Assembly (NCBI RefSeq): GCF_014696615.1
Contig: NZ_JACJQJ010000004.1
Span: 62,001-126,000, forward strand
Length of the DNA: 64,000 bases
Source: Nostoc linckia FACHB-104
Lineage (GTDB): Bacteria > Cyanobacteriota > Cyanobacteriia > Cyanobacteriales > Nostocaceae
Reading direction: 5' to 3'
Part shown: positions 1 to 64,000 of the stretch, one piece after another
Numbering within the stretch: the stretch's first letter is position 1
Layout: every line of letters starts with the position of its first letter
The notes under the pieces: generated by a model
What the model saw: only the letters and a program-made list of their open reading frames with translations
What the model was told of the DNA's origin: nothing
The model's database searches: none
Program-made: the position numbers and the translations under genes

Positions 1-1042
1 TAAAATCTTCGGGGCTACCAAAACGGGAGGTGGGTGCAAAGTATCCAGTTACCTGATAGCCCCAAGATCCATCAAAAGGATGCTCTGCAATTGGTAACAG
101 TTCTACATGGGTATAACCGAGTTCCTTAACGTAGGGAATGAGTTTCTCTGCTAGCTCTCGGTAGGTAAGGAAACGTGCGCCAGGTTTAAGTTCGGAAACT
201 ACAACTACAGGTTCGGTTTCACCATTGGGTAATTTGGCGGGTTCAGCACTAGAAGCGTGTAACCAAGAACCTAAATGCACTTCATAAACTGAAACAGGTT
301 GAGTTAAAGGATCGGTGTGTCGGCGTTTTTCTAACCAGTCTTGATCGTTCCAATTGTAAGTATTTAAATCGGTAACAATTGATGCGGTTTTCGGTCGAGG
401 TTCCTGTTGAAAACCATAAGGATCGGATTTTTCGTAAATGTGACCTTCAAAATTTTTGATTTCATATTTATAATGCTCTCCCACCCCTAATTCGGGAATA
501 AACAACTCCCAAACGCCAGTAGGGCCTTTTCGCATTTGGTGTTTGCGTCCATCCCAACTATTGAAATCTCCCAAAATAGAAACGTTACGAGCATTCGGTG
601 CCCAAACTGCAAAATAAACACCCTTAACGCCATCTACTTGGGTGAGGTGCGCTCCCAATTTCTCATAAATTCGGTGGTGATTACCCTCACCAAACAAATG
701 TAAATCAAAATCTGTCAGGCGAGGAGATCTAAAGGCATAAGGATCGTAGGTGACACGCTCATGTTCTCCTTCTTTGATCCGTAGCTGGTAATTTGCTAGT
801 TCTGCTGTCTCAATAATGCATTCAAAAAAGTGAGGATGATGCGCTGTTTGCATCGGGTATTCTTTGCGTTCCTGAGGAATCACTACCCACGCCGCACTTG
901 CATTTGGTAAGTAGGCTCGCACAACCCAGACATTTTTGCCATTCTGTTCTATGAGATGAGAACCCAGTACTTCAAAGGGGTCTTGATGTTGGTTCCAAAC
1001 GATGCGGTTAACCTGTTCAGGAGCGATCGTGGTCATGGACAT
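1..1042 (-). CDS. glgB: 1,4-alpha-glucan branching enzyme GlgB, N-terminal part (runs off window)
   Basis: Reading the minus strand from an ATG at 1042 (a second in-frame ATG lies at 1036) gives an open frame of about 347 codons that leaves the window at position 1. It encodes a branching enzyme, which transfers alpha-1,4 glucan segments to alpha-1,6 branch points in glycogen synthesis. Visible signatures are a CBM48-type segment with LGDFNSWDG near residue 155, the stretch SVYEVHLGSW near residue 250, and the start of the GH13 barrel with YTHVELLPIAEHPFDGSWGY. Both the N-terminal carbohydrate module and the beginning of the catalytic domain are thus present. The catalytic Asp/Glu residues lie outside the window. 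Family assignment is firm; completeness cannot be judged. Confidence 0.93.
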   Translation of the reverse strand, partial: MSMTTIAPEQVNRIVWNQHQDPFEVLGSHLIEQNGKNVWVVRAYLPNASAAWVVIPQERKEYPMQTAHHPHFFECIIETAELANYQLRIKEGEHERVTYDPYAFRSPRLTDFDLHLFGEGNHHRIYEKLGAHLTQVDGVKGVYFAVWAPNARNVSILGDFNSWDGRKHQMRKGPTGVWELFIPELGVGEHYKYEIKNFEGHIYEKSDPYGFQQEPRPKTASIVTDLNTYNWNDQDWLEKRRHTDPLTQPVSVYEVHLGSWLHASSAEPAKLPNGETEPVVVVSELKPGARFLTYRELAEKLIPYVKELGYTHVELLPIAEHPFDGSWGYQVTGYFAPTSRFGSPEDF

Positions 1043-1222
1043 TAAAGCTACCTACTTGAAATAAAGTGATTGACTAAAAAGGCTTTTGTAAAATATATAT
1101 ATATTCTTTACATTTATTTGCAATTTTGTCGCCACCGTTATCGTACATCAGAAATGGGTAATGGGAATTGACGATTGGTGGCGGGGAAAAACCAGGGAGA
1201 GGAATAACAAATGACAAATGTA

Positions 1223-1537
1223 TTAAATTCCTAAAAAGGGGAAAATCTGAAGTAAGCCTTTGCGTATGCGGAGCAAAAAAATTTGATCCCGAATTTTAGG
1301 ATCTAGTTGTCGGGGTGGGATAACTTGTAGCTGCTCTTGTAATTGTGCGTATTCTGCGGCAGTTAGAGGTTTACCGTCAACAGGCGATCGCGCTTCTATA
1401 ATTATCTCTGTGCGTAATATCTCTTCTGGCATATCTTCTGCTGGTGGTAGTGCCATTGCTTCTGTCCCCCAATGGCTGCTTAAACCCACCAAAATACCAA
1501 TGCTAATGCTCAAAATGAAAAGTTTGATCCGCTTCAT
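1223..1537 (-). CDS. Small exported hypothetical protein
   Basis: A 104-aa protein with a classic signal peptide: a basic start (MKRIKLF), a hydrophobic core to about residue 20, then WGTEAMA as a plausible cleavage region. The mature part is short, charged and without recognised catalytic motifs. It contains LTAAEYAQLQEQL, a likely helix, and a basic-hydrophobic C-terminus. It lies 180 bp upstream of glgB on the same strand, so the two could share a transcript, but the AT-rich gap between them (with a run of TA near 1093) could also hold the glgB promoter. I do not recognise the family; it looks like a conserved cyanobacterial secreted protein. Function unknown. Confidence 0.7.
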   Translation of the reverse strand: MKRIKLFILSISIGILVGLSSHWGTEAMALPPAEDMPEEILRTEIIIEARSPVDGKPLTAAEYAQLQEQLQVIPPRQLDPKIRDQIFLLRIRKGLLQIFPFLGI

Positions 1538-1643
1538 AAAACCTCGCCGCGGGACTAGGGAAAAACAGTAGAGAGGAAATTCATTCCATCTCCACTGGGT
1601 TTCGCGATCAAATCCTGTAAGTGGGATGAGGATAATAAGGGCT

Positions 1644-1670
1644 GTTAACTGTTGACTGTCAACGGTTAAC
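1644..1670. repeat. Hairpin built from TTGAC-type repeat units
   Basis: GTTAAC-T-GTTGAC, one unpaired T, then GTCAAC-G-GTTAAC: a 13-bp stem with a single T/G wobble. The arms are the same TGTTGAC-like units that form the tandem array at 16098 and the hairpin at 63903. It is an intergenic repeat element rather than an obvious terminator, because no T-run follows. Confidence 0.55.
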
Positions 1671-2034
1671 GGTCAACATCTCTCACAATGAATTTTGCAA
1701 CTTAAAAGCAGAATAGCTTACTCCATCTACCTTGATATTTTCAAACCTTATCACTCAGGATATCTAGCAATTTATCTATTTTTGAGAAATTTTGAATGTA
1801 ATCTAAATATTTAATTTACTTATACCTAAGAGGGACTTGGGGTAGAAAACAATGCTCAACGGTTCAATGATACATTTTCTTCTATCTTGCTGGATTATGA
1901 ATAACTGTAGGGAAGATAGCTGCTACAGCGTTGGGAATTAAAATTTTTGTGCAAGATAAACACTAGCAAGGCTAGAAAAATTGCGCCAAGCCTAATAATA
2001 CAAGCACTGAGTTATTCAATTATTTGAATAGAAA

Positions 2035-2072
2035 GACATTGGCTCAAGGTAATACACCTTTTCACCAATGTC
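2035..2072. repeat. Nested stem-loop downstream of the lipoprotein gene
   Basis: GACATTGG (2035-2042) pairs with CCAATGTC (2065-2072). Inside it AAGGT (2046-2050) pairs with ACCTT (2056-2060). It sits about 160 bp beyond the stop of the minus-strand lipoprotein gene. It has no long U-tract, so a terminator role is uncertain. Confidence 0.4.
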
Positions 2073-2230
2073 CTCTATGTTGGTACTTTTAGTTAAAAAA
2101 TACTTGAGCAACATCAAGTTTTCATTTAGCAACACGAGATTACTTAGATCTTCATCTCCACTACATCGACACAAGCGATACAGCGAAAATCGTCGTTACT
2201 AAATTGTTTTAAGCTTGAGAGACTGAGCTA

Positions 2231-2476
2231 CTAGGGTGACTTAGTTGCAGCAGGAGTAGGAGATGTTGTTGTAGTTGTTGTAGGAGATGTAGTAGTAGTT
2301 GTTGTTGGGGCTTTTGTTGCAGCAGGTGTTCCAGCATCAGTTGGTTCGCCAGCTGCTGGACTGGTGGTTGCAGTACCACCAGTACCACCTTCGCCACCAC
2401 CACCACCACCTTCACAAGCGCCAAGAACTGCCGCCAGACTTAACATGAGAGCCAAACCAAAGATTTTTGTTTTCAT
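2231..2476 (-). CDS. Small Thr/Pro/Ala-rich lipoprotein
   Basis: An 81-aa product with a lipoprotein signal: MKTKIFGLALMLSLAAVLGAC, with lipobox LGAC and the lipidated Cys at residue 21. The mature part is almost pure low complexity: a Gly run, then Ala/Thr/Pro repeats containing two TTTTTTSP blocks. Such a chain would be disordered, rich in potential O-modification sites, and tethered to a membrane. The codons are mostly ACA/ACT/GCT triplets, so the gene is internally repetitive at DNA level and may vary in length. Start chosen at the ATG giving the signal peptide. No function can be assigned. Overlapping open frames here are side effects of the repetitive composition. Confidence 0.65.
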   Translation of the reverse strand: MKTKIFGLALMLSLAAVLGACEGGGGGGEGGTGGTATTSPAAGEPTDAGTPAATKAPTTTTTTSPTTTTTTSPTPAATKSP

Positions 2477-2995
2477 AACTCCTCGTTCACCATTTATGGC
2501 AAGATCAAATTTTCGCCTGATGACTACGATACCCTATTTGTTGCTTTTTTTTAAAATCCTTTGAGGTACATATTTTGCAGGTAATACTAATCAAAGATTT
2601 TTTTTGAGGGTAACATTATCAGCAGGTTTGAGTAATTAGTTTCTCTTAACTAAGCCAGAAGATAACTTAATTACTTCAGAGCGGATTCAGATAATTAGGT
2701 AGCAATTCGGGATATCATACCAAAAATTGTGATGTTTTCGCAGACACTTGCCGCTTGCTGCCTAGCATTGCCATACTTTAGAGGCAATGCCCAAAGGTTC
2801 AAGCTCTCCTGGTGCAGTTCGGTGATTGCTACTATGGCAATACTCAAGTGATGCAAACATTGGTGCAGCTACCTGTCAAAACACTGAAAAGGGTTTAGGG
2901 TGTTATTTGTGCTGATTGCATAAGGGGGATTGGAACCTTAGCAAAAACAGACAACCAAATCTAAAATACAATTTTTCCCACCTAAAGAAAAAGTT
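2477..2995. other. Intergenic region between lipoprotein and ftsL-like gene
   Basis: About 520 bp between divergently oriented genes, so it should carry both promoters. I see AT-rich sequence and no clear stem-loop, RNA gene or coding frame. Confidence 0.4.
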
Positions 2996-3703
2996 ATGGC
3001 TGCTGTTCGTAAATCAGCTGTTTCTGCAACGGGTAATTGGTTTCGACGAGATTCTACTCCTTCAGGAGGAAAGAGGCGCTCTGCATATCGACGATCAGCT
3101 GCGTCCAGAATGTCTCAACCTGCTGTTGAACCTTCACCAGTACCCTCAAAAAGACAACGGCGTTCATCAAAAAATGTATCTATTTCTTCTCCCACAAATG
3201 GCTTGGTTGTGCCAACTACGGTGCCATCGGGTAAACAACAAAATGCTAACCTTCAAAGGCAGTTAAGTACTTCAAGTACTTTACATAAAAGTTCTCGGTT
3301 GGGTTTCCTAAAGCTGCCGATAATGAATAACTCTAGCAATTTACCTGTGTGGTTGTTGCGCTTTCATACTTTACATCGCTATTCCTCAGTGGTGACATTT
3401 TTATTGGTAGCAACAACGCTTATGGTTTATGGTTGGACAGTTTATTCCCAAGAGCTTTGGAGTCAGGGATACCGCAGATTGCAAAGTCTGCAACGTCATG
3501 AACGGCAGTTGACGACAACTAACGCCACCCTAACCAATAAAATGGCACAAGAAGCAGAACAACCCACAACAGGATTTGTATCACCAACTCCAGCCCGTAC
3601 AATTTTCTTGCCACCTGCAAATAATAATCCTAATTCAACACCTACTGAGACCACACCTAATTTGCAAACGCAGCCGCAAACTTCTTCGCCGCTGGGATAT
3701 TAA
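2996..3703 (+). CDS. FtsL-like bitopic membrane protein upstream of ftsI
   Basis: A 235-aa protein. Residues 1-130 are basic, Ser/Pro-rich and probably disordered in the cytoplasm. One transmembrane segment spans about residues 131-150 (VVTFLLVATTLMVYGWTVY). It is followed by a short helical, Gln/Leu-rich stretch (about 155-185) that could form a coiled coil, then a Pro/Thr/Asn-rich tail. This layout, with the gene 190 bp upstream of ftsI on the same strand, is what is expected of FtsL, the small divisome protein that partners FtsI and FtsQ/FtsB. FtsL sequences diverge strongly, so the call rests on topology and position rather than motif identity. The cytoplasmic tail is much longer than in E. 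coli FtsL (about 35 aa). Moderate confidence. Confidence 0.6.
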   Translation: MAAVRKSAVSATGNWFRRDSTPSGGKRRSAYRRSAASRMSQPAVEPSPVPSKRQRRSSKNVSISSPTNGLVVPTTVPSGKQQNANLQRQLSTSSTLHKSSRLGFLKLPIMNNSSNLPVWLLRFHTLHRYSSVVTFLLVATTLMVYGWTVYSQELWSQGYRRLQSLQRHERQLTTTNATLTNKMAQEAEQPTTGFVSPTPARTIFLPPANNNPNSTPTETTPNLQTQPQTSSPLGY

Positions 3704-3895
3704 ATTTAAGAGTCATGGTCATTAGTCGTTTGTCATTAGGATAGTACCAATTTGTAATTCCTAATTCATAGTTTGTAATTAAGTAAAGTCAGATTTTATC
3801 TAGGGTTCTGGGTTGGAATCTGTCACTCTATTATAGAAAATTGGTATAAAACTTGTGGCTCATGACTAATGGCAAAGGACAATGGATAAATCTAA

Positions 3896-5740
3896 ATGCG
3901 TAAGTCACCAAGTAGAAGTAAATTCCAAAATTTTCGGACTTCCAATTTTACCCGGCAGAGGAAGGGTACTCAACGAGGGTTATTAGAAACCTCTACCCCT
4001 AACACTCAAGAAGCAATACCAAATACGAGAACTCGACTGTTGATCACATGGGGTCTACTCATGGCAGCAGGGTTAGGTTTAGCAATTAATTTGTATCAGC
4101 TACAAATTGTTAACGGCACAAAACTAACCGAAAAGGCGCGCAAACAACAAATGGTGAATTTGCGACCTTTTATGCCTCGTCGCCCAGTTATAGATCGTGG
4201 CAATAATTTGTTAGCAATTGACCGTCCTGTATACACTGTCTTTGCTCATCCCAAGTTATTTGATAAGTCTAATGAAGAAATAGCACAGCGTCTGGCACCT
4301 ATCTTAAATAAAGACGTTGCTGACTTGGTAAAAATATTTGAAAGTAAAAAAAGTGGTATTACACTAACTCCTGCATTACCCGAAGAACTTGCCGATCGCT
4401 TTATGCGGTTAAATTTAAATGGGTTTGAATTTGTGCAAAAATACGCAAGATTTTACCCACAAGAAGATATAGCAGCTGATGTTGTAGGCTATGTTAATCT
4501 TGACCGTCGTGGTCAGGCTGGAGTGGAATATAGTCAAGAGAAGTTACTCGAACGTTCTGTGCAAACGGTGCGGTTAAGTCGTGCTGGGAATGGTGCATTG
4601 ATGCCAGATCATGCACCAGATGGATTTTTGCACTTTGATGACTTGCAATTACAGCTAACTATTGATAGCCGCCTACAAAGGGCAGCTCGTTCTGCACTCA
4701 AACAACAGATGGAAAAGTTTGGTGCAAAACGAGGGGGAGTAATTGTTATGGATGCAGCCGATGGTTCTTTATTGGCATTGGTTTCCCAACCTAGCTACAA
4801 TCCAAATCAATATTCTAAGGCTGATATTTCACTATTTAAAAACTGGACAGTAGCAGACCTATATGAGCCTGGATCGACTTTTAAGCCATTAAATGTAGCG
4901 ATCGCTCTCGAAAATGGTGTCATTAAATCAGATGATGTCTTTAATGACTCTGGTTCAATTCAAGTAACTGACCGCATTATTAAAAATGCTCAGAACAAAA
5001 GTTACGGCAGGATCAATATTGCCGAAATTCTGCAACATTCTAGCAATATTGGCATGGTACAAATTATCCAAAGATTACAGCCTAATATTTACTATAACTG
5101 GCTGGAACGCTTGGGGTTAGGTCAATCCATTGATACAGATTTGCCTTTTGAAGTTGGTAGTCGGCTCAAAAGTCAAGAAGAATTTATTTCCACGCCCATT
5201 GAACCGGCAACTACTTCTTTTGGTCAAGGCTTTTCTTTAACACCATTACAGTTAGTACAAATGCATGGGGCCTTAGCTAATGGCGGTAAATTGGTAACGC
5301 CTCATGTAGTCAAAGGGCTAATTGATAGCAAAGGACAAATGCATTATTTACCCAATCGTTCGATGCCACGCCAAATTTTCTCACCTGCGACAACCCAAAG
5401 GGTAGTAGAAATGATGGAAACTGTGGTTGCTAACGGTAGCGGCAAAGCAGCACAAATTCCAGGCTATCGCATCGCAGGTAAAACAGGTACAGCCCAAAAG
5501 GCAAGTGCTTCTGGTGGCTACCAAGTAGGTGCAAGAATCACTAGTTTTGTGGGAATTTTGCCTGTGGAAGCTCCCCGTTATGTAGTTTTAGCGTTGGTAG
5601 ACGAACCGAAAGGAGAAAACGCCTATGGTTCCACCGTCGCTGCACCGATTGTCAAAGCTGTGATGGAAGCTTTGATTCCCATTGAACAGATTCCTCCAAG
5701 TTCAACAGTGAATCCAGTACCAGCAGATACGCCGAATTGA
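3896..5740 (+). CDS. ftsI: Peptidoglycan D,D-transpeptidase FtsI (class B PBP)
   Basis: A 614-aa septal class B penicillin-binding protein that cross-links peptidoglycan in the periplasm during division. Order of parts: a basic cytoplasmic N-terminus; one transmembrane helix at about residues 50-70; the PBP dimerisation domain with RRPVIDRGNNLLA; then the transpeptidase domain. The three active-site motifs are intact: STFK at 327-330 (nucleophile Ser327), SSN at 382-384, and KTGT at 529-532. No PASTA repeats are present at the C-terminus. The preceding gene encodes an FtsL-like protein, which supports a division role. Start taken at the ATG at 3896. The 190-bp gap upstream holds ordinary AT-rich sequence and no obvious RBS. 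Confidence 0.95.
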   Translation: MRKSPSRSKFQNFRTSNFTRQRKGTQRGLLETSTPNTQEAIPNTRTRLLITWGLLMAAGLGLAINLYQLQIVNGTKLTEKARKQQMVNLRPFMPRRPVIDRGNNLLAIDRPVYTVFAHPKLFDKSNEEIAQRLAPILNKDVADLVKIFESKKSGITLTPALPEELADRFMRLNLNGFEFVQKYARFYPQEDIAADVVGYVNLDRRGQAGVEYSQEKLLERSVQTVRLSRAGNGALMPDHAPDGFLHFDDLQLQLTIDSRLQRAARSALKQQMEKFGAKRGGVIVMDAADGSLLALVSQPSYNPNQYSKADISLFKNWTVADLYEPGSTFKPLNVAIALENGVIKSDDVFNDSGSIQVTDRIIKNAQNKSYGRINIAEILQHSSNIGMVQIIQRLQPNIYYNWLERLGLGQSIDTDLPFEVGSRLKSQEEFISTPIEPATTSFGQGFSLTPLQLVQMHGALANGGKLVTPHVVKGLIDSKGQMHYLPNRSMPRQIFSPATTQRVVEMMETVVANGSGKAAQIPGYRIAGKTGTAQKASASGGYQVGARITSFVGILPVEAPRYVVLALVDEPKGENAYGSTVAAPIVKAVMEALIPIEQIPPSSTVNPVPADTPN

Positions 5741-5753
5741 TTGAGGAGGTAAT

Positions 5754-5860
5754 GGGGAATGGGGACTGGGGAATGGGAATTTATTATTGATTATTTCTTC
5801 CTCATCTCCCTCATCTCCCTCATCCCCTTGTCCCCTCTGCTTCCCCAGTCCCTAATCCCC
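5754..5860. repeat. Long GGGGA-type inverted repeat between converging ftsI and tsaE
   Basis: The arm at 5754-5773 (GGGGAATGGGGACTGGGGAA) is nearly the reverse complement of 5841-5860 (TTCCCCAGTCCCTAATCCCC), with two mismatches. The loop is CT-rich with three CATCTCC(CT) units. Such GGGGACTGGGGA/TCCCC blocks recur at about 12126-12224, 34250-34360 and 47810-47870, so this is a dispersed intergenic family. Between converging genes it could act as a bidirectional transcription stop. The right arm overlaps the last codons of tsaE. Confidence 0.6.
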
Positions 5861-6340
5861 GTTACCCTTATCCCCAGAGGGGGCCCCGAGTTCCCCAATC
5901 CCCATATTGTATGCAGTGATTTCGGCAGTGCGATCGCCTTCATTGCCATAAGTTAAATAAATACTCAAATAACTATCTGGTTGGTAAGGCATCCTTTCTG
6001 CCCACTCGATGGCGACAACTCCCGGTATCACCTCAAAACCTTCCCAGTATGTTTCTAAGTTTAAGGCGGCAACTTCTTGTGCTTCTAAACGATATAAATC
6101 CAAGTGGTAAAGGGGTAGCCGTCCTTCTGTATATTCATTAATAATTGTAAAAGTAGGGCTGACAATAGATTCAGCGATTCCTAAACCCTGGCCAATTCCT
6201 TGCACTAAGGTAGTTTTGCCAGCACCTAAATCTCCTTCCAGTAAAATGACACTGCCAGCATGAAGAGATTGTCCTAAAGCAATACCCAAATTTCGGGTTG
6301 CTTCTGCATTGGCGAGCGTAATTTTGATTTTATCTGCCAT
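5852..6340 (-). CDS. tsaE: tRNA threonylcarbamoyladenosine biosynthesis ATPase TsaE
   Basis: A 162-aa P-loop ATPase of the TsaBDE complex, which installs t6A37 on ANN-decoding tRNAs. The Walker A motif GDLGAGKT is at residues 36-43. [10 protein letters not shown] and [11 protein letters not shown] are the usual TsaE switch and strand motifs, and [11 protein letters not shown] is the conserved C-terminal block. Its ATG at 6340 overlaps the 3' end of yvcK by 11 bp, so translation is probably coupled. The family normally ends soon after this region. The last dozen residues ([11 protein letters not shown]) are encoded by an intergenic-type GGGGA repeat, so the C-terminus looks extended by repeat sequence. 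Confidence 0.92.
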
Positions 6341-7700
6341 GATGCGCTCCAGTGTACCAACGCAATAAAACTCGTGCTAGTTTCTGGGGATTGTGTCGTA
6401 CACAACCTGTTTCATCTTCAAATAAAATGTTAGCTGGGACAATTCTACGTCCTAGTTGGGTGACAGCTTCGCGATCAAGGAAGACAGGATGGGAATTTTG
6501 TTGAGCGTAGCGGATGAGTGACTTAGCGGAGGGGGATTTTTTGTGTACCAGCACAGCATCAAAAAGCCGTCTTCCTCCTGTAGATGCATCAATAGCTCTG
6601 ATATGGTCAGAAACAGTATAGCCTTCAGTTTCTCCTGGTTGAGTCATAATATTGCAGACATAGATGCGGAGGGCATTAGTTTGAGCGATCGCATCGGCAA
6701 TTTCTGGTACTAACAAATTAGGAATCAAACTAGTATAAAGGCTACCCGGGCCAATAATAATATAATCAGCTTCTTTAATTGCTCTAATTGCGGCGGGTAA
6801 AGCTGGGGGATTAGCAGGAATACAGCCAAGTTTTACAATGCGTCCTCCAGCCTTAGGAATGCTTGATTCACCCTCAATACGACGACCATCTGCTAGTTCT
6901 GCCCACAGACGCACATCGCTAAGAGTAGCTGGTAAAACTTGTCCTCTTACTGCCAAGACTTTAGAACTAGCTGCCACAGCCCGTTCTAAATCCCCAGTAA
7001 TATCACTCATTGCTGTTAAAAATAAATTACCAAAACTATGACCATTTAAACCATCCCCAGCCCGAAAGCGGTATTGAAATAATTCTGTGAGTAATTTTTC
7101 TTCATCTGCTAATGCTGCCAGACAGTTACGAATATCCCCTGGTGGTAGAACTCCAAATTCTTGGCGCAATCGTCCAGAAGATCCACCATCATCAGCAACA
7201 GTTACGATGGCAGTAATATTAGCGCTGTAAGTTTTTAATCCCCTCAGCAAAGTAGAAAGACCTGTACCACCACCAATCACTACAATTTTTGGCCCTCGGT
7301 ACAAGCGATGATGTGCCAACAGCACATCAATTAGTTCCTCTTCACCTTCTGGTCTTAATACCTTGGTAATTGAGCCGACAGTGCGGGTTTGTCCCCAAAG
7401 CAGTAACAGCAAGCCACACAGCAGTACTAAAGGCCCACTGATATAGTTGGGTAAGAGCTCAGTAATGAAGCCCAGAAACCCCCTAATTAATTCTATTGCC
7501 CAAAAAATCGGGGTCAGCTTAATCCAAATAGCTAACCCCAAACTTGCCAGCAGTACTCCTCCAACACTGATGAGTAACCAACGTTTAACTGATAAACCTG
7601 GGGATAACCACTTAAACCACTGGTTTACCCGATGGGATGTGCGGCTGCGTGACTGCTGTTGCAGAGTGTTTAGGGCTTGTCTAAAAAAACCGATTGACAT
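6330..7700 (-). CDS. yvcK: YvcK/CofD-family gluconeogenesis factor with N-terminal membrane segments
   Basis: A CofD-like fold protein of the YvcK (YbhK) family, which binds UDP-sugars in Gram-positive bacteria and is needed for growth on gluconeogenic carbon and for cell-wall homeostasis. The glycine-rich motif [39 protein letters not shown] and [15 protein letters not shown] are all clear. Ahead of this domain are two hydrophobic segments ([21 protein letters not shown] and [15 protein letters not shown]), making the protein membrane-anchored as is usual in cyanobacteria. A longer frame with a TTG start at 7724 exists. I prefer the ATG at 7700 (456 aa), which begins MSIGFFRQ. It is followed by tsaE with an 11-bp overlap. 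Confidence 0.9.
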
Positions 7701-7871
7701 AGCTAGTTGGGAGCAGTGGGACAAATAATAATTAACAGAAAATGTAACTACGTGGTTTAAATACCAAGTATAGACTTATGACAAATTTTCATCTCTATAG
7801 ACTTTGAGTAAATCGTCAAAGTTGCCAGCATTTACCCTCAGATCACACTTTATTGAGTAAAAGCGAATTGA

Positions 7872-8363
7872 ATGGAAAAGCGCATTTTAGGATTAGATCC
7901 CGGATTGGCGATTTTAGGATTTGGGGTAATTAACTGCAAAAAAAATGAAACCAAGATCCAAGATACAACCGTCCAGATGGTAGATTTTGGCGTAATCAGT
8001 ACACCCGCAAATGCGGAAATGGGACAACGGCTGTGTACCTTATTTGACGATTTGCACACCCTGATGGAAGAGTTGCAACCTGACTTAGTAGCGATCGAAA
8101 AATTATTCTTCTATCGTATGTCAAGTACTATTCTGGTTGCACAAGCAAGGGGTGTAATCATGTTAGCGTTGGCGCAGCGTCGTCTCCCTTATGTGGAGTT
8201 TACCCCTGCCCAAATTAAACAAGCGTTAACGGGATATGGTAATGCTGAAAAGTATGAAGTGCAAGAGGCAGTTGCAAGAGAGTTAAATTTAGAGGATATC
8301 CCTAAGCCAGACGATGCCTCAGATGCTCTAGCTGTGGCTTTAACAGCTTGGTTTCAGGTATAA
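7872..8363 (+). CDS. ruvC: Crossover junction endodeoxyribonuclease RuvC
   Basis: A 163-aa Holliday-junction resolvase, which acts as a dimer with RuvAB to cut four-way recombination intermediates. The four acidic metal-binding residues are present: Asp9 in ILGLDPG, Glu76 in VAIEKLFF, and Asp148/Asp151 in PDDASDALA. The length is normal for RuvC. The gene is monocistronic here, divergent from yvcK and convergent with metH, from which it is separated by a strong hairpin at 8388-8421. Confidence 0.95.
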
Positions 8364-8387
8364 TTTTGTACAGATTTTTGAATAAAA

Positions 8388-8421
8388 AGTAGGGGTAACC
8401 CAATGCACTGGTTCCCCTACT
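8388..8421. terminator. Bidirectional terminator between ruvC and metH
   Basis: AGTAGGGG-T-AACC (8388-8400) pairs with GGTTCCCCTACT (8410-8421): 12 bp with one bulged T and a 9-nt loop. It is preceded by AAAAA and followed by TATTT. It sits between converging genes. Confidence 0.75.
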
Positions 8422-8471
8422 ATTTACGAAAATTTACCGCATACTAAATCTGTGTTTTCGAGGCTGGGTTT

Positions 8472-11400
8472 CTAGGCAGTAAAGTACTTCGCTACTGGAT
8501 GATAAGTAATAATCGCAGTAGTAGACTGTTCTGGATAAAGCTGCTCACTTTCATCCATATACAAGTTAATCCTGTCAGTCTCCAATAGAGCCAGTTGCTT
8601 GTACTGATCCTGAATATTCGGACAAGCGGGATAGCCGAAACTATAACGGGAGCCACGATAGCGTTGTGCCAAGATATCCCGAATATTATCCGGTTCCTCA
8701 GCCGTAAAACCCAACTCCCTACGAATGCGGGCGTGTGTCCACTCTGCCAAGGCTTCTGCTACTTGCACGGCTAAACCGTGAAAATATAAATAATCAGTGT
8801 ATTGATTATCTGCAAATAACTTCTGGGCGTACTCAGTTGCAATCTCACCCACAGTCACCGCTTGCATTGGGAAGACATCAATTATTCCCGAATCCTTGGG
8901 TGCAAAGAAATCTGCAATACACAACCTTCTTGAAGATTTCTGCCGAGGAAATTCAAAACTTGCTTTTACCTCTGATTTTTCTGTACCTCTATGGTTTGGA
9001 TCATAAACATACAAAGTATTTCCCTCAGCTTGACAAGGAAAATACCCATAAATTACCTGAGGATGCAACAGATTCTCATTGAGAATCTGCTGTTTCCAAT
9101 GTTCTAAAATGGGGTAAACCTTTTCAGCTAAGAAAGATTGATACTCTTCCTTCGTTTGCTCCTTGGGTTTACGGAATTGCCATTGCCCCGCGATTAAGGC
9201 TTGCAAATCCATATACGAGAATATTTCCTCTAAAGAAATATCTTCCGGCTGCAACAACTTGGTTCCCCAAAAAGGTGGAGTCGGACGTTCAATATCCACC
9301 GCCACAGCTTCAGAACGTCTAGTATCAATTTCAGTTCTGAGTTCTGAGTTTTGAATTTTGAGTTTTGAGGTTTGAGTTTTGGCAGATGAGTCTTGAATTG
9401 CAGGTTCATCAGTGACGACTTCATCTAAAAATCCTTGCAAATCATCCCAATTACCAGCAGTTTTTGCTGGCATTAGTTTATCCATGAAATGCAAGTCAGA
9501 AAATGCATCTTTGCCATAAACTACTTTACCTTTGTAAGTGTTTTGGCAATCTTCATGCACAAATTTTGGAGTCAGCGCTGCACCACCTAAAATTACGGGG
9601 ACAGTAATTCCTTTCTCGTTGAAAACCTCTAAGTTTTCTTTCATGAAGGCGGTAGATTTTACCAACAAACCACTCATCGCAATACAATCAGGTTTGTGTT
9701 GTTCATAAGCTTGAATGATGCTTTCTACTGATTGTTTAATGCCTAAATTAATTACTTTGTAGCCGTTATTAGAAAGAATGATATCCACCAGGTTTTTACC
9801 AATGTCGTGGACATCACCTTTAACTGTGGCAATAATTAAGGTTCCTTTAGCATTATTTCCAGCTTCCGATTTTTCCATGAAAGGTTCGAGGTAAGCTACC
9901 GCCGCTTTCATAGTTTCGGCTGACTGCAAGACAAAGGGTAACTGCATTTGTCCGGAACCGAACAACTCACCCACAACTTTCATCCCATCCAATAGGAATG
10001 TGTTGATAACTTCTAGAGGAGGATAAATTTCTAAGGCTTTTTTCAGTTGTGTTTCTAAACCAATGCGTTCGCCGTCAATAATATGACGCTTCAAGCGTTC
10101 TTCGATGGGGAGATTTTGATCAACGCCTTTATCGCGTTTTGTTGTCACTCCCGCAAACACGGTGGTCAATTCCGCCAAAGGATCATAAACGCAGACATCA
10201 CCCTCAAATCGTCGCTCATCATAAATCAACTGCCGACAAATTTCTTGATGGCGTGGTTCAATCTTGGCAAGTGGTAAAATCTTGCTAGCGCTGACTATAG
10301 CCGCATCCATCCCCACATTCATCGCTTCATGTAAAAACATCGAATTGAGAACAATCCGGGCGGCAGGGCTAAGACCAAAGGATATATTAGAAACACCCAA
10401 AATTACATGACATCCTGGTAATTCTTGGCGAATGCGCTGAATTGCTTCAATGGTGGCTTTGCCGTTAGCTCTATCTTCTTCAATCCCTGTAGAGATAGGT
10501 AAGGCTAAGGTGTCAAAGAAAATTTCCTGGGGAGAAATGCCATATTCTACAGCTTGACGATAGGCACGTTGAGCGATCGCAAATTTTTGCTCGGCAGTGC
10601 GGGCCATTCCTTCTTCGTCAATTGTGCCAATTACTACCCCAGCACCGTATCTTTTAGCTAATTCCAACACCTTCAAGAAACGCGGTTCGCCATCTTCGTA
10701 GTTGGTGGAGTTGAGCAAACATTTACCACCAGCGACTTTTAAACCTGCTTCCATCTTTTCCCATTCAGTGGAATCAAGCATCAGGGGTAATGTGACATTA
10801 TTGACTATGCGCGAAACTAGTTCGTGCATATCCCTGACCCCATCACGTCCCACATAATCGACGTTAACATCTAAAACATGGGCACCCTCTTTTACCTGGG
10901 CCCTGGCCATAGAAACCAGTCCATCCCAATCTTCCGCGTTCAGCAATTCGCGGCATTTTTTGGAACCACTGGCGTTGAGGCGTTCGCCCACAATTAAGAA
11001 AGAGTTATCTTGATCGTAGGGCTGAGTGGTGTAAATTGATGCGGCTGCTGGTTCTAAGCTTGGCTGTCTAACTTTCGGCTTTAGTTCTTTGGCAATTTCT
11101 GCTAATTGTTGAATGTGTTCTGGACGTGTCCCACAGCAACCCCCAATCACTTGGACACCCAAATCTTCAACAAAATGCATCAAAGACATCCGCAATTCCA
11201 TTGGTGTTAAGCGGTAGTGTGCTTTACCGCCGATGTTTTCCGGTAAACCTGCATTAGGAATACAAGAAACAGTAAAAGGTGAATGTTCTGCCAGATATTT
11301 AATATGTGGCTTCATCAAATCTGGGCCAGTAGCACAGTTGAGACCGAGAATATCAATGGCGTAAGGTGCCAAAATTGTGAGAACAGCGCTGATTTCAGTT

Positions 11401-12026
11401 CCTACCAGCATCGTCCCCATACTTTCCATTGTCACCGACACCATCAACGGGCGGCGATCGCCTTTTTTGGCAAAAATTTCTTCAATACCATTGAGTGCAG
11501 CTTTAATTTGCAACACATCTTGGCAAGTCTCGACAAGAAATAAATCAACGCCACCATCCCACAGCGCTTCTGCTTGTTCTGCAAAGGCTGTTTTCAAGGT
11601 GTCAAAGTCGATATGTCCCAAAGTAGGGAGTTTAGTTGTGGGGCCAATAGAACCCGCAACAAACCGGGGTTTTTCTGGCGTAGAAAATTCTGCTGCTACA
11701 CTCTTGGCTAATTCTGCGGCTTTCTTGTTCAGGTAATATGTCTGATCCGCCAAATCATATTCTGCCAAAACAATCGAAGTCGCACCAAAAGTATCCGTTT
11801 CAATGACATCTGCACCCGCAGCCAGAAAATCACGGTGAACTTTGGCGACAGCTTCGGGTTTAGTATGAATGAGGTATTCGTTACAACCTTCATACTGCGG
11901 CCCGCCGAAATCGTCAGCAGTCAGGTTTTGGGTTTGCAGATTAGTACCCATTGCACCATCAAAGACAATAACTGGCGCATCTGGACTATGCAAGCGTTCA
12001 AGAAAAGACTGAGTAATATTTGCCAT
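8472..12026 (-). CDS. metH: Cobalamin-dependent methionine synthase MetH
   Basis: A 1184-aa, four-module enzyme that moves a methyl group from 5-methyl-THF to homocysteine through cobalamin. In order: the homocysteine-binding barrel with Zn-ligand cysteines in GLNCATGP (about residue 231) and GGCCGTRP (about 297-298); the pterin-binding barrel ([14 protein letters not shown], about 345 on); the B12 cap and Rossmann domain with the cobalt-ligating motif DVHDIGK at about 737-743; and the SAM-dependent activation domain ending with [10 protein letters not shown]. The linker before the activation domain (about residues 881-898) is written in TTYTGAR heptamer repeats, an unusual in-frame insertion. 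The ATG at 12026 gives the usual N-terminus. No B12 riboswitch was recognised upstream. Confidence 0.96.
9335..9383. repeat. Seven tandem TTYTGAR heptamers inside metH
   Basis: Units in order on the plus strand: TTCTGAG, TTCTGAG, TTTTGAA, TTTTGAG, TTTTGAG, GTTTGAG, TTTTGGC. They lie in frame within the linker between the B12 and activation domains, encoding [12 protein letters not shown]-like residues on the minus strand. The same unit type flanks the stop of the NACHT gene at 62696-62716. Confidence 0.8.
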
Positions 12027-12220
12027 GCGGAAATTAATTAGTCCTGTATTATTTAGACCTAACTTAATTATTTTCTAAAATTTACAAATTTTCGGCAGGC
12101 TGGAATAAAATCAGACATTGTTGGGGATTGGGCATGGGACATTGGGCATGGTAATAGGTAATTGGTAATTGGATTTGTCATCTCCCTCATCCCCAGTCCC
12201 CAGTCCCCAGTCCCCAATCC

Positions 12221-13126
12221 CTAATTCTCCTCATGGTGCGATCGCTCCCGTATCCAATCTAATAAAATCGGGTTGACTAATTCTGGTGCTTCGTCTTGGG
12301 GACAATGTCCTACGCCTTCGAGGGGAATAAACTTTTGTACTTGGGGGTAGTTGGCTAATTCTCTACCTAAAGCTATTGGTTCCCAAGGATCGGCTGTTCC
12401 CCAAATAATAATTGCTGGACAGGGTAGTACAGGTAAAAGGTCTTCTGGTAAGGGGCCTGTGGAATAACTAGTAAAAGCTAAAAATACTGCTACTGCACCC
12501 GGATCTCTAGCTGGTGCAGTTAAAATATCTACTAACTCGTCTGTCACCGCCTCAGAGTTAGCGTAGGCTTGCAAAAGAATTTTTCTGACTGTTTTTGGTT
12601 TAGCAACTTGATTAAAAAAGAATTCGCCAATTGGTTTGATAGATAATAGGCGCTGAAGCAAGGGTGCGCCAACACGACGCGACCAAGATAAACCTGCCCG
12701 TTTGCGATCGTGTAATAATCTCAATGAGCAGTTGAGCAATGCTACCCCTAACGCTATCTCTGGGTTGCTAACTGCTGCTTGCATGGCCACAATACAGCCA
12801 ATAGAATTCCCGACTAAAAACGCAGGCCCACCTACTATCTCACGGCAAAAATCTGCTACTTGCTGTCCCCAATTTTCTAGGGTATAGGCAATTTTCTCAC
12901 CTGGCTTCGGTTTAGCTGAACTACCAAAGCCAATCAAATCAATGGCATAAACACGGCAATTTGCAGCTAATACGGGAATATTGTGCCGCCAGTGCCACCA
13001 AGAGGCTCCAAAGCCATGTATCATCACAACTGCTGGCCCAGCACTTCCTTGAGTTTGATAGGAAATGGAGAATTCTTGCCAAATCCAAGTTTTTGTTGCA
13101 GTAAATTCGTTGATAGAAGTCTTCAT
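12221..13126 (-). CDS. Alpha/beta-fold hydrolase
   Basis: A 301-aa single-domain alpha/beta hydrolase. HGFGASWWHWRHNIP near residue 40 forms the oxyanion-hole region. The nucleophile elbow is VGNSIGCIVA (Ser in GNSIG), the acid is in IIIWGTADPWEP, and the catalytic His is in GVGHCPQDEAPE. It has no signal peptide. The family includes cyanobacterial and plastid esterases and lipases; substrate cannot be told from sequence. It is monocistronic on minus, 195 bp beyond the metH start, with a GGGGACTGG-type repeat block between. The upstream side is a 1-kb gene-poor stretch. Confidence 0.85.
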   Translation of the reverse strand: MKTSINEFTATKTWIWQEFSISYQTQGSAGPAVVMIHGFGASWWHWRHNIPVLAANCRVYAIDLIGFGSSAKPKPGEKIAYTLENWGQQVADFCREIVGGPAFLVGNSIGCIVAMQAAVSNPEIALGVALLNCSLRLLHDRKRAGLSWSRRVGAPLLQRLLSIKPIGEFFFNQVAKPKTVRKILLQAYANSEAVTDELVDILTAPARDPGAVAVFLAFTSYSTGPLPEDLLPVLPCPAIIIWGTADPWEPIALGRELANYPQVQKFIPLEGVGHCPQDEAPELVNPILLDWIRERSHHEEN

Positions 13127-14171
13127 GAGCAGTTTGTGAAATATAGCTTACTAAATGCTGGAACCAGACCTAGATTGTTTTGCCATTGCCATATTTGTTG
13201 AATTTTTATAAAAATCTTGAAGATTTGAAAATAATTAGGTTCTATATGCAGGCTCTGAGAAAACACTGTAAAACCCTTAACAGACGGCATATTTTGCTTG
13301 GGCTGGGGTACTGTTGCTATTGATAATACTTCATATTTCTTCATACTATAAATTGTTTGCCGGATAAATTTTTCCTATTGTCTGGTCTATTTAAATTCTC
13401 CAGTTTTATATTAAAGGCATTACTTTGAGTGTAAGGGCTAATTTTCAACTATCTAGTATTTACACTTAAGCCCTGAGTATTTCTCACTACTTATTTTGTT
13501 GTATATTATTCTTGAAGGGCATCAGTAAATTTTCATATTTTAAATCAGTTGACATTTATTTCTTTATAAATGAATATAATTATAAGCTTATACTTTCCTC
13601 AAAGCTTGGTTTAGTAATGGCAGATAAATAATTGCTTTTATGGTTGTACACAGTAAAATGATGAGAAATTGTCATTTAAATCCACTACAGCTACGAGTAT
13701 TGCAGCTAAATTTATATTATTTGGAAGTGCAATTGAGAAAATAGCAGATAGGAGTTAATTTACTAACAAGATGATTGTTTAAATTGTTCGTAAATTCAAA
13801 GCAATCAATTACAACAAATAATTAAAATAATGGATTGAATTGGAGGAATATTCCTCTGATAAAGATTTTTTGACAATAGAATCGCAGCTTGAATTGTAGC
13901 TTATACCTTGAGTTCCAGCCTTTAGGGGTTTAAACCGATCTGCACTTATTTGTTTTATTTAGTGATTGCGTAAAATTTCTCATGTCATTAGCAAGAATTT
14001 ATGGGAATTATTACCAGTAGTAGATTCAGTAGTTTCCCAATTTACGATAACTAAATTCATCTATAAAATTATTGCATATTAAGCATCTGCCAAGGAGTCG
14101 TTTGCAACTAGGAAAGTGACGCGAAATTTGACGAATTTTTTTTGTTGCTAGTACCTCCGTTCTAGAAAAAA
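13127..14171. other. 1-kb AT-rich intergenic region
   Basis: No gene is supported. A 73-codon minus-strand frame at 13123-13344 has no family features. The region contains a perfect 14-bp palindrome GAGGAATATTCCTC at 13843-13856 and otherwise only AT-rich sequence. It should contain the promoters of the hydrolase (leftwards) and of the thioredoxin-fold gene (rightwards). Confidence 0.4.
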
Positions 14172-14726
14172 ATGACTATACTTGAATCAATTGATACTCC
14201 TGTTGGAAGCTATGCACCGGACTTTGAGTTGCCAGGGATTGACAATCAGGTACACCATCTGAGCCGTTATCTCAACAAGTTTCGTGCAGTTGCTGTAATT
14301 TCAATGTCTAACCATTGCCCTTATGTAAGCTTATATTTAGGTAGACTGAAAAAGATGCAGGCGGAATTTGCCAACATCGGTTTTACGCTGATTGGTATGA
14401 ATGGTAGTGCAACTTTTGGGCATCCAACAGAAAGCTTTGAAAATATGAAAGTTTTTGCCCAGCGTCACCAATTAAACTTCCCCTATCTATGGGACCCTAC
14501 CCAAGATGTCACCCGCAGCTTCGGTGCAAATAGAACACCTATGGCTTTTTTAATAGATAATATGGGTATAGTTCGCTACAAGGGCATGATTGACGATCAC
14601 CCTGACAGATCCTTAGGTGTGGGACAAGATTATTTAAAAAAAGCGATCGCATCGCTACTGAAAGGCCATAAAATATATCCACCAGAAACTGAGGCAGTAG
14701 GTACTTCAATAATGTGGCGTAACTAG
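14172..14726 (+). CDS. Thioredoxin-fold / AhpC-TSA-like family protein
   Basis: A 184-aa protein of the peroxiredoxin-like thioredoxin superfamily. APDFELPGIDN at residues 14-24 is the typical AhpC/TSA start. SNHCPYVSLYLGRL (Cys around residue 49) holds the only candidate redox cysteine, giving a single-Cys CPYV motif instead of CxxC. GANRTPMAFLIDN carries the cis-Pro loop. Members are usually annotated as thioredoxin-family proteins; biological substrate unknown. The gene lies 70 bp upstream of pyrH on the same strand and might be cotranscribed. Confidence 0.8.
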   Translation: MTILESIDTPVGSYAPDFELPGIDNQVHHLSRYLNKFRAVAVISMSNHCPYVSLYLGRLKKMQAEFANIGFTLIGMNGSATFGHPTESFENMKVFAQRHQLNFPYLWDPTQDVTRSFGANRTPMAFLIDNMGIVRYKGMIDDHPDRSLGVGQDYLKKAIASLLKGHKIYPPETEAVGTSIMWRN

Positions 14727-14796
14727 ACACAGATAGTCCCTGTACTGTTATCTTAAGTTGGAGGCAATTGCAACTTTTTCGACAAAGCGTAACTTC

Positions 14797-15525
14797 ATGG
14801 GAACGAATTACCGACGGGTTTTACTTAAACTGAGCGGTGAAGCTTTAATGGGCAACATGGGCTATGGCATTGATCCAGAAGTGGTCAAGGAAATAGCGCA
14901 AGAAGTAGGAGAGGTGGTAGCCACTGGCGTTCAGATCGCGATCGTCGTTGGCGGCGGCAATATTTTTCGAGGCGTGAAAGCGGCTTCGGCGGGGATGGAC
15001 CGGGCAACCGCTGACTACATCGGGATGATTGCCACGGTAATGAATGCCATGACGCTGCAAGATTCGCTAGAGCGAATGGGGATACAGACGCGAGTGCAAA
15101 CAGCGATCGCTATGCAAGAATTAGCTGAACCTTATATTCGTCGTCGTGCCATCCGTCATCTTGAAAAAGGACGGGTGGTAATTTTTGGCGCTGGTTCGGG
15201 AAATCCCTTCTTTACGACTGACACTACTGCGGCATTAAGAGCCGCAGAAATTGACGCAGAAGTGATTTTTAAAGCCACCAAGGTAGATGGAGTATATGAT
15301 GCTGACCCCCATATCTATCCTGATGCCAAACGTTACACCAGCCTCACCTACGCCCATGTTTTGGCTCAAGATTTGCGGGTAATGGATACTACCGCGATTG
15401 CCTTGTGTAAAGAAAATAATATCCCGATTCTTGTATTTGACTTAACGGTGCGAGGTAATATCCACCGGGCGGTCATGGGAGAATCGATCGGCACCCTTGT
15501 GGGAGGTTCTTGTGAAATTAGCTGA
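14797..15525 (+). CDS. pyrH: UMP kinase PyrH
   Basis: A 242-aa bacterial UMP kinase (amino-acid-kinase fold), making UDP from UMP. Motifs: [13 protein letters not shown] at the N-terminus, [21 protein letters not shown]-like loop ([17 protein letters not shown]), and the C-terminal FDLTVRGNI. The start is set at the ATG at 14797 (MGTNYRRV), the usual cyanobacterial N-terminus. An upstream TTG in the same frame would add 13 residues. The last 14 bp overlap the start of frr, so the two form a translationally coupled pair as in many bacteria. Confidence 0.95.
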
Positions 15526-16060
15526 AGCTGAGAGTACTATGCAAAAGACTGTTGAGGCAACTCAACGGGCTTTTAACACGATTCGTACTGGCCGTGCCAA
15601 TGCCAGCCTACTAGATAAGGTATTAGTAGAGTATTACGGTACACCTACTCCCTTAAAATCACTGGCAAATATCAGTACGCCTGATGCCTCAACCATTCTC
15701 ATTCAACCTTACGATCGCAGTAGCTTGAATATTGTGGAAAAGGCAATTTCCCTGTCAGATGTGGGTTTAACCCCCAGCAACGACGGTTCTGTAATTCGGC
15801 TGAATATACCGCCTCTGACAAGCGATCGCCGTAAAGAACTAGTCAAAATTGCTGCCAAGTATGCAGAAGAAGGTCGTGTTGGTATTCGCAACATCCGCCG
15901 CGATGCTTTAGATTCCATTCGCAAACAGGAAAAAAGCGCAGAAATTTCTGAGGATGAAGCTAGAGACCAACAAGATAAACTGCAAAAAATCACTAACAAA
16001 TACACTGCCAGAATCGACGAGTTATTGGCAGAAAAAGAAAAGGACATTTCGACTGTCTAA
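15512..16060 (+). CDS. frr: Ribosome recycling factor Frr
   Basis: A 182-aa ribosome recycling factor, which with EF-G splits post-termination ribosomes. The GTG at 15512 is chosen because it is preceded by a strong Shine-Dalgarno GGGAGG (15501-15506) lying inside pyrH, and it gives the expected N-terminus [17 protein letters not shown]. The signature [15 protein letters not shown], the hinge around [15 protein letters not shown], and the C-terminal helix [17 protein letters not shown] are intact. It overlaps pyrH by 14 bp and is followed by a heptamer array and a terminator hairpin. Confidence 0.95.
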
Positions 16061-16097
16061 GGAACTGGTAATGGGTAATGGGAAACAGGAGAATAAT

Positions 16098-16146
16098 TGT
16101 TGACTGTTGACTGTTGACTGTTGACTGTTGACTGTTGACTGTTGAC
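16098..16146. repeat. Seven perfect tandem TGTTGAC heptamers
   Basis: Seven consecutive copies of TGTTGAC (49 bp), a short tandemly repeated repetitive element of the kind known from heterocystous cyanobacteria. It lies between frr and its terminator hairpin. Confidence 0.9.
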
Positions 16147-16149
16147 AAT

Positions 16150-16197
16150 AAAACCACAGATATTCATCGATTTTTATCGGTTTTTATCTGTGGTTTT
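16150..16197. terminator. Bidirectional terminator between frr and pentapeptide gene
   Basis: AAAACCACAGATA (16150-16162) pairs perfectly with TATCTGTGGTTTT (16185-16197): a 13-bp stem with a 22-nt AT-rich loop and A/T tracts on both sides. It serves converging frr (plus) and the pentapeptide gene (minus), whose stop codon it touches. Confidence 0.85.
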
Positions 16198-16963
16198 AAT
16201 TTGATATGCTTTGATTGTTGATAGTCTGAGGAAATTCTGTATCTCTGAAGTTTGCCCCAGTGGTTATGGCATCATTAAGAATTGCGCCATCAAGCTTGGC
16301 TAAATAGAGGTTTGCCCGTTGTAAATTAGCTCCAGAAAGATTAGCGCCAGATAAATTAGCTGCGCTGAGAATTGCTTCTTTTAGATTAGCTCCAGAGAGG
16401 TTAGCGCCAGATAAATTAGCTGCACTGAGGATTGCTCCTTGCAAATTGGCGCTACAGAGATCAGCACCAGAGAGATTGGTTTGGTAAAGGTTTGTTTGTG
16501 CTAAATTTGCTTCAGTAAGTTTAGCCCCACTGATATTTGTATGGCTCAAATCTAGTTGCTCATTTTCCAAATCTTGTTTAGCATTTCTGTGAGCAATAAC
16601 TGTTAAAGCTGCTTGAATATCTGCACGAATTGTTAGGGTGTTACCTTGAATTTCTGCTTGAGATTGATTAGGAACATTATTTCGCACAAAATTAGTGAGA
16701 GCTTTCATAATTTGCCAATGGACTTTTGGCTCTGCTTGGGCAATTTTGGCTAAATCATCAAATACAGCTAAACTAATTTCTAAGTTTTCTAGCTCAAGTT
16801 TTTCAATGACTATTCTTAAAATTTCTTTATTAGAAATATCAGGAATTGTTGAATTTTTTTGTTGGCTATTACTTATAGCCAGATAAATTTTTTCTAAAAA
16901 ACTTATATTTTTATGATTCCAATTTTTGGCACTTTGGTAAGCAGTTACAAATACTTTCAACAT
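16196..16963 (-). CDS. Pentapeptide-repeat protein
   Basis: A 255-aa protein. The N-terminal half (to about residue 130) is helical and unrecognised. The C-terminal half is a run of A(N/D)LXX pentapeptides (LSGANLSGANL, LAQTNLYQTNL and so on), which fold as a right-handed quadrilateral beta-helix. Such proteins are abundant in cyanobacteria and mostly of unknown function. The DNA of the repeat shows near-identical 60-bp segments (ILSAANLSGANLSGANL occurs twice), so internal duplication is recent. The ATG at 16963 is preferred over a TTG two codons upstream. It converges on frr. Confidence 0.88.
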   Translation of the reverse strand: MLKVFVTAYQSAKNWNHKNISFLEKIYLAISNSQQKNSTIPDISNKEILRIVIEKLELENLEISLAVFDDLAKIAQAEPKVHWQIMKALTNFVRNNVPNQSQAEIQGNTLTIRADIQAALTVIAHRNAKQDLENEQLDLSHTNISGAKLTEANLAQTNLYQTNLSGADLCSANLQGAILSAANLSGANLSGANLKEAILSAANLSGANLSGANLQRANLYLAKLDGAILNDAITTGANFRDTEFPQTINNQSISN

Positions 16964-17244
16964 ACCCAAGATATTTTGAATAATTGAATATTCAGATAAA
17001 AAACAATATAACTGCTATGAGATTATATCATTAATTTCCCAAAAAGCTATTAATTGATTAGATTTAGCAATAATCAGTAATACAAATATCAGATTTAGTA
17101 AATTATTTACTCAGAATAAACTAAACTTCAAGCAACTGAGGAGGATAGTTGTGTAACTTATTTTTCTAGCTATAAATGAATATATATGCCATGAAAAGCA
17201 ACGTGGACATTCATATTACACAAAGTAAAATTATTTAATAAATT

Positions 17245-18444
17245 ATGCAAATGCAGGCAGATAAAAAGCCCATATCGAAAAACATAGTATTAATTGGTGG
17301 TGGTCACAGCCATGCAATTATGCTGAGGATGTTGGGGATGAAACCTCTACCTGGTGTGCATTTGAGTTTAATTACTATAAATTCAGATACACCTTATTCA
17401 GGAATGTTACCAGGACATATTGCTGGTTTCTACACCCACGATCAATGCCATATTGACTTACAAGCATTAGCTAAATTTGCTCAAGCAAAATTATATATTG
17501 ATCAAGTTGTTGGTTTAGATTTGCAAAACAATCAAGTAATTTGTGCTAACCACCCACCAATAGATTTTGATGTGTTATCTGTTGATATTGGTAGTACACC
17601 AGCCACAATATCTGTAGCAGATGGGACAGAATATGTAATACCAGCTAAACCAGTGTCAAAACTATTAGAACATTGGTATGAATTCCTCAAAATTGTCGAA
17701 GAAAATCCTCAAAAACCAATCGAGATTGCGATCGCAGGTGGTGGTGCTGGGGGTGTAGAGTTGGCGCTGGCGATGCAAGCACATTTACAGCAGATTATGG
17801 CGCAGTCGAGGATTCTGGAGGTTCATCTATTCCAGCGCGATCGCGAACTTATGCCTAAGCATCATTACTCAGTGAGACTGCTAGTTCAACAAATTCTCAC
17901 CCAACGAGGAATACAACCACATTTAGGAGAAACTGTCACTCAAGTTGCACCGTCGGTACATAGGGAAAAGTTAGAAGTATTGCAAATTAAATGTGAATCT
18001 GGGTTGACAGTAGAGTGCAACAAAATATTCTGGGTAACCCAAGCATCTGCACCACAGTGGTTAAAAACAACCGGATTGGGAACTGATGAGCAAGGCTTTA
18101 TTTTAGTAGATGACACATTGCGATCGCTCACCCACCCTCATGTATTTGCAGCAGGTGACATTGCAACAATGGTGAATCATCCTCGTCCTAAAGCTGGGGT
18201 ATTTGCTGTACGTCAAGGTAAACCCTTGTTTGAGAATTTGCGGCGGTTTGTACTTGGTAAGCCTCTCCAACCCTACATCCCACAGAAACAATATTTGAGT
18301 TTAATTGGTACAGGAGATGGAAAAGCGATCGCTACTAGAGGCGCATTTACCTTACCACCCCATAAATTATTGTGGTTTTGGAAAGATTGGCTTGACCGTC
18401 GCTTCATGCAACGCTTTAGTAAAGGACTAAAAATTAAAGGTTAA
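17245..18444 (+). CDS. FAD-dependent pyridine-nucleotide oxidoreductase of the SelD-associated type, standing alone
   Basis: A 399-aa flavoprotein. The FAD-binding motif is VLIGGGHSHAIMLRM (about residues 12-26), the NAD(P)H-binding motif is IAIAGGGAGGVELALA (about 162-177), and the second FAD motif is PHVFAAGDIATM (about 298-309). GGGHSHA together with PYSGMLPG is characteristic of the oxidoreductase family usually found fused to, or next to, selenophosphate synthetase SelD. Here the frame stops after FMQRFSKGLKIKG with no SelD domain, and none follows downstream. It may be an NDH-2-like or sulfide-quinone-reductase-like enzyme. Substrate unknown. Confidence 0.85.
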   Translation: MQMQADKKPISKNIVLIGGGHSHAIMLRMLGMKPLPGVHLSLITINSDTPYSGMLPGHIAGFYTHDQCHIDLQALAKFAQAKLYIDQVVGLDLQNNQVICANHPPIDFDVLSVDIGSTPATISVADGTEYVIPAKPVSKLLEHWYEFLKIVEENPQKPIEIAIAGGGAGGVELALAMQAHLQQIMAQSRILEVHLFQRDRELMPKHHYSVRLLVQQILTQRGIQPHLGETVTQVAPSVHREKLEVLQIKCESGLTVECNKIFWVTQASAPQWLKTTGLGTDEQGFILVDDTLRSLTHPHVFAAGDIATMVNHPRPKAGVFAVRQGKPLFENLRRFVLGKPLQPYIPQKQYLSLIGTGDGKAIATRGAFTLPPHKLLWFWKDWLDRRFMQRFSKGLKIKG

Positions 18445-18591
18445 GAAGTTTCCCTGAGAAAATATTCCTACGCTGATTTAATCGCGAACGGCAAATTTTT
18501 ATAAATTGCTAGCAACTTTACTGATGTATGATATGTAACAAAATATTACAGTATAAATATGTAAAAAAATAATTCCACAATTCAATATCTT

Positions 18592-20070
18592 ATGATCAGC
18601 TTAGGATTTTGGAATCTGATTGTTGTAATTTTAGTTGCTTATGTGCTCAAACGTAATTGGCGTTTAGATGATGAAAAGATCCTCTGGCAAGATTCAATTT
18701 TTTTACAAAATGTTTTTATCGGAAAGTTAGCAAAATTTTGTTCCCAACCAATAGTTAGTTTGATTTTACAAACAGTTATTGTGTTAGTTGTTACTAGATT
18801 AGTTATTTATGCAGGTTGGTTGGTTTATTTACTGAATCAGTCAGAGCCGCCTTTATGGGATTTCAAATGGTTTTACACAGCAAGTAAGTTAGCTCATCAA
18901 CATTTAAGTCCTTTTAATGTAGAAATTTTTCAACAGGGTTTTTGTACTTTCACAAAAGCCTGTGGCTCGATTCCACCTTTTGTTTATCCACCTAATATTA
19001 TTCCTTTAATCTGGTTTCTTGGTTATTTCCCGATTAATACTGCATTCACCATCTGGACGATCATGCATGTAATAGCCATTGGATTGGTGCTATGGGGAGC
19101 CAGTATTCTTTTGCAGTCGCGATCGCCTGCTTTCAGAAACATTTGTACCATTGCAGTTGCCTTACTCTTTGGCTTAATTTTCGATTTGCAAACTGGTAAC
19201 GTTGCTACATTTATTGCAGTACTTTTATTATGGATGTTGATTTTTGCTAAGAAAGATGGCAATATTGCAGGTGGATTTTGTTTAGGTATTGCCCTTTTTA
19301 AACCAACTTTAGCTATATTATTCATTCCTTATTTATTGTTGAAAAGACGGTTTTCTTTAGTTTTAACCAGTCTAATTACAGCCAGTCTCCTGGCAATTAT
19401 CGGTTTAGTATTGACAGGTAATTCTGTAACAGAGTTTCTTCAAGATGCAGCGCGTGGAGTTCCTCTGTGGCTGAACGATCCATCAAATAATCCTTATATT
19501 TCGATTAGCCGCATCGACTTAAGAGTTGTTGGCCCGAGATTTTTTCCCAATAACACATTCTTAGCCAAACTATCTTCTGATTTAATTGTTTTGGTATTAC
19601 TGGGCTTAGGATGTTGGTATTGGTATCAAAAACAATTACAAACTGCTTGGTCAAAAACTATTTTCTTACCGGAAATAGCGCTAATTTTCTGCTTGAGTAT
19701 TGCTATTAGCTATTCACAGCCGACTAGTTCTGTAATGTTAGTACCTGCTGTGGTTTTTTTAATCAACGATTTACTATTTCAAATCAGGTATAGTTCATTC
19801 TCATGGACAAGAATATCTGTTTGGTTAGGAGGAATTGCTTGTTTGCTAATACAAACAAAGTTCGTTCATGGGTGGCTGATCGGCTCTCTAGCCAACAATT
19901 GGGATTGGAAGAAGGGTGAATTACCTTACATTTTAAAAGTAACTATATTTACATTACCAAGTTATGCTGTTTTAGGAATAACCTTGAGTATTTTAGTCTT
20001 AGCAATTACATCCCTACGTCAACTTAAGGCTGTTCGCGTAGCGTCTCCGCAGGAGAAGTATGAACTGTGA
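18592..20070 (+). CDS. GT87-family (DUF2029) integral membrane glycosyltransferase
   Basis: A 492-aa polytopic protein with about ten hydrophobic segments and the early motif PPLWDFKWFYTASKLAHQHLSPFN, whose Asp is typical of GT-C glycosyltransferases of family 87. Such enzymes add sugars from polyprenyl-phosphate donors outside the cytoplasmic membrane. The following genes (TVP38-like, GT2 polyprenol-phosphate glycosyltransferase) fit that pathway. The last 13 or so residues (AVRVASPQEKYEL) are encoded by a dispersed intergenic repeat with core CGCGTAGCGTCTCCGC, so the original C-terminus has probably been replaced or extended. Exact sugar unknown. Confidence 0.82.
   Translation: MISLGFWNLIVVILVAYVLKRNWRLDDEKILWQDSIFLQNVFIGKLAKFCSQPIVSLILQTVIVLVVTRLVIYAGWLVYLLNQSEPPLWDFKWFYTASKLAHQHLSPFNVEIFQQGFCTFTKACGSIPPFVYPPNIIPLIWFLGYFPINTAFTIWTIMHVIAIGLVLWGASILLQSRSPAFRNICTIAVALLFGLIFDLQTGNVATFIAVLLLWMLIFAKKDGNIAGGFCLGIALFKPTLAILFIPYLLLKRRFSLVLTSLITASLLAIIGLVLTGNSVTEFLQDAARGVPLWLNDPSNNPYISISRIDLRVVGPRFFPNNTFLAKLSSDLIVLVLLGLGCWYWYQKQLQTAWSKTIFLPEIALIFCLSIAISYSQPTSSVMLVPAVVFLINDLLFQIRYSSFSWTRISVWLGGIACLLIQTKFVHGWLIGSLANNWDWKKGELPYILKVTIFTLPSYAVLGITLSILVLAITSLRQLKAVRVASPQEKYEL
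20035..20050. repeat. Core of a dispersed repeat inside the GT87 3' end
   Basis: CGCGTAGCGTCTCCGC lies in frame in the last codons of the GT87 gene. The reverse-complement copy at 60056-60071 differs at one of 16 positions and is intergenic. Confidence 0.6.
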
Positions 20071-20091
20071 AGTATTAGGATTAGTTGATTG

Positions 20092-20775
20092 ATGCTAAAT
20101 TTTAAAACTAGCTTTATCTTATTGTTTGTTATTTGTCTAGTTGCTACGGGAGCCACAGCATATTTTTTAGGGGGAATTAATCCAGCCTTGATTCAATCGT
20201 GGTTGAAAAACTCTGGAATTTGGGCACCTGTGACTTATGTTGTGATTTATGTAGTGGCCACAATTCTGGTTTTGCCTTCCACAGCGCTGAATTTAACAGG
20301 GGGAGCAATTTTCGGCCCTTGGCTGGGGACATTTTGGACGAGTGTAGCAGCAATTGTGGCGGCGATCGCTTCTTTTGTATTTGCCCGGACAATTGGGCAT
20401 GATATGGTTGCTAAAAGACTAGCTGGGCGTTGGCAAGCAATTGACGCAGAAGTGCGTGCAGGTGGAGTTTATTATATGTTTGCCATTCGCCTCGTGCCGA
20501 TTATGCCCTATGGTCTGGTGAATTTTGCTGCTGGTTTGACTTCAGTTAGCTTTAAAGATTACCTCCTTGGCACAGCTTTAGGAACTGTACCAGGGATATT
20601 ACCATTTGTGTTATTGGGTAGTTCTGGCATCAAAGCAATCCGTACTGGAGAAGTGCTACCACTGATTGGTGCTTTAGCATTGCTGGGAATCCTCGTTGCG
20701 GGATCTACTTGGTATCGCCGTCGTCGTAGTTTTCCATCTCAGAAGTTGAATTTTCCCTTTCGTCGCAAACGTTAA
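20092..20775 (+). CDS. TVP38/TMEM64 (DedA-like) membrane protein
   Basis: A 227-aa polytopic membrane protein of the TVP38/TMEM64/SNARE-associated family. Markers are LNLTGGAIFGPWLGTFW, the amphipathic stretch with FVFARTIGHDMV, and the family motif FAIRLVPIMPYGLVNFAAG with its Arg and Pro. Relatives act in lipid scrambling or undecaprenyl-phosphate recycling, which would suit its place between a GT87 and a GT2 enzyme. The ATG at 20092 follows a TTG directly. The gene starts 21 bp after the GT87 stop and ends 7 bp before the next gene, so this is one operon. Confidence 0.85.
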   Translation: MLNFKTSFILLFVICLVATGATAYFLGGINPALIQSWLKNSGIWAPVTYVVIYVVATILVLPSTALNLTGGAIFGPWLGTFWTSVAAIVAAIASFVFARTIGHDMVAKRLAGRWQAIDAEVRAGGVYYMFAIRLVPIMPYGLVNFAAGLTSVSFKDYLLGTALGTVPGILPFVLLGSSGIKAIRTGEVLPLIGALALLGILVAGSTWYRRRRSFPSQKLNFPFRRKR

Positions 20776-20782
20776 GTGAACT

Positions 20783-21727
20783 ATGCTACCTAAGTATTCT
20801 TTTATAGTGCCGATTTATAACGAAGAAGACAACATAGAAGAAATGTATCGCCGCATTTCCCAGGTGATGAATCGGATGGATGGTGATGTAGAGTTATGTT
20901 TGGTAAATGATGGTAGCCGCGATCGCTCTTTACAAATGATGCGCGATTTACATCAAAAAGATCCGCGTGTAGTTTACTTAAGTTTGGCGAGGAATTTTGG
21001 TCATCAAATTGCTGTGACAGCAGGGCTAAATTTTGTGCGGGGACAGGTGGTTGTGATTCTCGATGCCGATTTACAAGATCCACCAGAGTTAATTCCAGAC
21101 ATGGTGGAAAAATGGCGACAAGGATATCAAATAGTTTATGCCCAACGCATCCAACGCCGCAAAGAAGGCTGGTTTAAGCGCTTCACAGCCTATGCTTTTT
21201 ACCGCATTCTCAAGCAACTTGCAGATGTAGATATTCCCACAGATACCGGGGATTTTTGTTTATTAGATCGTAAAGTTGTAGACTTGTTAAATTCTATGCC
21301 AGAACGCAACCGCTACATTCGCGGCTTGCGTGCTTGGGTTGGTTTTAATCAAATAGCTATTAAGTTTGAGCGAGATCCCAGGTTTGCAGGTGATGTGAAA
21401 TATACATTTCGCAAATCTCTAGCATTAGCAATCAACGGGTTAGTTTCTTTCTCTAAAGTACCGCTACGATTGTCAACTTATATGGGCTTTCTCGCTGCGC
21501 TAGTTTCACTTTTTATGAGTGTAATGGTTTTATATTGGCGACTTGTTGAACCCCATTCTCCTTTAACTGGAATGGCGATTATTTTAATGGCTATTTTCTT
21601 TTTAGGAGCAGTGCAATTATTTAGTATTGGTATTTTAGGTGAATATATTGGGCGAATTTATGAAGAGGTAAAAGAAAGACCACTGTATACCTTGGCGGAA
21701 GTAGCAGGTTTTTATGACGACAAATAA
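20783..21727 (+). CDS. GT2 polyprenyl-phosphate glycosyltransferase (DPM1/GtrB-like)
   Basis: A 314-aa family-2 glycosyltransferase with a cytoplasmic GT-A domain and two C-terminal membrane helices (about residues 232-255 and 265-290). [44 protein letters not shown] (DxD metal site) and [11 protein letters not shown] are the hallmark motifs of enzymes that load a sugar onto undecaprenyl or dolichyl phosphate. As third gene of the GT87-TVP38-GT2 cluster it probably makes the lipid-linked sugar donor used by the GT87 enzyme. It starts 7 bp after the TVP38 stop. Confidence 0.9.
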
Positions 21728-22135
21728 TCAGCTAAAACCCAGATTAATTGTATAAATAATCATCAAGTCTTCCTCTGCCATTTGTCATTGGTCATTTGTA
21801 TTAACAAAGGAAAAATGACAGTCTCAAGAAGAGAATGTGCAACGCTGAATGCACATTAGCTTACCCAAAATAATATTATCGCTATATCGTTATACAAGCA
21901 ACCCTGACAGAAGTAGACTGAGACTTTTATACTAATTCACGAAATCATTGATACAAATTACTTCCTCTGCTCCTCTGCTTCCTCTGCTCCCTCTGCTTGC
22001 CCATGTGTATTTTAAAGTGAAATGGTTTACCCTGTAGCTGACTGGGGTATTGGCAAAACTGAACATATTACTATTGGAATCTGCATCTCCCTGTGGTCAA
22101 ATAAAGATGATTCCAAAAGACATAATTTTTCATCC
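21728..22135. other. Intergenic leader of the amino-acid transporter genes
   Basis: About 400 bp. It contains a CCTCTGCT-type short tandem repeat (five imperfect units, 21962-21998) and AT-rich sequence that should hold the promoter of the natB-like gene. An in-frame ATG at 22022 exists but gives no sensible signal peptide. Confidence 0.45.
21962..21998. repeat. CCTCTGCT-type short tandem repeat
   Basis: Five imperfect copies of (T/C)CCTCTGC in a row, in the leader of the transporter genes. No coding role. Confidence 0.6.
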
Positions 22136-23380
22136 ATGAAAAAACCTGGTGCTTTAACAACTACATTTTTAGCCGGCGTTACCATGCTCCTAACAGCCTG
22201 TGGTGGTGGTAATAATGGTACAAATGTGGGCAATACTTCCCCAACTCAGACTGCAAATAATACTGGCTCAACCACGAACTCATCAGGTGCAATTCCTATT
22301 GGTATTGCTTTTGCTCAAACTAGCAATGTAGCGTTACTCGGTCAAGAACAAGTTGCTGGAGCGAGAATTGCTGAGAAGTATTTTAATGATAAAGGTGGTA
22401 TTAACGGCACTCCAATTAAATTGGTGTTTCAAGATACTAGCGGTGATGAAGCAGGAGCAATTAACGCTTTTCAAACTTTAATTAATAAAGACAAGGTTGT
22501 CGGTATTGTCGGGCCTACTTTATCACAGCAAGCTTTTAGTGCTGACCCTGTTGCCGAACGTGCTAAAGTGCCAGTGTTAGCAGCCTCGAATACTGCTAAT
22601 AAAATTCCCGAAATTGGTGATTATGTGGCTCGGGTATCAGCACCTAGTTCTATTGTTGCTCCTAATTCGATTAAAGCTGCGCTCAAGCAAAATCCAAACA
22701 TTAAAAAAGTCGCAGTTTTTTATGCTCAAAATGATTCTTATAGTAAATCAGAAACGGATATTTTTCAGAATACTGTGAAGGCTCAGGGTTTGGAATTAGT
22801 AACAGTACAAAAGTTTCAAACCAGCGATACAGATTTTCAAAGCCAAGCTACAAATGCGTTGAACTTGAAACCAGATTTAATCATTATTTCCGGTTTGGCT
22901 GCTGATGGCGGTAATTTGGTCAGACAACTGCGGGAACTAGGTTATAAAGGTTTAATTGTTGGTGGTAATGGACTGAATACTTCCAATATTTTTCCAGTAT
23001 GTAAAGCACTTTGTGACGGTATATTAATTGCCCAAGCATACAGTCCAGAACATCCCGGTGAAATTAATTCGACATTTCGTAAAGCCTACACAGAACAATT
23101 TAAGAAAGAACCACCGCAATTTACTGCTCAAGCTTTCGCTGCAGTTCAGGTTTATGTAAAAGCACTGCAAGATTTAGATAAAAAAAGCAAAGTGAATAAC
23201 TTAGCCTTGCCACAACTGCGAACAGAATTAAATAAACAGATACTAGCTGGAAAATACAATACCCCACTAGGAGAAATTGCTTTTACTCCCGTTGGTGAGG
23301 TTGTGCAGAAAGATTTTTATGTAGCCCAAATCAAAATGGATAAAGATGGTAGTCAAGGTAAATTTGCATTCCTGAAATAG
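22136..23380 (+). CDS. natB: Amino-acid ABC transporter substrate-binding lipoprotein (NatB/LivJ-like)
   Basis: A 414-aa type-1 periplasmic-binding protein for hydrophobic or branched-chain amino acids. The ATG at 22136 gives a lipoprotein signal, MKKPGALTTTFLAGVTMLLTAC, with Cys22 as lipidation site followed by a Gly/Asn/Thr linker. A frame extending 38 codons upstream lacks any export signal. The mature domain has IPIGIAFAQTSNVALLGQE, the cleft motif FQDTSGDEAGAINAFQTLI, and VVGIVGPTLSQQA. Four downstream genes supply two permeases and two ATPases. It resembles the Anabaena N-I system binding protein NatB, involved in uptake or recapture of amino acids; exact substrate is inferred. Confidence 0.9.
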   Translation: MKKPGALTTTFLAGVTMLLTACGGGNNGTNVGNTSPTQTANNTGSTTNSSGAIPIGIAFAQTSNVALLGQEQVAGARIAEKYFNDKGGINGTPIKLVFQDTSGDEAGAINAFQTLINKDKVVGIVGPTLSQQAFSADPVAERAKVPVLAASNTANKIPEIGDYVARVSAPSSIVAPNSIKAALKQNPNIKKVAVFYAQNDSYSKSETDIFQNTVKAQGLELVTVQKFQTSDTDFQSQATNALNLKPDLIIISGLAADGGNLVRQLRELGYKGLIVGGNGLNTSNIFPVCKALCDGILIAQAYSPEHPGEINSTFRKAYTEQFKKEPPQFTAQAFAAVQVYVKALQDLDKKSKVNNLALPQLRTELNKQILAGKYNTPLGEIAFTPVGEVVQKDFYVAQIKMDKDGSQGKFAFLK

Positions 23381-23387
23381 TTAATTT

Positions 23388-24338
23388 ATGACTTTGACTC
23401 TGTTTCTACAACAATTTTTAAATGGGTTATCCATTGGCAGCGTTTATGCAATTTTCGCCTTAGGATATACCCTGGTTTATTCCATTTTGGGCATCATTAA
23501 TTTAGCTCATGGTGCAGTATTTACTCTGGGTGCATATTTTACTTATGCACTCATGGGTGGTACCTTTGGCTTTAATGGTTTACTCGCGAATGCTACCCTA
23601 CCGATAAAATTACCATTTGCGATCGCCTTAATTTTGGGCAGTAGTTTAGCTGGTTTGGTGGGGATAGCAATGGAACGGATCGCTTTCCAACCCTTGCGCC
23701 GTAAAGGTTCTGACCCCTTACTCACGGTAGTTTCTAGCTTGGGTGTGGCGGTGGTAATCGTTAACCTCATCCAATATTTAGTAGGTGCGGAAAGTTATAC
23801 ATTCCCCGCAGACGCTTACGGAAGTTTACCTGCTTCAATTAACTTTGGTAGTCCTGAAAACCCGATTCCTATTCGTAGCGTCCAGATAGTGATTTTTGCG
23901 GTATCTGTAGTGATTGTGGCAATTCTTACCTATTTTATCAACAGTACTAAATATGGTAAGGCAATGCAGGCGATCGCAGAAGATGCAACCACCGCCAGTT
24001 TGTTAGGAATTAATACTGATGGCTTTATTGTGCTGACATTTTTCATCAGCAGTTTTTTAGCAGGATTGGCGGGAACTTTAGTTGCTTCTAGTGTGAGTAT
24101 TGCGGGGCCTTACTTTGGTATTGCTTTTGGTTTAAGAGGTTTAGCAGTAATTGTCTTGGGTGGTTTGGGTAGTATTCCCGGTGCAGTGCTAGGCGGTTTA
24201 GTTATTGGCTTAGTGGAAGCATTTGTTCCCGGTGAATATTCTGGTTATAAAGATGCTGTCGCATTTGCAATTTTGTTTGTCATGCTATTAGTTAGACCCC
24301 AAGGTTTACTCGGACGGCGATTTATTCAGAAGGTTTAA
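23388..24338 (+). CDS. livH: Branched-chain amino-acid ABC transporter permease (LivH-like)
   Basis: A 316-aa inner-membrane permease with about eight hydrophobic helices. FLQQFLNGLSIGSVYAIFALGYTLVYSILGIINLAHGAVF is the standard LivH N-terminus (shown here as consecutive known motifs GLSIGSVYA and LGIINLAHG). The cytoplasmic EAA-like loop is KAMQAIAEDATTASLLGIN. It starts 8 bp after natB. Together with the next gene it forms the heterodimeric channel. In the Anabaena naming it would be NatC or NatD. Confidence 0.92.
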   Translation: MTLTLFLQQFLNGLSIGSVYAIFALGYTLVYSILGIINLAHGAVFTLGAYFTYALMGGTFGFNGLLANATLPIKLPFAIALILGSSLAGLVGIAMERIAFQPLRRKGSDPLLTVVSSLGVAVVIVNLIQYLVGAESYTFPADAYGSLPASINFGSPENPIPIRSVQIVIFAVSVVIVAILTYFINSTKYGKAMQAIAEDATTASLLGINTDGFIVLTFFISSFLAGLAGTLVASSVSIAGPYFGIAFGLRGLAVIVLGGLGSIPGAVLGGLVIGLVEAFVPGEYSGYKDAVAFAILFVMLLVRPQGLLGRRFIQKV

Positions 24339-24368
24339 CTTAACTCAGCACAATTACAATGTTTCACA

Positions 24369-25310
24369 ATGAATGAATTTCTCTCAACCTACGCTTCGTT
24401 AATTGTCTCTATGGTATTAGGGGCATTACTAGGGCTATCACTTTATCTACCTTTGATGACTGGACAATTATCCTTAGCTAGCCCTGGATTTTATGCTTTA
24501 GGTGGATATATTGCTGCTATTTTATCTACAACAGTTTTTGCATCTAATAATAGTTCATTTCCTATCCATCTACTATTATTAGAAATGTTAATTGCTGGTG
24601 TCGTGTCCGGTTTATTGGGCGTAGCAGTGGGAATTCCGGCGTTAAGATTGCGAGGAATTTATTTAGCGATCGCCACAATTGCTTTTGTAGAAGTTTTACG
24701 AGTTATTTCCCTGAATTTGGAAATTACAGGCGGTGCTGTGGGAATTTTTGGGATTCCTCAACCCTTCCAAAGCCAAATCGAATATTTATGGATTGCTTTG
24801 CCATTATTGATAATTGCAATGGTAATGTTTTACCGTCTGGAACGGATTAAGGTAGGTAGGGCATTTACTGCTATTAGAGAAGATGAATTAGCCGCAGGTT
24901 CGATGGGAATTAATCCTACATACTACAAGGTTTTAGCATTTACATTAGGTGCAATTCTGGCAGGTGTAGTTGGTGCAGTTAGCGCCCATTTTCTCAATAC
25001 TTGGAATTCTAGGCAAGGGACTTTTGATGCTAGTATTATCTACTTAACTTTTGTGTTAATTGGTGGTTCCAGAACTTTCTTAGGTTCAGTGGTAGGAGGG
25101 ATGGTATTTACAGCTTTACCGGAAATTCTCCGAGGAATAGCTGATACAGGGGGATTACCAAATTGGTTAGCACAATTCCTCAGAGACGGCAGATTAATTA
25201 TTTTTGGTTTACTGATTGTAGTGGGAACAATCTTTTTTCCTCAAGGTTTAGTAACTCCTGATATTTTTAAAAAAGGCAAGTCGAAAAAGAAGCAAAAAAT
25301 TGATGCTTAA
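24369..25310 (+). CDS. livM: Branched-chain amino-acid ABC transporter permease (LivM-like)
   Basis: A 313-aa polytopic permease. LRLRGIYLAIATIAFVEVLR and the coupling loop GRAFTAIREDELAAGSMGIN are typical of LivM. The Lys-rich tail KKGKSKKKQK is cytoplasmic. It follows the LivH-like gene by 30 bp. The partner ATPases begin 76 bp downstream. Assignment to the LivM side of the pair is clear; substrate is inferred from the family. Confidence 0.92.
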   Translation: MNEFLSTYASLIVSMVLGALLGLSLYLPLMTGQLSLASPGFYALGGYIAAILSTTVFASNNSSFPIHLLLLEMLIAGVVSGLLGVAVGIPALRLRGIYLAIATIAFVEVLRVISLNLEITGGAVGIFGIPQPFQSQIEYLWIALPLLIIAMVMFYRLERIKVGRAFTAIREDELAAGSMGINPTYYKVLAFTLGAILAGVVGAVSAHFLNTWNSRQGTFDASIIYLTFVLIGGSRTFLGSVVGGMVFTALPEILRGIADTGGLPNWLAQFLRDGRLIIFGLLIVVGTIFFPQGLVTPDIFKKGKSKKKQKIDA

Positions 25311-25386
25311 ACGTGCAATAAAATATGCTTAAAATACAAGATATTTTTAATTCTCATAACTAGCCCCTAGCCTCTAATCTCTAAAT

Positions 25387-26169
25387 ATGCAAACAGCCGA
25401 TAACAATAATATTGTCCTAGAAGCAAAATCTTTAACTCGCCGATTTGGGGGGTTAGTGGCTGTCAATAATGTATCTTTTGCAGTCAAAAAGCATGAGATT
25501 TTTGGATTAATTGGCCCTAATGGTGCAGGTAAAACTACATTATTTAATCTGATTACTGCTTTAATTCCGCCTTCGAGTGGAGAATTAATTTATCAAAATC
25601 AAAATATTTCGCAACTCCGTCCCCATAAAATTGCAGGTTTAGGGATTGCGCGGACTTTTCAAAATATTCGCTTGTTTGGTGAACTCTCAGCTTTAGAAAA
25701 TGTGATTGTCGGCAGGCATTTACATACCAACAGTAGTATGATTAAAGGGGTTTTAGGATTACCACCTGCACCGAGTGAAGAATCTAAAAGTAGACAACAG
25801 GCTTTAGAATTATTGGAGATGGTGGGATTAAGCGATCGCGCCCAGGAAAAAGCCAGAAACTTTGCTTATGGTGATCAACGTCGCTTAGAAATCGCCCGCG
25901 CTTTAGCCCTAGAACCGCAAATCTTACTCCTCGATGAACCAGCAGCGGGAATGAACCCCAGCGAAAAGCAGCAACTCAGCGAATTTATCCGCCATCTCAG
26001 GGAACGCTTCAACTTAACGATTGTGCTGATTGAGCATCATGTACCCTTAGTTATGGGATTGTGCGATCGCATTGCTGTTTTAGATTTTGGACAATTAATT
26101 GCTTTGGGTGAACCAGCTAAAGTGCGGGATGATCCAGCAGTAATTGAAGCTTATTTGGGAAATGCATGA
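25387..26169 (+). CDS. livG: Branched-chain amino-acid ABC transporter ATPase (LivG-like)
   Basis: A 260-aa ABC ATPase. Walker A GPNGAGKT, the LivG-type signature AYGDQRRLEIARAL in place of LSGGQ, Walker B ILLLDEPAAGMNP, and the H-loop IEHHVPLVMGLCDRI are all present. It powers the LivH/LivM-like permeases from the cytoplasmic side. In the Anabaena naming it corresponds to one of NatA/NatE. The stop codon is followed by 15 bp before the second ATPase. Confidence 0.93.
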   Translation: MQTADNNNIVLEAKSLTRRFGGLVAVNNVSFAVKKHEIFGLIGPNGAGKTTLFNLITALIPPSSGELIYQNQNISQLRPHKIAGLGIARTFQNIRLFGELSALENVIVGRHLHTNSSMIKGVLGLPPAPSEESKSRQQALELLEMVGLSDRAQEKARNFAYGDQRRLEIARALALEPQILLLDEPAAGMNPSEKQQLSEFIRHLRERFNLTIVLIEHHVPLVMGLCDRIAVLDFGQLIALGEPAKVRDDPAVIEAYLGNA

Positions 26170-26184
26170 GGATTTTAACCGCCG

Positions 26185-26934
26185 ATGAACGCCGATGAAC
26201 GCCGATATGTAAATGATAAAGAAGATTTTACGATTTTAGATGTTAAAGACCTTGATGTTAATTATGGCGGTATTCAAGCGCTAAAAAATATCAATTTGAC
26301 AATTAAAAAAGGTGAAGTAGTTACCTTAATTGGTGCGAATGGTGCAGGTAAAACTACAACTCTCCGCGCTATCTCGAAAATTGTCAATCCTAAAAGTGGT
26401 CAAATTATTTATAGTGGCAGAAATATTACTCGTCGCCAAGCTTATGAGGTGGTGAAATTAGGTGTCGCCCATTGTCCGGAAGGACGGAGGGTGTTAGCAC
26501 GGCAAACAGTTTTAGATAATTTATTATTAGGTGCTTATATTCGTAACGATCAAGCAGCGATTAAAGCTGATATTCAACGTCAATATGAGTTATTTCCTCG
26601 GTTAGCGCAAAGACGCAATCAACTAGCAGGAACTCTTAGCGGTGGTGAACAACAAATGTTAGCGATCGCTCGTGCTTTAATGAGTAAACCACAACTCCTG
26701 CTTTTAGATGAGCCTAGCTTAGGTTTAGCCCCCGCAATTGTTAGAGAAATTTTTACTATTATTGAAAATCTCCGCGCTACCGGTGTAACAATTTTGTTAG
26801 TTGAACAAAACGCTAATTTAGCTCTGCAAATTGCTGATAGAGGATATGTTTTAGAAGCTGGTTCTATTACTTTAACAGGTGCAGCATCAGAATTATTGAG
26901 CGATGAGCGAGTTAAAAAAGCTTATTTAGGGTAA
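26185..26934 (+). CDS. livF: Branched-chain amino-acid ABC transporter ATPase (LivF-like)
   Basis: A 249-aa ABC ATPase, second of the pair. Walker A GANGAGKTT, signature LSGGEQQMLAIARAL, Walker B LLLLDEPSLGLAP and H-loop LLVEQNANLALQIADRGYVL are intact. The only in-frame start in reach is the ATG at 26185, which sits in a direct repeat of ACGCCGATGA (units at 26178-26206). The first eight or nine residues (MNADERRYV) are therefore repeat-encoded and precede the normal LivF start ILDVKDLDVNYGG. GAGG at 26168-26171 is the nearest ribosome-binding sequence, 13 nt upstream. Confidence 0.92.
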   Translation: MNADERRYVNDKEDFTILDVKDLDVNYGGIQALKNINLTIKKGEVVTLIGANGAGKTTTLRAISKIVNPKSGQIIYSGRNITRRQAYEVVKLGVAHCPEGRRVLARQTVLDNLLLGAYIRNDQAAIKADIQRQYELFPRLAQRRNQLAGTLSGGEQQMLAIARALMSKPQLLLLDEPSLGLAPAIVREIFTIIENLRATGVTILLVEQNANLALQIADRGYVLEAGSITLTGAASELLSDERVKKAYLG

Positions 26935-26955
26935 AGATTTGGGAGGTCAAGATAT

Positions 26956-27519
26956 ATGGTAAAGTCACCAACTAAATCTCTAACTTTGGCAGAGTTTTTA
27001 CAACTGCCAGAAACCAAGCCAGCTAGTGAATATATTAATGGAAAAGTTATTCCAAAACCAATGCCACAGGGAAAACATAGTAGACTTCAGGGTGAACTAA
27101 TTAGTTCTATCAATGCCTTAGTTAAGCCTCAAAAAATTGCCCTAGCCTTTCCTGAATTGCGGTGTACATTTGGCGGACGTTCAATTATTCCAGATGTGGC
27201 TGTCTTTGCTTGGGAAAGAATTCCTTTGGATGCAAGTGGAGATGTAGCAAATGTTTTTGAAACGCATCCAGATTGGACGATTGAAATTTTATCACCTGAC
27301 CAAAGTCAAACGAAAGTAACCGGAAATATTTTACATTGTCTTAAGTATGGTAGTAGTTTAGGTTGGCTACTAGATCCAGATGAAAAATCTGTTTTAGTCT
27401 TTCCCCCAAAACAGCAACTAATACTTTTACAAGCAGAAGATGAAATATTACCAGTTCCAGATTTAGTTCGGAATTTTCAATTGACTGTAGGGCAATTGTT
27501 TGGCTGGTTAAAGCTATAA
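26956..27519 (+). CDS. Uma2-family (DUF820) PD-(D/E)xK nuclease-like protein
   Basis: A 187-aa member of the Uma2/DUF820 restriction-endonuclease-like family, greatly expanded in cyanobacteria. The fold core is visible: LTLAEFLQLPETKPASEYINGKV, then GRSIIPDVAVFAW (Asp), WTIEILSPDQSQTKV (Glu and Lys) and a Leu-rich end. The putative metal-binding D-E-K set is complete, so nuclease activity is possible though the cellular role is unknown. A good RBS (GGGAGG at 26941-26946) precedes the ATG. It follows livF by 21 bp and may be read through from it. Confidence 0.88.
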   Translation: MVKSPTKSLTLAEFLQLPETKPASEYINGKVIPKPMPQGKHSRLQGELISSINALVKPQKIALAFPELRCTFGGRSIIPDVAVFAWERIPLDASGDVANVFETHPDWTIEILSPDQSQTKVTGNILHCLKYGSSLGWLLDPDEKSVLVFPPKQQLILLQAEDEILPVPDLVRNFQLTVGQLFGWLKL

Positions 27520-27537
27520 GATAATGAGAGATGGCTA

Positions 27538-27969
27538 ATGTCTGAACAAACAATTCAAAATGATATTTTAGGTGAATTAGTTTGGAATAGTAAGCTCAAG
27601 TGGTGGTCTAGTCAAGTTGAAATTACTCCAGGAAATATTGTAAATGTGAGTGTTGATAACGATGATAAAGATATAACTGCTGCTATTGAAATAGCTTGCC
27701 ATTCTTTTACTAGAATTCAAGAACAAGAAATCAATCTTCGCCGTTTTGCAGCTAACCAACTTCTAGAACTATATAATGAGTACTGGAATAATGGTGATGT
27801 AATTGACTGCTTAAGTTTTATGGAACTAATAAAATTGGCAGCAGTAGTTATTAATACCGACGGTAGTACCGACATTTTTTATGATGATGGTGAGCTATTT
27901 GGCGGTCATACAATTATTGTATCTATTGATTGTCACGGAGCTTTTAAAGAGGCTCAAATCGCAGGCTAA
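27538..27969 (+). CDS. DUF2262-like small protein
   Basis: A 143-aa acidic protein without membrane segments. The end, DIFYDDGELFGGHTIIVSIDCHG, matches my recollection of the DUF2262 signature (DDG-LF-GH-I-V). The middle, RIQEQEINLRRFAANQLLELYNEYWN, is helical. Members sometimes sit among immunity or contact-dependent systems, but there is no such context here. It lies 18 bp after the Uma2 gene. Function unknown; family call moderately sure. Confidence 0.68.
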   Translation: MSEQTIQNDILGELVWNSKLKWWSSQVEITPGNIVNVSVDNDDKDITAAIEIACHSFTRIQEQEINLRRFAANQLLELYNEYWNNGDVIDCLSFMELIKLAAVVINTDGSTDIFYDDGELFGGHTIIVSIDCHGAFKEAQIAG

Positions 27970-28296
27970 GACTGCGTATATAGAAATTAAAATTTATTCT
28001 TGGCTTTTACTTATAAACACTTCTGATTGCTGATTAGTGAGTCAAGAGTGATTAATCTATTTTGTTATTTCCCTCTCTGTCTTATCCCTTTTCTATACAT
28101 GAGGGTAAAAATTTTTTATTGAAACTATTTTCTGTTCTTGCTTGTAAGAAAAATTGCTACACCTTTAATCTTCTACAAGTGAATTAAGTTTTTACAAAAG
28201 ATTACAATATTTATCATATATTTAGATTGTTAGCCTGATTGTTAAGTATCTATCTTTGTGTAGATGCGAATTTTATTAGCATAAATTACTAAATCT
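27970..28296. other. Intergenic region, nothing recognised
   Basis: AT-rich 327-bp spacer. No ORF, RNA or repeat was recognised. It should hold the promoter of the following phosphatase-like gene. Confidence 0.4.
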
Positions 28297-28944
28297 ATGA
28301 GCCAAATCATCTGGATTGCAAGACACGCTAACCGCCTCGACTTCGTTAACCCTGATTGGTTCCTCACTGCTGAACGACGCTACGATCCACCTTTATCTGA
28401 CGATGGTTTTATTCAAGCCAAGCAGCTAGCTAACCGCCTGAAGAAAGAGAAAATTAGCCATATTTTCGCTTCGCCTTTTCTGCGAACTGTGCAAACAGCC
28501 AATGCAGTTGCCCAAGCGCTAGATTTACCGATTAAATTAGAAACTGGTTTGAGTGAATGGCTCAATCCCGCTTGGATGACAGAAGAACCTCAAAGACTTT
28601 CAACGCCAGCGTTAGCAGAATTATTCCCCAGAATTGATGTGAGTTACACGCCGCGGATTGCTGCCAAATATCCCGAAACTAAAGAACAAGTAAGGGTACG
28701 TTCAGGACAAACGGCTAGATGTTTAGCGGTGGAAAATTACCCACAGAACATTTTATTAGTAGCGCATGGTGCTTCTGTACTAGGGGCAGCTATGGGTTTA
28801 GTAGGAGAAATTGCTCAAGTTGAAGTAAAAGCCTCTTTATGTTCTTTAGTAAAAGTAGTGCTTCAAGACTCAGAATGGTTGTTAGAACTTAAGGGAGATA
28901 CTTCTCATTTAATGGAAGTAGAGGAAGTAATTCGATTTGTTTAA
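28297..28944 (+). CDS. Histidine phosphatase superfamily protein (phosphoglycerate-mutase-like)
   Basis: A 215-aa protein of the branch-1 histidine phosphatase family. The nucleophile motif is IARHANRLD at about residues 6-14 (RHA rather than the usual RHG). FASPFLRTVQTA supplies the second Arg, LSEWLNP the acidic donor region, and LLVAHGASVLGA the second catalytic His. All four phosphate-pocket residues are therefore available and it is probably an active phosphatase. Substrate unknown. It is on plus, 90 bp upstream of glucokinase. Confidence 0.85.
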   Translation: MSQIIWIARHANRLDFVNPDWFLTAERRYDPPLSDDGFIQAKQLANRLKKEKISHIFASPFLRTVQTANAVAQALDLPIKLETGLSEWLNPAWMTEEPQRLSTPALAELFPRIDVSYTPRIAAKYPETKEQVRVRSGQTARCLAVENYPQNILLVAHGASVLGAAMGLVGEIAQVEVKASLCSLVKVVLQDSEWLLELKGDTSHLMEVEEVIRFV

Positions 28945-29033
28945 ATCTCTAAGAGGATTTAAAAATCCTCGCTTCCGCTAATCTAGATACATTGCCATTT
29001 ACTGAGAAAGTTACTAATTTACTGATAAGTTTT

Positions 29034-30086
29034 ATGACATTATTACTAGCAGGAGATATCGGCGGCACAAAAACTATTCTGCGATTGAGTGAAATAGCAG
29101 ACTCACCAGGAATTTCGGAAACATCAGAAGCACAGACGTTACGCAATATTTACGAGGAAAGTTTTCACAGTCAGGATTTTCCTGATTTAGTGCCTATAGT
29201 CCAGCAGTTCCTCGTTAAAGCCAAGTCCGCGACACCACAAAAGGCTTGCTTTGCGATCGCAGGGCCAGTGGTGAATAATACTGCCAAGCTGACAAATTTA
29301 GCTTGGTATTTGGATAGCGAACGTCTACAACAAGAACTGGGAATTGCTTCTGTTTCGCTGATTAATGACTTTGCAGCCGTTGGTTATGGCATTTTTGGCT
29401 TAAACAGCAAGCATTTGTTGACTTTACAACCTGGAAAATCAAAACACGATGCACCCATTGCCATTATTGGTGCTGGTACGGGATTAGGACAGGGCTTTTT
29501 AATTAAGCAGGGAGAACATTACCAGGTTTTTCCCTCAGAAGGTGGACACGCCGACTTTGCTGCGCGCAACGAGTTAGAGTTTCGGCTAATGAAATACTTG
29601 CTGGATAAACATGATATCCAGCGCGTTTCTGTAGAACGGGTAGTTTCTGGACTGGGAATTATCTCCATTTACCAGTTTTTGCGCGATCAAAAAGTTGCTG
29701 TGGAATCACCAGATATCGCTCACATTGTGAGAACCTGGGAACAAGAGGCAGGAAAATTAGAGAAAAGTGTCGATCCAGCTGCAACTATTGGTATTGCTGC
29801 CCTACAAAAACGCGATCGCCTTTCGGAACAAACTATGCAATTATTTGTAGAAATATATGGTGCAGAAGCGGGAAATCTCGCCATTAAACTTCTACCTTAT
29901 GGCGGATTGTATATTGCTGGTGGTATTGCTCCGAAAATCCTGCCTTTAATGCAAGAGGGTAGTTTCCTGTTAAACTTCACCCAAAAAGGAAGGATGCGTT
30001 CTCTCCTCGAAGAAATACCGATATATATTATTCTCAACCAACAAGTAGGGTTAATTGGTGCTGCTTTATATGCAGCTAGGTTATAA
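29034..30086 (+). CDS. glk: Glucokinase
   Basis: A 350-aa ROK-unrelated bacterial glucokinase (Glk family), phosphorylating glucose to glucose-6-phosphate. The start is the ATG at 29034 (MTLLLAGDIGGTKT), which puts the phosphate-binding DIGGTKT loop at residues 8-14 as usual. A TTG 14 codons upstream is less likely. LINDFAAVGYGI, GAGTGLGQGFL and SEGGHADFAARNE are family motifs. The C-terminal GGLYIAGGIAPKIL is the adenosine-binding segment. Length is typical for cyanobacteria. Confidence 0.93.
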   Translation: MTLLLAGDIGGTKTILRLSEIADSPGISETSEAQTLRNIYEESFHSQDFPDLVPIVQQFLVKAKSATPQKACFAIAGPVVNNTAKLTNLAWYLDSERLQQELGIASVSLINDFAAVGYGIFGLNSKHLLTLQPGKSKHDAPIAIIGAGTGLGQGFLIKQGEHYQVFPSEGGHADFAARNELEFRLMKYLLDKHDIQRVSVERVVSGLGIISIYQFLRDQKVAVESPDIAHIVRTWEQEAGKLEKSVDPAATIGIAALQKRDRLSEQTMQLFVEIYGAEAGNLAIKLLPYGGLYIAGGIAPKILPLMQEGSFLLNFTQKGRMRSLLEEIPIYIILNQQVGLIGAALYAARL

Positions 30087-30246
30087 CAGCTAGTACCACT
30101 AGGCGGAATTTAAAATTCTTTCATTCAAAATTCAAATTTCCCAAGGCTTGCTTTATAAGCTTTTGTTGTCTTTTGAATCTGAACTTTATTTCCGCTTTGC
30201 TGTACTAGCAGCATCAGTGATATCCACATCATCTGAAGCAAAAACT

Positions 30247-30849
30247 ATGACAATCAAATTTTTATTGCCCCTATTTACCGCCACACTTTTGAGTAGCGGA
30301 TCTTTGTTGGTAGATGCACGTCAACCCAAGCCAAAGGTTACTCCCGCCAAAGCAACAGTTACTCAACCTGTGCAGCCACAATGGAAGGTGTATACTGGCC
30401 CAGATGGGCGTTTTAGCGTGTTAATGCCGGGAATCCCCAAAAGGGATAGTCAATCGCAAAAAACCTATATGGGGGAAATCAACCTAGAAATATTTATCGC
30501 TCAACCACCAAAACAGGAAGTAGCTTATGTAGTTACTTATAATGATTTCCCCTATAGTTATGGTGAATTGGCAAATCCGCAAGCAGTCCTGAATAATGCT
30601 AGAGATTTGGCTTTAAAAACTACGAAAAGCAATTTAATTAGCCAGCGGGATATTCGTAGTCCGAATGGTCATCCAGGAAAAGAAATTGAGTATATTAATT
30701 CTGGTGGTAAAGTCACTAAAAGTAGAATGTATTTTGCTCAAGGGCGTTTGTATCAAGTGATGGCGATAACTACCAGAAAACAACGCCGCAGTTTAGCTAA
30801 AACCATTAATGGTTATTTAAATTCCTTCAATGTGGTTTTAAAAGCTTGA
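30247..30849 (+). CDS. Exported hypothetical protein
   Basis: A 200-aa protein. The ATG at 30247 gives a signal peptide: MTIKFLLPLFTATLLSSGSLLVDA, with cleavage around residue 24. A longer frame from 30148 has no reasonable N-terminus. The mature part starts with a Lys/Pro/Val linker, then a domain with YTGPDGRFSVLMPGIPK, VAYVVTYNDFPY and RMYFAQGRLYQVMAI, resembling the PsbP/DUF1795-like fold of many cyanobacterial periplasmic proteins. No function can be given. The gene ends in a repeat-rich stretch. Confidence 0.72.
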   Translation: MTIKFLLPLFTATLLSSGSLLVDARQPKPKVTPAKATVTQPVQPQWKVYTGPDGRFSVLMPGIPKRDSQSQKTYMGEINLEIFIAQPPKQEVAYVVTYNDFPYSYGELANPQAVLNNARDLALKTTKSNLISQRDIRSPNGHPGKEIEYINSGGKVTKSRMYFAQGRLYQVMAITTRKQRRSLAKTINGYLNSFNVVLKA

Positions 30850-30886
30850 TTTTCAAAGGCTATTTATAAAGTAAATATTAAGTAGG

Positions 30887-30930
30887 GGAGCCACTGCGTT
30901 GTGCGGGTTCCCCGCGTTGTAGCAAGTGGC
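30887..30930. repeat. Nested hairpin element 1 of repeat cluster
   Basis: GCCACT (30890-30895) pairs with AGTGGC (30925-30930), enclosing GCGGG-TTC-CCCGC (30903-30915). It begins with GTAGGGG, a start shared with other intergenic hairpins of this window. Confidence 0.55.
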
Positions 30931-31080
30931 ATTGTGTTACGGCTGTGCAAGGATTTCGGACTAAGAGACAATGAAATTTAGCCGTAACGCACCATCTTTG
31001 TGGATGCCGTACTCTCTGCTAACGCATCCTACAATTTAAGGTTTAATACCAATTTGAAAACAGAATGCGACAGATGGTAA

Positions 31081-31136
31081 GGGCACGGCATCCATAATTT
31101 TGTCGCATATCAAATTATCTTACTGGTGCCGTGCCC
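31081..31136. repeat. GGGCACGGCA hairpin element 2 of repeat cluster
   Basis: GGGCACGGCA (31081-31090) pairs with TGCCGTGCCC (31127-31136); one mismatch further out the stem continues with GTA/TAC. An alternative, overlapping pairing uses ATGCGACA upstream and TGTCGCAT inside the loop. This is a common type of cyanobacterial dispersed intergenic repeat. Confidence 0.6.
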
Positions 31137-31202
31137 CTACGGATAATATCTTATCCTCAACTCGTTGGTTGTGAATGCGATCGCCTTTTCTATGAATGCT
31201 CA

Positions 31203-31440
31203 TTGATAAACAACCTTAACCCCTTGGTCACGAATGGGTTAAAGTTCTCTATGGATGAGGTAGCGTTGATAAACAACCTTAACTCTTTGGTTACGAATCA
31301 GTTAAGGTTCTCTATGGATGAGGTAGCGTTGATAAACAACCCTAACTCCTTGGTCACGAATGGGTTAAGGTTCTCTATGGATGAGGTAGCGTTGATAAGC
31401 AACCTTAACTCCTTGGTTACCAATGAATTAAACCATTTTG
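31203..31440. repeat. 63-bp tandem repeat, about 3.7 copies
   Basis: Copies begin at 31203, 31266, 31329 and 31392 (exact 63-bp period, a few substitutions each); the last copy is partial. Each of the first three contains an inverted pair AACCTTAAC ... GTTAAGGTT, perfect in copy 2 (31275-31283 with 31301-31309). Because 63 is a multiple of three, one frame stays open and would encode a 21-residue repeat (MDEVALINNLNSLVTN..). That frame (31131-31463) starts with GTG inside another repeat and is not called as a gene. Confidence 0.85.
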
Positions 31441-31542
31441 TATTTTGGATTTTAGGAAGTTAAAGACTAAAACGCGATCGCACTCTCTTCACTACAACCA
31501 AAATGCGATCGCTATTGAGATAGTTGAAAAATTCATCAGAGG

Positions 31543-31614
31543 TGGGTGACCTGAGATTCGAACTCAGAACCAGCGGATTAAGAGTCCGATGCTCTACCGT
31601 TGAGCTAGTCACCC
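31543..31614 (-). tRNA. trnK: tRNA-Lys (anticodon CTT)
   Basis: 72 nt on the minus strand. The acceptor arm GGGTGAC pairs with GTCACCC, with discriminator A. The D-arm is GCTC/GAGC, the anticodon loop is CTCTTAA with anticodon CTT (reads AAG), and the T-arm is CTGAG-TTCGAAT-CTCAG. No CCA is encoded. The first anticodon-stem pair (T27-C43) is mismatched; the other four are good. It lies between the repeat cluster and the sensor-kinase gene. Confidence 0.93.
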
Positions 31615-31675
31615 ACACGAATACAGATTATAGCAAATTGCTGACGGCTTTACTAGTGCAGTCTGAGAGCAGGTT

Positions 31676-33925
31676 TTAAGCTCTAGGGAGTTTTACTATA
31701 AATGTAGTTTTTCCAGCTACACTTTCTACATGAATTGTACCGCCTAAATTGGTGACCATTTTTTGCACTAATGCTAGTTCTAGTCCGGTGCCGCTATGTT
31801 TCCAGGGGTCATTTTTAGCGATGTGATAAAATGGCTCAAAAATTCTTGCCCGTTGTTGAGCAGATATCTCTAATCCGGAGTTTTGGAAACTAATCTGCAT
31901 CATATCTGCTATCAGTTGCACTGATACTGTGATAGTTTCGCCGGCAGGCGTGTATTTGCAGATATGATTAAGCAGTTCTGTAACAATTCGCTCGAATTCT
32001 GTAATCTCTGTTGCTAAAGTTGGTAGTGCAGTGTCAATCTCCAGCTTCAATTGCTGTTGCTGACAAGCGGTGACTTCCCGAAAAGACTCCACAATTGGGG
32101 GTAACCAGGTTTGTAAGTCGATAGGAATGAGGGTTTGGGGATCGGGTGGGGTTTGGTGATGGGTAAGTGTGAGCAAGTCTTGAATTAAGTTACTACCTCT
32201 ACCACATTCGCTATGGAGTATCTGCAATAGTTGCGGCACTATGTCTTTATCTGATAGCCCTTCTAGGGTAAGCATACTTTCAAGGGTTTGGGCTGCAAGG
32301 CTAATGCTAGTAATGGGCGTGCGGAGTTGTTGCGCCAAGGCGCGGAGAAATTGGTTGTTGAGGCGTTGAATTGTTTCTATTTCTTGAGATTGGGCTTGGA
32401 TGGTTTGTTTTAGCCGCGAATTACGAATGGCGATCGCACATTGATTGGCAATTTGTTGCACTATCCCATTTTCCCATTCATCAAAGGGCTGTTGGGTGGC
32501 GCGGATCAGCCACAGATTGCCGAGCATTCCTTGACAATCGAAAATTGGATAAGCTAGCTGGGTCATTACCTGTAATTTTTGTTGCCATCCGCGAAGAATT
32601 TCCACAGAATGCAGGGATTGTTTTTGCAATAAGCGTTGATAAATGTCTGGAAAGTCTGCAACTTGCTTGCTTACACCCTGATGCAAGGGTGAACTATTGC
32701 TGTATTCATAGGCAATGGTTGCGAGGGTGCAGTCACTATCATAGAGTTCGATATGACAGCGATCGCTTTTAAGTAACTGCGCTAAATCCTGAATCGTTGT
32801 TTCTAGGATTTGGCTGATATCAAGATTGTCGCGGATTTGTTCTGTAATGCGTTGCGATAGTGCTTGAAAGTCTTGAATATTTTGGACTTCGGCTGCATAA
32901 TCTTGTCTTTGCAACTCCATCTCAGCTTTCAAGTTTTCTACCTGTTGCTGCAGTTCTGCTTGCTGGCTAGCAATGCCAATTTGCGCTGCTAACTGTTTGA
33001 GTAAGTCAATTTCTGGATCTCGCCATTGATGGGGTTTGTTACAATACTGGGCAATTAATAACCCCCATAACTCTTGGTGTAAGAGAATTGGCACAACTAA
33101 ATTAGCCCTTACTTGCAAAGAGGCGAGAAAATCTATCTGACAAGGATGTAACCCCGCTGCATAAATGTCTTCAATAACTTGAATCCCGCCTTTTCTGTAG
33201 CGTTCTTGATATTTAGGAGTAAAGCAAGGATCGTGAATGTTTTTTCCCAAAAGTGGGCCATTAGCAACTATTGTGGCTTCCGCAGCGATCGCACCAGTAC
33301 CATCAGCCTCAAAACGGTAAACCAAAACGCGATCGCAACTAAATAAATTCCGCGCATCTTTAACTATTTGTTGCAGAATAGTCTCTAAATCTTGATATTG
33401 GCAAATTTTTTGAGCTATATCTGCCAATAGTTGCGCTTTTTCTGCTTGCAGTTTCCCTTTGCGTTCTATTTGCTTGGCTGGGCTGATACTACTACTAGTG
33501 CCAATCAGCCGATAAATTCTCGAGTTCGCATCTCGCAACGGTGTCAGCGTCGTACTCCACCAAGTAGGCACACCTTTAAATTGCAAGCATTGTTCGTAGG
33601 AAATAGTTTTGCCAAAGCGCACGCAGTCATTGTAATGCTGACGTACTTTCGCCGCATCTATAGGCGATAGTATATCTTCGGGTCTTTTCCCTTGGAGTTC
33701 CTCGGAGCTTATTCCTAGCCACCGTTCATGAGTTGGGTTAAGTGCCACATAGCGAAAATCCCCATCTTCTAGCACATCTATCACAAAAATCGATGCCTGC
33801 CCAGAATCGTAGATGCTTAGTAGGAACTGCTCACTACTACTTTTATCCGCATCTTTGCCGAAGAGAAGATAAGGCGATGATAGTGACTTCAGTTCTACAG
33901 TGGATTCAGATTGGTTAATATTCAT
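31676..33925 (-). CDS. PAS-GAF-GAF sensor protein with degenerate histidine-kinase module
   Basis: A 749-aa cytoplasmic sensor. A PAS domain (about 45-150, FVIDVLEDGDFRYVALN) is followed by a GAF domain of phytochrome/cyanobacteriochrome style (about 170-325) with Cys262 in LHPCQIDFL, a second GAF (about 365-500), and a HisKA/HATPase-like C-terminus. The H-box reads AQQLRTP, so the phospho-accepting His is Gln532. The N-box reads LLNHICKYTP, with His654 in place of the Mg-binding Asn. The G1 box reads QNSGLEI instead of DxGxG, and G2 is GTGLELA. The architecture is that of a sensor kinase, but autophosphorylation looks impossible. It is probably a pseudokinase or allosteric partner. No response regulator gene is adjacent. 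Confidence 0.88.
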   Translation of the reverse strand: MNINQSESTVELKSLSSPYLLFGKDADKSSSEQFLLSIYDSGQASIFVIDVLEDGDFRYVALNPTHERWLGISSEELQGKRPEDILSPIDAAKVRQHYNDCVRFGKTISYEQCLQFKGVPTWWSTTLTPLRDANSRIYRLIGTSSSISPAKQIERKGKLQAEKAQLLADIAQKICQYQDLETILQQIVKDARNLFSCDRVLVYRFEADGTGAIAAEATIVANGPLLGKNIHDPCFTPKYQERYRKGGIQVIEDIYAAGLHPCQIDFLASLQVRANLVVPILLHQELWGLLIAQYCNKPHQWRDPEIDLLKQLAAQIGIASQQAELQQQVENLKAEMELQRQDYAAEVQNIQDFQALSQRITEQIRDNLDISQILETTIQDLAQLLKSDRCHIELYDSDCTLATIAYEYSNSSPLHQGVSKQVADFPDIYQRLLQKQSLHSVEILRGWQQKLQVMTQLAYPIFDCQGMLGNLWLIRATQQPFDEWENGIVQQIANQCAIAIRNSRLKQTIQAQSQEIETIQRLNNQFLRALAQQLRTPITSISLAAQTLESMLTLEGLSDKDIVPQLLQILHSECGRGSNLIQDLLTLTHHQTPPDPQTLIPIDLQTWLPPIVESFREVTACQQQQLKLEIDTALPTLATEITEFERIVTELLNHICKYTPAGETITVSVQLIADMMQISFQNSGLEISAQQRARIFEPFYHIAKNDPWKHSGTGLELALVQKMVTNLGGTIHVESVAGKTTFIVKLPRA

Positions 33926-34356
33926 GCGAGAGTCCCTGTCTGGTATAACTGACTCATCTAGGCGCTCTCTCGTATAGTTACGGTAGTAAAAATTATCCTT
34001 AGCGCCTAAAGCAAAGGATTGTCAGCTTTGAGTTATTTATATTCGTGTCTTTCTCTATTTCTCTTCAGAAATCACGGAAAGCCCATAAAAGTAAGCTTAA
34101 CAAATCCTGCTGGTTGAAGAATAAAATACATGGGCAGGTTAGTGTAAAGTTACTTGATATTGATTTGTTAATAATTTCTTAAAGATTTTTGCATATATTT
34201 TAAGTAGAATCAAGGAGTATTATGAATTATTGTGATTATTCTTAATATGTTGGGCATGGGGCATTGGTAATTGGTAATTGGTGTTTGGGGTTTGCCATTA
34301 ATTATTTCTCCCCTGCACCCTGCACCCTGCCCCCTTGCCTCATCCCCAGTCCCCAG
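33926..34356. other. Intergenic region with inverted repeat TAGGCGCT/AGCGCCTA
   Basis: TAGGCGCT (33959-33966) is repeated inverted as AGCGCCTA (34001-34008) just upstream of the pseudokinase gene. It could be a leader hairpin or operator. The rest holds a dispersed GGCATTGGTAATTGG / CCCTGCACCCTG block next to the membrane-protein stop. Confidence 0.45.
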
Positions 34357-34926
34357 TCACTTCAACAACTTGTAAGCATTCATCCCCGTTAAGATAGCAA
34401 CCAGCAGCCAAGCGATCGCTAAACCGATAACTTCGCCTAAAAAAAACTGTGTAAGTTGGCGTAAAATCAAGCCAATAGCTGCACCGATGGGCAAGGCAAT
34501 TGCCCAACTAAATGCACTAATAAATATCCACCGCCAAGCTAAAGGAACTGTTTGGTAAATAGCCCACCATTGAGCAAATCCAATGACAAAGCCGCCAATT
34601 AACCCAGACAGCGCCTCAGAAAGCATCCTTGTGGGGAGTAAGTCAGTTGTGGGTACAATCCAACCGATAGCACCTACACCAATAATTGCGATCGCACCCC
34701 AACCCGCCATTGTGAACAATACCCACTTCACATAGAAACTAGTATGGGTGAGCATGATAGTTTGAGCCAGCGCGATCGCTAATCCGCCAATCATCGCCTG
34801 TAATAAACCCAAATCTGGCTTTTCGCCAATTTCAATGAATAGCAGACTCACCAAAAAACCGCCCAAAGTGGCTATCGTCCATTGCAAGGTAAAGCTAAAT
34901 TGAGTTTTGACAGGCACAAATAACAT
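34357..34926 (-). CDS. Polytopic membrane protein of unknown function
   Basis: A 189-aa protein with about five hydrophobic helices: FTLQWTIATLGGFLVSLLFIEI, GLLQAMIGGLAIALAQTIML, VLFTMAGWGAIAIIGVGAIGWIV, FISAFSWAIALPIGAAIGLIL and VIGLAIAWLLVAILTG. No catalytic motif is seen. Its ATG at 34926 shares one base with the stop of the upstream glycosidase gene (TGATG overlap), so the two are translationally coupled and probably functionally linked. Family not recognised. Confidence 0.7.
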   Translation of the reverse strand: MLFVPVKTQFSFTLQWTIATLGGFLVSLLFIEIGEKPDLGLLQAMIGGLAIALAQTIMLTHTSFYVKWVLFTMAGWGAIAIIGVGAIGWIVPTTDLLPTRMLSEALSGLIGGFVIGFAQWWAIYQTVPLAWRWIFISAFSWAIALPIGAAIGLILRQLTQFFLGEVIGLAIAWLLVAILTGMNAYKLLK

Positions 34927-36170
34927 CAAATTTTCTTTGGTAGTAGAATTGGTGTCGCAGCTTTGGTGTCAAACATCTCTAGAAAAGCCCTGCGTCGCCT
35001 TTGAGGGGACTCTGGAGAGATATAACCCCATAAACTTTCCCAGTAGAAAAATGAGATACCGTTAAATTTGCGATCGCGCGCTATCTTAACCTGTTCTTTT
35101 ATTTGGGCGATCGCTACGGAATCGCGTAATGTGCCCGTTGATATCCCAATACTTACAGGTATTTGGCTGCGAGCAAATTCCACTGCTGGCTGTTCTAGTT
35201 CTTTAATAAAACTGTTTTTGTTATCTCGATATACCTGCAAAATCAACTCATCAACCAAACCTTTTTTTACCCAATCTTTCCAATTTTGCAAATAATATTT
35301 GTAAGCAAAAGCTTGCGAGTTAGGAGACAAAGAAATTTTGGCATAAGGTTTAACTGCTTTCACAGCTTGATAAATTGCTGCCATGAAATCAGTAAGTTTT
35401 TCAGATCGCCAACGCATCCATTCTGGGTTAAAAGGATTTTTTGGTGGGCTTTTACCTTGATGTTCTTTTTGGTAAAGTTCAATGGTAAAAGCGTCGTAAC
35501 CAAACTGTACCGGCATCCCAAAATGATCGTCAAGCTGAATCCCATCCACATCATATTTACTGACAACTTCTACAATTAGCTCTTGAATAAACTCTTGAAC
35601 TTGTGGATGCAAAGGATTTAGCCAAGCTAGTTTAGTAACATGATTATTGCCAATTTCTTCCGGTGGAATTTCATTAATTGACCTAATACCCTCTTGCCCA
35701 TTTGTTAGCCATTCCGGGTAACGTAGTGCTAATTGAGAATATGGTGGTGTCATAAACCCATATTCAAACCAAGGGAAAATACTTATACCTTTAGGTTTAG
35801 CAAGTTGGATTAACTTGTCTAAAACATCTTGTCCACCATGCATAATTTTCAGCAAAGGTTGAGTATCTGCACCTGTTACTCTTTTGGCAACTGCGCTATT
35901 GTAAAAAGTATGTCCTCTATTCCAAACTACAGGATAAATAGTATTAAAGTTGAGTGAGGAAAGTTGGTTAATAGCGCGGTCAATACCCCAAGGAACAAAT
36001 AACACACCACTAGCAACATTAGTTAGCCAAACACCACGGATTTCGGTTGTAGTTGGAGGACTAGCTTTTTGGTAATAAACTGAATGAGAAGGAAGCGAAA
36101 ATGCTATGAAGCATAATAATAATTCCAAACACAGCCAGTAACAAAAATAACGGCGGGCAAACCGATTCAT
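34926..36170 (-). CDS. GHL10-type (DUF187) glycoside-hydrolase-like family 10 protein
   Basis: A 414-aa exported or membrane-anchored protein. After a hydrophobic N-terminal segment (YFCYWLCLELLLCFIAFSLP) comes a TIM-barrel domain of the GHL10/DUF187 family: TEIRGVWLTNV, FNTIYPVVWNRGHTFY, GISIFPWFEYGF, VDGIQLDDHFGMP with candidate catalytic Asp residues, ISLSPNSQAFAY, and ELILQVYRDN. Homologues act on envelope or storage glycans and are common in cyanobacteria; substrate is not established. It is coupled by a 1-base TGATG overlap to the membrane protein downstream. Confidence 0.86.
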   Translation of the reverse strand: MNRFARRYFCYWLCLELLLCFIAFSLPSHSVYYQKASPPTTTEIRGVWLTNVASGVLFVPWGIDRAINQLSSLNFNTIYPVVWNRGHTFYNSAVAKRVTGADTQPLLKIMHGGQDVLDKLIQLAKPKGISIFPWFEYGFMTPPYSQLALRYPEWLTNGQEGIRSINEIPPEEIGNNHVTKLAWLNPLHPQVQEFIQELIVEVVSKYDVDGIQLDDHFGMPVQFGYDAFTIELYQKEHQGKSPPKNPFNPEWMRWRSEKLTDFMAAIYQAVKAVKPYAKISLSPNSQAFAYKYYLQNWKDWVKKGLVDELILQVYRDNKNSFIKELEQPAVEFARSQIPVSIGISTGTLRDSVAIAQIKEQVKIARDRKFNGISFFYWESLWGYISPESPQRRRRAFLEMFDTKAATPILLPKKI

Positions 36171-36699
36171 TTGTGGGCTTGACTTCGTTTTGAAGAGATA
36201 GAAAGGGTATTAGGGATATATATAACTACAAATTGAATATCCAGCTTCCGGATTATGTAGTTATAGGATGAACTTTAGCAAATATCTCAAAATAAAATTT
36301 GCTCAAATTTAACTATTTTAATCTTCGAGATTATCAAACATCTCCATCCTCATCAAACAGTAAAAATATGCAAAAAAAGCCTGGTTCAGCAGGCTTTTAT
36401 ACTATAGCAGTCCTAAAACTTATTCGTCATCAGTTCTCAAACCTGGAGTGAAAAATTGCAGCATCAACTGAGGCTGACATCTACCAAAAAGCATACAAAT
36501 TCAAATATTGTTTGCGTCACGTAAATTACATTTAGGGGCGCACAGCCCTACGCCCCTAGATATCTATCGTAATTTCTACTAAAAATTTAGACTGACTACA
36601 ACACACTTCTCATTATTAGCTGATTATTCAAAACTTTCTAATTGCTCAGTTCGTTGCGTAACTCGTAATTCTCTTAGTTTAATTACGAATTACGAATTA
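36171..36699. other. Intergenic region with glcD terminator and a GGGGCG hairpin
   Basis: Between glcD and the glycosidase gene, both on minus. It contains the terminator at 36375-36398 and a TAGGGGCG/CGCCCCTA hairpin at 36533-36558, the latter of the same GTAGGGG-like repeat type as at 30887. Near 36680 there is a short direct repeat of TTACGAA. Confidence 0.5.
36375..36398 (-). terminator. Rho-independent terminator for glcD transcript
   Basis: AAAAGCCTG - GTTCAG - CAGGCTTTT: a 9-bp perfect stem. On the minus strand it is followed by a run of seven T. It lies about 300 bp beyond the glcD stop. Confidence 0.8.
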
Positions 36700-38172
36700 T
36701 TAAAATTTCTCAATTCCTTCAAACTTTTTAGCGCTTACTGTATTTGCAGCTTCTCCACAAGTGCGTGGCGTGGGAAATATCTTGTCTGGATTAGCTAAAC
36801 CTTTGGGATTAAAAACTTGCCTTACCCATTGCATAGTTTCCAAATCCGCTGGGCTAAACATATCTGGCATATAGCATTTTTTATCTGCACCAATACCATG
36901 TTCACCCGAAATACTACCGCCGACTTTCACGCAAAGTTTTAAAATTTCTCCCCCTAATTCTTCCACTCTTTCTAATGCGCCATGCACAGCATTATCGTAA
37001 AGAATTAGTGGATGAAGATTACCATCACCAGCATGAAATACATTGGCAACTCGATAACCAAATTTTTGACTTAATGCCTCAATTTCTTGTAAAACATAGG
37101 GTAATTGAGTCCGAGGAATTACGCCATCTTGCACATAATAATCTGGGCTTAAATGTCCTGCAGCGGCAAAAGCAGCTTTTCGCCCTTTCCAAAGTTTTAA
37201 TCGCGTTTCGGGATCGCTAGCAGAAGTGACACTACGCGCACCATTTTGTTTACAAATTTCAATTACTCTTTGTTTATTGCCTGCAACTTCTACTTCTAAA
37301 CCATCGATTTCAATTAGTAAAATTGCCGTAGCATCGCGGGGATAACAATTAGTTGCTACCACATCTTCTACAGCATTAATACTAAAGTTATCCATCATTT
37401 CCATACCACCAGGAATAATCCCCGCACTGATGATATCGGAAACAGCAGCCCCAGCCGCCTCAACACTCGTAAAATCTGCTAACAAGACACAAATTGATTC
37501 CGCCGTTTTGAGAATTCGGAGGGTAATTTCTGTAGCAATCCCCAAAGTACCTTCTGAACCCACAAATATACCTGTTAAATCATAACCAGGCATTTCGGGA
37601 ATTTGCCCGCCTACATCAACAATTTCACCATCAGGCAGCACTAATTTCAATCCCAAAACATGGTTAGTAGTTACACCATATTTCAAGCAATGCACACCAC
37701 CAGAATTTTCCGCGATATTGCCGCCAATTGAACAGATAATTTGGCTGGAGGGGTCTGGTGCATAATAAAAACCTGCACCACTTACCGCTTGTGTTACCCA
37801 GCTATTAATTACTCCCGGTTGCACAACAGCGCGTTGATTTTCTAAATCAATGCTGAGTATTTGCCGCATTAAGGAAGTAACAATTAAAACTGAATTTTCC
37901 CCAGGCAAAGCGCCACCAGATAACCCAGTTCCAGAACCCCGTGCAATGAAGGGAAGAGAGTATTGGTTGCATATCTTTACCGCCGCTGCAACCTGTTCTG
38001 TAGTTCTGGGAAGTACAACTACCGCCGGACGCTGGCGATAGCCTGTTAAACCATCGCATTCATAAGTAATCAGTTCCTCACGGCGTTGAACTACACCATT
38101 TTTGCCCAGAACAGCCTCAAATGCTTGAATGATGGGTTTCCAGTTACGTTGTTGTTTGTTTTCGGTGAGCAT
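36700..38172 (-). CDS. glcD: FAD-linked glycolate / D-lactate dehydrogenase GlcD
   Basis: A 490-aa FAD-dependent 2-hydroxyacid dehydrogenase of the GlcD/VAO family. In cyanobacteria it oxidises glycolate from photorespiration and/or D-lactate. Motifs: PAVVVLPRTTEQVAAAVKIC and RGSGTGLSGGALP (FAD binding), CSIGGNIAENSGGVHCLKYG, IFVGSEGTLGIATEITLR, and the C-terminal NVFHAGDGNLHPLILYD and GSISGEHGIGADK. Length is typical. No glcE or glcF lies next to it. Transcription likely stops at 36375-36398. The ATG at 38172 is well defined. Confidence 0.93.
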   Translation of the reverse strand: MLTENKQQRNWKPIIQAFEAVLGKNGVVQRREELITYECDGLTGYRQRPAVVVLPRTTEQVAAAVKICNQYSLPFIARGSGTGLSGGALPGENSVLIVTSLMRQILSIDLENQRAVVQPGVINSWVTQAVSGAGFYYAPDPSSQIICSIGGNIAENSGGVHCLKYGVTTNHVLGLKLVLPDGEIVDVGGQIPEMPGYDLTGIFVGSEGTLGIATEITLRILKTAESICVLLADFTSVEAAGAAVSDIISAGIIPGGMEMMDNFSINAVEDVVATNCYPRDATAILLIEIDGLEVEVAGNKQRVIEICKQNGARSVTSASDPETRLKLWKGRKAAFAAAGHLSPDYYVQDGVIPRTQLPYVLQEIEALSQKFGYRVANVFHAGDGNLHPLILYDNAVHGALERVEELGGEILKLCVKVGGSISGEHGIGADKKCYMPDMFSPADLETMQWVRQVFNPKGLANPDKIFPTPRTCGEAANTVSAKKFEGIEKF

Positions 38173-39005
38173 AATTTGTTCCTGATAAGGGTAGGATGCA
38201 GTCCAGGTTGATCACCTTAGCCTGCAAATGCATGGCTCATACTAAAGAATATTGTGACAGGAGTTACCAGAGTGCGATCGCGTTTTTTGCATTTATTTGA
38301 GTACCAGATCACAAACATAGCTTAAGTGCTGAGCGCTAGATATGAGAGATTTTAATTACAAGCACTGTGATTGATAGGATAACTGTCTAGCTAAAAAAGC
38401 TGAAGTCTATGGGAATAACTAATCGCATCAGACATCAAATAAAAAATAATTATCATTCGTGCTTTTGAAATATTTCATTATTGCTCTTGAATAGAGAAAA
38501 GTTTTTTTGAGCGGCAGTGTAATTATCTTGTGTGTTTTTGATTATCAAATTATGATTATCAAATCATGATTATCAGAATTTGATATCATTTATTCTGCTT
38601 TTAATTGCTAAGAATATTTGCAAATAAATACTTTTATTAAAGTTTTCTCATCTACTTTTTTGATTTTATCAAAATATGTGAAAAACAGTATTCAATAATA
38701 CAGAATTTATATTTATTTTTTAATTTTTTATATACAAGTGATTACTTAACATTAATCACTTGATAACTGATAGATAACTCTTCACGGATTAACTGTTTGT
38801 AAATATTCTTTAGCGCTATTTAAAAAGCTTTCCCAACACACACTCTTTTATGAGTGTTCTTCAAGCTTGCAAGCGTTAAAAATGAAAATTTTTTCAATCA
38901 TCTACCCAAATGGTTGATGTTTCAATATTCAGGAAACCCTAGCAAGTTCTAAATATTGAAAATCAAAAACATAGACAATACTTATTGGGAGTGAAGAATA
39001 CAACT
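38173..39005. other. Long AT-rich upstream region of the kinase-cyclase gene
   Basis: About 830 bp shared by glcD (minus) and the kinase-cyclase gene (plus). It holds the 14-bp triple repeat at 38539-38580 and a hairpin ACACTC-TTTTAT-GAGTGT at 38840-38857. No coding frame is supported. Confidence 0.5.
38539..38580. promoter_or_regulatory. Three tandem 14-bp dyad repeats (candidate operator)
   Basis: TGATTATCAAATTA, TGATTATCAAATCA and TGATTATCAGAATT follow each other without gap. The middle copy is an inverted repeat TGATT-N4-AATCA. Such regularly spaced dyads upstream of a signalling gene suggest a regulator-binding array. The regulator is unknown. Confidence 0.5.
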
Positions 39006-42000
39006 ATGATTACAGTATCAGGGTATCAAATTCTAGAAGCTATTTATGTAGGGTCAAAAACAGTCATTTATCGCGGCTTTAGAGTTTGGGATCAACAACC
39101 AATAATTGTGAAAGTAGTTAACAAAGAATATCCCACTCTTGGTGATATCGCTAGATTAAAGCATGAATATGACATCACCCAGATGCTGAATATGCCAGGA
39201 ATTGTCAAGTCTTATTGCCTGAAAAATACTCATGGCTCTCTAGCATTGATATTAGAAGATTTTGGCGGAGAATCGCTATATCAATTTATTCAAAGAAAAC
39301 CACTAACAATCCCAGAATTTTTGACAATTGCTATTAAATTAGCAGAAATTTTAGATGAATTGTTTAAAAAACGGATTATTCATCAGGATATTAAGCCACA
39401 CAATATTATTATTAACTCGCAAACTGGCGAGATAAAAATTACAGATTTTGCGATCGCCTCCCGCGTTTCTAGAGAAACCCAGTTTATTTGTAATCTCAAT
39501 CGTTTGGAAGGGACATTAGCTTATATGTCGCCAGAGCAAACAGGGAGGATGAATAGATCCATAGACTATCGGACTGACTTTTACTCTTTAGGTGTCACCT
39601 TTTATGAAATGCTCACCCAGCATTTGCCTTTTGAAACTAACGATGCAATGGAGTTGGTTCATTGTCATATTGCAAAACAGCCTGTACCACCCCATGAATT
39701 GAATTCGGATATTCCTGAAACAATTTCCGCTATTATCTTGAAATTGTTAGCAAAAATGTCGGAAGAAAGATATCAAAGTAGCTATGGATTGAGAGCAGAT
39801 TTGCAAAACTGCCTCAATCAATTATGCGAAACTAACCAAATTTCATACTTTCCATTAGGAGAGCAAGACATTTCACCAATCTTTCAAATCCCACAAAAAT
39901 TGTATGGCAGAGATAGAGAAATTGCCACTTTATTAGCTGCTTGTGAACGAGTACTAGGGGGAAATAGAGACAATTTATGCTTATATTCCCTATCTAGTTA
40001 TTCGGAAATGATGCTCATATCTGGTTATTCTGGTATCGGCAAATCAGCATTAGTACAAGAAGTTTATCAACCAATTACTAAGCACAAAGGATACTTTATT
40101 GCTGGGAAATGTAACCTGTTGCAGAGGAATATTCCCTATGCTGCCATAATTCCAGCCTTTCAGAAATTAATTCGCCAGTTGTTGACAGAATCTGATGCCC
40201 AAATTGCAGTTTGGCGGGGAAAAATTTTAGCTGCTTTATCGATTAATTGCCAGGTGATTATTAATGTAATTCCTGAAATTGAACTAATTGTAGGTCAACA
40301 GCCTGCTGTACCAGAAGTAGGGGTAGTAGAATCACAAAATCGCTTTAATAGGGTCTTGCAAAACTTCATCCATATATTTACTAAATCTGAACACCCCTTA
40401 GTAATTTTTTTAGATGATTTGCAATGGGCAGATTCTGCTTCTCTAAAACTGATCCAATTGCTTATGACAGAAGCCGATAGTCATTATTTATTTCTCATAG
40501 GTTCCTATCGAGATAAAGAAGTTAATGCAACTCATCCATTAATGTTGACATTAAAAGAAATTCAAAAGCACAATCACAAAATAAATTGTAGTAGTAATCT
40601 TTTTCCTAAGCTCAATTATATCTCTCTTTCTCCGTTAAATTTAGCTCATGTTACTCAGTTAATTACAGATACTCTACACTGCGAGCAATCGAAAGCTATG
40701 CCATTGGCGGAACTTGTTATTGAAAAAACTCATGGTAATCCTTTTTTTGTGAATGAATTCTTGAAATCCTTATATACACAAGAACTACTAGAATTTGATT
40801 TTATTCAGGGAGTATGGCAGTGGAATATAGCAGATATTCAAGCCACACCAATTACAAATAATGTTGTTAATTTAATGGCAGATAAAATTCAAAGACTCTC
40901 TGCTCAGACTCAACAAATTTTAAAGCTAGCCGCTTGTATTGGGTATCAATTTGATTTGCAAACCCTATCAATTGTCTATAAGAAAACTGCAATTGCCACT
41001 GCTAGTGATTTATGGGAAGCAATTGATTCAGGGCTAATTCTACCTTTAGGTAATGAGGAGCAACTACTGAGGGCGGAGGATTGGATCAAGCAAGAGACAG
41101 AAACAGAGTCAAAATTTGCCGTTTCTCATCTCCCGGCTTTGATATCTTACAAATTCTTGCACGATCGTGTACAGCAAGCTGCTTATTGTTTAATTCCCGA
41201 AGACCAAAAGCAAATAGTACATCTACAAGTAGGGCAACTACTACTCAAAAATAATCAATGTACCCGAGAGGAAAAAATTTTTGATCTTGTCAATCAACTC
41301 AATTTTGGAATGCAATTGATTACTAATCAATCAGAAAAGTATGAATTGGCAGAATTAAATCTCTATGCTGGTAAAAAATCCAAACTATCCGCCGCCTATA
41401 ATTCAGCAATGAATTACTTGCGAAATGGTATGAAGCTGTTAAGTGATTGTAGCTGGGATGAGCAATATGAACTGACACTAGCACTTTATCAAGAAGCTGT
41501 AGAAGCAGCCTACATCAATGGCGAGTTTGCAGAAATGGAGCGTTATATGCAAATAGTTCTACAACAAGCAAAAACTGTGCTTGATAAAGTAAAAGTGTAT
41601 GAAATTAAAATCCAATTTTGTGCTGCTCGCAATAAGATGCAGGGCACAATAGAAACAACCTTAGAAATTTTGGATTTGTTAGAAATTAGGTTTCCTAAAA
41701 ATCCTAGTAAATTAGATGTTCAACAGAGCTATAGAGAAACAAAATATGCATTGGCTGGCAAAGAACCTCTAGATTTACTTGACCTACCCAAAATGACAGA
41801 TCCCTATAAAATAGCTGCCCTCAGACTGATGTCAAATGTGACTATCAGTGCTTACAATACAGCACCTCTGATCTTTCAATTGATTACTCTGCAACAAGTG
41901 AAGCTATTAGTTCAGTATGGTAATTCTGCAGTTGCTGCTTCATCTTATGCTTGGTATGGCTTATTTTTGTCTGGTATTGTCGATGATATTGATACAGGTT

Positions 42001-44702
42001 ATGAGTTTGGGCAACTGGCATTAAAGATTTTAGATAAATTCGATGCTAAAGAATTCCAAGCTAAGACTTTTTTCGCCTTTAATATCTTTATTATGCCGTG
42101 GAAAATGCATATTAAAGAAACACTAAATCCTTTACTTAAAAGTTGTCAAATTGGTATAGAAATTGCAGATTTTGAATATGCTAGTCGAGCTGCGTTACAT
42201 TATGGTTGCCATTCTTATCTTGCAGGGAATTCATTGGTAGAAACTGAACAGGAGATGTCAAAATACAGCCATTTAATGCTGGAGTTAAAACAGGAGTCAG
42301 TACTTTGTAAGAATGAGATAATTCGCCGCTCTATTTTGAAATTACTGGACAGATTTGAACCCACAGTAGGTTGTAATTGCGGGGATTTTCATGATGAGAA
42401 ACTCCTGAAATTTTTGCTAGAAGCTAACCTATATCACACAATTTTTGTCTTAGCCATTAACAGACTCATAGTTAGTTACTTACTACAAGACTGGCCGCTA
42501 GTAAATCGGTACGCTGTGCTAGCAGAAAAATACATAGATAGCGGATGTGCTTTTATTCTCGGAGCCATATTTAACTTTTATGATTCTTTATATCAATTAG
42601 CTATCTATACAGATACTGAAAGTGATGAAAAAATCCAGATTTTAGAAAAAGTACATACTAACCAACAGAAAATGCAAATCTGGTCACACCATGCACCAAT
42701 GAATTTCTTACACAAGTTTCATTTAGTGGCAGCAGAAAGGCATCGAGTTTTGGGTGAAGATATTCAGGCAATAGACAACTATAATCGCGCCATAGAATTG
42801 TCTAAAGAACATGAATATTTACAAGAAGAAGCTTTGGCAAATGAACTAGCAGCAAAATTTTATTTAACAAAAGGCATGACCAAAATTGCTCAGGTTTACA
42901 TGGTGGATGCCCATTATTGTTATCAGCGATGGGGCGCGATCGCCAAAGTCAGACAGTTAGAAGAGACCTATCCTCAGCTGCTTATATGGCAATCTAGTAG
43001 TTTTGAAAAAGCGCGTACCAGCATCAGTCAAACCCTCAATCGTCTGACAACTTCCTCAACTTCTTCTAGCAGTGATAGTGGTGTTGCTGAAGCACTAGAC
43101 TTGGCAACTGTGATCAAAGCTTCCCAAGCGATCGCAGGTGAAATCGTCTTGGAGAATTTACTGGCGAAATTGATGGCGATCGTGATTGAAAATGCGGGAG
43201 CAACCAAAGGCTTTTTAATTCTCTGCCAAAACGGTGAACTGTGGATTAAAGCTGTCAAAGAAGTGGGTAGCGATACTGTCAAAGTTCTGCAATCATTGCC
43301 AGTGAATCACAGCGATTTGCTACCAACAGTCATCGTCAATTATGTAGCTAGAACCCAGTCGGATGTCGTCCTTACCAATGCTGCTTGTGAAGGGCTATTT
43401 ATTAAAGATATTTTTATTCAGGAAAATCAACCCCAATCACTTCTTTGTACTCCCATCCTTAATCAAGGCAAACTCATGGGTGTGTTGTATTTGGAAAATC
43501 ACCTAACAACAGGTGCATTTACAGACAATCACCTAGAAGTTTTGAAAATTTTATCTTCTCAAGCCGCTATTTCCATTGAAAACGCACTGCTATACCAAAC
43601 TCTAGAACAAAAAGTGCAGGAACGCACTACCCAACTGGCTCAAGCCAATATGGACTTAGAAAAACGGAATTTACTGATTCGTCAGGTGTTTGGACGTTAT
43701 TTAAGTGATGATATTGTTGCCAATTTGCTAGAAAGCCCAGAAAGATTGGAACTTGGTGGGGATAGAAGAAAAATGACGATCCTGACTTCTGATTTAAGAG
43801 GATTTACAGCCATCTCAGAGCGATCGCAACCAGAAGAAGTCATTAGTATCCTCAACATCTATTTTGAATTTATGGCAGATGTTATTACCAAGTATCAGGG
43901 AAGCATTAATGAGTTCATGGGTGATGGGATTTTGGTGCTATTTGGTGCCCCTACGCCCAGAAAAGATGATGCGCTAAGAGCTGTAGCTTGTGCTTGTGCT
44001 ATGCAGTTGGCAATGGATGCTGTGAATGAAAAATTGCAAGATTTAAATTTCCCTCAACTAGACATGGGTATTGGTATCAACACGGGTTTGGTAATTTTGG
44101 GAAATATTGGCTCAGAGAAACGAACTAAGTACGGTATTGTCGGCAGCCAAGTAAATCTAGCTTACCGGATTGAATCTTACAGTCTAGGGGGTGAGATTCT
44201 GATTTCAGAACAAACATTACAAGAAGTCGGCTCTATTGTCAGAATCAATGGGCAAAAGCAGGTACATCCTAAAGGAGTGAAACAACTAATTACTATTTAC
44301 AATGTTGACGGTATTGGCAAACCATACAACCTTTTTCTACCCAAAGAGGAAGAGATATTCTTCAATCTGACTGAAATCATCCCCATCCAGTACGCCATGA
44401 TTGAGGAAAAGCATATTCATGAAACTATGTTTCAGGGAAGTGTAATCCAAATCTCAGCAAGGGGAGCTAAAGTCTACTGTGAGAATCTATCTGAGGGTTG
44501 TTTACCGCCTGCACAAACCAACATTAAACTCAACTTATTAGTACCAAATATTCCAGCAGAACTGCAAGAAGATATATATGCTAAAGTATCGGAAAAATTA
44601 GCAGATTCTAGGAGTTTTTATCTTCATTTTTCTAGAAAATCTCTAGCTTTAGAGATGATGCGTTGGGCGAAATTTAAGTCAAAAAATATGCTTGTTTTTT
44701 AG
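39006..44702 (+). CDS. Giant Ser/Thr kinase - AAA ATPase - TPR-like - GAF - class III cyclase protein
   Basis: An 1898-aa multidomain signalling protein. Domain order: an N-terminal Ser/Thr kinase (about 8-275) with catalytic loop HQDIKPHN at 126-133 (HRD has become HQD) and DFA instead of DFG at 147-149; an AAA-type ATPase with Walker A GYSGIGKS at 340-347 and LDDLQWADSAS near 468; a long helical region to about 1360; a GAF domain (about 1366-1530); a signalling helix; a class III nucleotide cyclase (about 1590-1740) with metal Asp1596 and Asp1640 and transition-state Asn1717 and Arg1721; and a C-terminal PilZ-like domain. The N-terminal part is that of cyanobacterial kinases that usually end in a histidine kinase (HstK type); here the output is a cyclase. 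Base-selecting positions are Glu1636 and Gly1710. The start is the ATG at 39006, not the TTG at 38985. Confidence 0.92.
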   Translation: MITVSGYQILEAIYVGSKTVIYRGFRVWDQQPIIVKVVNKEYPTLGDIARLKHEYDITQMLNMPGIVKSYCLKNTHGSLALILEDFGGESLYQFIQRKPLTIPEFLTIAIKLAEILDELFKKRIIHQDIKPHNIIINSQTGEIKITDFAIASRVSRETQFICNLNRLEGTLAYMSPEQTGRMNRSIDYRTDFYSLGVTFYEMLTQHLPFETNDAMELVHCHIAKQPVPPHELNSDIPETISAIILKLLAKMSEERYQSSYGLRADLQNCLNQLCETNQISYFPLGEQDISPIFQIPQKLYGRDREIATLLAACERVLGGNRDNLCLYSLSSYSEMMLISGYSGIGKSALVQEVYQPITKHKGYFIAGKCNLLQRNIPYAAIIPAFQKLIRQLLTESDAQIAVWRGKILAALSINCQVIINVIPEIELIVGQQPAVPEVGVVESQNRFNRVLQNFIHIFTKSEHPLVIFLDDLQWADSASLKLIQLLMTEADSHYLFLIGSYRDKEVNATHPLMLTLKEIQKHNHKINCSSNLFPKLNYISLSPLNLAHVTQLITDTLHCEQSKAMPLAELVIEKTHGNPFFVNEFLKSLYTQELLEFDFIQGVWQWNIADIQATPITNNVVNLMADKIQRLSAQTQQILKLAACIGYQFDLQTLSIVYKKTAIATASDLWEAIDSGLILPLGNEEQLLRAEDWIKQETETESKFAVSHLPALISYKFLHDRVQQAAYCLIPEDQKQIVHLQVGQLLLKNNQCTREEKIFDLVNQLNFGMQLITNQSEKYELAELNLYAGKKSKLSAAYNSAMNYLRNGMKLLSDCSWDEQYELTLALYQEAVEAAYINGEFAEMERYMQIVLQQAKTVLDKVKVYEIKIQFCAARNKMQGTIETTLEILDLLEIRFPKNPSKLDVQQSYRETKYALAGKEPLDLLDLPKMTDPYKIAALRLMSNVTISAYNTAPLIFQLITLQQVKLLVQYGNSAVAASSYAWYGLFLSGIVDDIDTGYEFGQLALKILDKFDAKEFQAKTFFAFNIFIMPWKMHIKETLNPLLKSCQIGIEIADFEYASRAALHYGCHSYLAGNSLVETEQEMSKYSHLMLELKQESVLCKNEIIRRSILKLLDRFEPTVGCNCGDFHDEKLLKFLLEANLYHTIFVLAINRLIVSYLLQDWPLVNRYAVLAEKYIDSGCAFILGAIFNFYDSLYQLAIYTDTESDEKIQILEKVHTNQQKMQIWSHHAPMNFLHKFHLVAAERHRVLGEDIQAIDNYNRAIELSKEHEYLQEEALANELAAKFYLTKGMTKIAQVYMVDAHYCYQRWGAIAKVRQLEETYPQLLIWQSSSFEKARTSISQTLNRLTTSSTSSSSDSGVAEALDLATVIKASQAIAGEIVLENLLAKLMAIVIENAGATKGFLILCQNGELWIKAVKEVGSDTVKVLQSLPVNHSDLLPTVIVNYVARTQSDVVLTNAACEGLFIKDIFIQENQPQSLLCTPILNQGKLMGVLYLENHLTTGAFTDNHLEVLKILSSQAAISIENALLYQTLEQKVQERTTQLAQANMDLEKRNLLIRQVFGRYLSDDIVANLLESPERLELGGDRRKMTILTSDLRGFTAISERSQPEEVISILNIYFEFMADVITKYQGSINEFMGDGILVLFGAPTPRKDDALRAVACACAMQLAMDAVNEKLQDLNFPQLDMGIGINTGLVILGNIGSEKRTKYGIVGSQVNLAYRIESYSLGGEILISEQTLQEVGSIVRINGQKQVHPKGVKQLITIYNVDGIGKPYNLFLPKEEEIFFNLTEIIPIQYAMIEEKHIHETMFQGSVIQISARGAKVYCENLSEGCLPPAQTNIKLNLLVPNIPAELQEDIYAKVSEKLADSRSFYLHFSRKSLALEMMRWAKFKSKNMLVF
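43776..43837 (+). repeat. 62-bp block identical to 45872-45933 (cyclase domain)
   Basis: From ACGATCCTGACTTC to CGCAACCAGAAGA, the sequence matches the second cyclase gene base for base over 62 bp, whereas flanking codons differ at many synonymous sites. It covers the first metal-binding Asp of the cyclase domain. Confidence 0.85.
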
Positions 44703-44938
44703 CTCAATTAACTAAACTATAAATCACACTGGCAATTATCAGCTTTGCAGATATTTATCAAAGAATAGAAAACTTCACATTCGTAGATATTGCCAGAAAA
44801 AAATACAAATACAGTAGTTAGCAGTTTTAGCAACTAAATGTAGACAAACTATATATAATTTATCTACAATGTTTCTTGAGATATATTAATAGTTTGTGAA
44901 AAAATAAAGTAATAATATTATATTACTCAAATTGGGTG

Positions 44939-46801
44939 ATGAATACGTTTATTTCTCGCGTATGGCGCTTTTTCCTCAGTCTGCTTTTTAAACAAACTGT
45001 TTTGATTCTTCTGCTCTTATTCTCCATTGGAGTGGGTGTAGCGTTAGCTAATATGTCTAGTCTTTCGACTAGCCTCATAAAATCCCAAGCGCTGATGAAT
45101 GCCGAATTGCAAGCAAAATCAATTATTGATGCTTGGAACCTTTATAGTAGTGCAGGTGCCGATCGCGCCAGAAAAGTTAAGGGAATTAGCATTATCCACA
45201 ACTACCTGATCAAAGAAGGTGCAATTCCTCCGCCTGCAACTTACGCCATTGAACTCGGAAAAAACATCAGCGAACAAAAGGCTGGGATGGCAGTCCGGTT
45301 ATACAGCGATTATCCATATCCTTGGCGAAAAGCCGAAGGTGGGCCCAGAGATGAGTTTGAGAAACAGGCACTTACCTACCTGAGACAACATCCCGAAGAG
45401 AACAATTTTTCTCGTCTTGAGAAAAAAGATGGTCGTAGTTTATGGCGATATGGCCAATCTGTACGCATGGAGGCTAGCTGCGTCGCTTGTCACGACAGCG
45501 ATCCTAATAGTCCAAAACGCGACTGGCAAGTAGGAGACGTGCGGGGAGTTTTGGCGATTACTCAATCTCTGGATAGCTTTACAGAACAAACTAATAAAAG
45601 TTTGCAAACAACATTTGTGATGTTGGGAGGATTATCTGTACTAGGACTTACTGGGTTAACTTTGGTTATTAGTAGGTTGCGCCAAACAGCTAGCGAATTA
45701 GAAGTGCGTGTCACAGAACGCACGGCTGATTTAGCTCAAGCTAATACAGATTTAGAAAAAAGAAATTCCCTAATTCGGCAAGTGTTTGGCCGTTATCTCA
45801 GTAATGAAATTGTCGCCAACTTGTTAGATAGTCCTGAAGGATTGAAACTGGGCGGTGAAAGGCGGAGAATCACGATCCTGACTTCTGATTTAAGAGGATT
45901 TACAGCCATCTCAGAGCGATCGCAACCAGAAGAGGTGATTACTATCCTCAACATCTATCTAGAATACATGGCTGATGTCATTACCCAGTACCAAGGAACT
46001 ATTAATGAATTCATGGGTGATGGCATTTTGGTGCTATTTGGCGCGCCTATGCCCAAAGAAGATGATGCTGCTAAAGCGGTAGCTTGTGCTTGTGCCATGC
46101 AATTAGCAATGAGTGCTGTCAATGAAAGGCTGCAAAATTTAGGTTTTCCTCAATTAGACATGGGAATTGGGATTAATACTGGATTGGTTATTTTGGGCAA
46201 TATTGGCTCACAAAAACGCACCAAATACGGAATTGTTGGTAGTCAGGTAAACCTGACTTATCGCATTGAATCTTACACAACAGGTGGCGAAATTTTAATT
46301 TCCGATGAGACATTAAAAGCTGCTGGATTAATTGTGCAAGTAAGTGGACATAGACAGGTACAACCAAAAGGAGTAAAACAGCCAATTACTGTCCATGAAG
46401 TTTATGGAATTAGCGGAGATTACAATCTTTTTCTACCTAGAGAAGCAGAAGAATTTTTGCCACTCTCAGGCATCATCCCTGTACAATACGCATTATTAGA
46501 AGAAAAGCATATTAGCACAACTATATATCAAGGAAGTATCGTTGAATTGTCAGCTAAGGGTGCTAAAATTCGCATAGAAAATGCAGCAGGAGTTTCTCCA
46601 CCACCTATACAGACTAATCTCAAACTCAAATTAATGGTACCAAACATTTCCCCAGAACTTCAAGAAGATATCTATGCCAAGGTGTTTGACAGACAAGCAG
46701 AAAATGGGAGTTTTTATATTCATTTCACTGCTAAACCGCCAGCTATCCAAGCAAGATTAGACGCTATATACCAATCTCTAAAAGGAGCAGAACAATCGTG
46801 A
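44939..46801 (+). CDS. Membrane class III cyclase with DUF3365/Tll0287-like c-heme sensor domain
   Basis: A 620-aa protein anchored by two membrane helices (about 15-38 and 223-246). Between them is an extracytoplasmic domain of the DUF3365 (Tll0287-like) type with GKNISEQKAGMAVRLYSDYPYPW-like motifs (for example VRLYSDYPYPWR) and a c-type heme site CVACH at 181-185. A signalling helix (VTERTADLAQANTDLEKRNSLIRQ) leads to the cyclase domain (about 310-455), with Asp317 and Asp361 for metals, Asn438 and Arg442 for catalysis, and Glu357/Gly431 at base-selecting positions. A PilZ-like C-terminal domain follows. The cyclase and tail are paralogous to those of the gene just upstream. It is likely a redox-, ligand- or heme-controlled cyclic nucleotide producer. 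The ATG at 44939 is preferred; a GTG precedes it directly. Confidence 0.92.
   Translation: MNTFISRVWRFFLSLLFKQTVLILLLLFSIGVGVALANMSSLSTSLIKSQALMNAELQAKSIIDAWNLYSSAGADRARKVKGISIIHNYLIKEGAIPPPATYAIELGKNISEQKAGMAVRLYSDYPYPWRKAEGGPRDEFEKQALTYLRQHPEENNFSRLEKKDGRSLWRYGQSVRMEASCVACHDSDPNSPKRDWQVGDVRGVLAITQSLDSFTEQTNKSLQTTFVMLGGLSVLGLTGLTLVISRLRQTASELEVRVTERTADLAQANTDLEKRNSLIRQVFGRYLSNEIVANLLDSPEGLKLGGERRRITILTSDLRGFTAISERSQPEEVITILNIYLEYMADVITQYQGTINEFMGDGILVLFGAPMPKEDDAAKAVACACAMQLAMSAVNERLQNLGFPQLDMGIGINTGLVILGNIGSQKRTKYGIVGSQVNLTYRIESYTTGGEILISDETLKAAGLIVQVSGHRQVQPKGVKQPITVHEVYGISGDYNLFLPREAEEFLPLSGIIPVQYALLEEKHISTTIYQGSIVELSAKGAKIRIENAAGVSPPPIQTNLKLKLMVPNISPELQEDIYAKVFDRQAENGSFYIHFTAKPPAIQARLDAIYQSLKGAEQS
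45872..45933 (+). repeat. 62-bp block identical to 43776-43837
   Basis: Second copy of the identical segment, inside the heme-sensor cyclase gene. Confidence 0.85.
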
Positions 46802-46891
46802 ATAAATTTATTTTTTTTATTAATAGATGACATTGTTCTGCCCTGCAATTAATAGATGTTTTATTACGAATTCCAAATTAGTAATTTTTTT

Positions 46892-47788
46892 TCATTGGTC
46901 AATAAACTCCTCTACACGCTGCCCAACTTTAGCGAATAAATCAGGATCATTGGCATCAAACCATTGAATTTGAGGATATGCTCGAAACCAAGTACGTTGT
47001 CGCTTGGCAAATTGCCGCGTATGTAAAACTATTAATTCCTGAGCTGCCTCTAAAGAAATTTCCCCAGCTAAATATTGCTTAATTTCTTGATATCCTAAAG
47101 TGTTTAACAAAGGTAAATCAGCACCATATTTCTGACAAAGATAATCGACCTCAGCCACTAATCCATCGGCAATCATCTGCTCAGTACGCTTATGAATGCG
47201 TAGGCGTAACGCGTCAGTAGTGCAATCTAAGCCAATTTGTAAAATTGGGTAATTTGGCGGATTCTCCCCTTGTTGCTCGGAAATAGGGATTCCAGTCACA
47301 TAGTATACTTCTAAAGCTCTTAAAGTCCGTACAGGGTCATGAGGATGAATTTTTTGAGCAGCAATAGGATCAACTTGTTGCAACATAGCGTAAAGTTGAG
47401 TTTGACCAAGTTCTGTGAGTTGCGATCGCAGTTCTAATTGCGGTGCTACTCTAGGAATTTTCATGCCTTGGACAATGGAACGTATGTATAAACCAGTTCC
47501 TCCAACCAACAACAGAGGAGAACTAGCCACACAAGAAATTAAAGCTTGCGCTTGTTCTTGGTAATCTGCTACCGTCATCATGTTTGTCGGCGCGCAGATA
47601 TCTATTAAATAGTGCGGCAATAATTTTTGTTCCGCTACTGTAGGTTTAGCTGTGCCAAGATTAAACTCGCGGTAAACTTGGCGAGAATCAGCACTGAGAA
47701 TCACAGTCCCCATCTGCATAGCTAAAGCTAAACCCAAACCCGACTTCCCTGTCGCCGTCGCTCCACAAATTACAACTAATTTAGTCAT
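46892..47788 (-). CDS. miaA: tRNA dimethylallyltransferase MiaA
   Basis: A 298-aa enzyme that adds a dimethylallyl group to N6 of A37 in tRNAs reading UNN codons. The P-loop GATATGKSGLGLALA is near residues 8-22. SADSRQVYREFNLGTAKP is the base-flipping and catalytic Asp region. LLLVGGTGLYIRSIVQG and the C-terminal HTRQFAKRQRTWFR are signature motifs. Length is normal. It converges on the cyclase gene and diverges from gyrB. Confidence 0.94.
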   Translation of the reverse strand: MTKLVVICGATATGKSGLGLALAMQMGTVILSADSRQVYREFNLGTAKPTVAEQKLLPHYLIDICAPTNMMTVADYQEQAQALISCVASSPLLLVGGTGLYIRSIVQGMKIPRVAPQLELRSQLTELGQTQLYAMLQQVDPIAAQKIHPHDPVRTLRALEVYYVTGIPISEQQGENPPNYPILQIGLDCTTDALRLRIHKRTEQMIADGLVAEVDYLCQKYGADLPLLNTLGYQEIKQYLAGEISLEAAQELIVLHTRQFAKRQRTWFRAYPQIQWFDANDPDLFAKVGQRVEEFIDQ

Positions 47789-47983
47789 CTGTCATTTGGT
47801 AATTGGTAATTGTTCCCCTTGTCTCCCTTTCCCCTTGTCCCCCTCATCCCATTACCCAGTCCCCAATCAGAGGGGTGCAGCCCCTGTATAAACTTCCCAC
47901 AAAAATGCCCTACAGACGCTAGCAAGGCTGATGTGTTAGAATTTTGGAGTGATTTGACTTTTTAAGCCTTTTGGCGATTTTGA

Positions 47984-49945
<1,962 letters not shown>

Positions 49946-49967
49946 TAAGTTGTGACGTTAATCAGCT

Positions 49968-50008
49968 ACTCAAGAGTTAAAGTTAGCCAGAAATTTGAAC
50001 TCTTGAGT
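49968..50008 (+). terminator. Stem-loop downstream of gyrB
   Basis: ACTCAAGAGTT (49968-49978) and AACTCTTGAGT (49998-50008) form an 11-bp perfect stem 22 bp after the gyrB stop. There is no T-run, so it may stabilise the 3' end rather than terminate. Confidence 0.55.
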
Positions 50009-50025
50009 GTCAAGCAGGAAAAATC

Positions 50026-50065
50026 AAGTGCAATTTTGTTTGTTTATTAACTTATTGCACTTTTT
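50026..50065 (+). terminator. Rho-independent terminator for gyrB
   Basis: AAGTGCAAT (50026-50034) pairs with ATTGCACTT (50054-50062), and a T5 run continues to 50065. Confidence 0.7.
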
Positions 50066-50095
50066 CAGTCCTATAGGTTAATAAACCACATTGCC

Positions 50096-50116
50096 AGGCG
50101 CGTTTATCGCGCCTTT
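50096..50116 (+). terminator. GC-rich hairpin AGGCGCG/CGCGCCT
   Basis: AGGCGCG - TTTAT - CGCGCCT with TT after the stem. A compact and very stable second stop signal behind gyrB. Confidence 0.7.
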
Positions 50117-51516
50117 ATAGTTAATCTCAGCTTTTATCCGTATAGCACGCATCCAAAAGTCATATAGTTAATGATGAGAATTAGTTGATAAAATACATAA
50201 ACTTTAATCACAAAAATAATAAAATTCACTGAAACTTCATATTGCATGGAAAGTTTTGTTTGTCAAGCTATATCTTTTATTCTCAGTAGTTAAGCATTGG
50301 CAATTTTGTTAACTTCACCAATATTTCAACTAGAGAAGGTACAAATGTTTTGCTTTATTGAGTATCAGTAAATTTTGCCCCACTCAGAAATGTATTTGCT
50401 ATCCTTGAATAGCAAAGCGCTATTTCATATCCGCAGCGGGATTTGTTCAGCAGCAGCAATATTCCTAGTTAACAAGAGAACTTCTAAATTACTGTAGTAA
50501 TGAGTATTAAAAATTACAAATATTTTACTTAAGCAGTTTTCCAAGTAGGTGTATAACCCCTTTTTTAAACTATTTAGCTTCAGTAGGAAAATTAATGTTC
50601 ATCAGTAATGTCAAATCCTTTATGAATTGATTAAAATATCGTTGTATACAATAGGAAAAGTTTGTCAAGTTTCATAGGGCTGAAATCTTCGTAGTGCGCT
50701 AACGTGTGAATAAGACCAACTTTATTTCAATTTCATTTGAAGCATCAAGCTGGTTCTCTCATTACCTCAACTCCTCAGTTTAGGTAATTAGCACACAAAA
50801 TGAAGATTCCCTACAGACAAGCACCAGCATATTAGCTGTATCTACCTAGCGGGAATTTCCGCCTTAGCTTCACGGATTTACTGCTTTATGAAGGAAATGT
50901 AAAAATACGTGCGCTAAAGCTTCTCGCTTGAGTTAATATAAAATGCGCTGTTTCTAAGTAATAAATGTTGTGCATTGTACTTGGAATCGTGCATGGGCAG
51001 GGATACTTAAGTCTTAATCTAATGACGATGCCACTGCAATTGGAAAAAGTTTCAAAAAAGATTTAAGGGCATGACTACCGTTTGGAAGTTCTTTTTGATA
51101 ATAGTGGCTTTACCTGCCTTAAGGACTACAAGATTAACACACAAAAAGAGTGCAATTTCTGTGAAACAGGCTACAATCGGAACAGTCTTTACGGAAAAAA
51201 TCTATCAACAGTTATGTTTATTTAACTGTAGTGGTAAATTTTTTTATCAAGACATGTCTTTTTTTAGACAAGTTAGTTAAAGGTAATATGCGCTAACAAT
51301 ACGCATAGCCTTTACGAATGTGAGTAAGTCAGCTACAACAGCGATTTACACACTTAGTAATAAACTCTCCAATAGGAGATCCAAAATTTCCGAAAATATC
51401 TCAGGCAACCTGGCCAAAAAAATATTTTCGGTGGCAATTAGCTCTTAATATCTTAATAAAAGAGCAATACACACATCTTGAGTAATTGATTCTGCAAGGA
51501 GCATGAGGAACGCGGC

Positions 51517-52689
51517 ATGAACCAGGCTAACAACGTACTCGAAAGCATATATCAGCCTGACCTAGAAATAATGAATCAGCCTGAGCTCGAGTTAGAAGAA
51601 CTCTTAATAGAAGATGAAGAGGACTTGCTGATAAGTGATGACGGCGACATTGATGATTTTTTAGAGCCTCAGTCTGATGAGGACGACGCAAAGTCTGGAA
51701 AAGCCGCTAAATCGCGTCGTCGGACACAAAGCAAGAAAAAGCACTATACCGAAGATTCTATTCGCCTTTACTTGCAAGAAATTGGTCGAATTCGTCTGTT
51801 GCGGGCAGATGAAGAAATCGAATTGGCACGTAAAATTGCTGATTTACTGGAATTAGAAAGAATACGGGAAAGGCTTTCAGAACAGTTGGAACGCGATCCT
51901 CGCGATAGCGAATGGGCAGAAGCTGTGCAACTACCATTGCCAGCATTTCGCTATCGCTTGCATGTTGGTCGCAGGGCAAAAGATAAGATGGTGCAATCTA
52001 ACCTGCGCCTTGTAGTTTCAATTGCTAAGAAATACATGAATCGTGGCTTATCCTTCCAAGATTTAATTCAAGAAGGTAGCCTAGGCTTGATTCGCGCCGC
52101 AGAAAAATTTGACCACGAAAAAGGTTATAAGTTTTCTACTTACGCTACATGGTGGATTCGTCAAGCAATTACCAGAGCGATCGCCGATCAATCCCGCACT
52201 ATCCGTCTTCCAGTTCACCTCTACGAAACCATCTCCCGCATCAAGAAAACCACTAAGCTACTTTCTCAAGAAATGGGTCGCAAACCAACTGAAGAAGAAA
52301 TTGCGACTCGCATGGAAATGACAATTGAGAAGCTACGGTTTATTGCTAAATCTGCCCAATTGCCTATTTCTTTAGAAACACCTATTGGTAAAGAAGAAGA
52401 TTCTCGCTTAGGCGATTTTATTGAATCTGATGGCGAAACTCCAGAAGACCAAGTTTCTAAAAATCTGCTGCGTGAAGATTTAGAAAAAGTCCTCGACAGC
52501 CTCAGCCCACGCGAAAGAGATGTTCTAAGATTACGTTACGGTTTGGATGATGGCCGCATGAAAACCTTAGAGGAAATTGGCCAAATTTTCAATGTGACTC
52601 GCGAACGCATTCGTCAAATTGAAGCCAAAGCACTCCGCAAGTTACGCCATCCAAATCGCAACAGTGTTCTTAAAGAATATATCCGTTAG
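51517..52689 (+). CDS. sigA: Principal RNA polymerase sigma factor SigA (RpoD group 1)
   Basis: A 390-aa primary sigma factor. An acidic N-terminal region ([20 protein letters not shown]) and a basic [11 protein letters not shown] patch precede region 1.2 ([16 protein letters not shown]). Region 2 has [25 protein letters not shown] and the promoter-melting and -10 recognition helix [19 protein letters not shown]. Region 3 ([13 protein letters not shown]) and region 4 ([29 protein letters not shown]) complete it. Length and N-terminus match cyanobacterial SigA. AGGA in ATGAGGAACG provides the RBS. A very long upstream leader (about 1.4 kb) separates it from gyrB. It ends at a strong terminator. 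Confidence 0.96.
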
Positions 52690-52760
52690 TGATTAATCTT
52701 TAGTTCTTAGTCATTAGCTTTTAGCAAATGACTAATGACCAAGGACAAGGAACAAAAATT

Positions 52761-52796
52761 AAAAAACCTGGGAATATATACATTCTCAGGTTTTTT
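52761..52796 (+). terminator. Rho-independent terminator after sigA
   Basis: AAAAAACCTGgGAAT ... ATTCtCAGGTTTTTT: about 14 paired bases with one mismatch and a T6 tail. It lies 70 bp beyond the sigA stop and also faces the hli gene on minus. Confidence 0.88.
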
Positions 52797-52847
52797 ATTT
52801 ATACCTAATTTTGTATTTTAAGATTGATAGCAAATTAAAGATTGGTA

Positions 52848-53030
52848 TTAGAGAATACCCCAGAAGTGCAGAAAGCCTTTACCAGAGAACAGCTCAATTA
52901 AAGCTGCTGCTAAAAAGCCGATCATTGCTAAACGACCGTTCCAAATTTCTGCTTGGGGGGTAAAGCCCCAACGCCAAGAGTTGCGATCTTCTACTACAGG
53001 TGCAGAGAGAGTTTTGCTTGCGTTTGTCAT
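52848..53030 (-). CDS. hli: High-light-inducible protein (HliP / CAB-ELIP-HLIP family)
   Basis: A 60-aa single-helix light-harvesting-like protein. The chlorophyll-binding signature [20 protein letters not shown] (ExxxxNGRxAMxGF) marks the one membrane helix, with Glu and Asn as pigment ligands. The N-terminal 25 residues are polar and contain [11 protein letters not shown]. Such proteins protect photosystem II assembly by energy quenching and are induced by high light or other stress. It is monocistronic, convergent with sigA; the 526 bp upstream should hold its promoter. Confidence 0.93.
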
Positions 53031-53556
53031 GGTAGGTACTCCAAAGAGACTTTAATAAGATTTATGGGGTTATGTAAACTAATATAACAATGATTTTCAT
53101 AAATGCAAGGATATGTTTGTAGTTTTATTGCTAAAACTTGACGTAGAAAACACTAACTGATAGCTAGAAACCAAAATCTCTATCTTGAGAGGTAGGAGTA
53201 GGTTGGAACTGCTGGCAAGATGAGAGCGTAATTATACTCAGATAAAGTTAAAAAATTGCCTCTCCTCTAGCTTGAGGCTGAATTAGCATGACTTTGCTAC
53301 GAGTCAAGCGATAATTTATTGAAATAGTTTTGCAACTATTCTACCTGGATTGCAGAAATTGCTCAATTTGAAAAAATTATGACAATTCAGGTACTAGCTA
53401 GAAAGACTTTATATTTCACGTCTTTATCAAGTACCTGGCGCATTTTTTGCCAATTTACTATTAGTCTGATTCTCAGAAATATTAATATTTGTTCACATTT
53501 ATATTGTGAGAAATGCGAACAAACCTGCGATCGCTCAATATATTTTGCTTTGTTGA
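53031..53556. other. Intergenic region upstream of hli, with a hairpin near gyrA end
   Basis: It should contain the hli promoter. TTTGTTCACATTT (53488-53500) and AAATGCGAACAAA (53511-53523) form a 13-bp stem with one mismatch, 34 bp past the gyrA-like stop, a possible terminator on minus. No gene is supported. Confidence 0.45.
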
Positions 53557-56073
53557 CTAACGTACTTCCACAACGCTGATGATTTTCTCATCGCGGTTAA
53601 GTTGCAGGACGCTTTCACCTTTACTATCTCGATCCGTAAAAGGTACTGTTTCTAGAGGTAGTCGCACTACTCGTTCTTTGTTGGTGAGTAACGCTACCTC
53701 AGCAGAGGCGATCGCTACAACCATTGCGGCTAAGTTGTCGGTTTTGTTGGTGAATTTCAGTGCTTGCGTGCCTAAATCACCGCGATTAGCAGCTTTCAAC
53801 TGATTAGCAGTGAGGCGTTTAGCATATCCTTCTTGAGTCACTAGCAATAACTCTTCTTGGCCACTGACAACACCACAGCCCACCATTTGCTGTTGTCTTA
53901 ACATGCGTAATGCTTGTAATCCCATAGCAGCACGCCCCATAATGGGCAGTTGTTCGTCATTTACAGGGAATCGCAACAGCCGTCCGCTGGAACTAGCAAC
54001 AATCAGATGTTTACCTGTAGTGATTAATTGGCTAAATAACAATTCATCATCATCTTTGAGTTTCAAAATTGTTACCCGACGAGTGAGGTTGGTTAATTCT
54101 TCCAAAGACAGGCGCTTAATTCGACCCTGCTTTGTTAGGAGAATCATCTGAGTGTTGTCCACATTATCTGGTAACAACAAGCGATTAATCACCGCTTCTT
54201 GAGTACCTTGAGCTGTATTAGAAAGCAGGGTAATTAATGGTGTTCCTTTGGGAGAACGCCCGGTAACTGCGGGAATATCGCCTACTCTGACTGGATAAAC
54301 TTTCGCGCCGCTAGTAAGGACTAACAACTCTTTATCTGTATCAGTTATTTGAGTTTGGATAATAAAGTCGTTATCATTGAGACCATTTTCTGTTTTCGGT
54401 TTTTTACCGTTAACTGCAATGCGGCGGACATATCCCCGGTGAGTAAATTCTAAAATTGCTTCTTCGGCGGGGACTTCTGATTTGAGATTTTCCAAGCTAA
54501 GTTTGGGATTTTCCGCATCACGATCGCCTGTTCTTTTCTGAGTTTCTCCTTGTTTTTTGATTTCCTCAGCACTCAGGTTGACTAGCTTAGTCCGACGGGG
54601 ATCGCTGTATTTACGCTTGAGCGATCGCAAATCTTTTTTCAATGCCTTGAGTAATTCTTTGCGATCGCTGAGTAATATGCGTAATAAATTTATTTGTTGT
54701 GTGAGTTGCTCAAATTCCTGTTGTAAATTCTGCTGTTCTAAACTTGTTAAGCGACGCAATGGCATAGCTAAAATTGCATCTGCTTGGACTTCACTTAAAT
54801 TTAGTTGACTGCATAGAGTAATTTTAGCGGTGCTACCGTCGGGAGCTTGGCGCAAAATTTCAATTACCCTATCAACATTTGATAAAGCTAAGAGTAAACC
54901 TTCCACCAAATGCAACCGGCTTTCAGCTTTCCCCAACTCGTAGCTATAGCGGCGGGAGAGTGTCTGCTCGCGGAAACTTAAAAATTCCAGCAACAACTGA
55001 CGCAAGCTTAGCTGTCGTGGTTGTCCGTCTACTAAAGCTAAGAGAATAGCCCCAAAGTTAGTTTGTAAGGCAGTTTGGTGATACAAATGCTGGAGGATTT
55101 CTTGGGGATTAATATCACGTTTGAGTTCAATTACCACACGCATACCTTCGCGATCGCTCTCGTCGCGAATATCAGAAATGCCTTGCAAACGCCCTTGATT
55201 CACCAATTCTGCGACTTTTTCAATCCAGGCGGCTTTATTTACCTGATAAGGCAATTCTGTGATGATAATTGCTGTCCGTCGCTTGCTTCCCCTTGCGGGT
55301 GGGATTTCTTCTAGCTGCGCCACACCCCGCAATACAATCCCACCCTTACCTGTGGTGTAGGCTTCCCGAATTCCGGCTGAGCCAATAATTTCTCCACCAG
55401 TGGGAAAATCTGGCCCTGGAATTAACTCAAATAATTTTTCATCCGATAAATCTGGCTGATCGATTAAGGCAATTAATCCATCAACGACTTCCCCTAAATT
55501 GTGTGGTGGAATATTCGTCGCCATCCCCACCGCAATTCCAGAGCAGCCATTAAGTAATAGGAATGGTAACTGTGCAGGTAATACTGTGGGTTCTTGTTGG
55601 GAATTATCGAAATTGCCGATAAATTCCACAGTTTCATCGCCAATTTCCGTCAGCATTCCCTCATGGCCAATGGCTGCGAGGCGGGTTTCTGTATAACGCA
55701 TCGCTGCTGGCGGGTCATTGTCAACGCTGCCAAAGTTACCATGTCCGGCTAGTAAGGGATAGCGACTGGAAAAATCCTGCACTAGCCTAACTAAGGCATC
55801 ATAAACAGATTGGTCACCGTGGGGATGGTATTTACCAAGCACATCCCCCACCACACGGGCACATTTCCGATATGGTCTATCTGGTGTCAAACCTAGTTCG
55901 TGCATCGCATACAAAATCCGGCGATGTACTGGCTTTAAGCCATCACGCACATCTGGCAACGCTCTCCCGACAATTACGCTCATGGCATATTCGAGGTAAG
56001 ACCGTTGCATCTCTGTGTGCAGGGCTGTTGTGATTACCTGTCCCGTGGAGAGAAGGTTTAACTGTTTTGCCAT
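53557..56073 (-). CDS. Type IIA topoisomerase subunit A (GyrA/ParC-like)
   Basis: An 838-aa DNA-cleaving subunit. The winged-helix core has [13 protein letters not shown] and [16 protein letters not shown], with the catalytic Tyr127 in [11 protein letters not shown] and the isoleucine-motif region DGLIALIDQ. The C-terminal domain is a beta-pinwheel with repeated blades such as [25 protein letters not shown]. Two points separate it from a standard GyrA: no GyrA-box (QRRGGKG) is present in the first blade, where [16 protein letters not shown] occurs instead; and the quinolone-region Ser is Gln88. Cyanobacteria often have a second A-subunit, so this may be the ParC-like one. Annotation pipelines would probably name it gyrA. 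Confidence 0.9.
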
Positions 56074-56299
56074 GAGCTTTTTCCCTGAAATTTAATTACA
56101 CAAAAGTCGCTGGAAACTAACGCTGCAACAACCACAGCATAACGGATGAAAAGCAATTTATAACCAAATATTGTTAGTCAAATGATAAGAAGCAGTAGTA
56201 TTATCCTTGATGACGGGGATACACACTGAAGATTAAAAAGGAGGCAGACAACTGTTTTTCCAGATGTTCATCCCCCCAATTCCTATAATTTAAGTTCTC

Positions 56300-56698
56300 A
56301 TGAAAACTGTTTTGATTGTAGAAGACGATCTCATTAATGCTCGCGTTTTTTCTAAAATTTTGACCAAGCGCGGGGGCTTAGATGTTAAGCATACAGAAAA
56401 TGTGGAAGAGGTAATAAAAATTGCCCAATCTGGAGATGCAGACCTGATTTTAATGGATGTTTCTTTGTCTCGGAGTGTTTACCAGGGCAAATCTGTTGAT
56501 GGTATCAAGATTACACAAATGTTAAAATCCGATCCGCAAACAGCAAACTTACCTGTGATTCTGGTGACTGCTCACGCTATGGAAGGCGATCGCGAGAACT
56601 TCTTAAAACAAAGCGGTGCTGATGGCTACATTTCTAAGCCTGTTGTTGACCATCAACTTTTTGTTGACCAGATACTGGCGCTTCTACCGAAAGACTAG
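56300..56698 (+). CDS. Single-domain response regulator (CheY/DivK-like receiver)
   Basis: A 132-aa stand-alone receiver domain. It has the acidic pair Glu8/Asp9/Asp10 in VLIVEDDLINAR, the phospho-acceptor Asp53 in LILMDVSLS, Thr in ILVTAHAM, and Lys in GYISKPV. No output domain is present, so it acts by protein interaction. An Arg/Ser/Tyr/Gln insert (LSRSVYQGKSVDG) after the phosphorylation site is longer than in CheY, a feature of DivK-like cyanobacterial regulators. It diverges from the gyrA-like gene. The cognate kinase is not adjacent. Confidence 0.9.
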   Translation: MKTVLIVEDDLINARVFSKILTKRGGLDVKHTENVEEVIKIAQSGDADLILMDVSLSRSVYQGKSVDGIKITQMLKSDPQTANLPVILVTAHAMEGDRENFLKQSGADGYISKPVVDHQLFVDQILALLPKD

Positions 56699-56924
56699 CA
56701 CTACTACGCGGCATTCAAAAAACTCTGATTTCAGGCTTTTGGGCTGTTTTTAATGGTTTAGATCCGCATTGGCAGTACTTGTACTCTAGAATTGGTGACT
56801 TGTTCAGAAAAGCGCTACCTGCTATTAAACAGTATATATGTACTATGAAATGGCATCATTAGGCAAGTAGTAAGAGGTAATGGGTAAAAGCGGCTCCAAT
56901 TACTAATTGCCCATTAGTCCTTTT

Positions 56925-57806
56925 CTATTGCGGTTCTTGGCTGGAATTTAATGGGCTTTCCCGCTGCTGCAGGGCTGCTTGAATCCTCGGTAATTCGAGG
57001 AACTTTTTGGTATCAGATAATAGACGTTCACCCCAAAGATTCTGCTTGAGAAAATCCAAATCACCATAGCGTTGGTCAATGCGGAGTGCAGCTTCTCCCA
57101 TTGCCAAACCTTGTTGGCGATCGCCTTTAGTATATAGGGCTACTGCTAGCGCTAGTAAAGGTTCTGCGGCTTGTTTATCTAGAGATACAGCCCTTTGCCA
57201 TTGTTTAATGGCATTTTGGGTATCACCTTGTTCGTATTGAATTAGTCCAGTGTTGTTAATTGCTGGCCAGAATTTCTGATCGAAGGAAACCGCTTTATTA
57301 TATTGGGCGATCGCATCAGGTAAGCGACCCATCATGTAATAAGCATTACCCAAATCAAACAAAGCGTCTGCATCTTTAGGTTTTAACTTCAAACCAGCTT
57401 GGTAATTAGCAACAGCTAACTGATATTTTTGCTGCTGAAAATTTGCCGAACCCATTGCAAATAAAACGTCGGCATTTTTGGGATTGAGAGTTTGAGCCTT
57501 TTTTAGGGCTGCGAGTGCAGCGTCAAACTCTTTGTTTTGCAGATGCAACCCACCCAATAGAAACCAAACTTTATCATTTTTTGGAGCTAGTTGACTAGCC
57601 AAGCGAGCTCGTGGCAAAGCCAAATCAAACTGTTGAAACTGACTCAGTTGTGCCGCTTCTTGTGCCAAGCTCAAACCTTGTTTTTCCAATTTGCTGGCAT
57701 CCAGTTGCAGTGTATGAGGTAGTAGTGCCTGTGCGTGCGCTGCTTTTGGCATACCCCACAAACTACAGACAACAACAAGAGACATTAATCCAAAATTTTT
57801 ACGCAC
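56925..57806 (-). CDS. Exported TPR-repeat protein
   Basis: An approximately 293-aa protein. The GTG at 57806 gives a convincing signal peptide (RKNFGLMSLVVVCSLWGMPKAAHA, cut before QALLP). The open frame continues upstream to a TTG at 57902, so a 325-aa form is possible. The mature part has five or so TPR motifs, such as VWFLLGGLHLQNKEFDAALAAL, VLFAMGSANFQQQKYQLAVANY and ALFDLGNAYYMMGRLPDAIAQY, forming a superhelical protein-binding scaffold in the periplasm. The partner is unknown. It is on minus, downstream of an unrecognised membrane protein. Confidence 0.85.
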   Translation of the reverse strand: MRKNFGLMSLVVVCSLWGMPKAAHAQALLPHTLQLDASKLEKQGLSLAQEAAQLSQFQQFDLALPRARLASQLAPKNDKVWFLLGGLHLQNKEFDAALAALKKAQTLNPKNADVLFAMGSANFQQQKYQLAVANYQAGLKLKPKDADALFDLGNAYYMMGRLPDAIAQYNKAVSFDQKFWPAINNTGLIQYEQGDTQNAIKQWQRAVSLDKQAAEPLLALAVALYTKGDRQQGLAMGEAALRIDQRYGDLDFLKQNLWGERLLSDTKKFLELPRIQAALQQRESPLNSSQEPQ

Positions 57807-58006
57807 ACTCTTACCGCCTTTTACCCATAAATCAAAGAATCTTTCAGCTAGCTTAAACGATCTGCGCTCTAGACGAAAAGCAAATTTTGTCGTTAAAGTC
57901 AACGAGGCTTTGACTGTTGGTAGATATTCGTAGCCTCAGACGAGAAACTAGACAATCTTTCAAAGGTATATCTAGGAAGAATTCCACCTGAATTTGAGCA
58001 TATATT

Positions 58007-58059
58007 AACAAGGGAACAGAAAATAGGAAATCCTGTTCCCTACTTTCTGTTCCCTTGTT
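58007..58059. terminator. Very long perfect stem-loop (16 bp)
   Basis: AACAAGGGAACAGAAA (58007-58022) is the exact reverse complement of 58044-58059. The 21-nt loop repeats parts of the arm (AGGAAATCCTGTTCCC). It lies 25 bp beyond the stop of the minus-strand gene at 58085 and is likely its terminator. Confidence 0.75.
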
Positions 58060-58084
58060 GAAGAGGGAAGATATTCTAATATAC

Positions 58085-59002
58085 CTATTTTTCTAACAGA
58101 GATAAGATGCGATCGCTCAATGCCCAACGATTAGAATTAGGCCTAATCCAGCATTTTTCTGCTTCATTGAAATTGCGTTGATGTATCAGCGCCGACAGCA
58201 AGTCTTTTTTCTGCTGTTCGTTGAGTTGGGATACCATCTTTTCTACTGCGCGCAATGCACAAGTCTGCTCAAAGGCTGTTTCTGAGTTATTAATAATACT
58301 TAGCACTGCATAAAAATAATTTGCATCTCCCGACCATTCCGTTATGGAAAGTCCTAACAATCGCTTACCTTGGTCGTTAGATTTGAGTAGATTATTTACT
58401 TCTGATGCAGAAAAATTCACTTCCGGAGCTAGCGCCCGCATTCGTCCTGCAATAGACTCCATTTCAAATGTGCGTTTTGCTCCCGATGGTAGGGAACTTC
58501 TGAGTTCCTTATAGCGTTGACTTAAACGCTCAATTTGTTGCCTGGCTTCCGACCCAGGAACCGTTGATGCGTAAGCTTTCTGCCATTCATGGCGTATTTG
58601 CCGCATTTCTAGCTGCTGTTGTGGTGGCGCAACATCTTCTGCTAGCTTCGTCTGCTCAATCAAATATCCTAAGGTATCTCCCGTTAATGACTGTAACATT
58701 GGCATCATGCTAGAGCCAGTAATTTCCCCAGCAGGGGTCTTTACTGCTCCGCCAGTCAAAGCAAATATCTTGAGGATAGAAGGTAACCAAGTTAGAGCAA
58801 AAAAAATAGCTGTTGTATTTGTGACTTGAAATTTAAAGATTAGTTTTTCCCCACCATTGATTTGAAAGGTGCTGAGAAGAATAAAAATACTACTAATAAT
58901 TAACCAGTTTTTCGGAATGTGAATAATTCGCTTTAGCAGCCAATCTACTGCTTCCCGAGAAATCTGGTTGTTAGCAGGCTCTTTATCTGATTTGCTATTC
59001 AT
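58085..59002 (-). CDS. Membrane-anchored protein of unknown function
   Basis: A 305-aa protein that I do not recognise. Residues 1-35 are polar, then come two hydrophobic helices (about 35-50, WLIISSIFILLSTF, and 67-85, AIFFALTWLPSILKIFAL) joined by a short loop. The remaining 220 residues are soluble and helical, including a Glu/Arg-rich stretch (LEMRQIRHEWQKAYASTV) and C-terminal LLGLSITEWSGDANYFYAVLSIINNSETAFEQTCALRAV, which reads like HEAT/armadillo-type helices in a protein-damage or signalling scaffold. Neighbours give no clue. Its own terminator follows at 58007. Confidence 0.65.
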   Translation of the reverse strand: MNSKSDKEPANNQISREAVDWLLKRIIHIPKNWLIISSIFILLSTFQINGGEKLIFKFQVTNTTAIFFALTWLPSILKIFALTGGAVKTPAGEITGSSMMPMLQSLTGDTLGYLIEQTKLAEDVAPPQQQLEMRQIRHEWQKAYASTVPGSEARQQIERLSQRYKELRSSLPSGAKRTFEMESIAGRMRALAPEVNFSASEVNNLLKSNDQGKRLLGLSITEWSGDANYFYAVLSIINNSETAFEQTCALRAVEKMVSQLNEQQKKDLLSALIHQRNFNEAEKCWIRPNSNRWALSDRILSLLEK

Positions 59003-59179
59003 ATTCTTATAGTGCAGTGCAATTAAACATAACTAGTAAGGGCTGTCATTTTTTATTTGTCATTTGTCCTTTGCCCTTTGTTATTGGTAAGCATTCAGTT
59101 AATGATAGCGACATATAACTTTTCGTAAAGAGCAAAGTTTCCGCGCCCCTAAAGTAGCATTATGGTCTAACTTCCTCAA

Positions 59180-59842
59180 TTACCAATACGGAATTACTTC
59201 TAAATTATTCTCTTCCGCCGCTTTTAAAATAGGCCCGCGTAATAACTCGTGTTTTAGTGGCAATACATTGCCTGAACTACAACTGAAGAAATGTTCCGCA
59301 CGCTCATAAATAGCGATCGCATCTTCATTGTTATGAGCATTGCAATAAATTAACCCGTGAATTTGGGAGTAAATTTCTGGCTGCTCATAAAAATAACGTG
59401 ACCAAGCTTGGCTAAGACCACGCTTTTCTGTCTTGGCGAGAGTAGCTTCATTTGCACCAGCGCGCATAGCACCATTTCCGCGCAAATCCAGTAGTTTTAA
59501 ATTTCTTGTAGCAGTAACAATCGCAATCAGCTGGTCAGTAATTTCAATACAACCAATATCACCAAAAACTTCCACTAGACAACTCGAAAGTTTTGGGGCA
59601 ATGTAGTATATACCGCGTTCCTGGTCATTGGCTGGTTGGTAATCCAATGGCTCGTAGGACAAACTGGGAAAATTACCGCGATGATGATCGAAGCGAAAAA
59701 GTGGCCCCCACTCCCGAAAAGTCAGCGCAGTAGTGCCAAAGTCTGTTCGGAAAATCCGAAAAAATTCTGTACCCTTCTTTAAAATATGAAATTTAGGTGT
59801 TGGCCTGCCAAAGCTAGGTGGCGGGACAATGAGTTTGACCAC
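59180..59842 (-). CDS. RES-domain protein (putative NAD+-degrading toxin)
   Basis: A 220-aa RES-domain protein, toxin of RES-Xre (MbcT-like) systems whose members cleave or phosphorolyse NAD+. It has the conserved Arg (FFRIFR, residues 29/32), RGIYYIAPKLSSCLVEVFGD with Glu91, and GLIYCNAHNNEDAIAIYERA near the C-terminus. In that last motif the usual Ser (YRSRH-like) appears as Asn168, so the eponymous third residue is not conserved. The GTG at 59842 is supported by GAGGAG 9 nt upstream. Its antitoxin-like partner lies upstream on the same strand, but separated by 553 bp (counted to the RES start), unlike the usual adjacency. Confidence 0.82.
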   Translation of the reverse strand: MVKLIVPPPSFGRPTPKFHILKKGTEFFRIFRTDFGTTALTFREWGPLFRFDHHRGNFPSLSYEPLDYQPANDQERGIYYIAPKLSSCLVEVFGDIGCIEITDQLIAIVTATRNLKLLDLRGNGAMRAGANEATLAKTEKRGLSQAWSRYFYEQPEIYSQIHGLIYCNAHNNEDAIAIYERAEHFFSCSSGNVLPLKHELLRGPILKAAEENNLEVIPYW

Positions 59843-60395
59843 CTTGATTACTCCTCATCTGGTTGACTGACAAAATGGGAATACTTGACCGCAAAAGTAT
59901 AAAGGATGAAAGATGAAACAACAATAAAAGTTTGCTCTGATTCGCTAGGATTTATCCATTAAGAAAATCAAAGCAAACCTACCGCCGTTCTGAGTTGCCT
60001 CATATTGATTTCTAGGGTTTACTTCATCTTTTATGCTTTATACTTACTTTTCCTAGCGGAGACGCTGCGCGTAGCTTGCTTCCCCGTAAGGGTACAGCCT
60101 TCAGTTGAAGTTGCAGATTTTTACTGCCTCTGTAAACTAGTACATTAAAACTACATCTACACAAAAATTCAAAAGTCGGCTACGTATTTCCGGACATTTT
60201 TATCTATTCAAGTGTAGTCTGTGTAACTTTTGCCAGCCACTCAGATGATTTTTTGGCAAGATTTATACTTACAGGCTGAGAAAGCAAACACGGAGGTAGA
60301 GATAGCAAAGACGCGGGGAATTTTCATTCTCCACGTCAAAGCTTCTCAACTGCTCCGCGTTGATTCTGATTGATCATTTTTTGATTGCTATCCGA
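59843..60395. other. 553-bp spacer with dispersed repeat between toxin and antitoxin genes
   Basis: The spacer holds the GCGGAGACGCTGCGCG repeat (60056-60071) with a CCCCGTAAGGGTAC tail, and an imperfect 11-bp hairpin GACGCGGGGAA/TTCTCCACGTC (60310-60337) just past the antitoxin stop. No gene is supported. Confidence 0.5.
60056..60071. repeat. Dispersed repeat core GCGGAGACGCTGCGCG
   Basis: Reverse-complement match (15 of 16) to the segment at 20035-20050 inside the GT87 gene. Intergenic here. Confidence 0.6.
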
Positions 60396-61010
60396 CTATA
60401 AAACTCCGACAGTCCTAGCAGCCGCAATTACATCGTCTATCTGCCCAAACTTCAAAGCTTCGATGGGGGTTAGCCCGTTTAAAGCAGTGTTGGGTTTAGT
60501 TAGCCAACTAATTTTTGATAAAGCAGGAACATTCAGAGCTTTTAAAACATCAGGTAGCCCAGCGATTACTCCATCTGGCCCCTCCGGATCGAATTGCCAG
60601 GTGGGAAATTTCCAAACTCCGTTATCTTGAACAGCAATTAAGCTATTCTTTTTTAAGCGATCGTGTGGTGTCTGACGGGTCGTGTTCAACAAATCGGCTA
60701 CTTGTGGTGCCGTTAATGAAGATTTAAGCAGTTCTTGTCTCCATTTAAAATTTTTCGTGAGGGCAGCCAGTTCTAATTTACTATGCTCCTCATCGCTGAT
60801 TTGATTAGCACCAAGCTTGGCAGCAAAATTGATTTCAGCTTGGGAATACTTTGGCTTGATATTAGTAGGCGTTAACCGTTCAGCTAAACATTTTATTTCC
60901 TCAGGTTGTAAGGAATTGAGATAATCCTGAAATTCTCTAGCGATTAGTTCTAGCGCTTGTTTCACATATTTTCCGGTAGGAGCGTCAATCGTGACGTTAA
61001 TGCCGCTCAT
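60396..61010 (-). CDS. MbcA/ParS/Xre-type antitoxin-like protein
   Basis: A 204-aa protein. The ATG at 61010 is preceded by a near-perfect Shine-Dalgarno (AGGAGG at 61015-61020), preferred over an in-frame start 7 codons upstream. The middle carries a helix-turn-helix-like segment (LTAPQVADLLNTTRQTPHDRL). The end, WLTKPNTALNGLTPIEALKFG followed by QIDDVIAAARTVGVL, fits the MbcA/ParS toxin-binding domain (WL..PN..L.G.tP.e.L..G). It is the expected partner of the RES protein downstream. By family knowledge it neutralises the toxin and represses the operon, probably by binding the palindrome at 61102-61116 (inference). Confidence 0.78.
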   Translation of the reverse strand: MSGINVTIDAPTGKYVKQALELIAREFQDYLNSLQPEEIKCLAERLTPTNIKPKYSQAEINFAAKLGANQISDEEHSKLELAALTKNFKWRQELLKSSLTAPQVADLLNTTRQTPHDRLKKNSLIAVQDNGVWKFPTWQFDPEGPDGVIAGLPDVLKALNVPALSKISWLTKPNTALNGLTPIEALKFGQIDDVIAAARTVGVL

Positions 61011-61101
61011 AATCCCTCCTTTGCCGACCACATAACATAATATTCACTTCTTCATGTAAGAGATGTCAAATACCTAGATCTCTAGATTCGCACTCTCATG
61101 T

Positions 61102-61116
61102 ATGATTTACAATCAT
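61102..61116. promoter_or_regulatory. Palindrome ATGATT-TAC-AATCAT, candidate operator
   Basis: A perfect 6+3+6 dyad in the 202-bp divergent promoter region between the antitoxin and the HTH-NACHT gene. The half-site ATGATTT recurs at 61125-61131 and 61158-61164. Likely target of one of the two HTH proteins encoded on either side (inference). Confidence 0.5.
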
Positions 61117-61180
61117 TCTTGAGCATGATTTGTGTATGAGTTTAGAGTGACTTATGTATGATTTTACTTAAAAGTAGTAA

Positions 61181-61186
61181 TATAAT
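61181..61186 (+). promoter_or_regulatory. Consensus -10 box TATAAT before the NACHT gene
   Basis: A perfect TATAAT 26 bp upstream of the ATG at 61213. The position of a -35 element (about 61158) is occupied by an ATGATT half-site rather than TTGACA, consistent with a regulated promoter. Confidence 0.45.
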
Positions 61187-61212
61187 TAACAAAATCATTA
61201 GAGCTAGAGGTA

Positions 61213-62700
61213 ATGACTAGGCGATCGCTCCAAGCATCGGCTAAGGGAATTAGTAAGGCCGAAGCTGCGCTAATCCGTAATTCCTTGACGCAGCAAGGGT
61301 TAGCGGGAGAACTGGGAATTAGCCGCCAGCCAGTAACCAAGTTTTTTCAAGGTAAACCAGTCGATCGCTATATCTTCGTGACAATTTGCGAAAAGCTGAA
61401 TCTAAATTGGGAAGACATTATCATCTCCTCATCCTTCCCGGAGGTAGAACAGCCAGCCAGCGTTAGTCAGATGCAAAGTTTGGTGCAGATTGTCCGCGAA
61501 AAAGTCCACGACAGTATTCAAAGACGTTGTGGTGTGATGCGAGTGCTAGATATGGAACAGCCCAGAAGATTAGATACTATCTACACTGGAGTCAAGATTT
61601 GGGAACGAGTGAGTGGACGAAGGCGGCTAGATATTGCGGAGATATCGCGGAATTTTGAGCCAGGAAAGTTTAACTGCTTTAACTTAGGTAGTTTACAACA
61701 ACCACGGCGACCAGCCTTAGAAGCCGTAGACAACCACGATAAATTGATGATTTTGGGGAACCCGGGAAGCGGGAAAACGATATTTTTAAAGTGGTTAGCC
61801 ATTCAGTGTAACTTAGGCGAGTATAGAGGCGATCGCGTCCCGATTTTTATTCATCTCAAAGACTTTGCAGAGGCTAGGGAGGAACCCAATTTATTTGAGT
61901 ACATTACAGAACAGTTTGAAGAATGCGGGGTTACTTTACCCAATGCAGTACTCAACCTTTTAACTGAGGGTTTAGCATTCGTTTTATTGGATGGCTTAGA
62001 TGAAATCAAGGATGCAGATTTTGAACGAGTTGTCAGGGATATTCACAGGTTTACAACCAGATTTTATACCAATCGCTTTGTGATTACTTGTAGGGTAGCA
62101 GCACGCAAATATATCTTTGAGCAGTTTACAGAAGTAGAAATTGCCGACTTTGATGAGCAGCAGATTACTGAGTTTGTCTCCAAGTGGTTTCAGGACGAAG
62201 CACCAATAAAAGCACAATATGTTTTACAAAAGCTACAAGAAAATCAATCTCTGCAAGAGTTGGCGACTGATCCTTTATTGCTTACATTTTTATGTTTATT
62301 TTTTGCCGAGATATCTTATTTTGCCTTTGAGCAATCAGAAATTTATCAAGAAGCATTGAATATATTAATTAAACAATGGGATGAGCAGCGTTATATTCAA
62401 CGAGATGGAAGTAATAAGCGAATTCCTCCACAGCTAATCGAAGAATTATTGAGTGCAATTGCCCGAAATACTTGGGAGCGAGGAGAGTATTTTTTTAAAC
62501 AAAAAGCTATTGAACAGCTTATTAGCGAATATATTCAGAATTTATCTGATAGTAAGAGAAATTTGGATTTAGTGGAAATGGATAGCGAAGCGCTTCTCAA
62601 GTATATTCAAACTCAAAATGGTTTATTAGTTGAGAGAGCAAAGGGGATTTACTCTTTTTCTCATATTACATTTCAACAGTTTTTAGCAGGTCAAAGTTGA
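61213..62700 (+). CDS. HTH-NACHT NTPase, apparently truncated at the C-terminus
   Basis: A 495-aa STAND-type NTPase. The N-terminus (MTRRSLQASAKGI, then ELGISRQPVTKFFQGKPVDR) is the small HTH module found on many cyanobacterial NACHT proteins. A linker with RCGVMRVLDMEQPRRLDTIY follows. The NACHT core has Walker A GNPGSGKT at about 182-189 and Walker B AFVLLDGLDEIKD near 255-268, then helical subdomains. It stops right after FSHITFQQFLAGQS, where relatives carry FxHLTFQEFxAA and continue into a sensor region. The stop codon lies in a TTCTGAG-type heptamer repeat. NACHT proteins act in bacterial antiphage defence; here the sensor part seems lost. RBS AGAGG precedes the ATG. Confidence 0.85.
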   Translation: MTRRSLQASAKGISKAEAALIRNSLTQQGLAGELGISRQPVTKFFQGKPVDRYIFVTICEKLNLNWEDIIISSSFPEVEQPASVSQMQSLVQIVREKVHDSIQRRCGVMRVLDMEQPRRLDTIYTGVKIWERVSGRRRLDIAEISRNFEPGKFNCFNLGSLQQPRRPALEAVDNHDKLMILGNPGSGKTIFLKWLAIQCNLGEYRGDRVPIFIHLKDFAEAREEPNLFEYITEQFEECGVTLPNAVLNLLTEGLAFVLLDGLDEIKDADFERVVRDIHRFTTRFYTNRFVITCRVAARKYIFEQFTEVEIADFDEQQITEFVSKWFQDEAPIKAQYVLQKLQENQSLQELATDPLLLTFLCLFFAEISYFAFEQSEIYQEALNILIKQWDEQRYIQRDGSNKRIPPQLIEELLSAIARNTWERGEYFFKQKAIEQLISEYIQNLSDSKRNLDLVEMDSEALLKYIQTQNGLLVERAKGIYSFSHITFQQFLAGQS

Positions 62701-62716
62701 GAGTGCTGAGTTCTGA
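62696..62716. repeat. Heptamer repeat at the NACHT stop
   Basis: GTTGAGA, GTGCTGA and GTTCTGA: three consecutive 7-mers of the same type as in metH. The first contains the TGA stop of the NACHT frame. Confidence 0.65.
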
Positions 62717-62962
62717 GTAAAAATCCCATGAGACTTTCATACATGGCTGTGAAATTTTTTATCTGGACTGCCTACACAGCGATGGTATGTTTTTTAGTTG
62801 TAAACCGCAGGGTGAGCGATCGCATTTAACTGTATTGAATTTTTGTATTCAATTGTCCCCAAAATACTAGCGATGCCGCTATGTAATCAACCATAAGTCA
62901 GATAGCGGTCATCATTAAGTTCTTAATATTTAATTTTTAATTACCCCCAGGGTTTTCAATCA

Positions 62963-63841
62963 CTACTCCCAACGTCCTTCTTCCCAGGCTTTGATAGCGT
63001 AAAAAACAGCGGAATAATCATCATTAGCAAATGACATTTTCATTGCTGAGTGTAAGATTTGCCGCACACCTTTAATACTGCTGACATCTAATTCAACTGT
63101 TTTCGCTTCATTGATAAATAAGTCCGTATCTTTCAACAAATGTTTAGTGGGGAAATTGGGATTTGCAAAATTTCCATCTAACATTCGTGCCAGCTTTTTA
63201 TCAAAAGTAGGAGCATAGAGTACACTTTCTCGCAGAATTTCCATGAATTTCTCTACGTCAATACCCTGACGCTGGACAAAAGCTAGACTCAAAGCAAAGC
63301 TAGTTGTTAGCGAAGCAATTAGTTGATTAAGCGCCAATTTGACAGAAGCAGCAGCACCTACAGGGCCTACTAACCGAGGTTCTGGGCCAAAATTTTGTAG
63401 TAAATTTAAGTAGCGCTGAAATTGATCTTCACGAGCGCCTACCATGACAATGAGTTTGCCTGTTTGTGCTTCTGGGATACTACCTAAAACAGGCGCTTCT
63501 ATATACTCGCCACCAGCAGCCACTACCGCATCTCGAATTTCTTGACTTTCTGTGGGTGTAATTGTCCCCATTTGGATGACGGTACGTCCTGAGAGAGTCC
63601 GCCAGGAAGTGTCAGAAAGCAAGACACTATAAATAGCAGCAGCATTAGTGAGCATGAGAATTATGCAATCAGCAGCGCGAATTGCATAGCGGGGATGTGT
63701 CGCAATTTCTGCACCAGCTGCTTGTAGTGGTGCTAATTTTTCTGGGGTGCGGTTATAGGCAACTAACTCTATATTTGCAGCTAATAGCCTTTGGGCCATC
63801 GGTAGTCCCATCAATCCAGTTCCCAGAAATGCCACCTTCAT
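62963..63841 (-). CDS. NAD(P)-dependent beta-hydroxyacid dehydrogenase (GLYR/HIBADH family)
   Basis: A 292-aa oxidoreductase. The Rossmann motif FLGTGLMGLPMAQRL opens the protein. EYIEAPVLGSIPEAQTGKL is the substrate-binding signature (family pattern with G-x-x-x-A-x-x-G). VKLALNQLIASLTTSFALSLAF carries the catalytic Lys and Asn, and FPTKHLLKDTDLF is the conserved C-terminal motif. Relatives reduce glyoxylate or succinic semialdehyde, or oxidise 3-hydroxyisobutyrate; the sequence alone does not decide. Its 5' leader contains a 13-bp hairpin (63903-63942). Confidence 0.9.
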   Translation of the reverse strand: MKVAFLGTGLMGLPMAQRLLAANIELVAYNRTPEKLAPLQAAGAEIATHPRYAIRAADCIILMLTNAAAIYSVLLSDTSWRTLSGRTVIQMGTITPTESQEIRDAVVAAGGEYIEAPVLGSIPEAQTGKLIVMVGAREDQFQRYLNLLQNFGPEPRLVGPVGAAASVKLALNQLIASLTTSFALSLAFVQRQGIDVEKFMEILRESVLYAPTFDKKLARMLDGNFANPNFPTKHLLKDTDLFINEAKTVELDVSSIKGVRQILHSAMKMSFANDDYSAVFYAIKAWEEGRWE

Positions 63842-63902
63842 TGTTTACGTTCCTTTGGTACAGCAATCGCTTTTCCATTATCAGTTAATAGTTAACAGCT
63901 AA

Positions 63903-63942
63903 CAGTTACCAGTTAACAGTGTTGACTGATAACTGGTAACTG
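63903..63942. repeat. 13-bp stem-loop upstream of the dehydrogenase
   Basis: CAGTTACCAGTTA (63903-63915) pairs perfectly with TAACTGGTAACTG (63930-63942). The loop contains TGTTGAC, the heptamer unit of the 16098 array. An intergenic repeat element in the 5' leader of the minus-strand gene. Confidence 0.6.
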
Positions 63943-63966
63943 AATACTGATTACCGGATATGGTGA

Positions 63967-64000
63967 TTAGCCACCTGCGGCAAAAGTTGCCATAATCACA
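63967..64000 (-). CDS. Possible 3' end of a minus-strand gene (fragment)
   Basis: The last 34 bp of the window read, on minus, as an open frame ending VIMATFAAGG and TAA. It might be the C-terminus of a gene lying beyond the window. Too short to identify. Confidence 0.25.
   Translation of the reverse strand, partial: VIMATFAAGG

Follow-up and report, generated by a model that had tools for sequence, protein, structure and literature searches.

A Cya2-type cyclase joined to a predicted extracytoplasmic c-type heme sensor in Nostoc linckia: a candidate membrane receptor guanylyl cyclase

Which external cue could be read by a cyanobacterial cyclase that carries a c-type heme motif between two membrane segments, and into which cyclic nucleotide would that cue be converted? 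The question is raised by one gene in a stretch of 64,000 nt from Nostoc linckia FACHB-104 (assembly GCF_014696615.1, contig NZ_JACJQJ010000004.1, positions 62,001-126,000 of the forward strand), hereafter called the window. A passage of a 2014 review (PMC4284465) names Cya2 as the sole bacterial guanylyl cyclase to have been confirmed, and few cGMP targets are known in bacteria, cyanobacteria included, according to a section of a 2023 review (PMC10117731). We propose, with a probability of about two in three, that the gene codes for a membrane receptor guanylyl cyclase whose external c-heme sensor would control cGMP synthesis. A heme sensor placed on a Cya2-type cyclase would provide a concrete and testable input for cGMP in cyanobacteria.

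Layout of the protein and its sensor domain

The following features of the window are referred to throughout:

38985-44702, plus strand: upstream neighbour, Ser/Thr kinase, AAA_16, GAF, Cya2-type cyclase and PilZ-like tail (1905 aa)
44939-46801, plus strand: heme-cyclase gene, TM, sCache_heme (DUF3365), TM, signalling helix, class III cyclase and PilZ-like domain (620 aa)
44960-45067, plus strand: TM1, first hydrophobic segment, inside residues 8-43 (Kyte-Doolittle)
45080-45565, plus strand: DUF3365/Tll0287-like (sCache_heme) sensor, residues 48-209, predicted extracytoplasmic (PF11845, AlphaFold2, Foldseek)
45479-45493, plus strand: CVACH heme-c attachment motif, residues 181-185 (sequence; 80/80 loci)
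45608-45673, plus strand: TM2, second hydrophobic segment, residues 224-245 (hydropathy)
45674-45844, plus strand: signalling helix and cyclase-transducing element, FGRY at residues 283-286 (sequence)
45845-46408, plus strand: class III nucleotide cyclase domain, Cya2 type (PF00211; 2w01, 273 bits)
46007-46009, plus strand: codon of Glu357, aligned with Cya2 Glu488, GTP selection (alignment)
46436-46798, plus strand: PilZ-fold domain at the C terminus, lacking the RxxxR motif for c-di-GMP, residues 500-620 (AlphaFold2, Foldseek)

The frame is open without interruption from 44936/44939 to 46801 on the plus strand and codes for 620 aa counted from the ATG at 44939, a start that agrees with the alignment of 12 full-length copies. 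An original prediction made from the letters of this DNA had described two membrane helices around a CVACH domain, and hydrophobic segments at residues 8-43 and 224-245 indeed flank CVACH at 181-185. It had also claimed a class III cyclase with its metal and transition-state residues, which were placed by motif positions at D317 and D361 and at N438 and R442, respectively, and it had assigned the outer domain to the DUF3365/Tll0287 family. The two Pfam searches that it suggested as a check bear this out: the protein scored 68.7 bits with PF11845 (Tll0287-like; cut-off 24.1, E 9e-19) and 91.7 bits with PF00211 (Guanylate_cyc; cut-off 21.9). Neither the C-terminal PilZ-like domain nor the guanylyl-type, rather than adenylyl-type, substrate residues had been mentioned. 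Its remark that such a pairing was not known to be characterised stood only in part: the sections of a preprint of February 2026 from its abstract to its purification methods (PMC12889525) include no test of such a protein, but the legend of its Fig. 2B lists PF00211 among the most frequent partners of the sensor. The bare pairing of sensor and cyclase is therefore not new, and we gave up the notion that it was wholly unreported. In the openly licensed papers searched, no earlier report was found of the swapped sensor, of the assignment as guanylyl cyclase or of the conserved NB-ARC-WD40 neighbour described below.

Relatives of the sensor were fetched from genome contigs by peptide patterns taken from the window sensor and 11 relatives and lying outside the heme motif. 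In the best 80 of the 92 relatives found, CxxCH is present in the matched frame of every locus (80/80), and since the fetching patterns did not contain the motif, its conservation goes beyond chance. The motif is likewise kept in 12/12 full-length copies (the window's and 11 relatives) among 99 genomes of the same family, and PF11845 was matched at E<=0.001 by 81/81 proteins, namely the 80 loci and the window's own. Compared with three relatives, the sensor gave dN/dS values of 0.04, 0.08 and 0.13, and both sensor and cyclase are under purifying selection. We consider it very probable that the sensor binds heme c. ResB of the Ccs pathway is encoded in the host genome, so c-heme can be made in this strain.

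An AlphaFold2 model of the sensor built from 45 sequences reached a pLDDT of 91.7. With Foldseek, its best PDB match was 3b42, the c-heme sensor GSU0935 (E 1.6e-3, probability 0.99, TM 0.33/0.47), and the matches after it included SMU_1151c, WalK and CitA-like sensors; the best PDB matches ranged from E 1.6e-3 to 1e-2 with low to middling TM values, and none fell under E 0.001. The solved protein nearest to a sequence profile of the 45 sensors was Tll0287 (E 0.0073). The fold comparison, made against the Cache fold with helix-loop insert that marks the family, is concordant yet not strong, and we therefore derive family membership chiefly from the motif and the PF11845 match. The Geobacter chemotaxis sensors GSU0582 and GSU0935 share with the window protein a periplasmic c-heme sensor, but their output is a chemoreceptor domain reached via HAMP, as described in a section of PMC8396549, whereas Pfam gave no HAMP match in the window protein.

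No Cys lies between 124 and 39 residues ahead of the first heme Cys in the 80 loci, one of which (L107) begins 98 residues before that Cys, so the axial cysteine of Tll0287, which we take to be Cys46, has no counterpart in these sensors. A Met four residues ahead of the first heme Cys is invariant in the Cya2-type loci (25/25). An assignment of the distal ligand by alignment to Met60 of GSU0935 or to Tll0287 was abandoned, as Tll0287 alone could be aligned, and this no further than over the second half of the domain. Five more PF11845 frames of 307-363 codons occur in the same genome (L001-L005); inspected by eye, they have a TM-sensor-TM-HAMP look, which is the layout given for the NO-binding Target 2 in a passage of PMC12889525.

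Candidate signals and a proposed mechanism

We propose the following chain of events, in which heme loading, GTP use, coupling and ligand are the inferred elements. One c-type heme would be carried by the extracytoplasmic Cache domain, attached at CVACH by Ccs (system II), with His185 as the proximal ligand and a distal side without cysteine. The trigger at the heme would most likely be the binding of NO and/or a redox-driven exchange of ligands, upon which the helices running through TM2 would shift and, by way of the signalling helix and the FGRY element, alter the dimeric cyclase that would convert GTP to cGMP. The PilZ-like domain would be accessory and would not bind c-di-GMP. The FGRY element is named in a passage of PMC5995499 and is also present in the alignment of 6fht with the heme cyclase. 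That the state of the heme regulates cyclase activity seems likely to us.

The odds between NO and plain redox as the trigger appear nearly even, and NO, not bulk redox, is put forward as the main signal only tentatively, at a little short of an even chance. The window protein shares with the sCache_heme proteins treated in part of PMC12889525 the PF11845 match, the CxxCH, the two flanking TM helices, the lack of an axial Cys and the fusion to a signalling module; fusion to a signalling output and lack of the axial Cys are the features by which that source delimits its NO-sensing subset (Cluster 2), and both are present here. In the experiments described there, NO was bound, and slowly released, by a member from Pseudomonas that has TM helices and HAMP but no axial Cys and that formed no stable oxy complex, and a stand-alone Cys/His member resembled a redox protein. 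The window protein differs from both in its Cya2-type cyclase output; since those experiments covered a single representative of each kind, NO sensing by the window protein would be an extrapolation.

A redox sensor, in which the external c-heme would be oxidised or reduced, a distal water or Met would exchange and the cyclic nucleotide output would thereby be set, with NO binding incidental, is a serious alternative that we nevertheless hold to be somewhat improbable. Such a mechanism, in which Met60 and water change places with the redox state, is proposed in a section of PMC8396549 for GSU0582 and GSU0935, which bound NO and CO too, and the invariant Met ahead of the first heme Cys of the Cya2-type loci would fit it, but the placement of this Met at the iron has no support, and the behaviour of the membrane-anchored Pseudomonas protein points towards NO.

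The distribution of other genes was examined in a draw of 386 genomes across the phylum, 38 of which gave a match to the sensor, 23 of them above 200 bits. Copper nitrite reductase exceeded its cut-off in 6/386 genomes and in 0/23 of those with the strong sensor match; its distribution therefore lends NO no support, and a link between the two was discarded. Weaker matches, found in 100/386 genomes, are probably multicopper-oxidase. H-NOX was commoner in genomes with the sensor (6/23 vs 21/363, Fisher p 0.003, uncorrected for kinship or genome size). The one H-NOX match of the window's own genome is a separate stand-alone frame of 206 aa (L147, C160:131668-132153), which gives the strain another candidate for the sensing of NO.

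Should NO prove to be the ligand, the protein would be a second, convergent NO-cGMP switch with its sensor outside the cell. Animal soluble guanylyl cyclase, built of H-NOX, HNOBA and cyclase, would work alike through heme, NO and cGMP, but its sensor is unrelated: the window protein has no PF07700 (H-NOX/HNOB) match up to E 1 and would hold a c-type heme outside the membrane on a Cache fold, so that the functional similarity would be convergent.

Cyclase domain and choice of substrate

We then asked which nucleotide the cyclase would use. The top match of a sequence search against the PDB (phmmer) was 6fht, a phytochrome fusion of Cya2 (E 1.8e-90); among natural cyclases Cya2 (2w01) came first with 273 bits (E 3.9e-80), the next being CyaB with 121 bits. 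The substrate residues E357, G431 and Y441 (E-G-Y) are identical to those of Cya2. An E-G pair together with a Tyr is given as a set of guanylyl features, described for Cya2, in a passage of PMC4215837, and the change E488K turns Cya2 to ATP according to part of PMC5995499. The catalytic motifs are kept in 25/25 intact Cya2-type heme loci, and so is E-G-Y; L071, which is split in its contig, was excluded. Among the 99 genomes of the same family, a set that overlaps these 25 loci, E-G-Y was found in 12/12 full-length copies, the window's own counted. On these residues, the product is probably cGMP and GTP the main substrate, and an assignment as adenylyl cyclase by default is countered by E-G-Y and by Cya2 as the nearest solved cyclase. 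Synechocystis Cya2 (sll0646) further shares with the window protein the catalytic domain, FGRY and some 120 additional residues at the C terminus, but its extracytoplasmic sensor is CHASE2, as a section of PMC5995499 describes, and that of the window protein is the c-heme Cache domain.

A contrast set of 18 other Cya2-family loci (L019-L036) was less uniform. E-G-Y was read in 12 of them; L019 has E at the first site, its remaining substrate residues being unread by the pattern, and the departures are K in L032, E with T in L033 and L034, and D with T in L035 and L036. In the phylum-wide draw, one Cya2-type heme cyclase (L124) has K and S at the two main substrate sites, so the heme-bearing Cya2-type family is not uniformly guanylyl. 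L124 may be looked upon as a natural counterpart of the E488K change in Cya2.

The outputs joined to the sensor in the 80 loci comprise 26 Cya2-type cyclases, 23 cyclases of a second type, 6 GGDEF proteins recognised by motif and 25 loci left unsorted by the patterns. Pfam found PF00211 in 50 of the 81 proteins, HATPase_c in 17, GGDEF in 6 and MCPsignal in 2, and HNOBA was matched by 19/81. Relatives of about 510 aa had been taken for histidine kinases, a view that we dropped when Pfam and the sequences revealed the second cyclase type, presumably CyaG-like. Its members (L047, L049, L054, L063 and others) have K at the first substrate site in 23/23 cases and K-D in 22/22 with the whole motif, L052 being excluded as cut by its contig end. 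They have the same sensor subfamily and layout as the window protein and differ from it in the K-D residues; those looked at are shorter and without the PilZ-like tail. The same heme sensor is thus also carried by a cyclase with residues of the adenylyl type. The best 24 loci of the phylum draw (L117-L140) held 7 Cya2 cyclases of the E type, 11 cyclases of the second, K type and the Cya2-type K-S case of L124; in the remainder, L131 stops soon after the sensor and 4 have no cyclase motif. How a single signal is turned into cGMP or into cAMP could be studied cleanly with the natural E/K contrast and the two cyclase types that share this sensor.

Most bacterial class III cyclases are adenylyl cyclases, and the window protein could be mainly one too. 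The Lys of L124 at a key site within the same family and the K-D of the second type on the same sensor would agree with this, as would the equal affinity of Cya2 for both substrates reported in a passage of PMC4215837, but the clean division between E-G-Y, in the window protein and all intact Cya2-type heme loci, and K-D, in all intact second-type loci, makes it improbable. That the heme is only structural, with another small molecule in the Cache pocket as the signal or the protein constitutive, we consider very unlikely: Cache domains usually bind small ligands, as stated in part of PMC12889525, and the fold matches include the non-heme sensors WalK and CitA, but CxxCH is kept in all 80 loci and the sensor is under strong purifying selection.

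Origin of the fusion, C-terminal tail and neighbouring genes

To return to the guanylyl cyclase reading, the history of the protein was followed in a tree of the catalytic and tail regions that included the window's cyclase and 22 of the 26 heme loci, L038, L061, L065 and L071 being left out. The resulting 23 heme cyclases and 3 kinase-linked cyclases form one set within the Cya2 family (SH-aLRT 82), and with L019 added the set has an SH-aLRT of 97; 2w01 itself sits on a long branch whose position is uncertain. Of five other Cya2-family proteins scanned, L019 has a response-regulator receiver domain and the remaining four have CHASE2. As Pfam gave no CHASE2 match in the window's heme cyclase, this protein is not orthologous to Cya2 over its whole length, and their relationship is limited to the catalytic half and the tail. 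We read this as an exchange of sensors on a Cya2-like protein, in which CHASE2 would have been replaced by the c-heme Cache sensor. In a tree of the sensors (78 loci and the window's, L107 and L115 left out), the Cya2-type label needs 3 changes and 35/76 inner branches are open. A single fusion could therefore not be read from the sensor tree, and the case for a single origin comes from the cyclase tree alone.

The tail of the protein has a PilZ fold by prediction. An AlphaFold2 model of the last 129 residues had a pLDDT of 83.3, and Foldseek ranks 1-32 were all PilZ proteins or complexes containing a PilZ domain, some of which we take to be PilZ; the Pfam PilZ score of 16.9 stays below the cut-off of 22.5. 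In a pattern test of the stretch before LSxKG, the RxxxR motif for c-di-GMP was absent from the window protein and from 22/22 relatives examined, which makes c-di-GMP binding by the tail unlikely; a degenerate LSxKG persists in most tails. According to a passage of PMC5995499, the activity of Cya2 is raised by its 118-residue extension, which is called structurally uncharacterized there; PilZ can now be offered as the predicted fold of this C-terminal part in Cya2-type cyclases.

The upstream kinase gene also ends in a Cya2-type cyclase and tail, which over residues 253-607 of the query are 70% identical to the heme cyclase and are nested inside the heme-cyclase set (SH-aLRT 97). On this basis, we infer that the kinase-linked cyclase goes back to a duplication in place and that a kinase gene captured the copy. 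It was rejected as a conserved partner, as it adjoins the heme cyclase only in the window, L037, L038, L008 and L009 among the loci checked, the last two judged from short flanks. The kinase-linked cyclase likewise has E-G-Y.

A different gene is a better candidate for a partner. An NB-ARC-WD40 (NB-ARC/STAND) gene of about 1200 codons lies upstream and divergent in 16/26 Cya2-type loci (L042, L045, L048, L050, L051, where it is in two frames, L053, L055, L056, L057, L060, L061, L062, L065, L068, L071 and L094). Each of five neighbour copies scanned whole gave 12-13 WD40 matches, and NB-ARC was matched by the front parts of five copies, four of them the same as those scanned for WD40; the first ~110 residues of the protein had no Pfam match. 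When the L045 copy was searched in five genomes, its own genome returned the query, and in the other four the best match was the copy beside the heme cyclase, as located by arithmetic on contig ranges, with 757, 729, 697 and 668 bits (62, 61, 59 and 58% identity); the next copy in the same genomes reached 477, 511, 488 and 458 bits. A few shorter NB-ARC-WD40 matches reach 53-54%, and fragments 60%. Such a pattern is what would be expected of an orthologue kept in place. The window's own genome holds 23 NB-ARC-WD40 matches, the best of which (589 bits, 52%) is on a different contig and falls between the ranges of the adjacent and the next copies, so it could be a moved orthologue or a paralogue. 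The front part was also matched, with E values no higher than 1e-10, by four K-D-type loci among the 80, in L075, L080 and L081 at 33-35% and in L077 at 64% over 83 residues at a contig end. Taken together, this gene order suggests a functional link of the NB-ARC-WD40 gene with the Cya2-type heme cyclase.

In its widest form, which we regard as possible but doubtful, the proposal would be that of a one-protein NO-to-cGMP receptor independent of animal soluble guanylyl cyclase, with the divergent NB-ARC-WD40 partner, found beside the cGMP version in many lineages, maybe acting downstream and with a sensor that would read its cue into cGMP or cAMP; since the same sensor is also found on the adenylyl-type cyclase, related strains would, within that reading, turn one outside cue into either nucleotide. 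For L038, the nearly identical relative from Nostoc carneum NIES-2107, the record bears the title plasmid1 and also contains homologues of the genes that flank the heme cyclase in the window.
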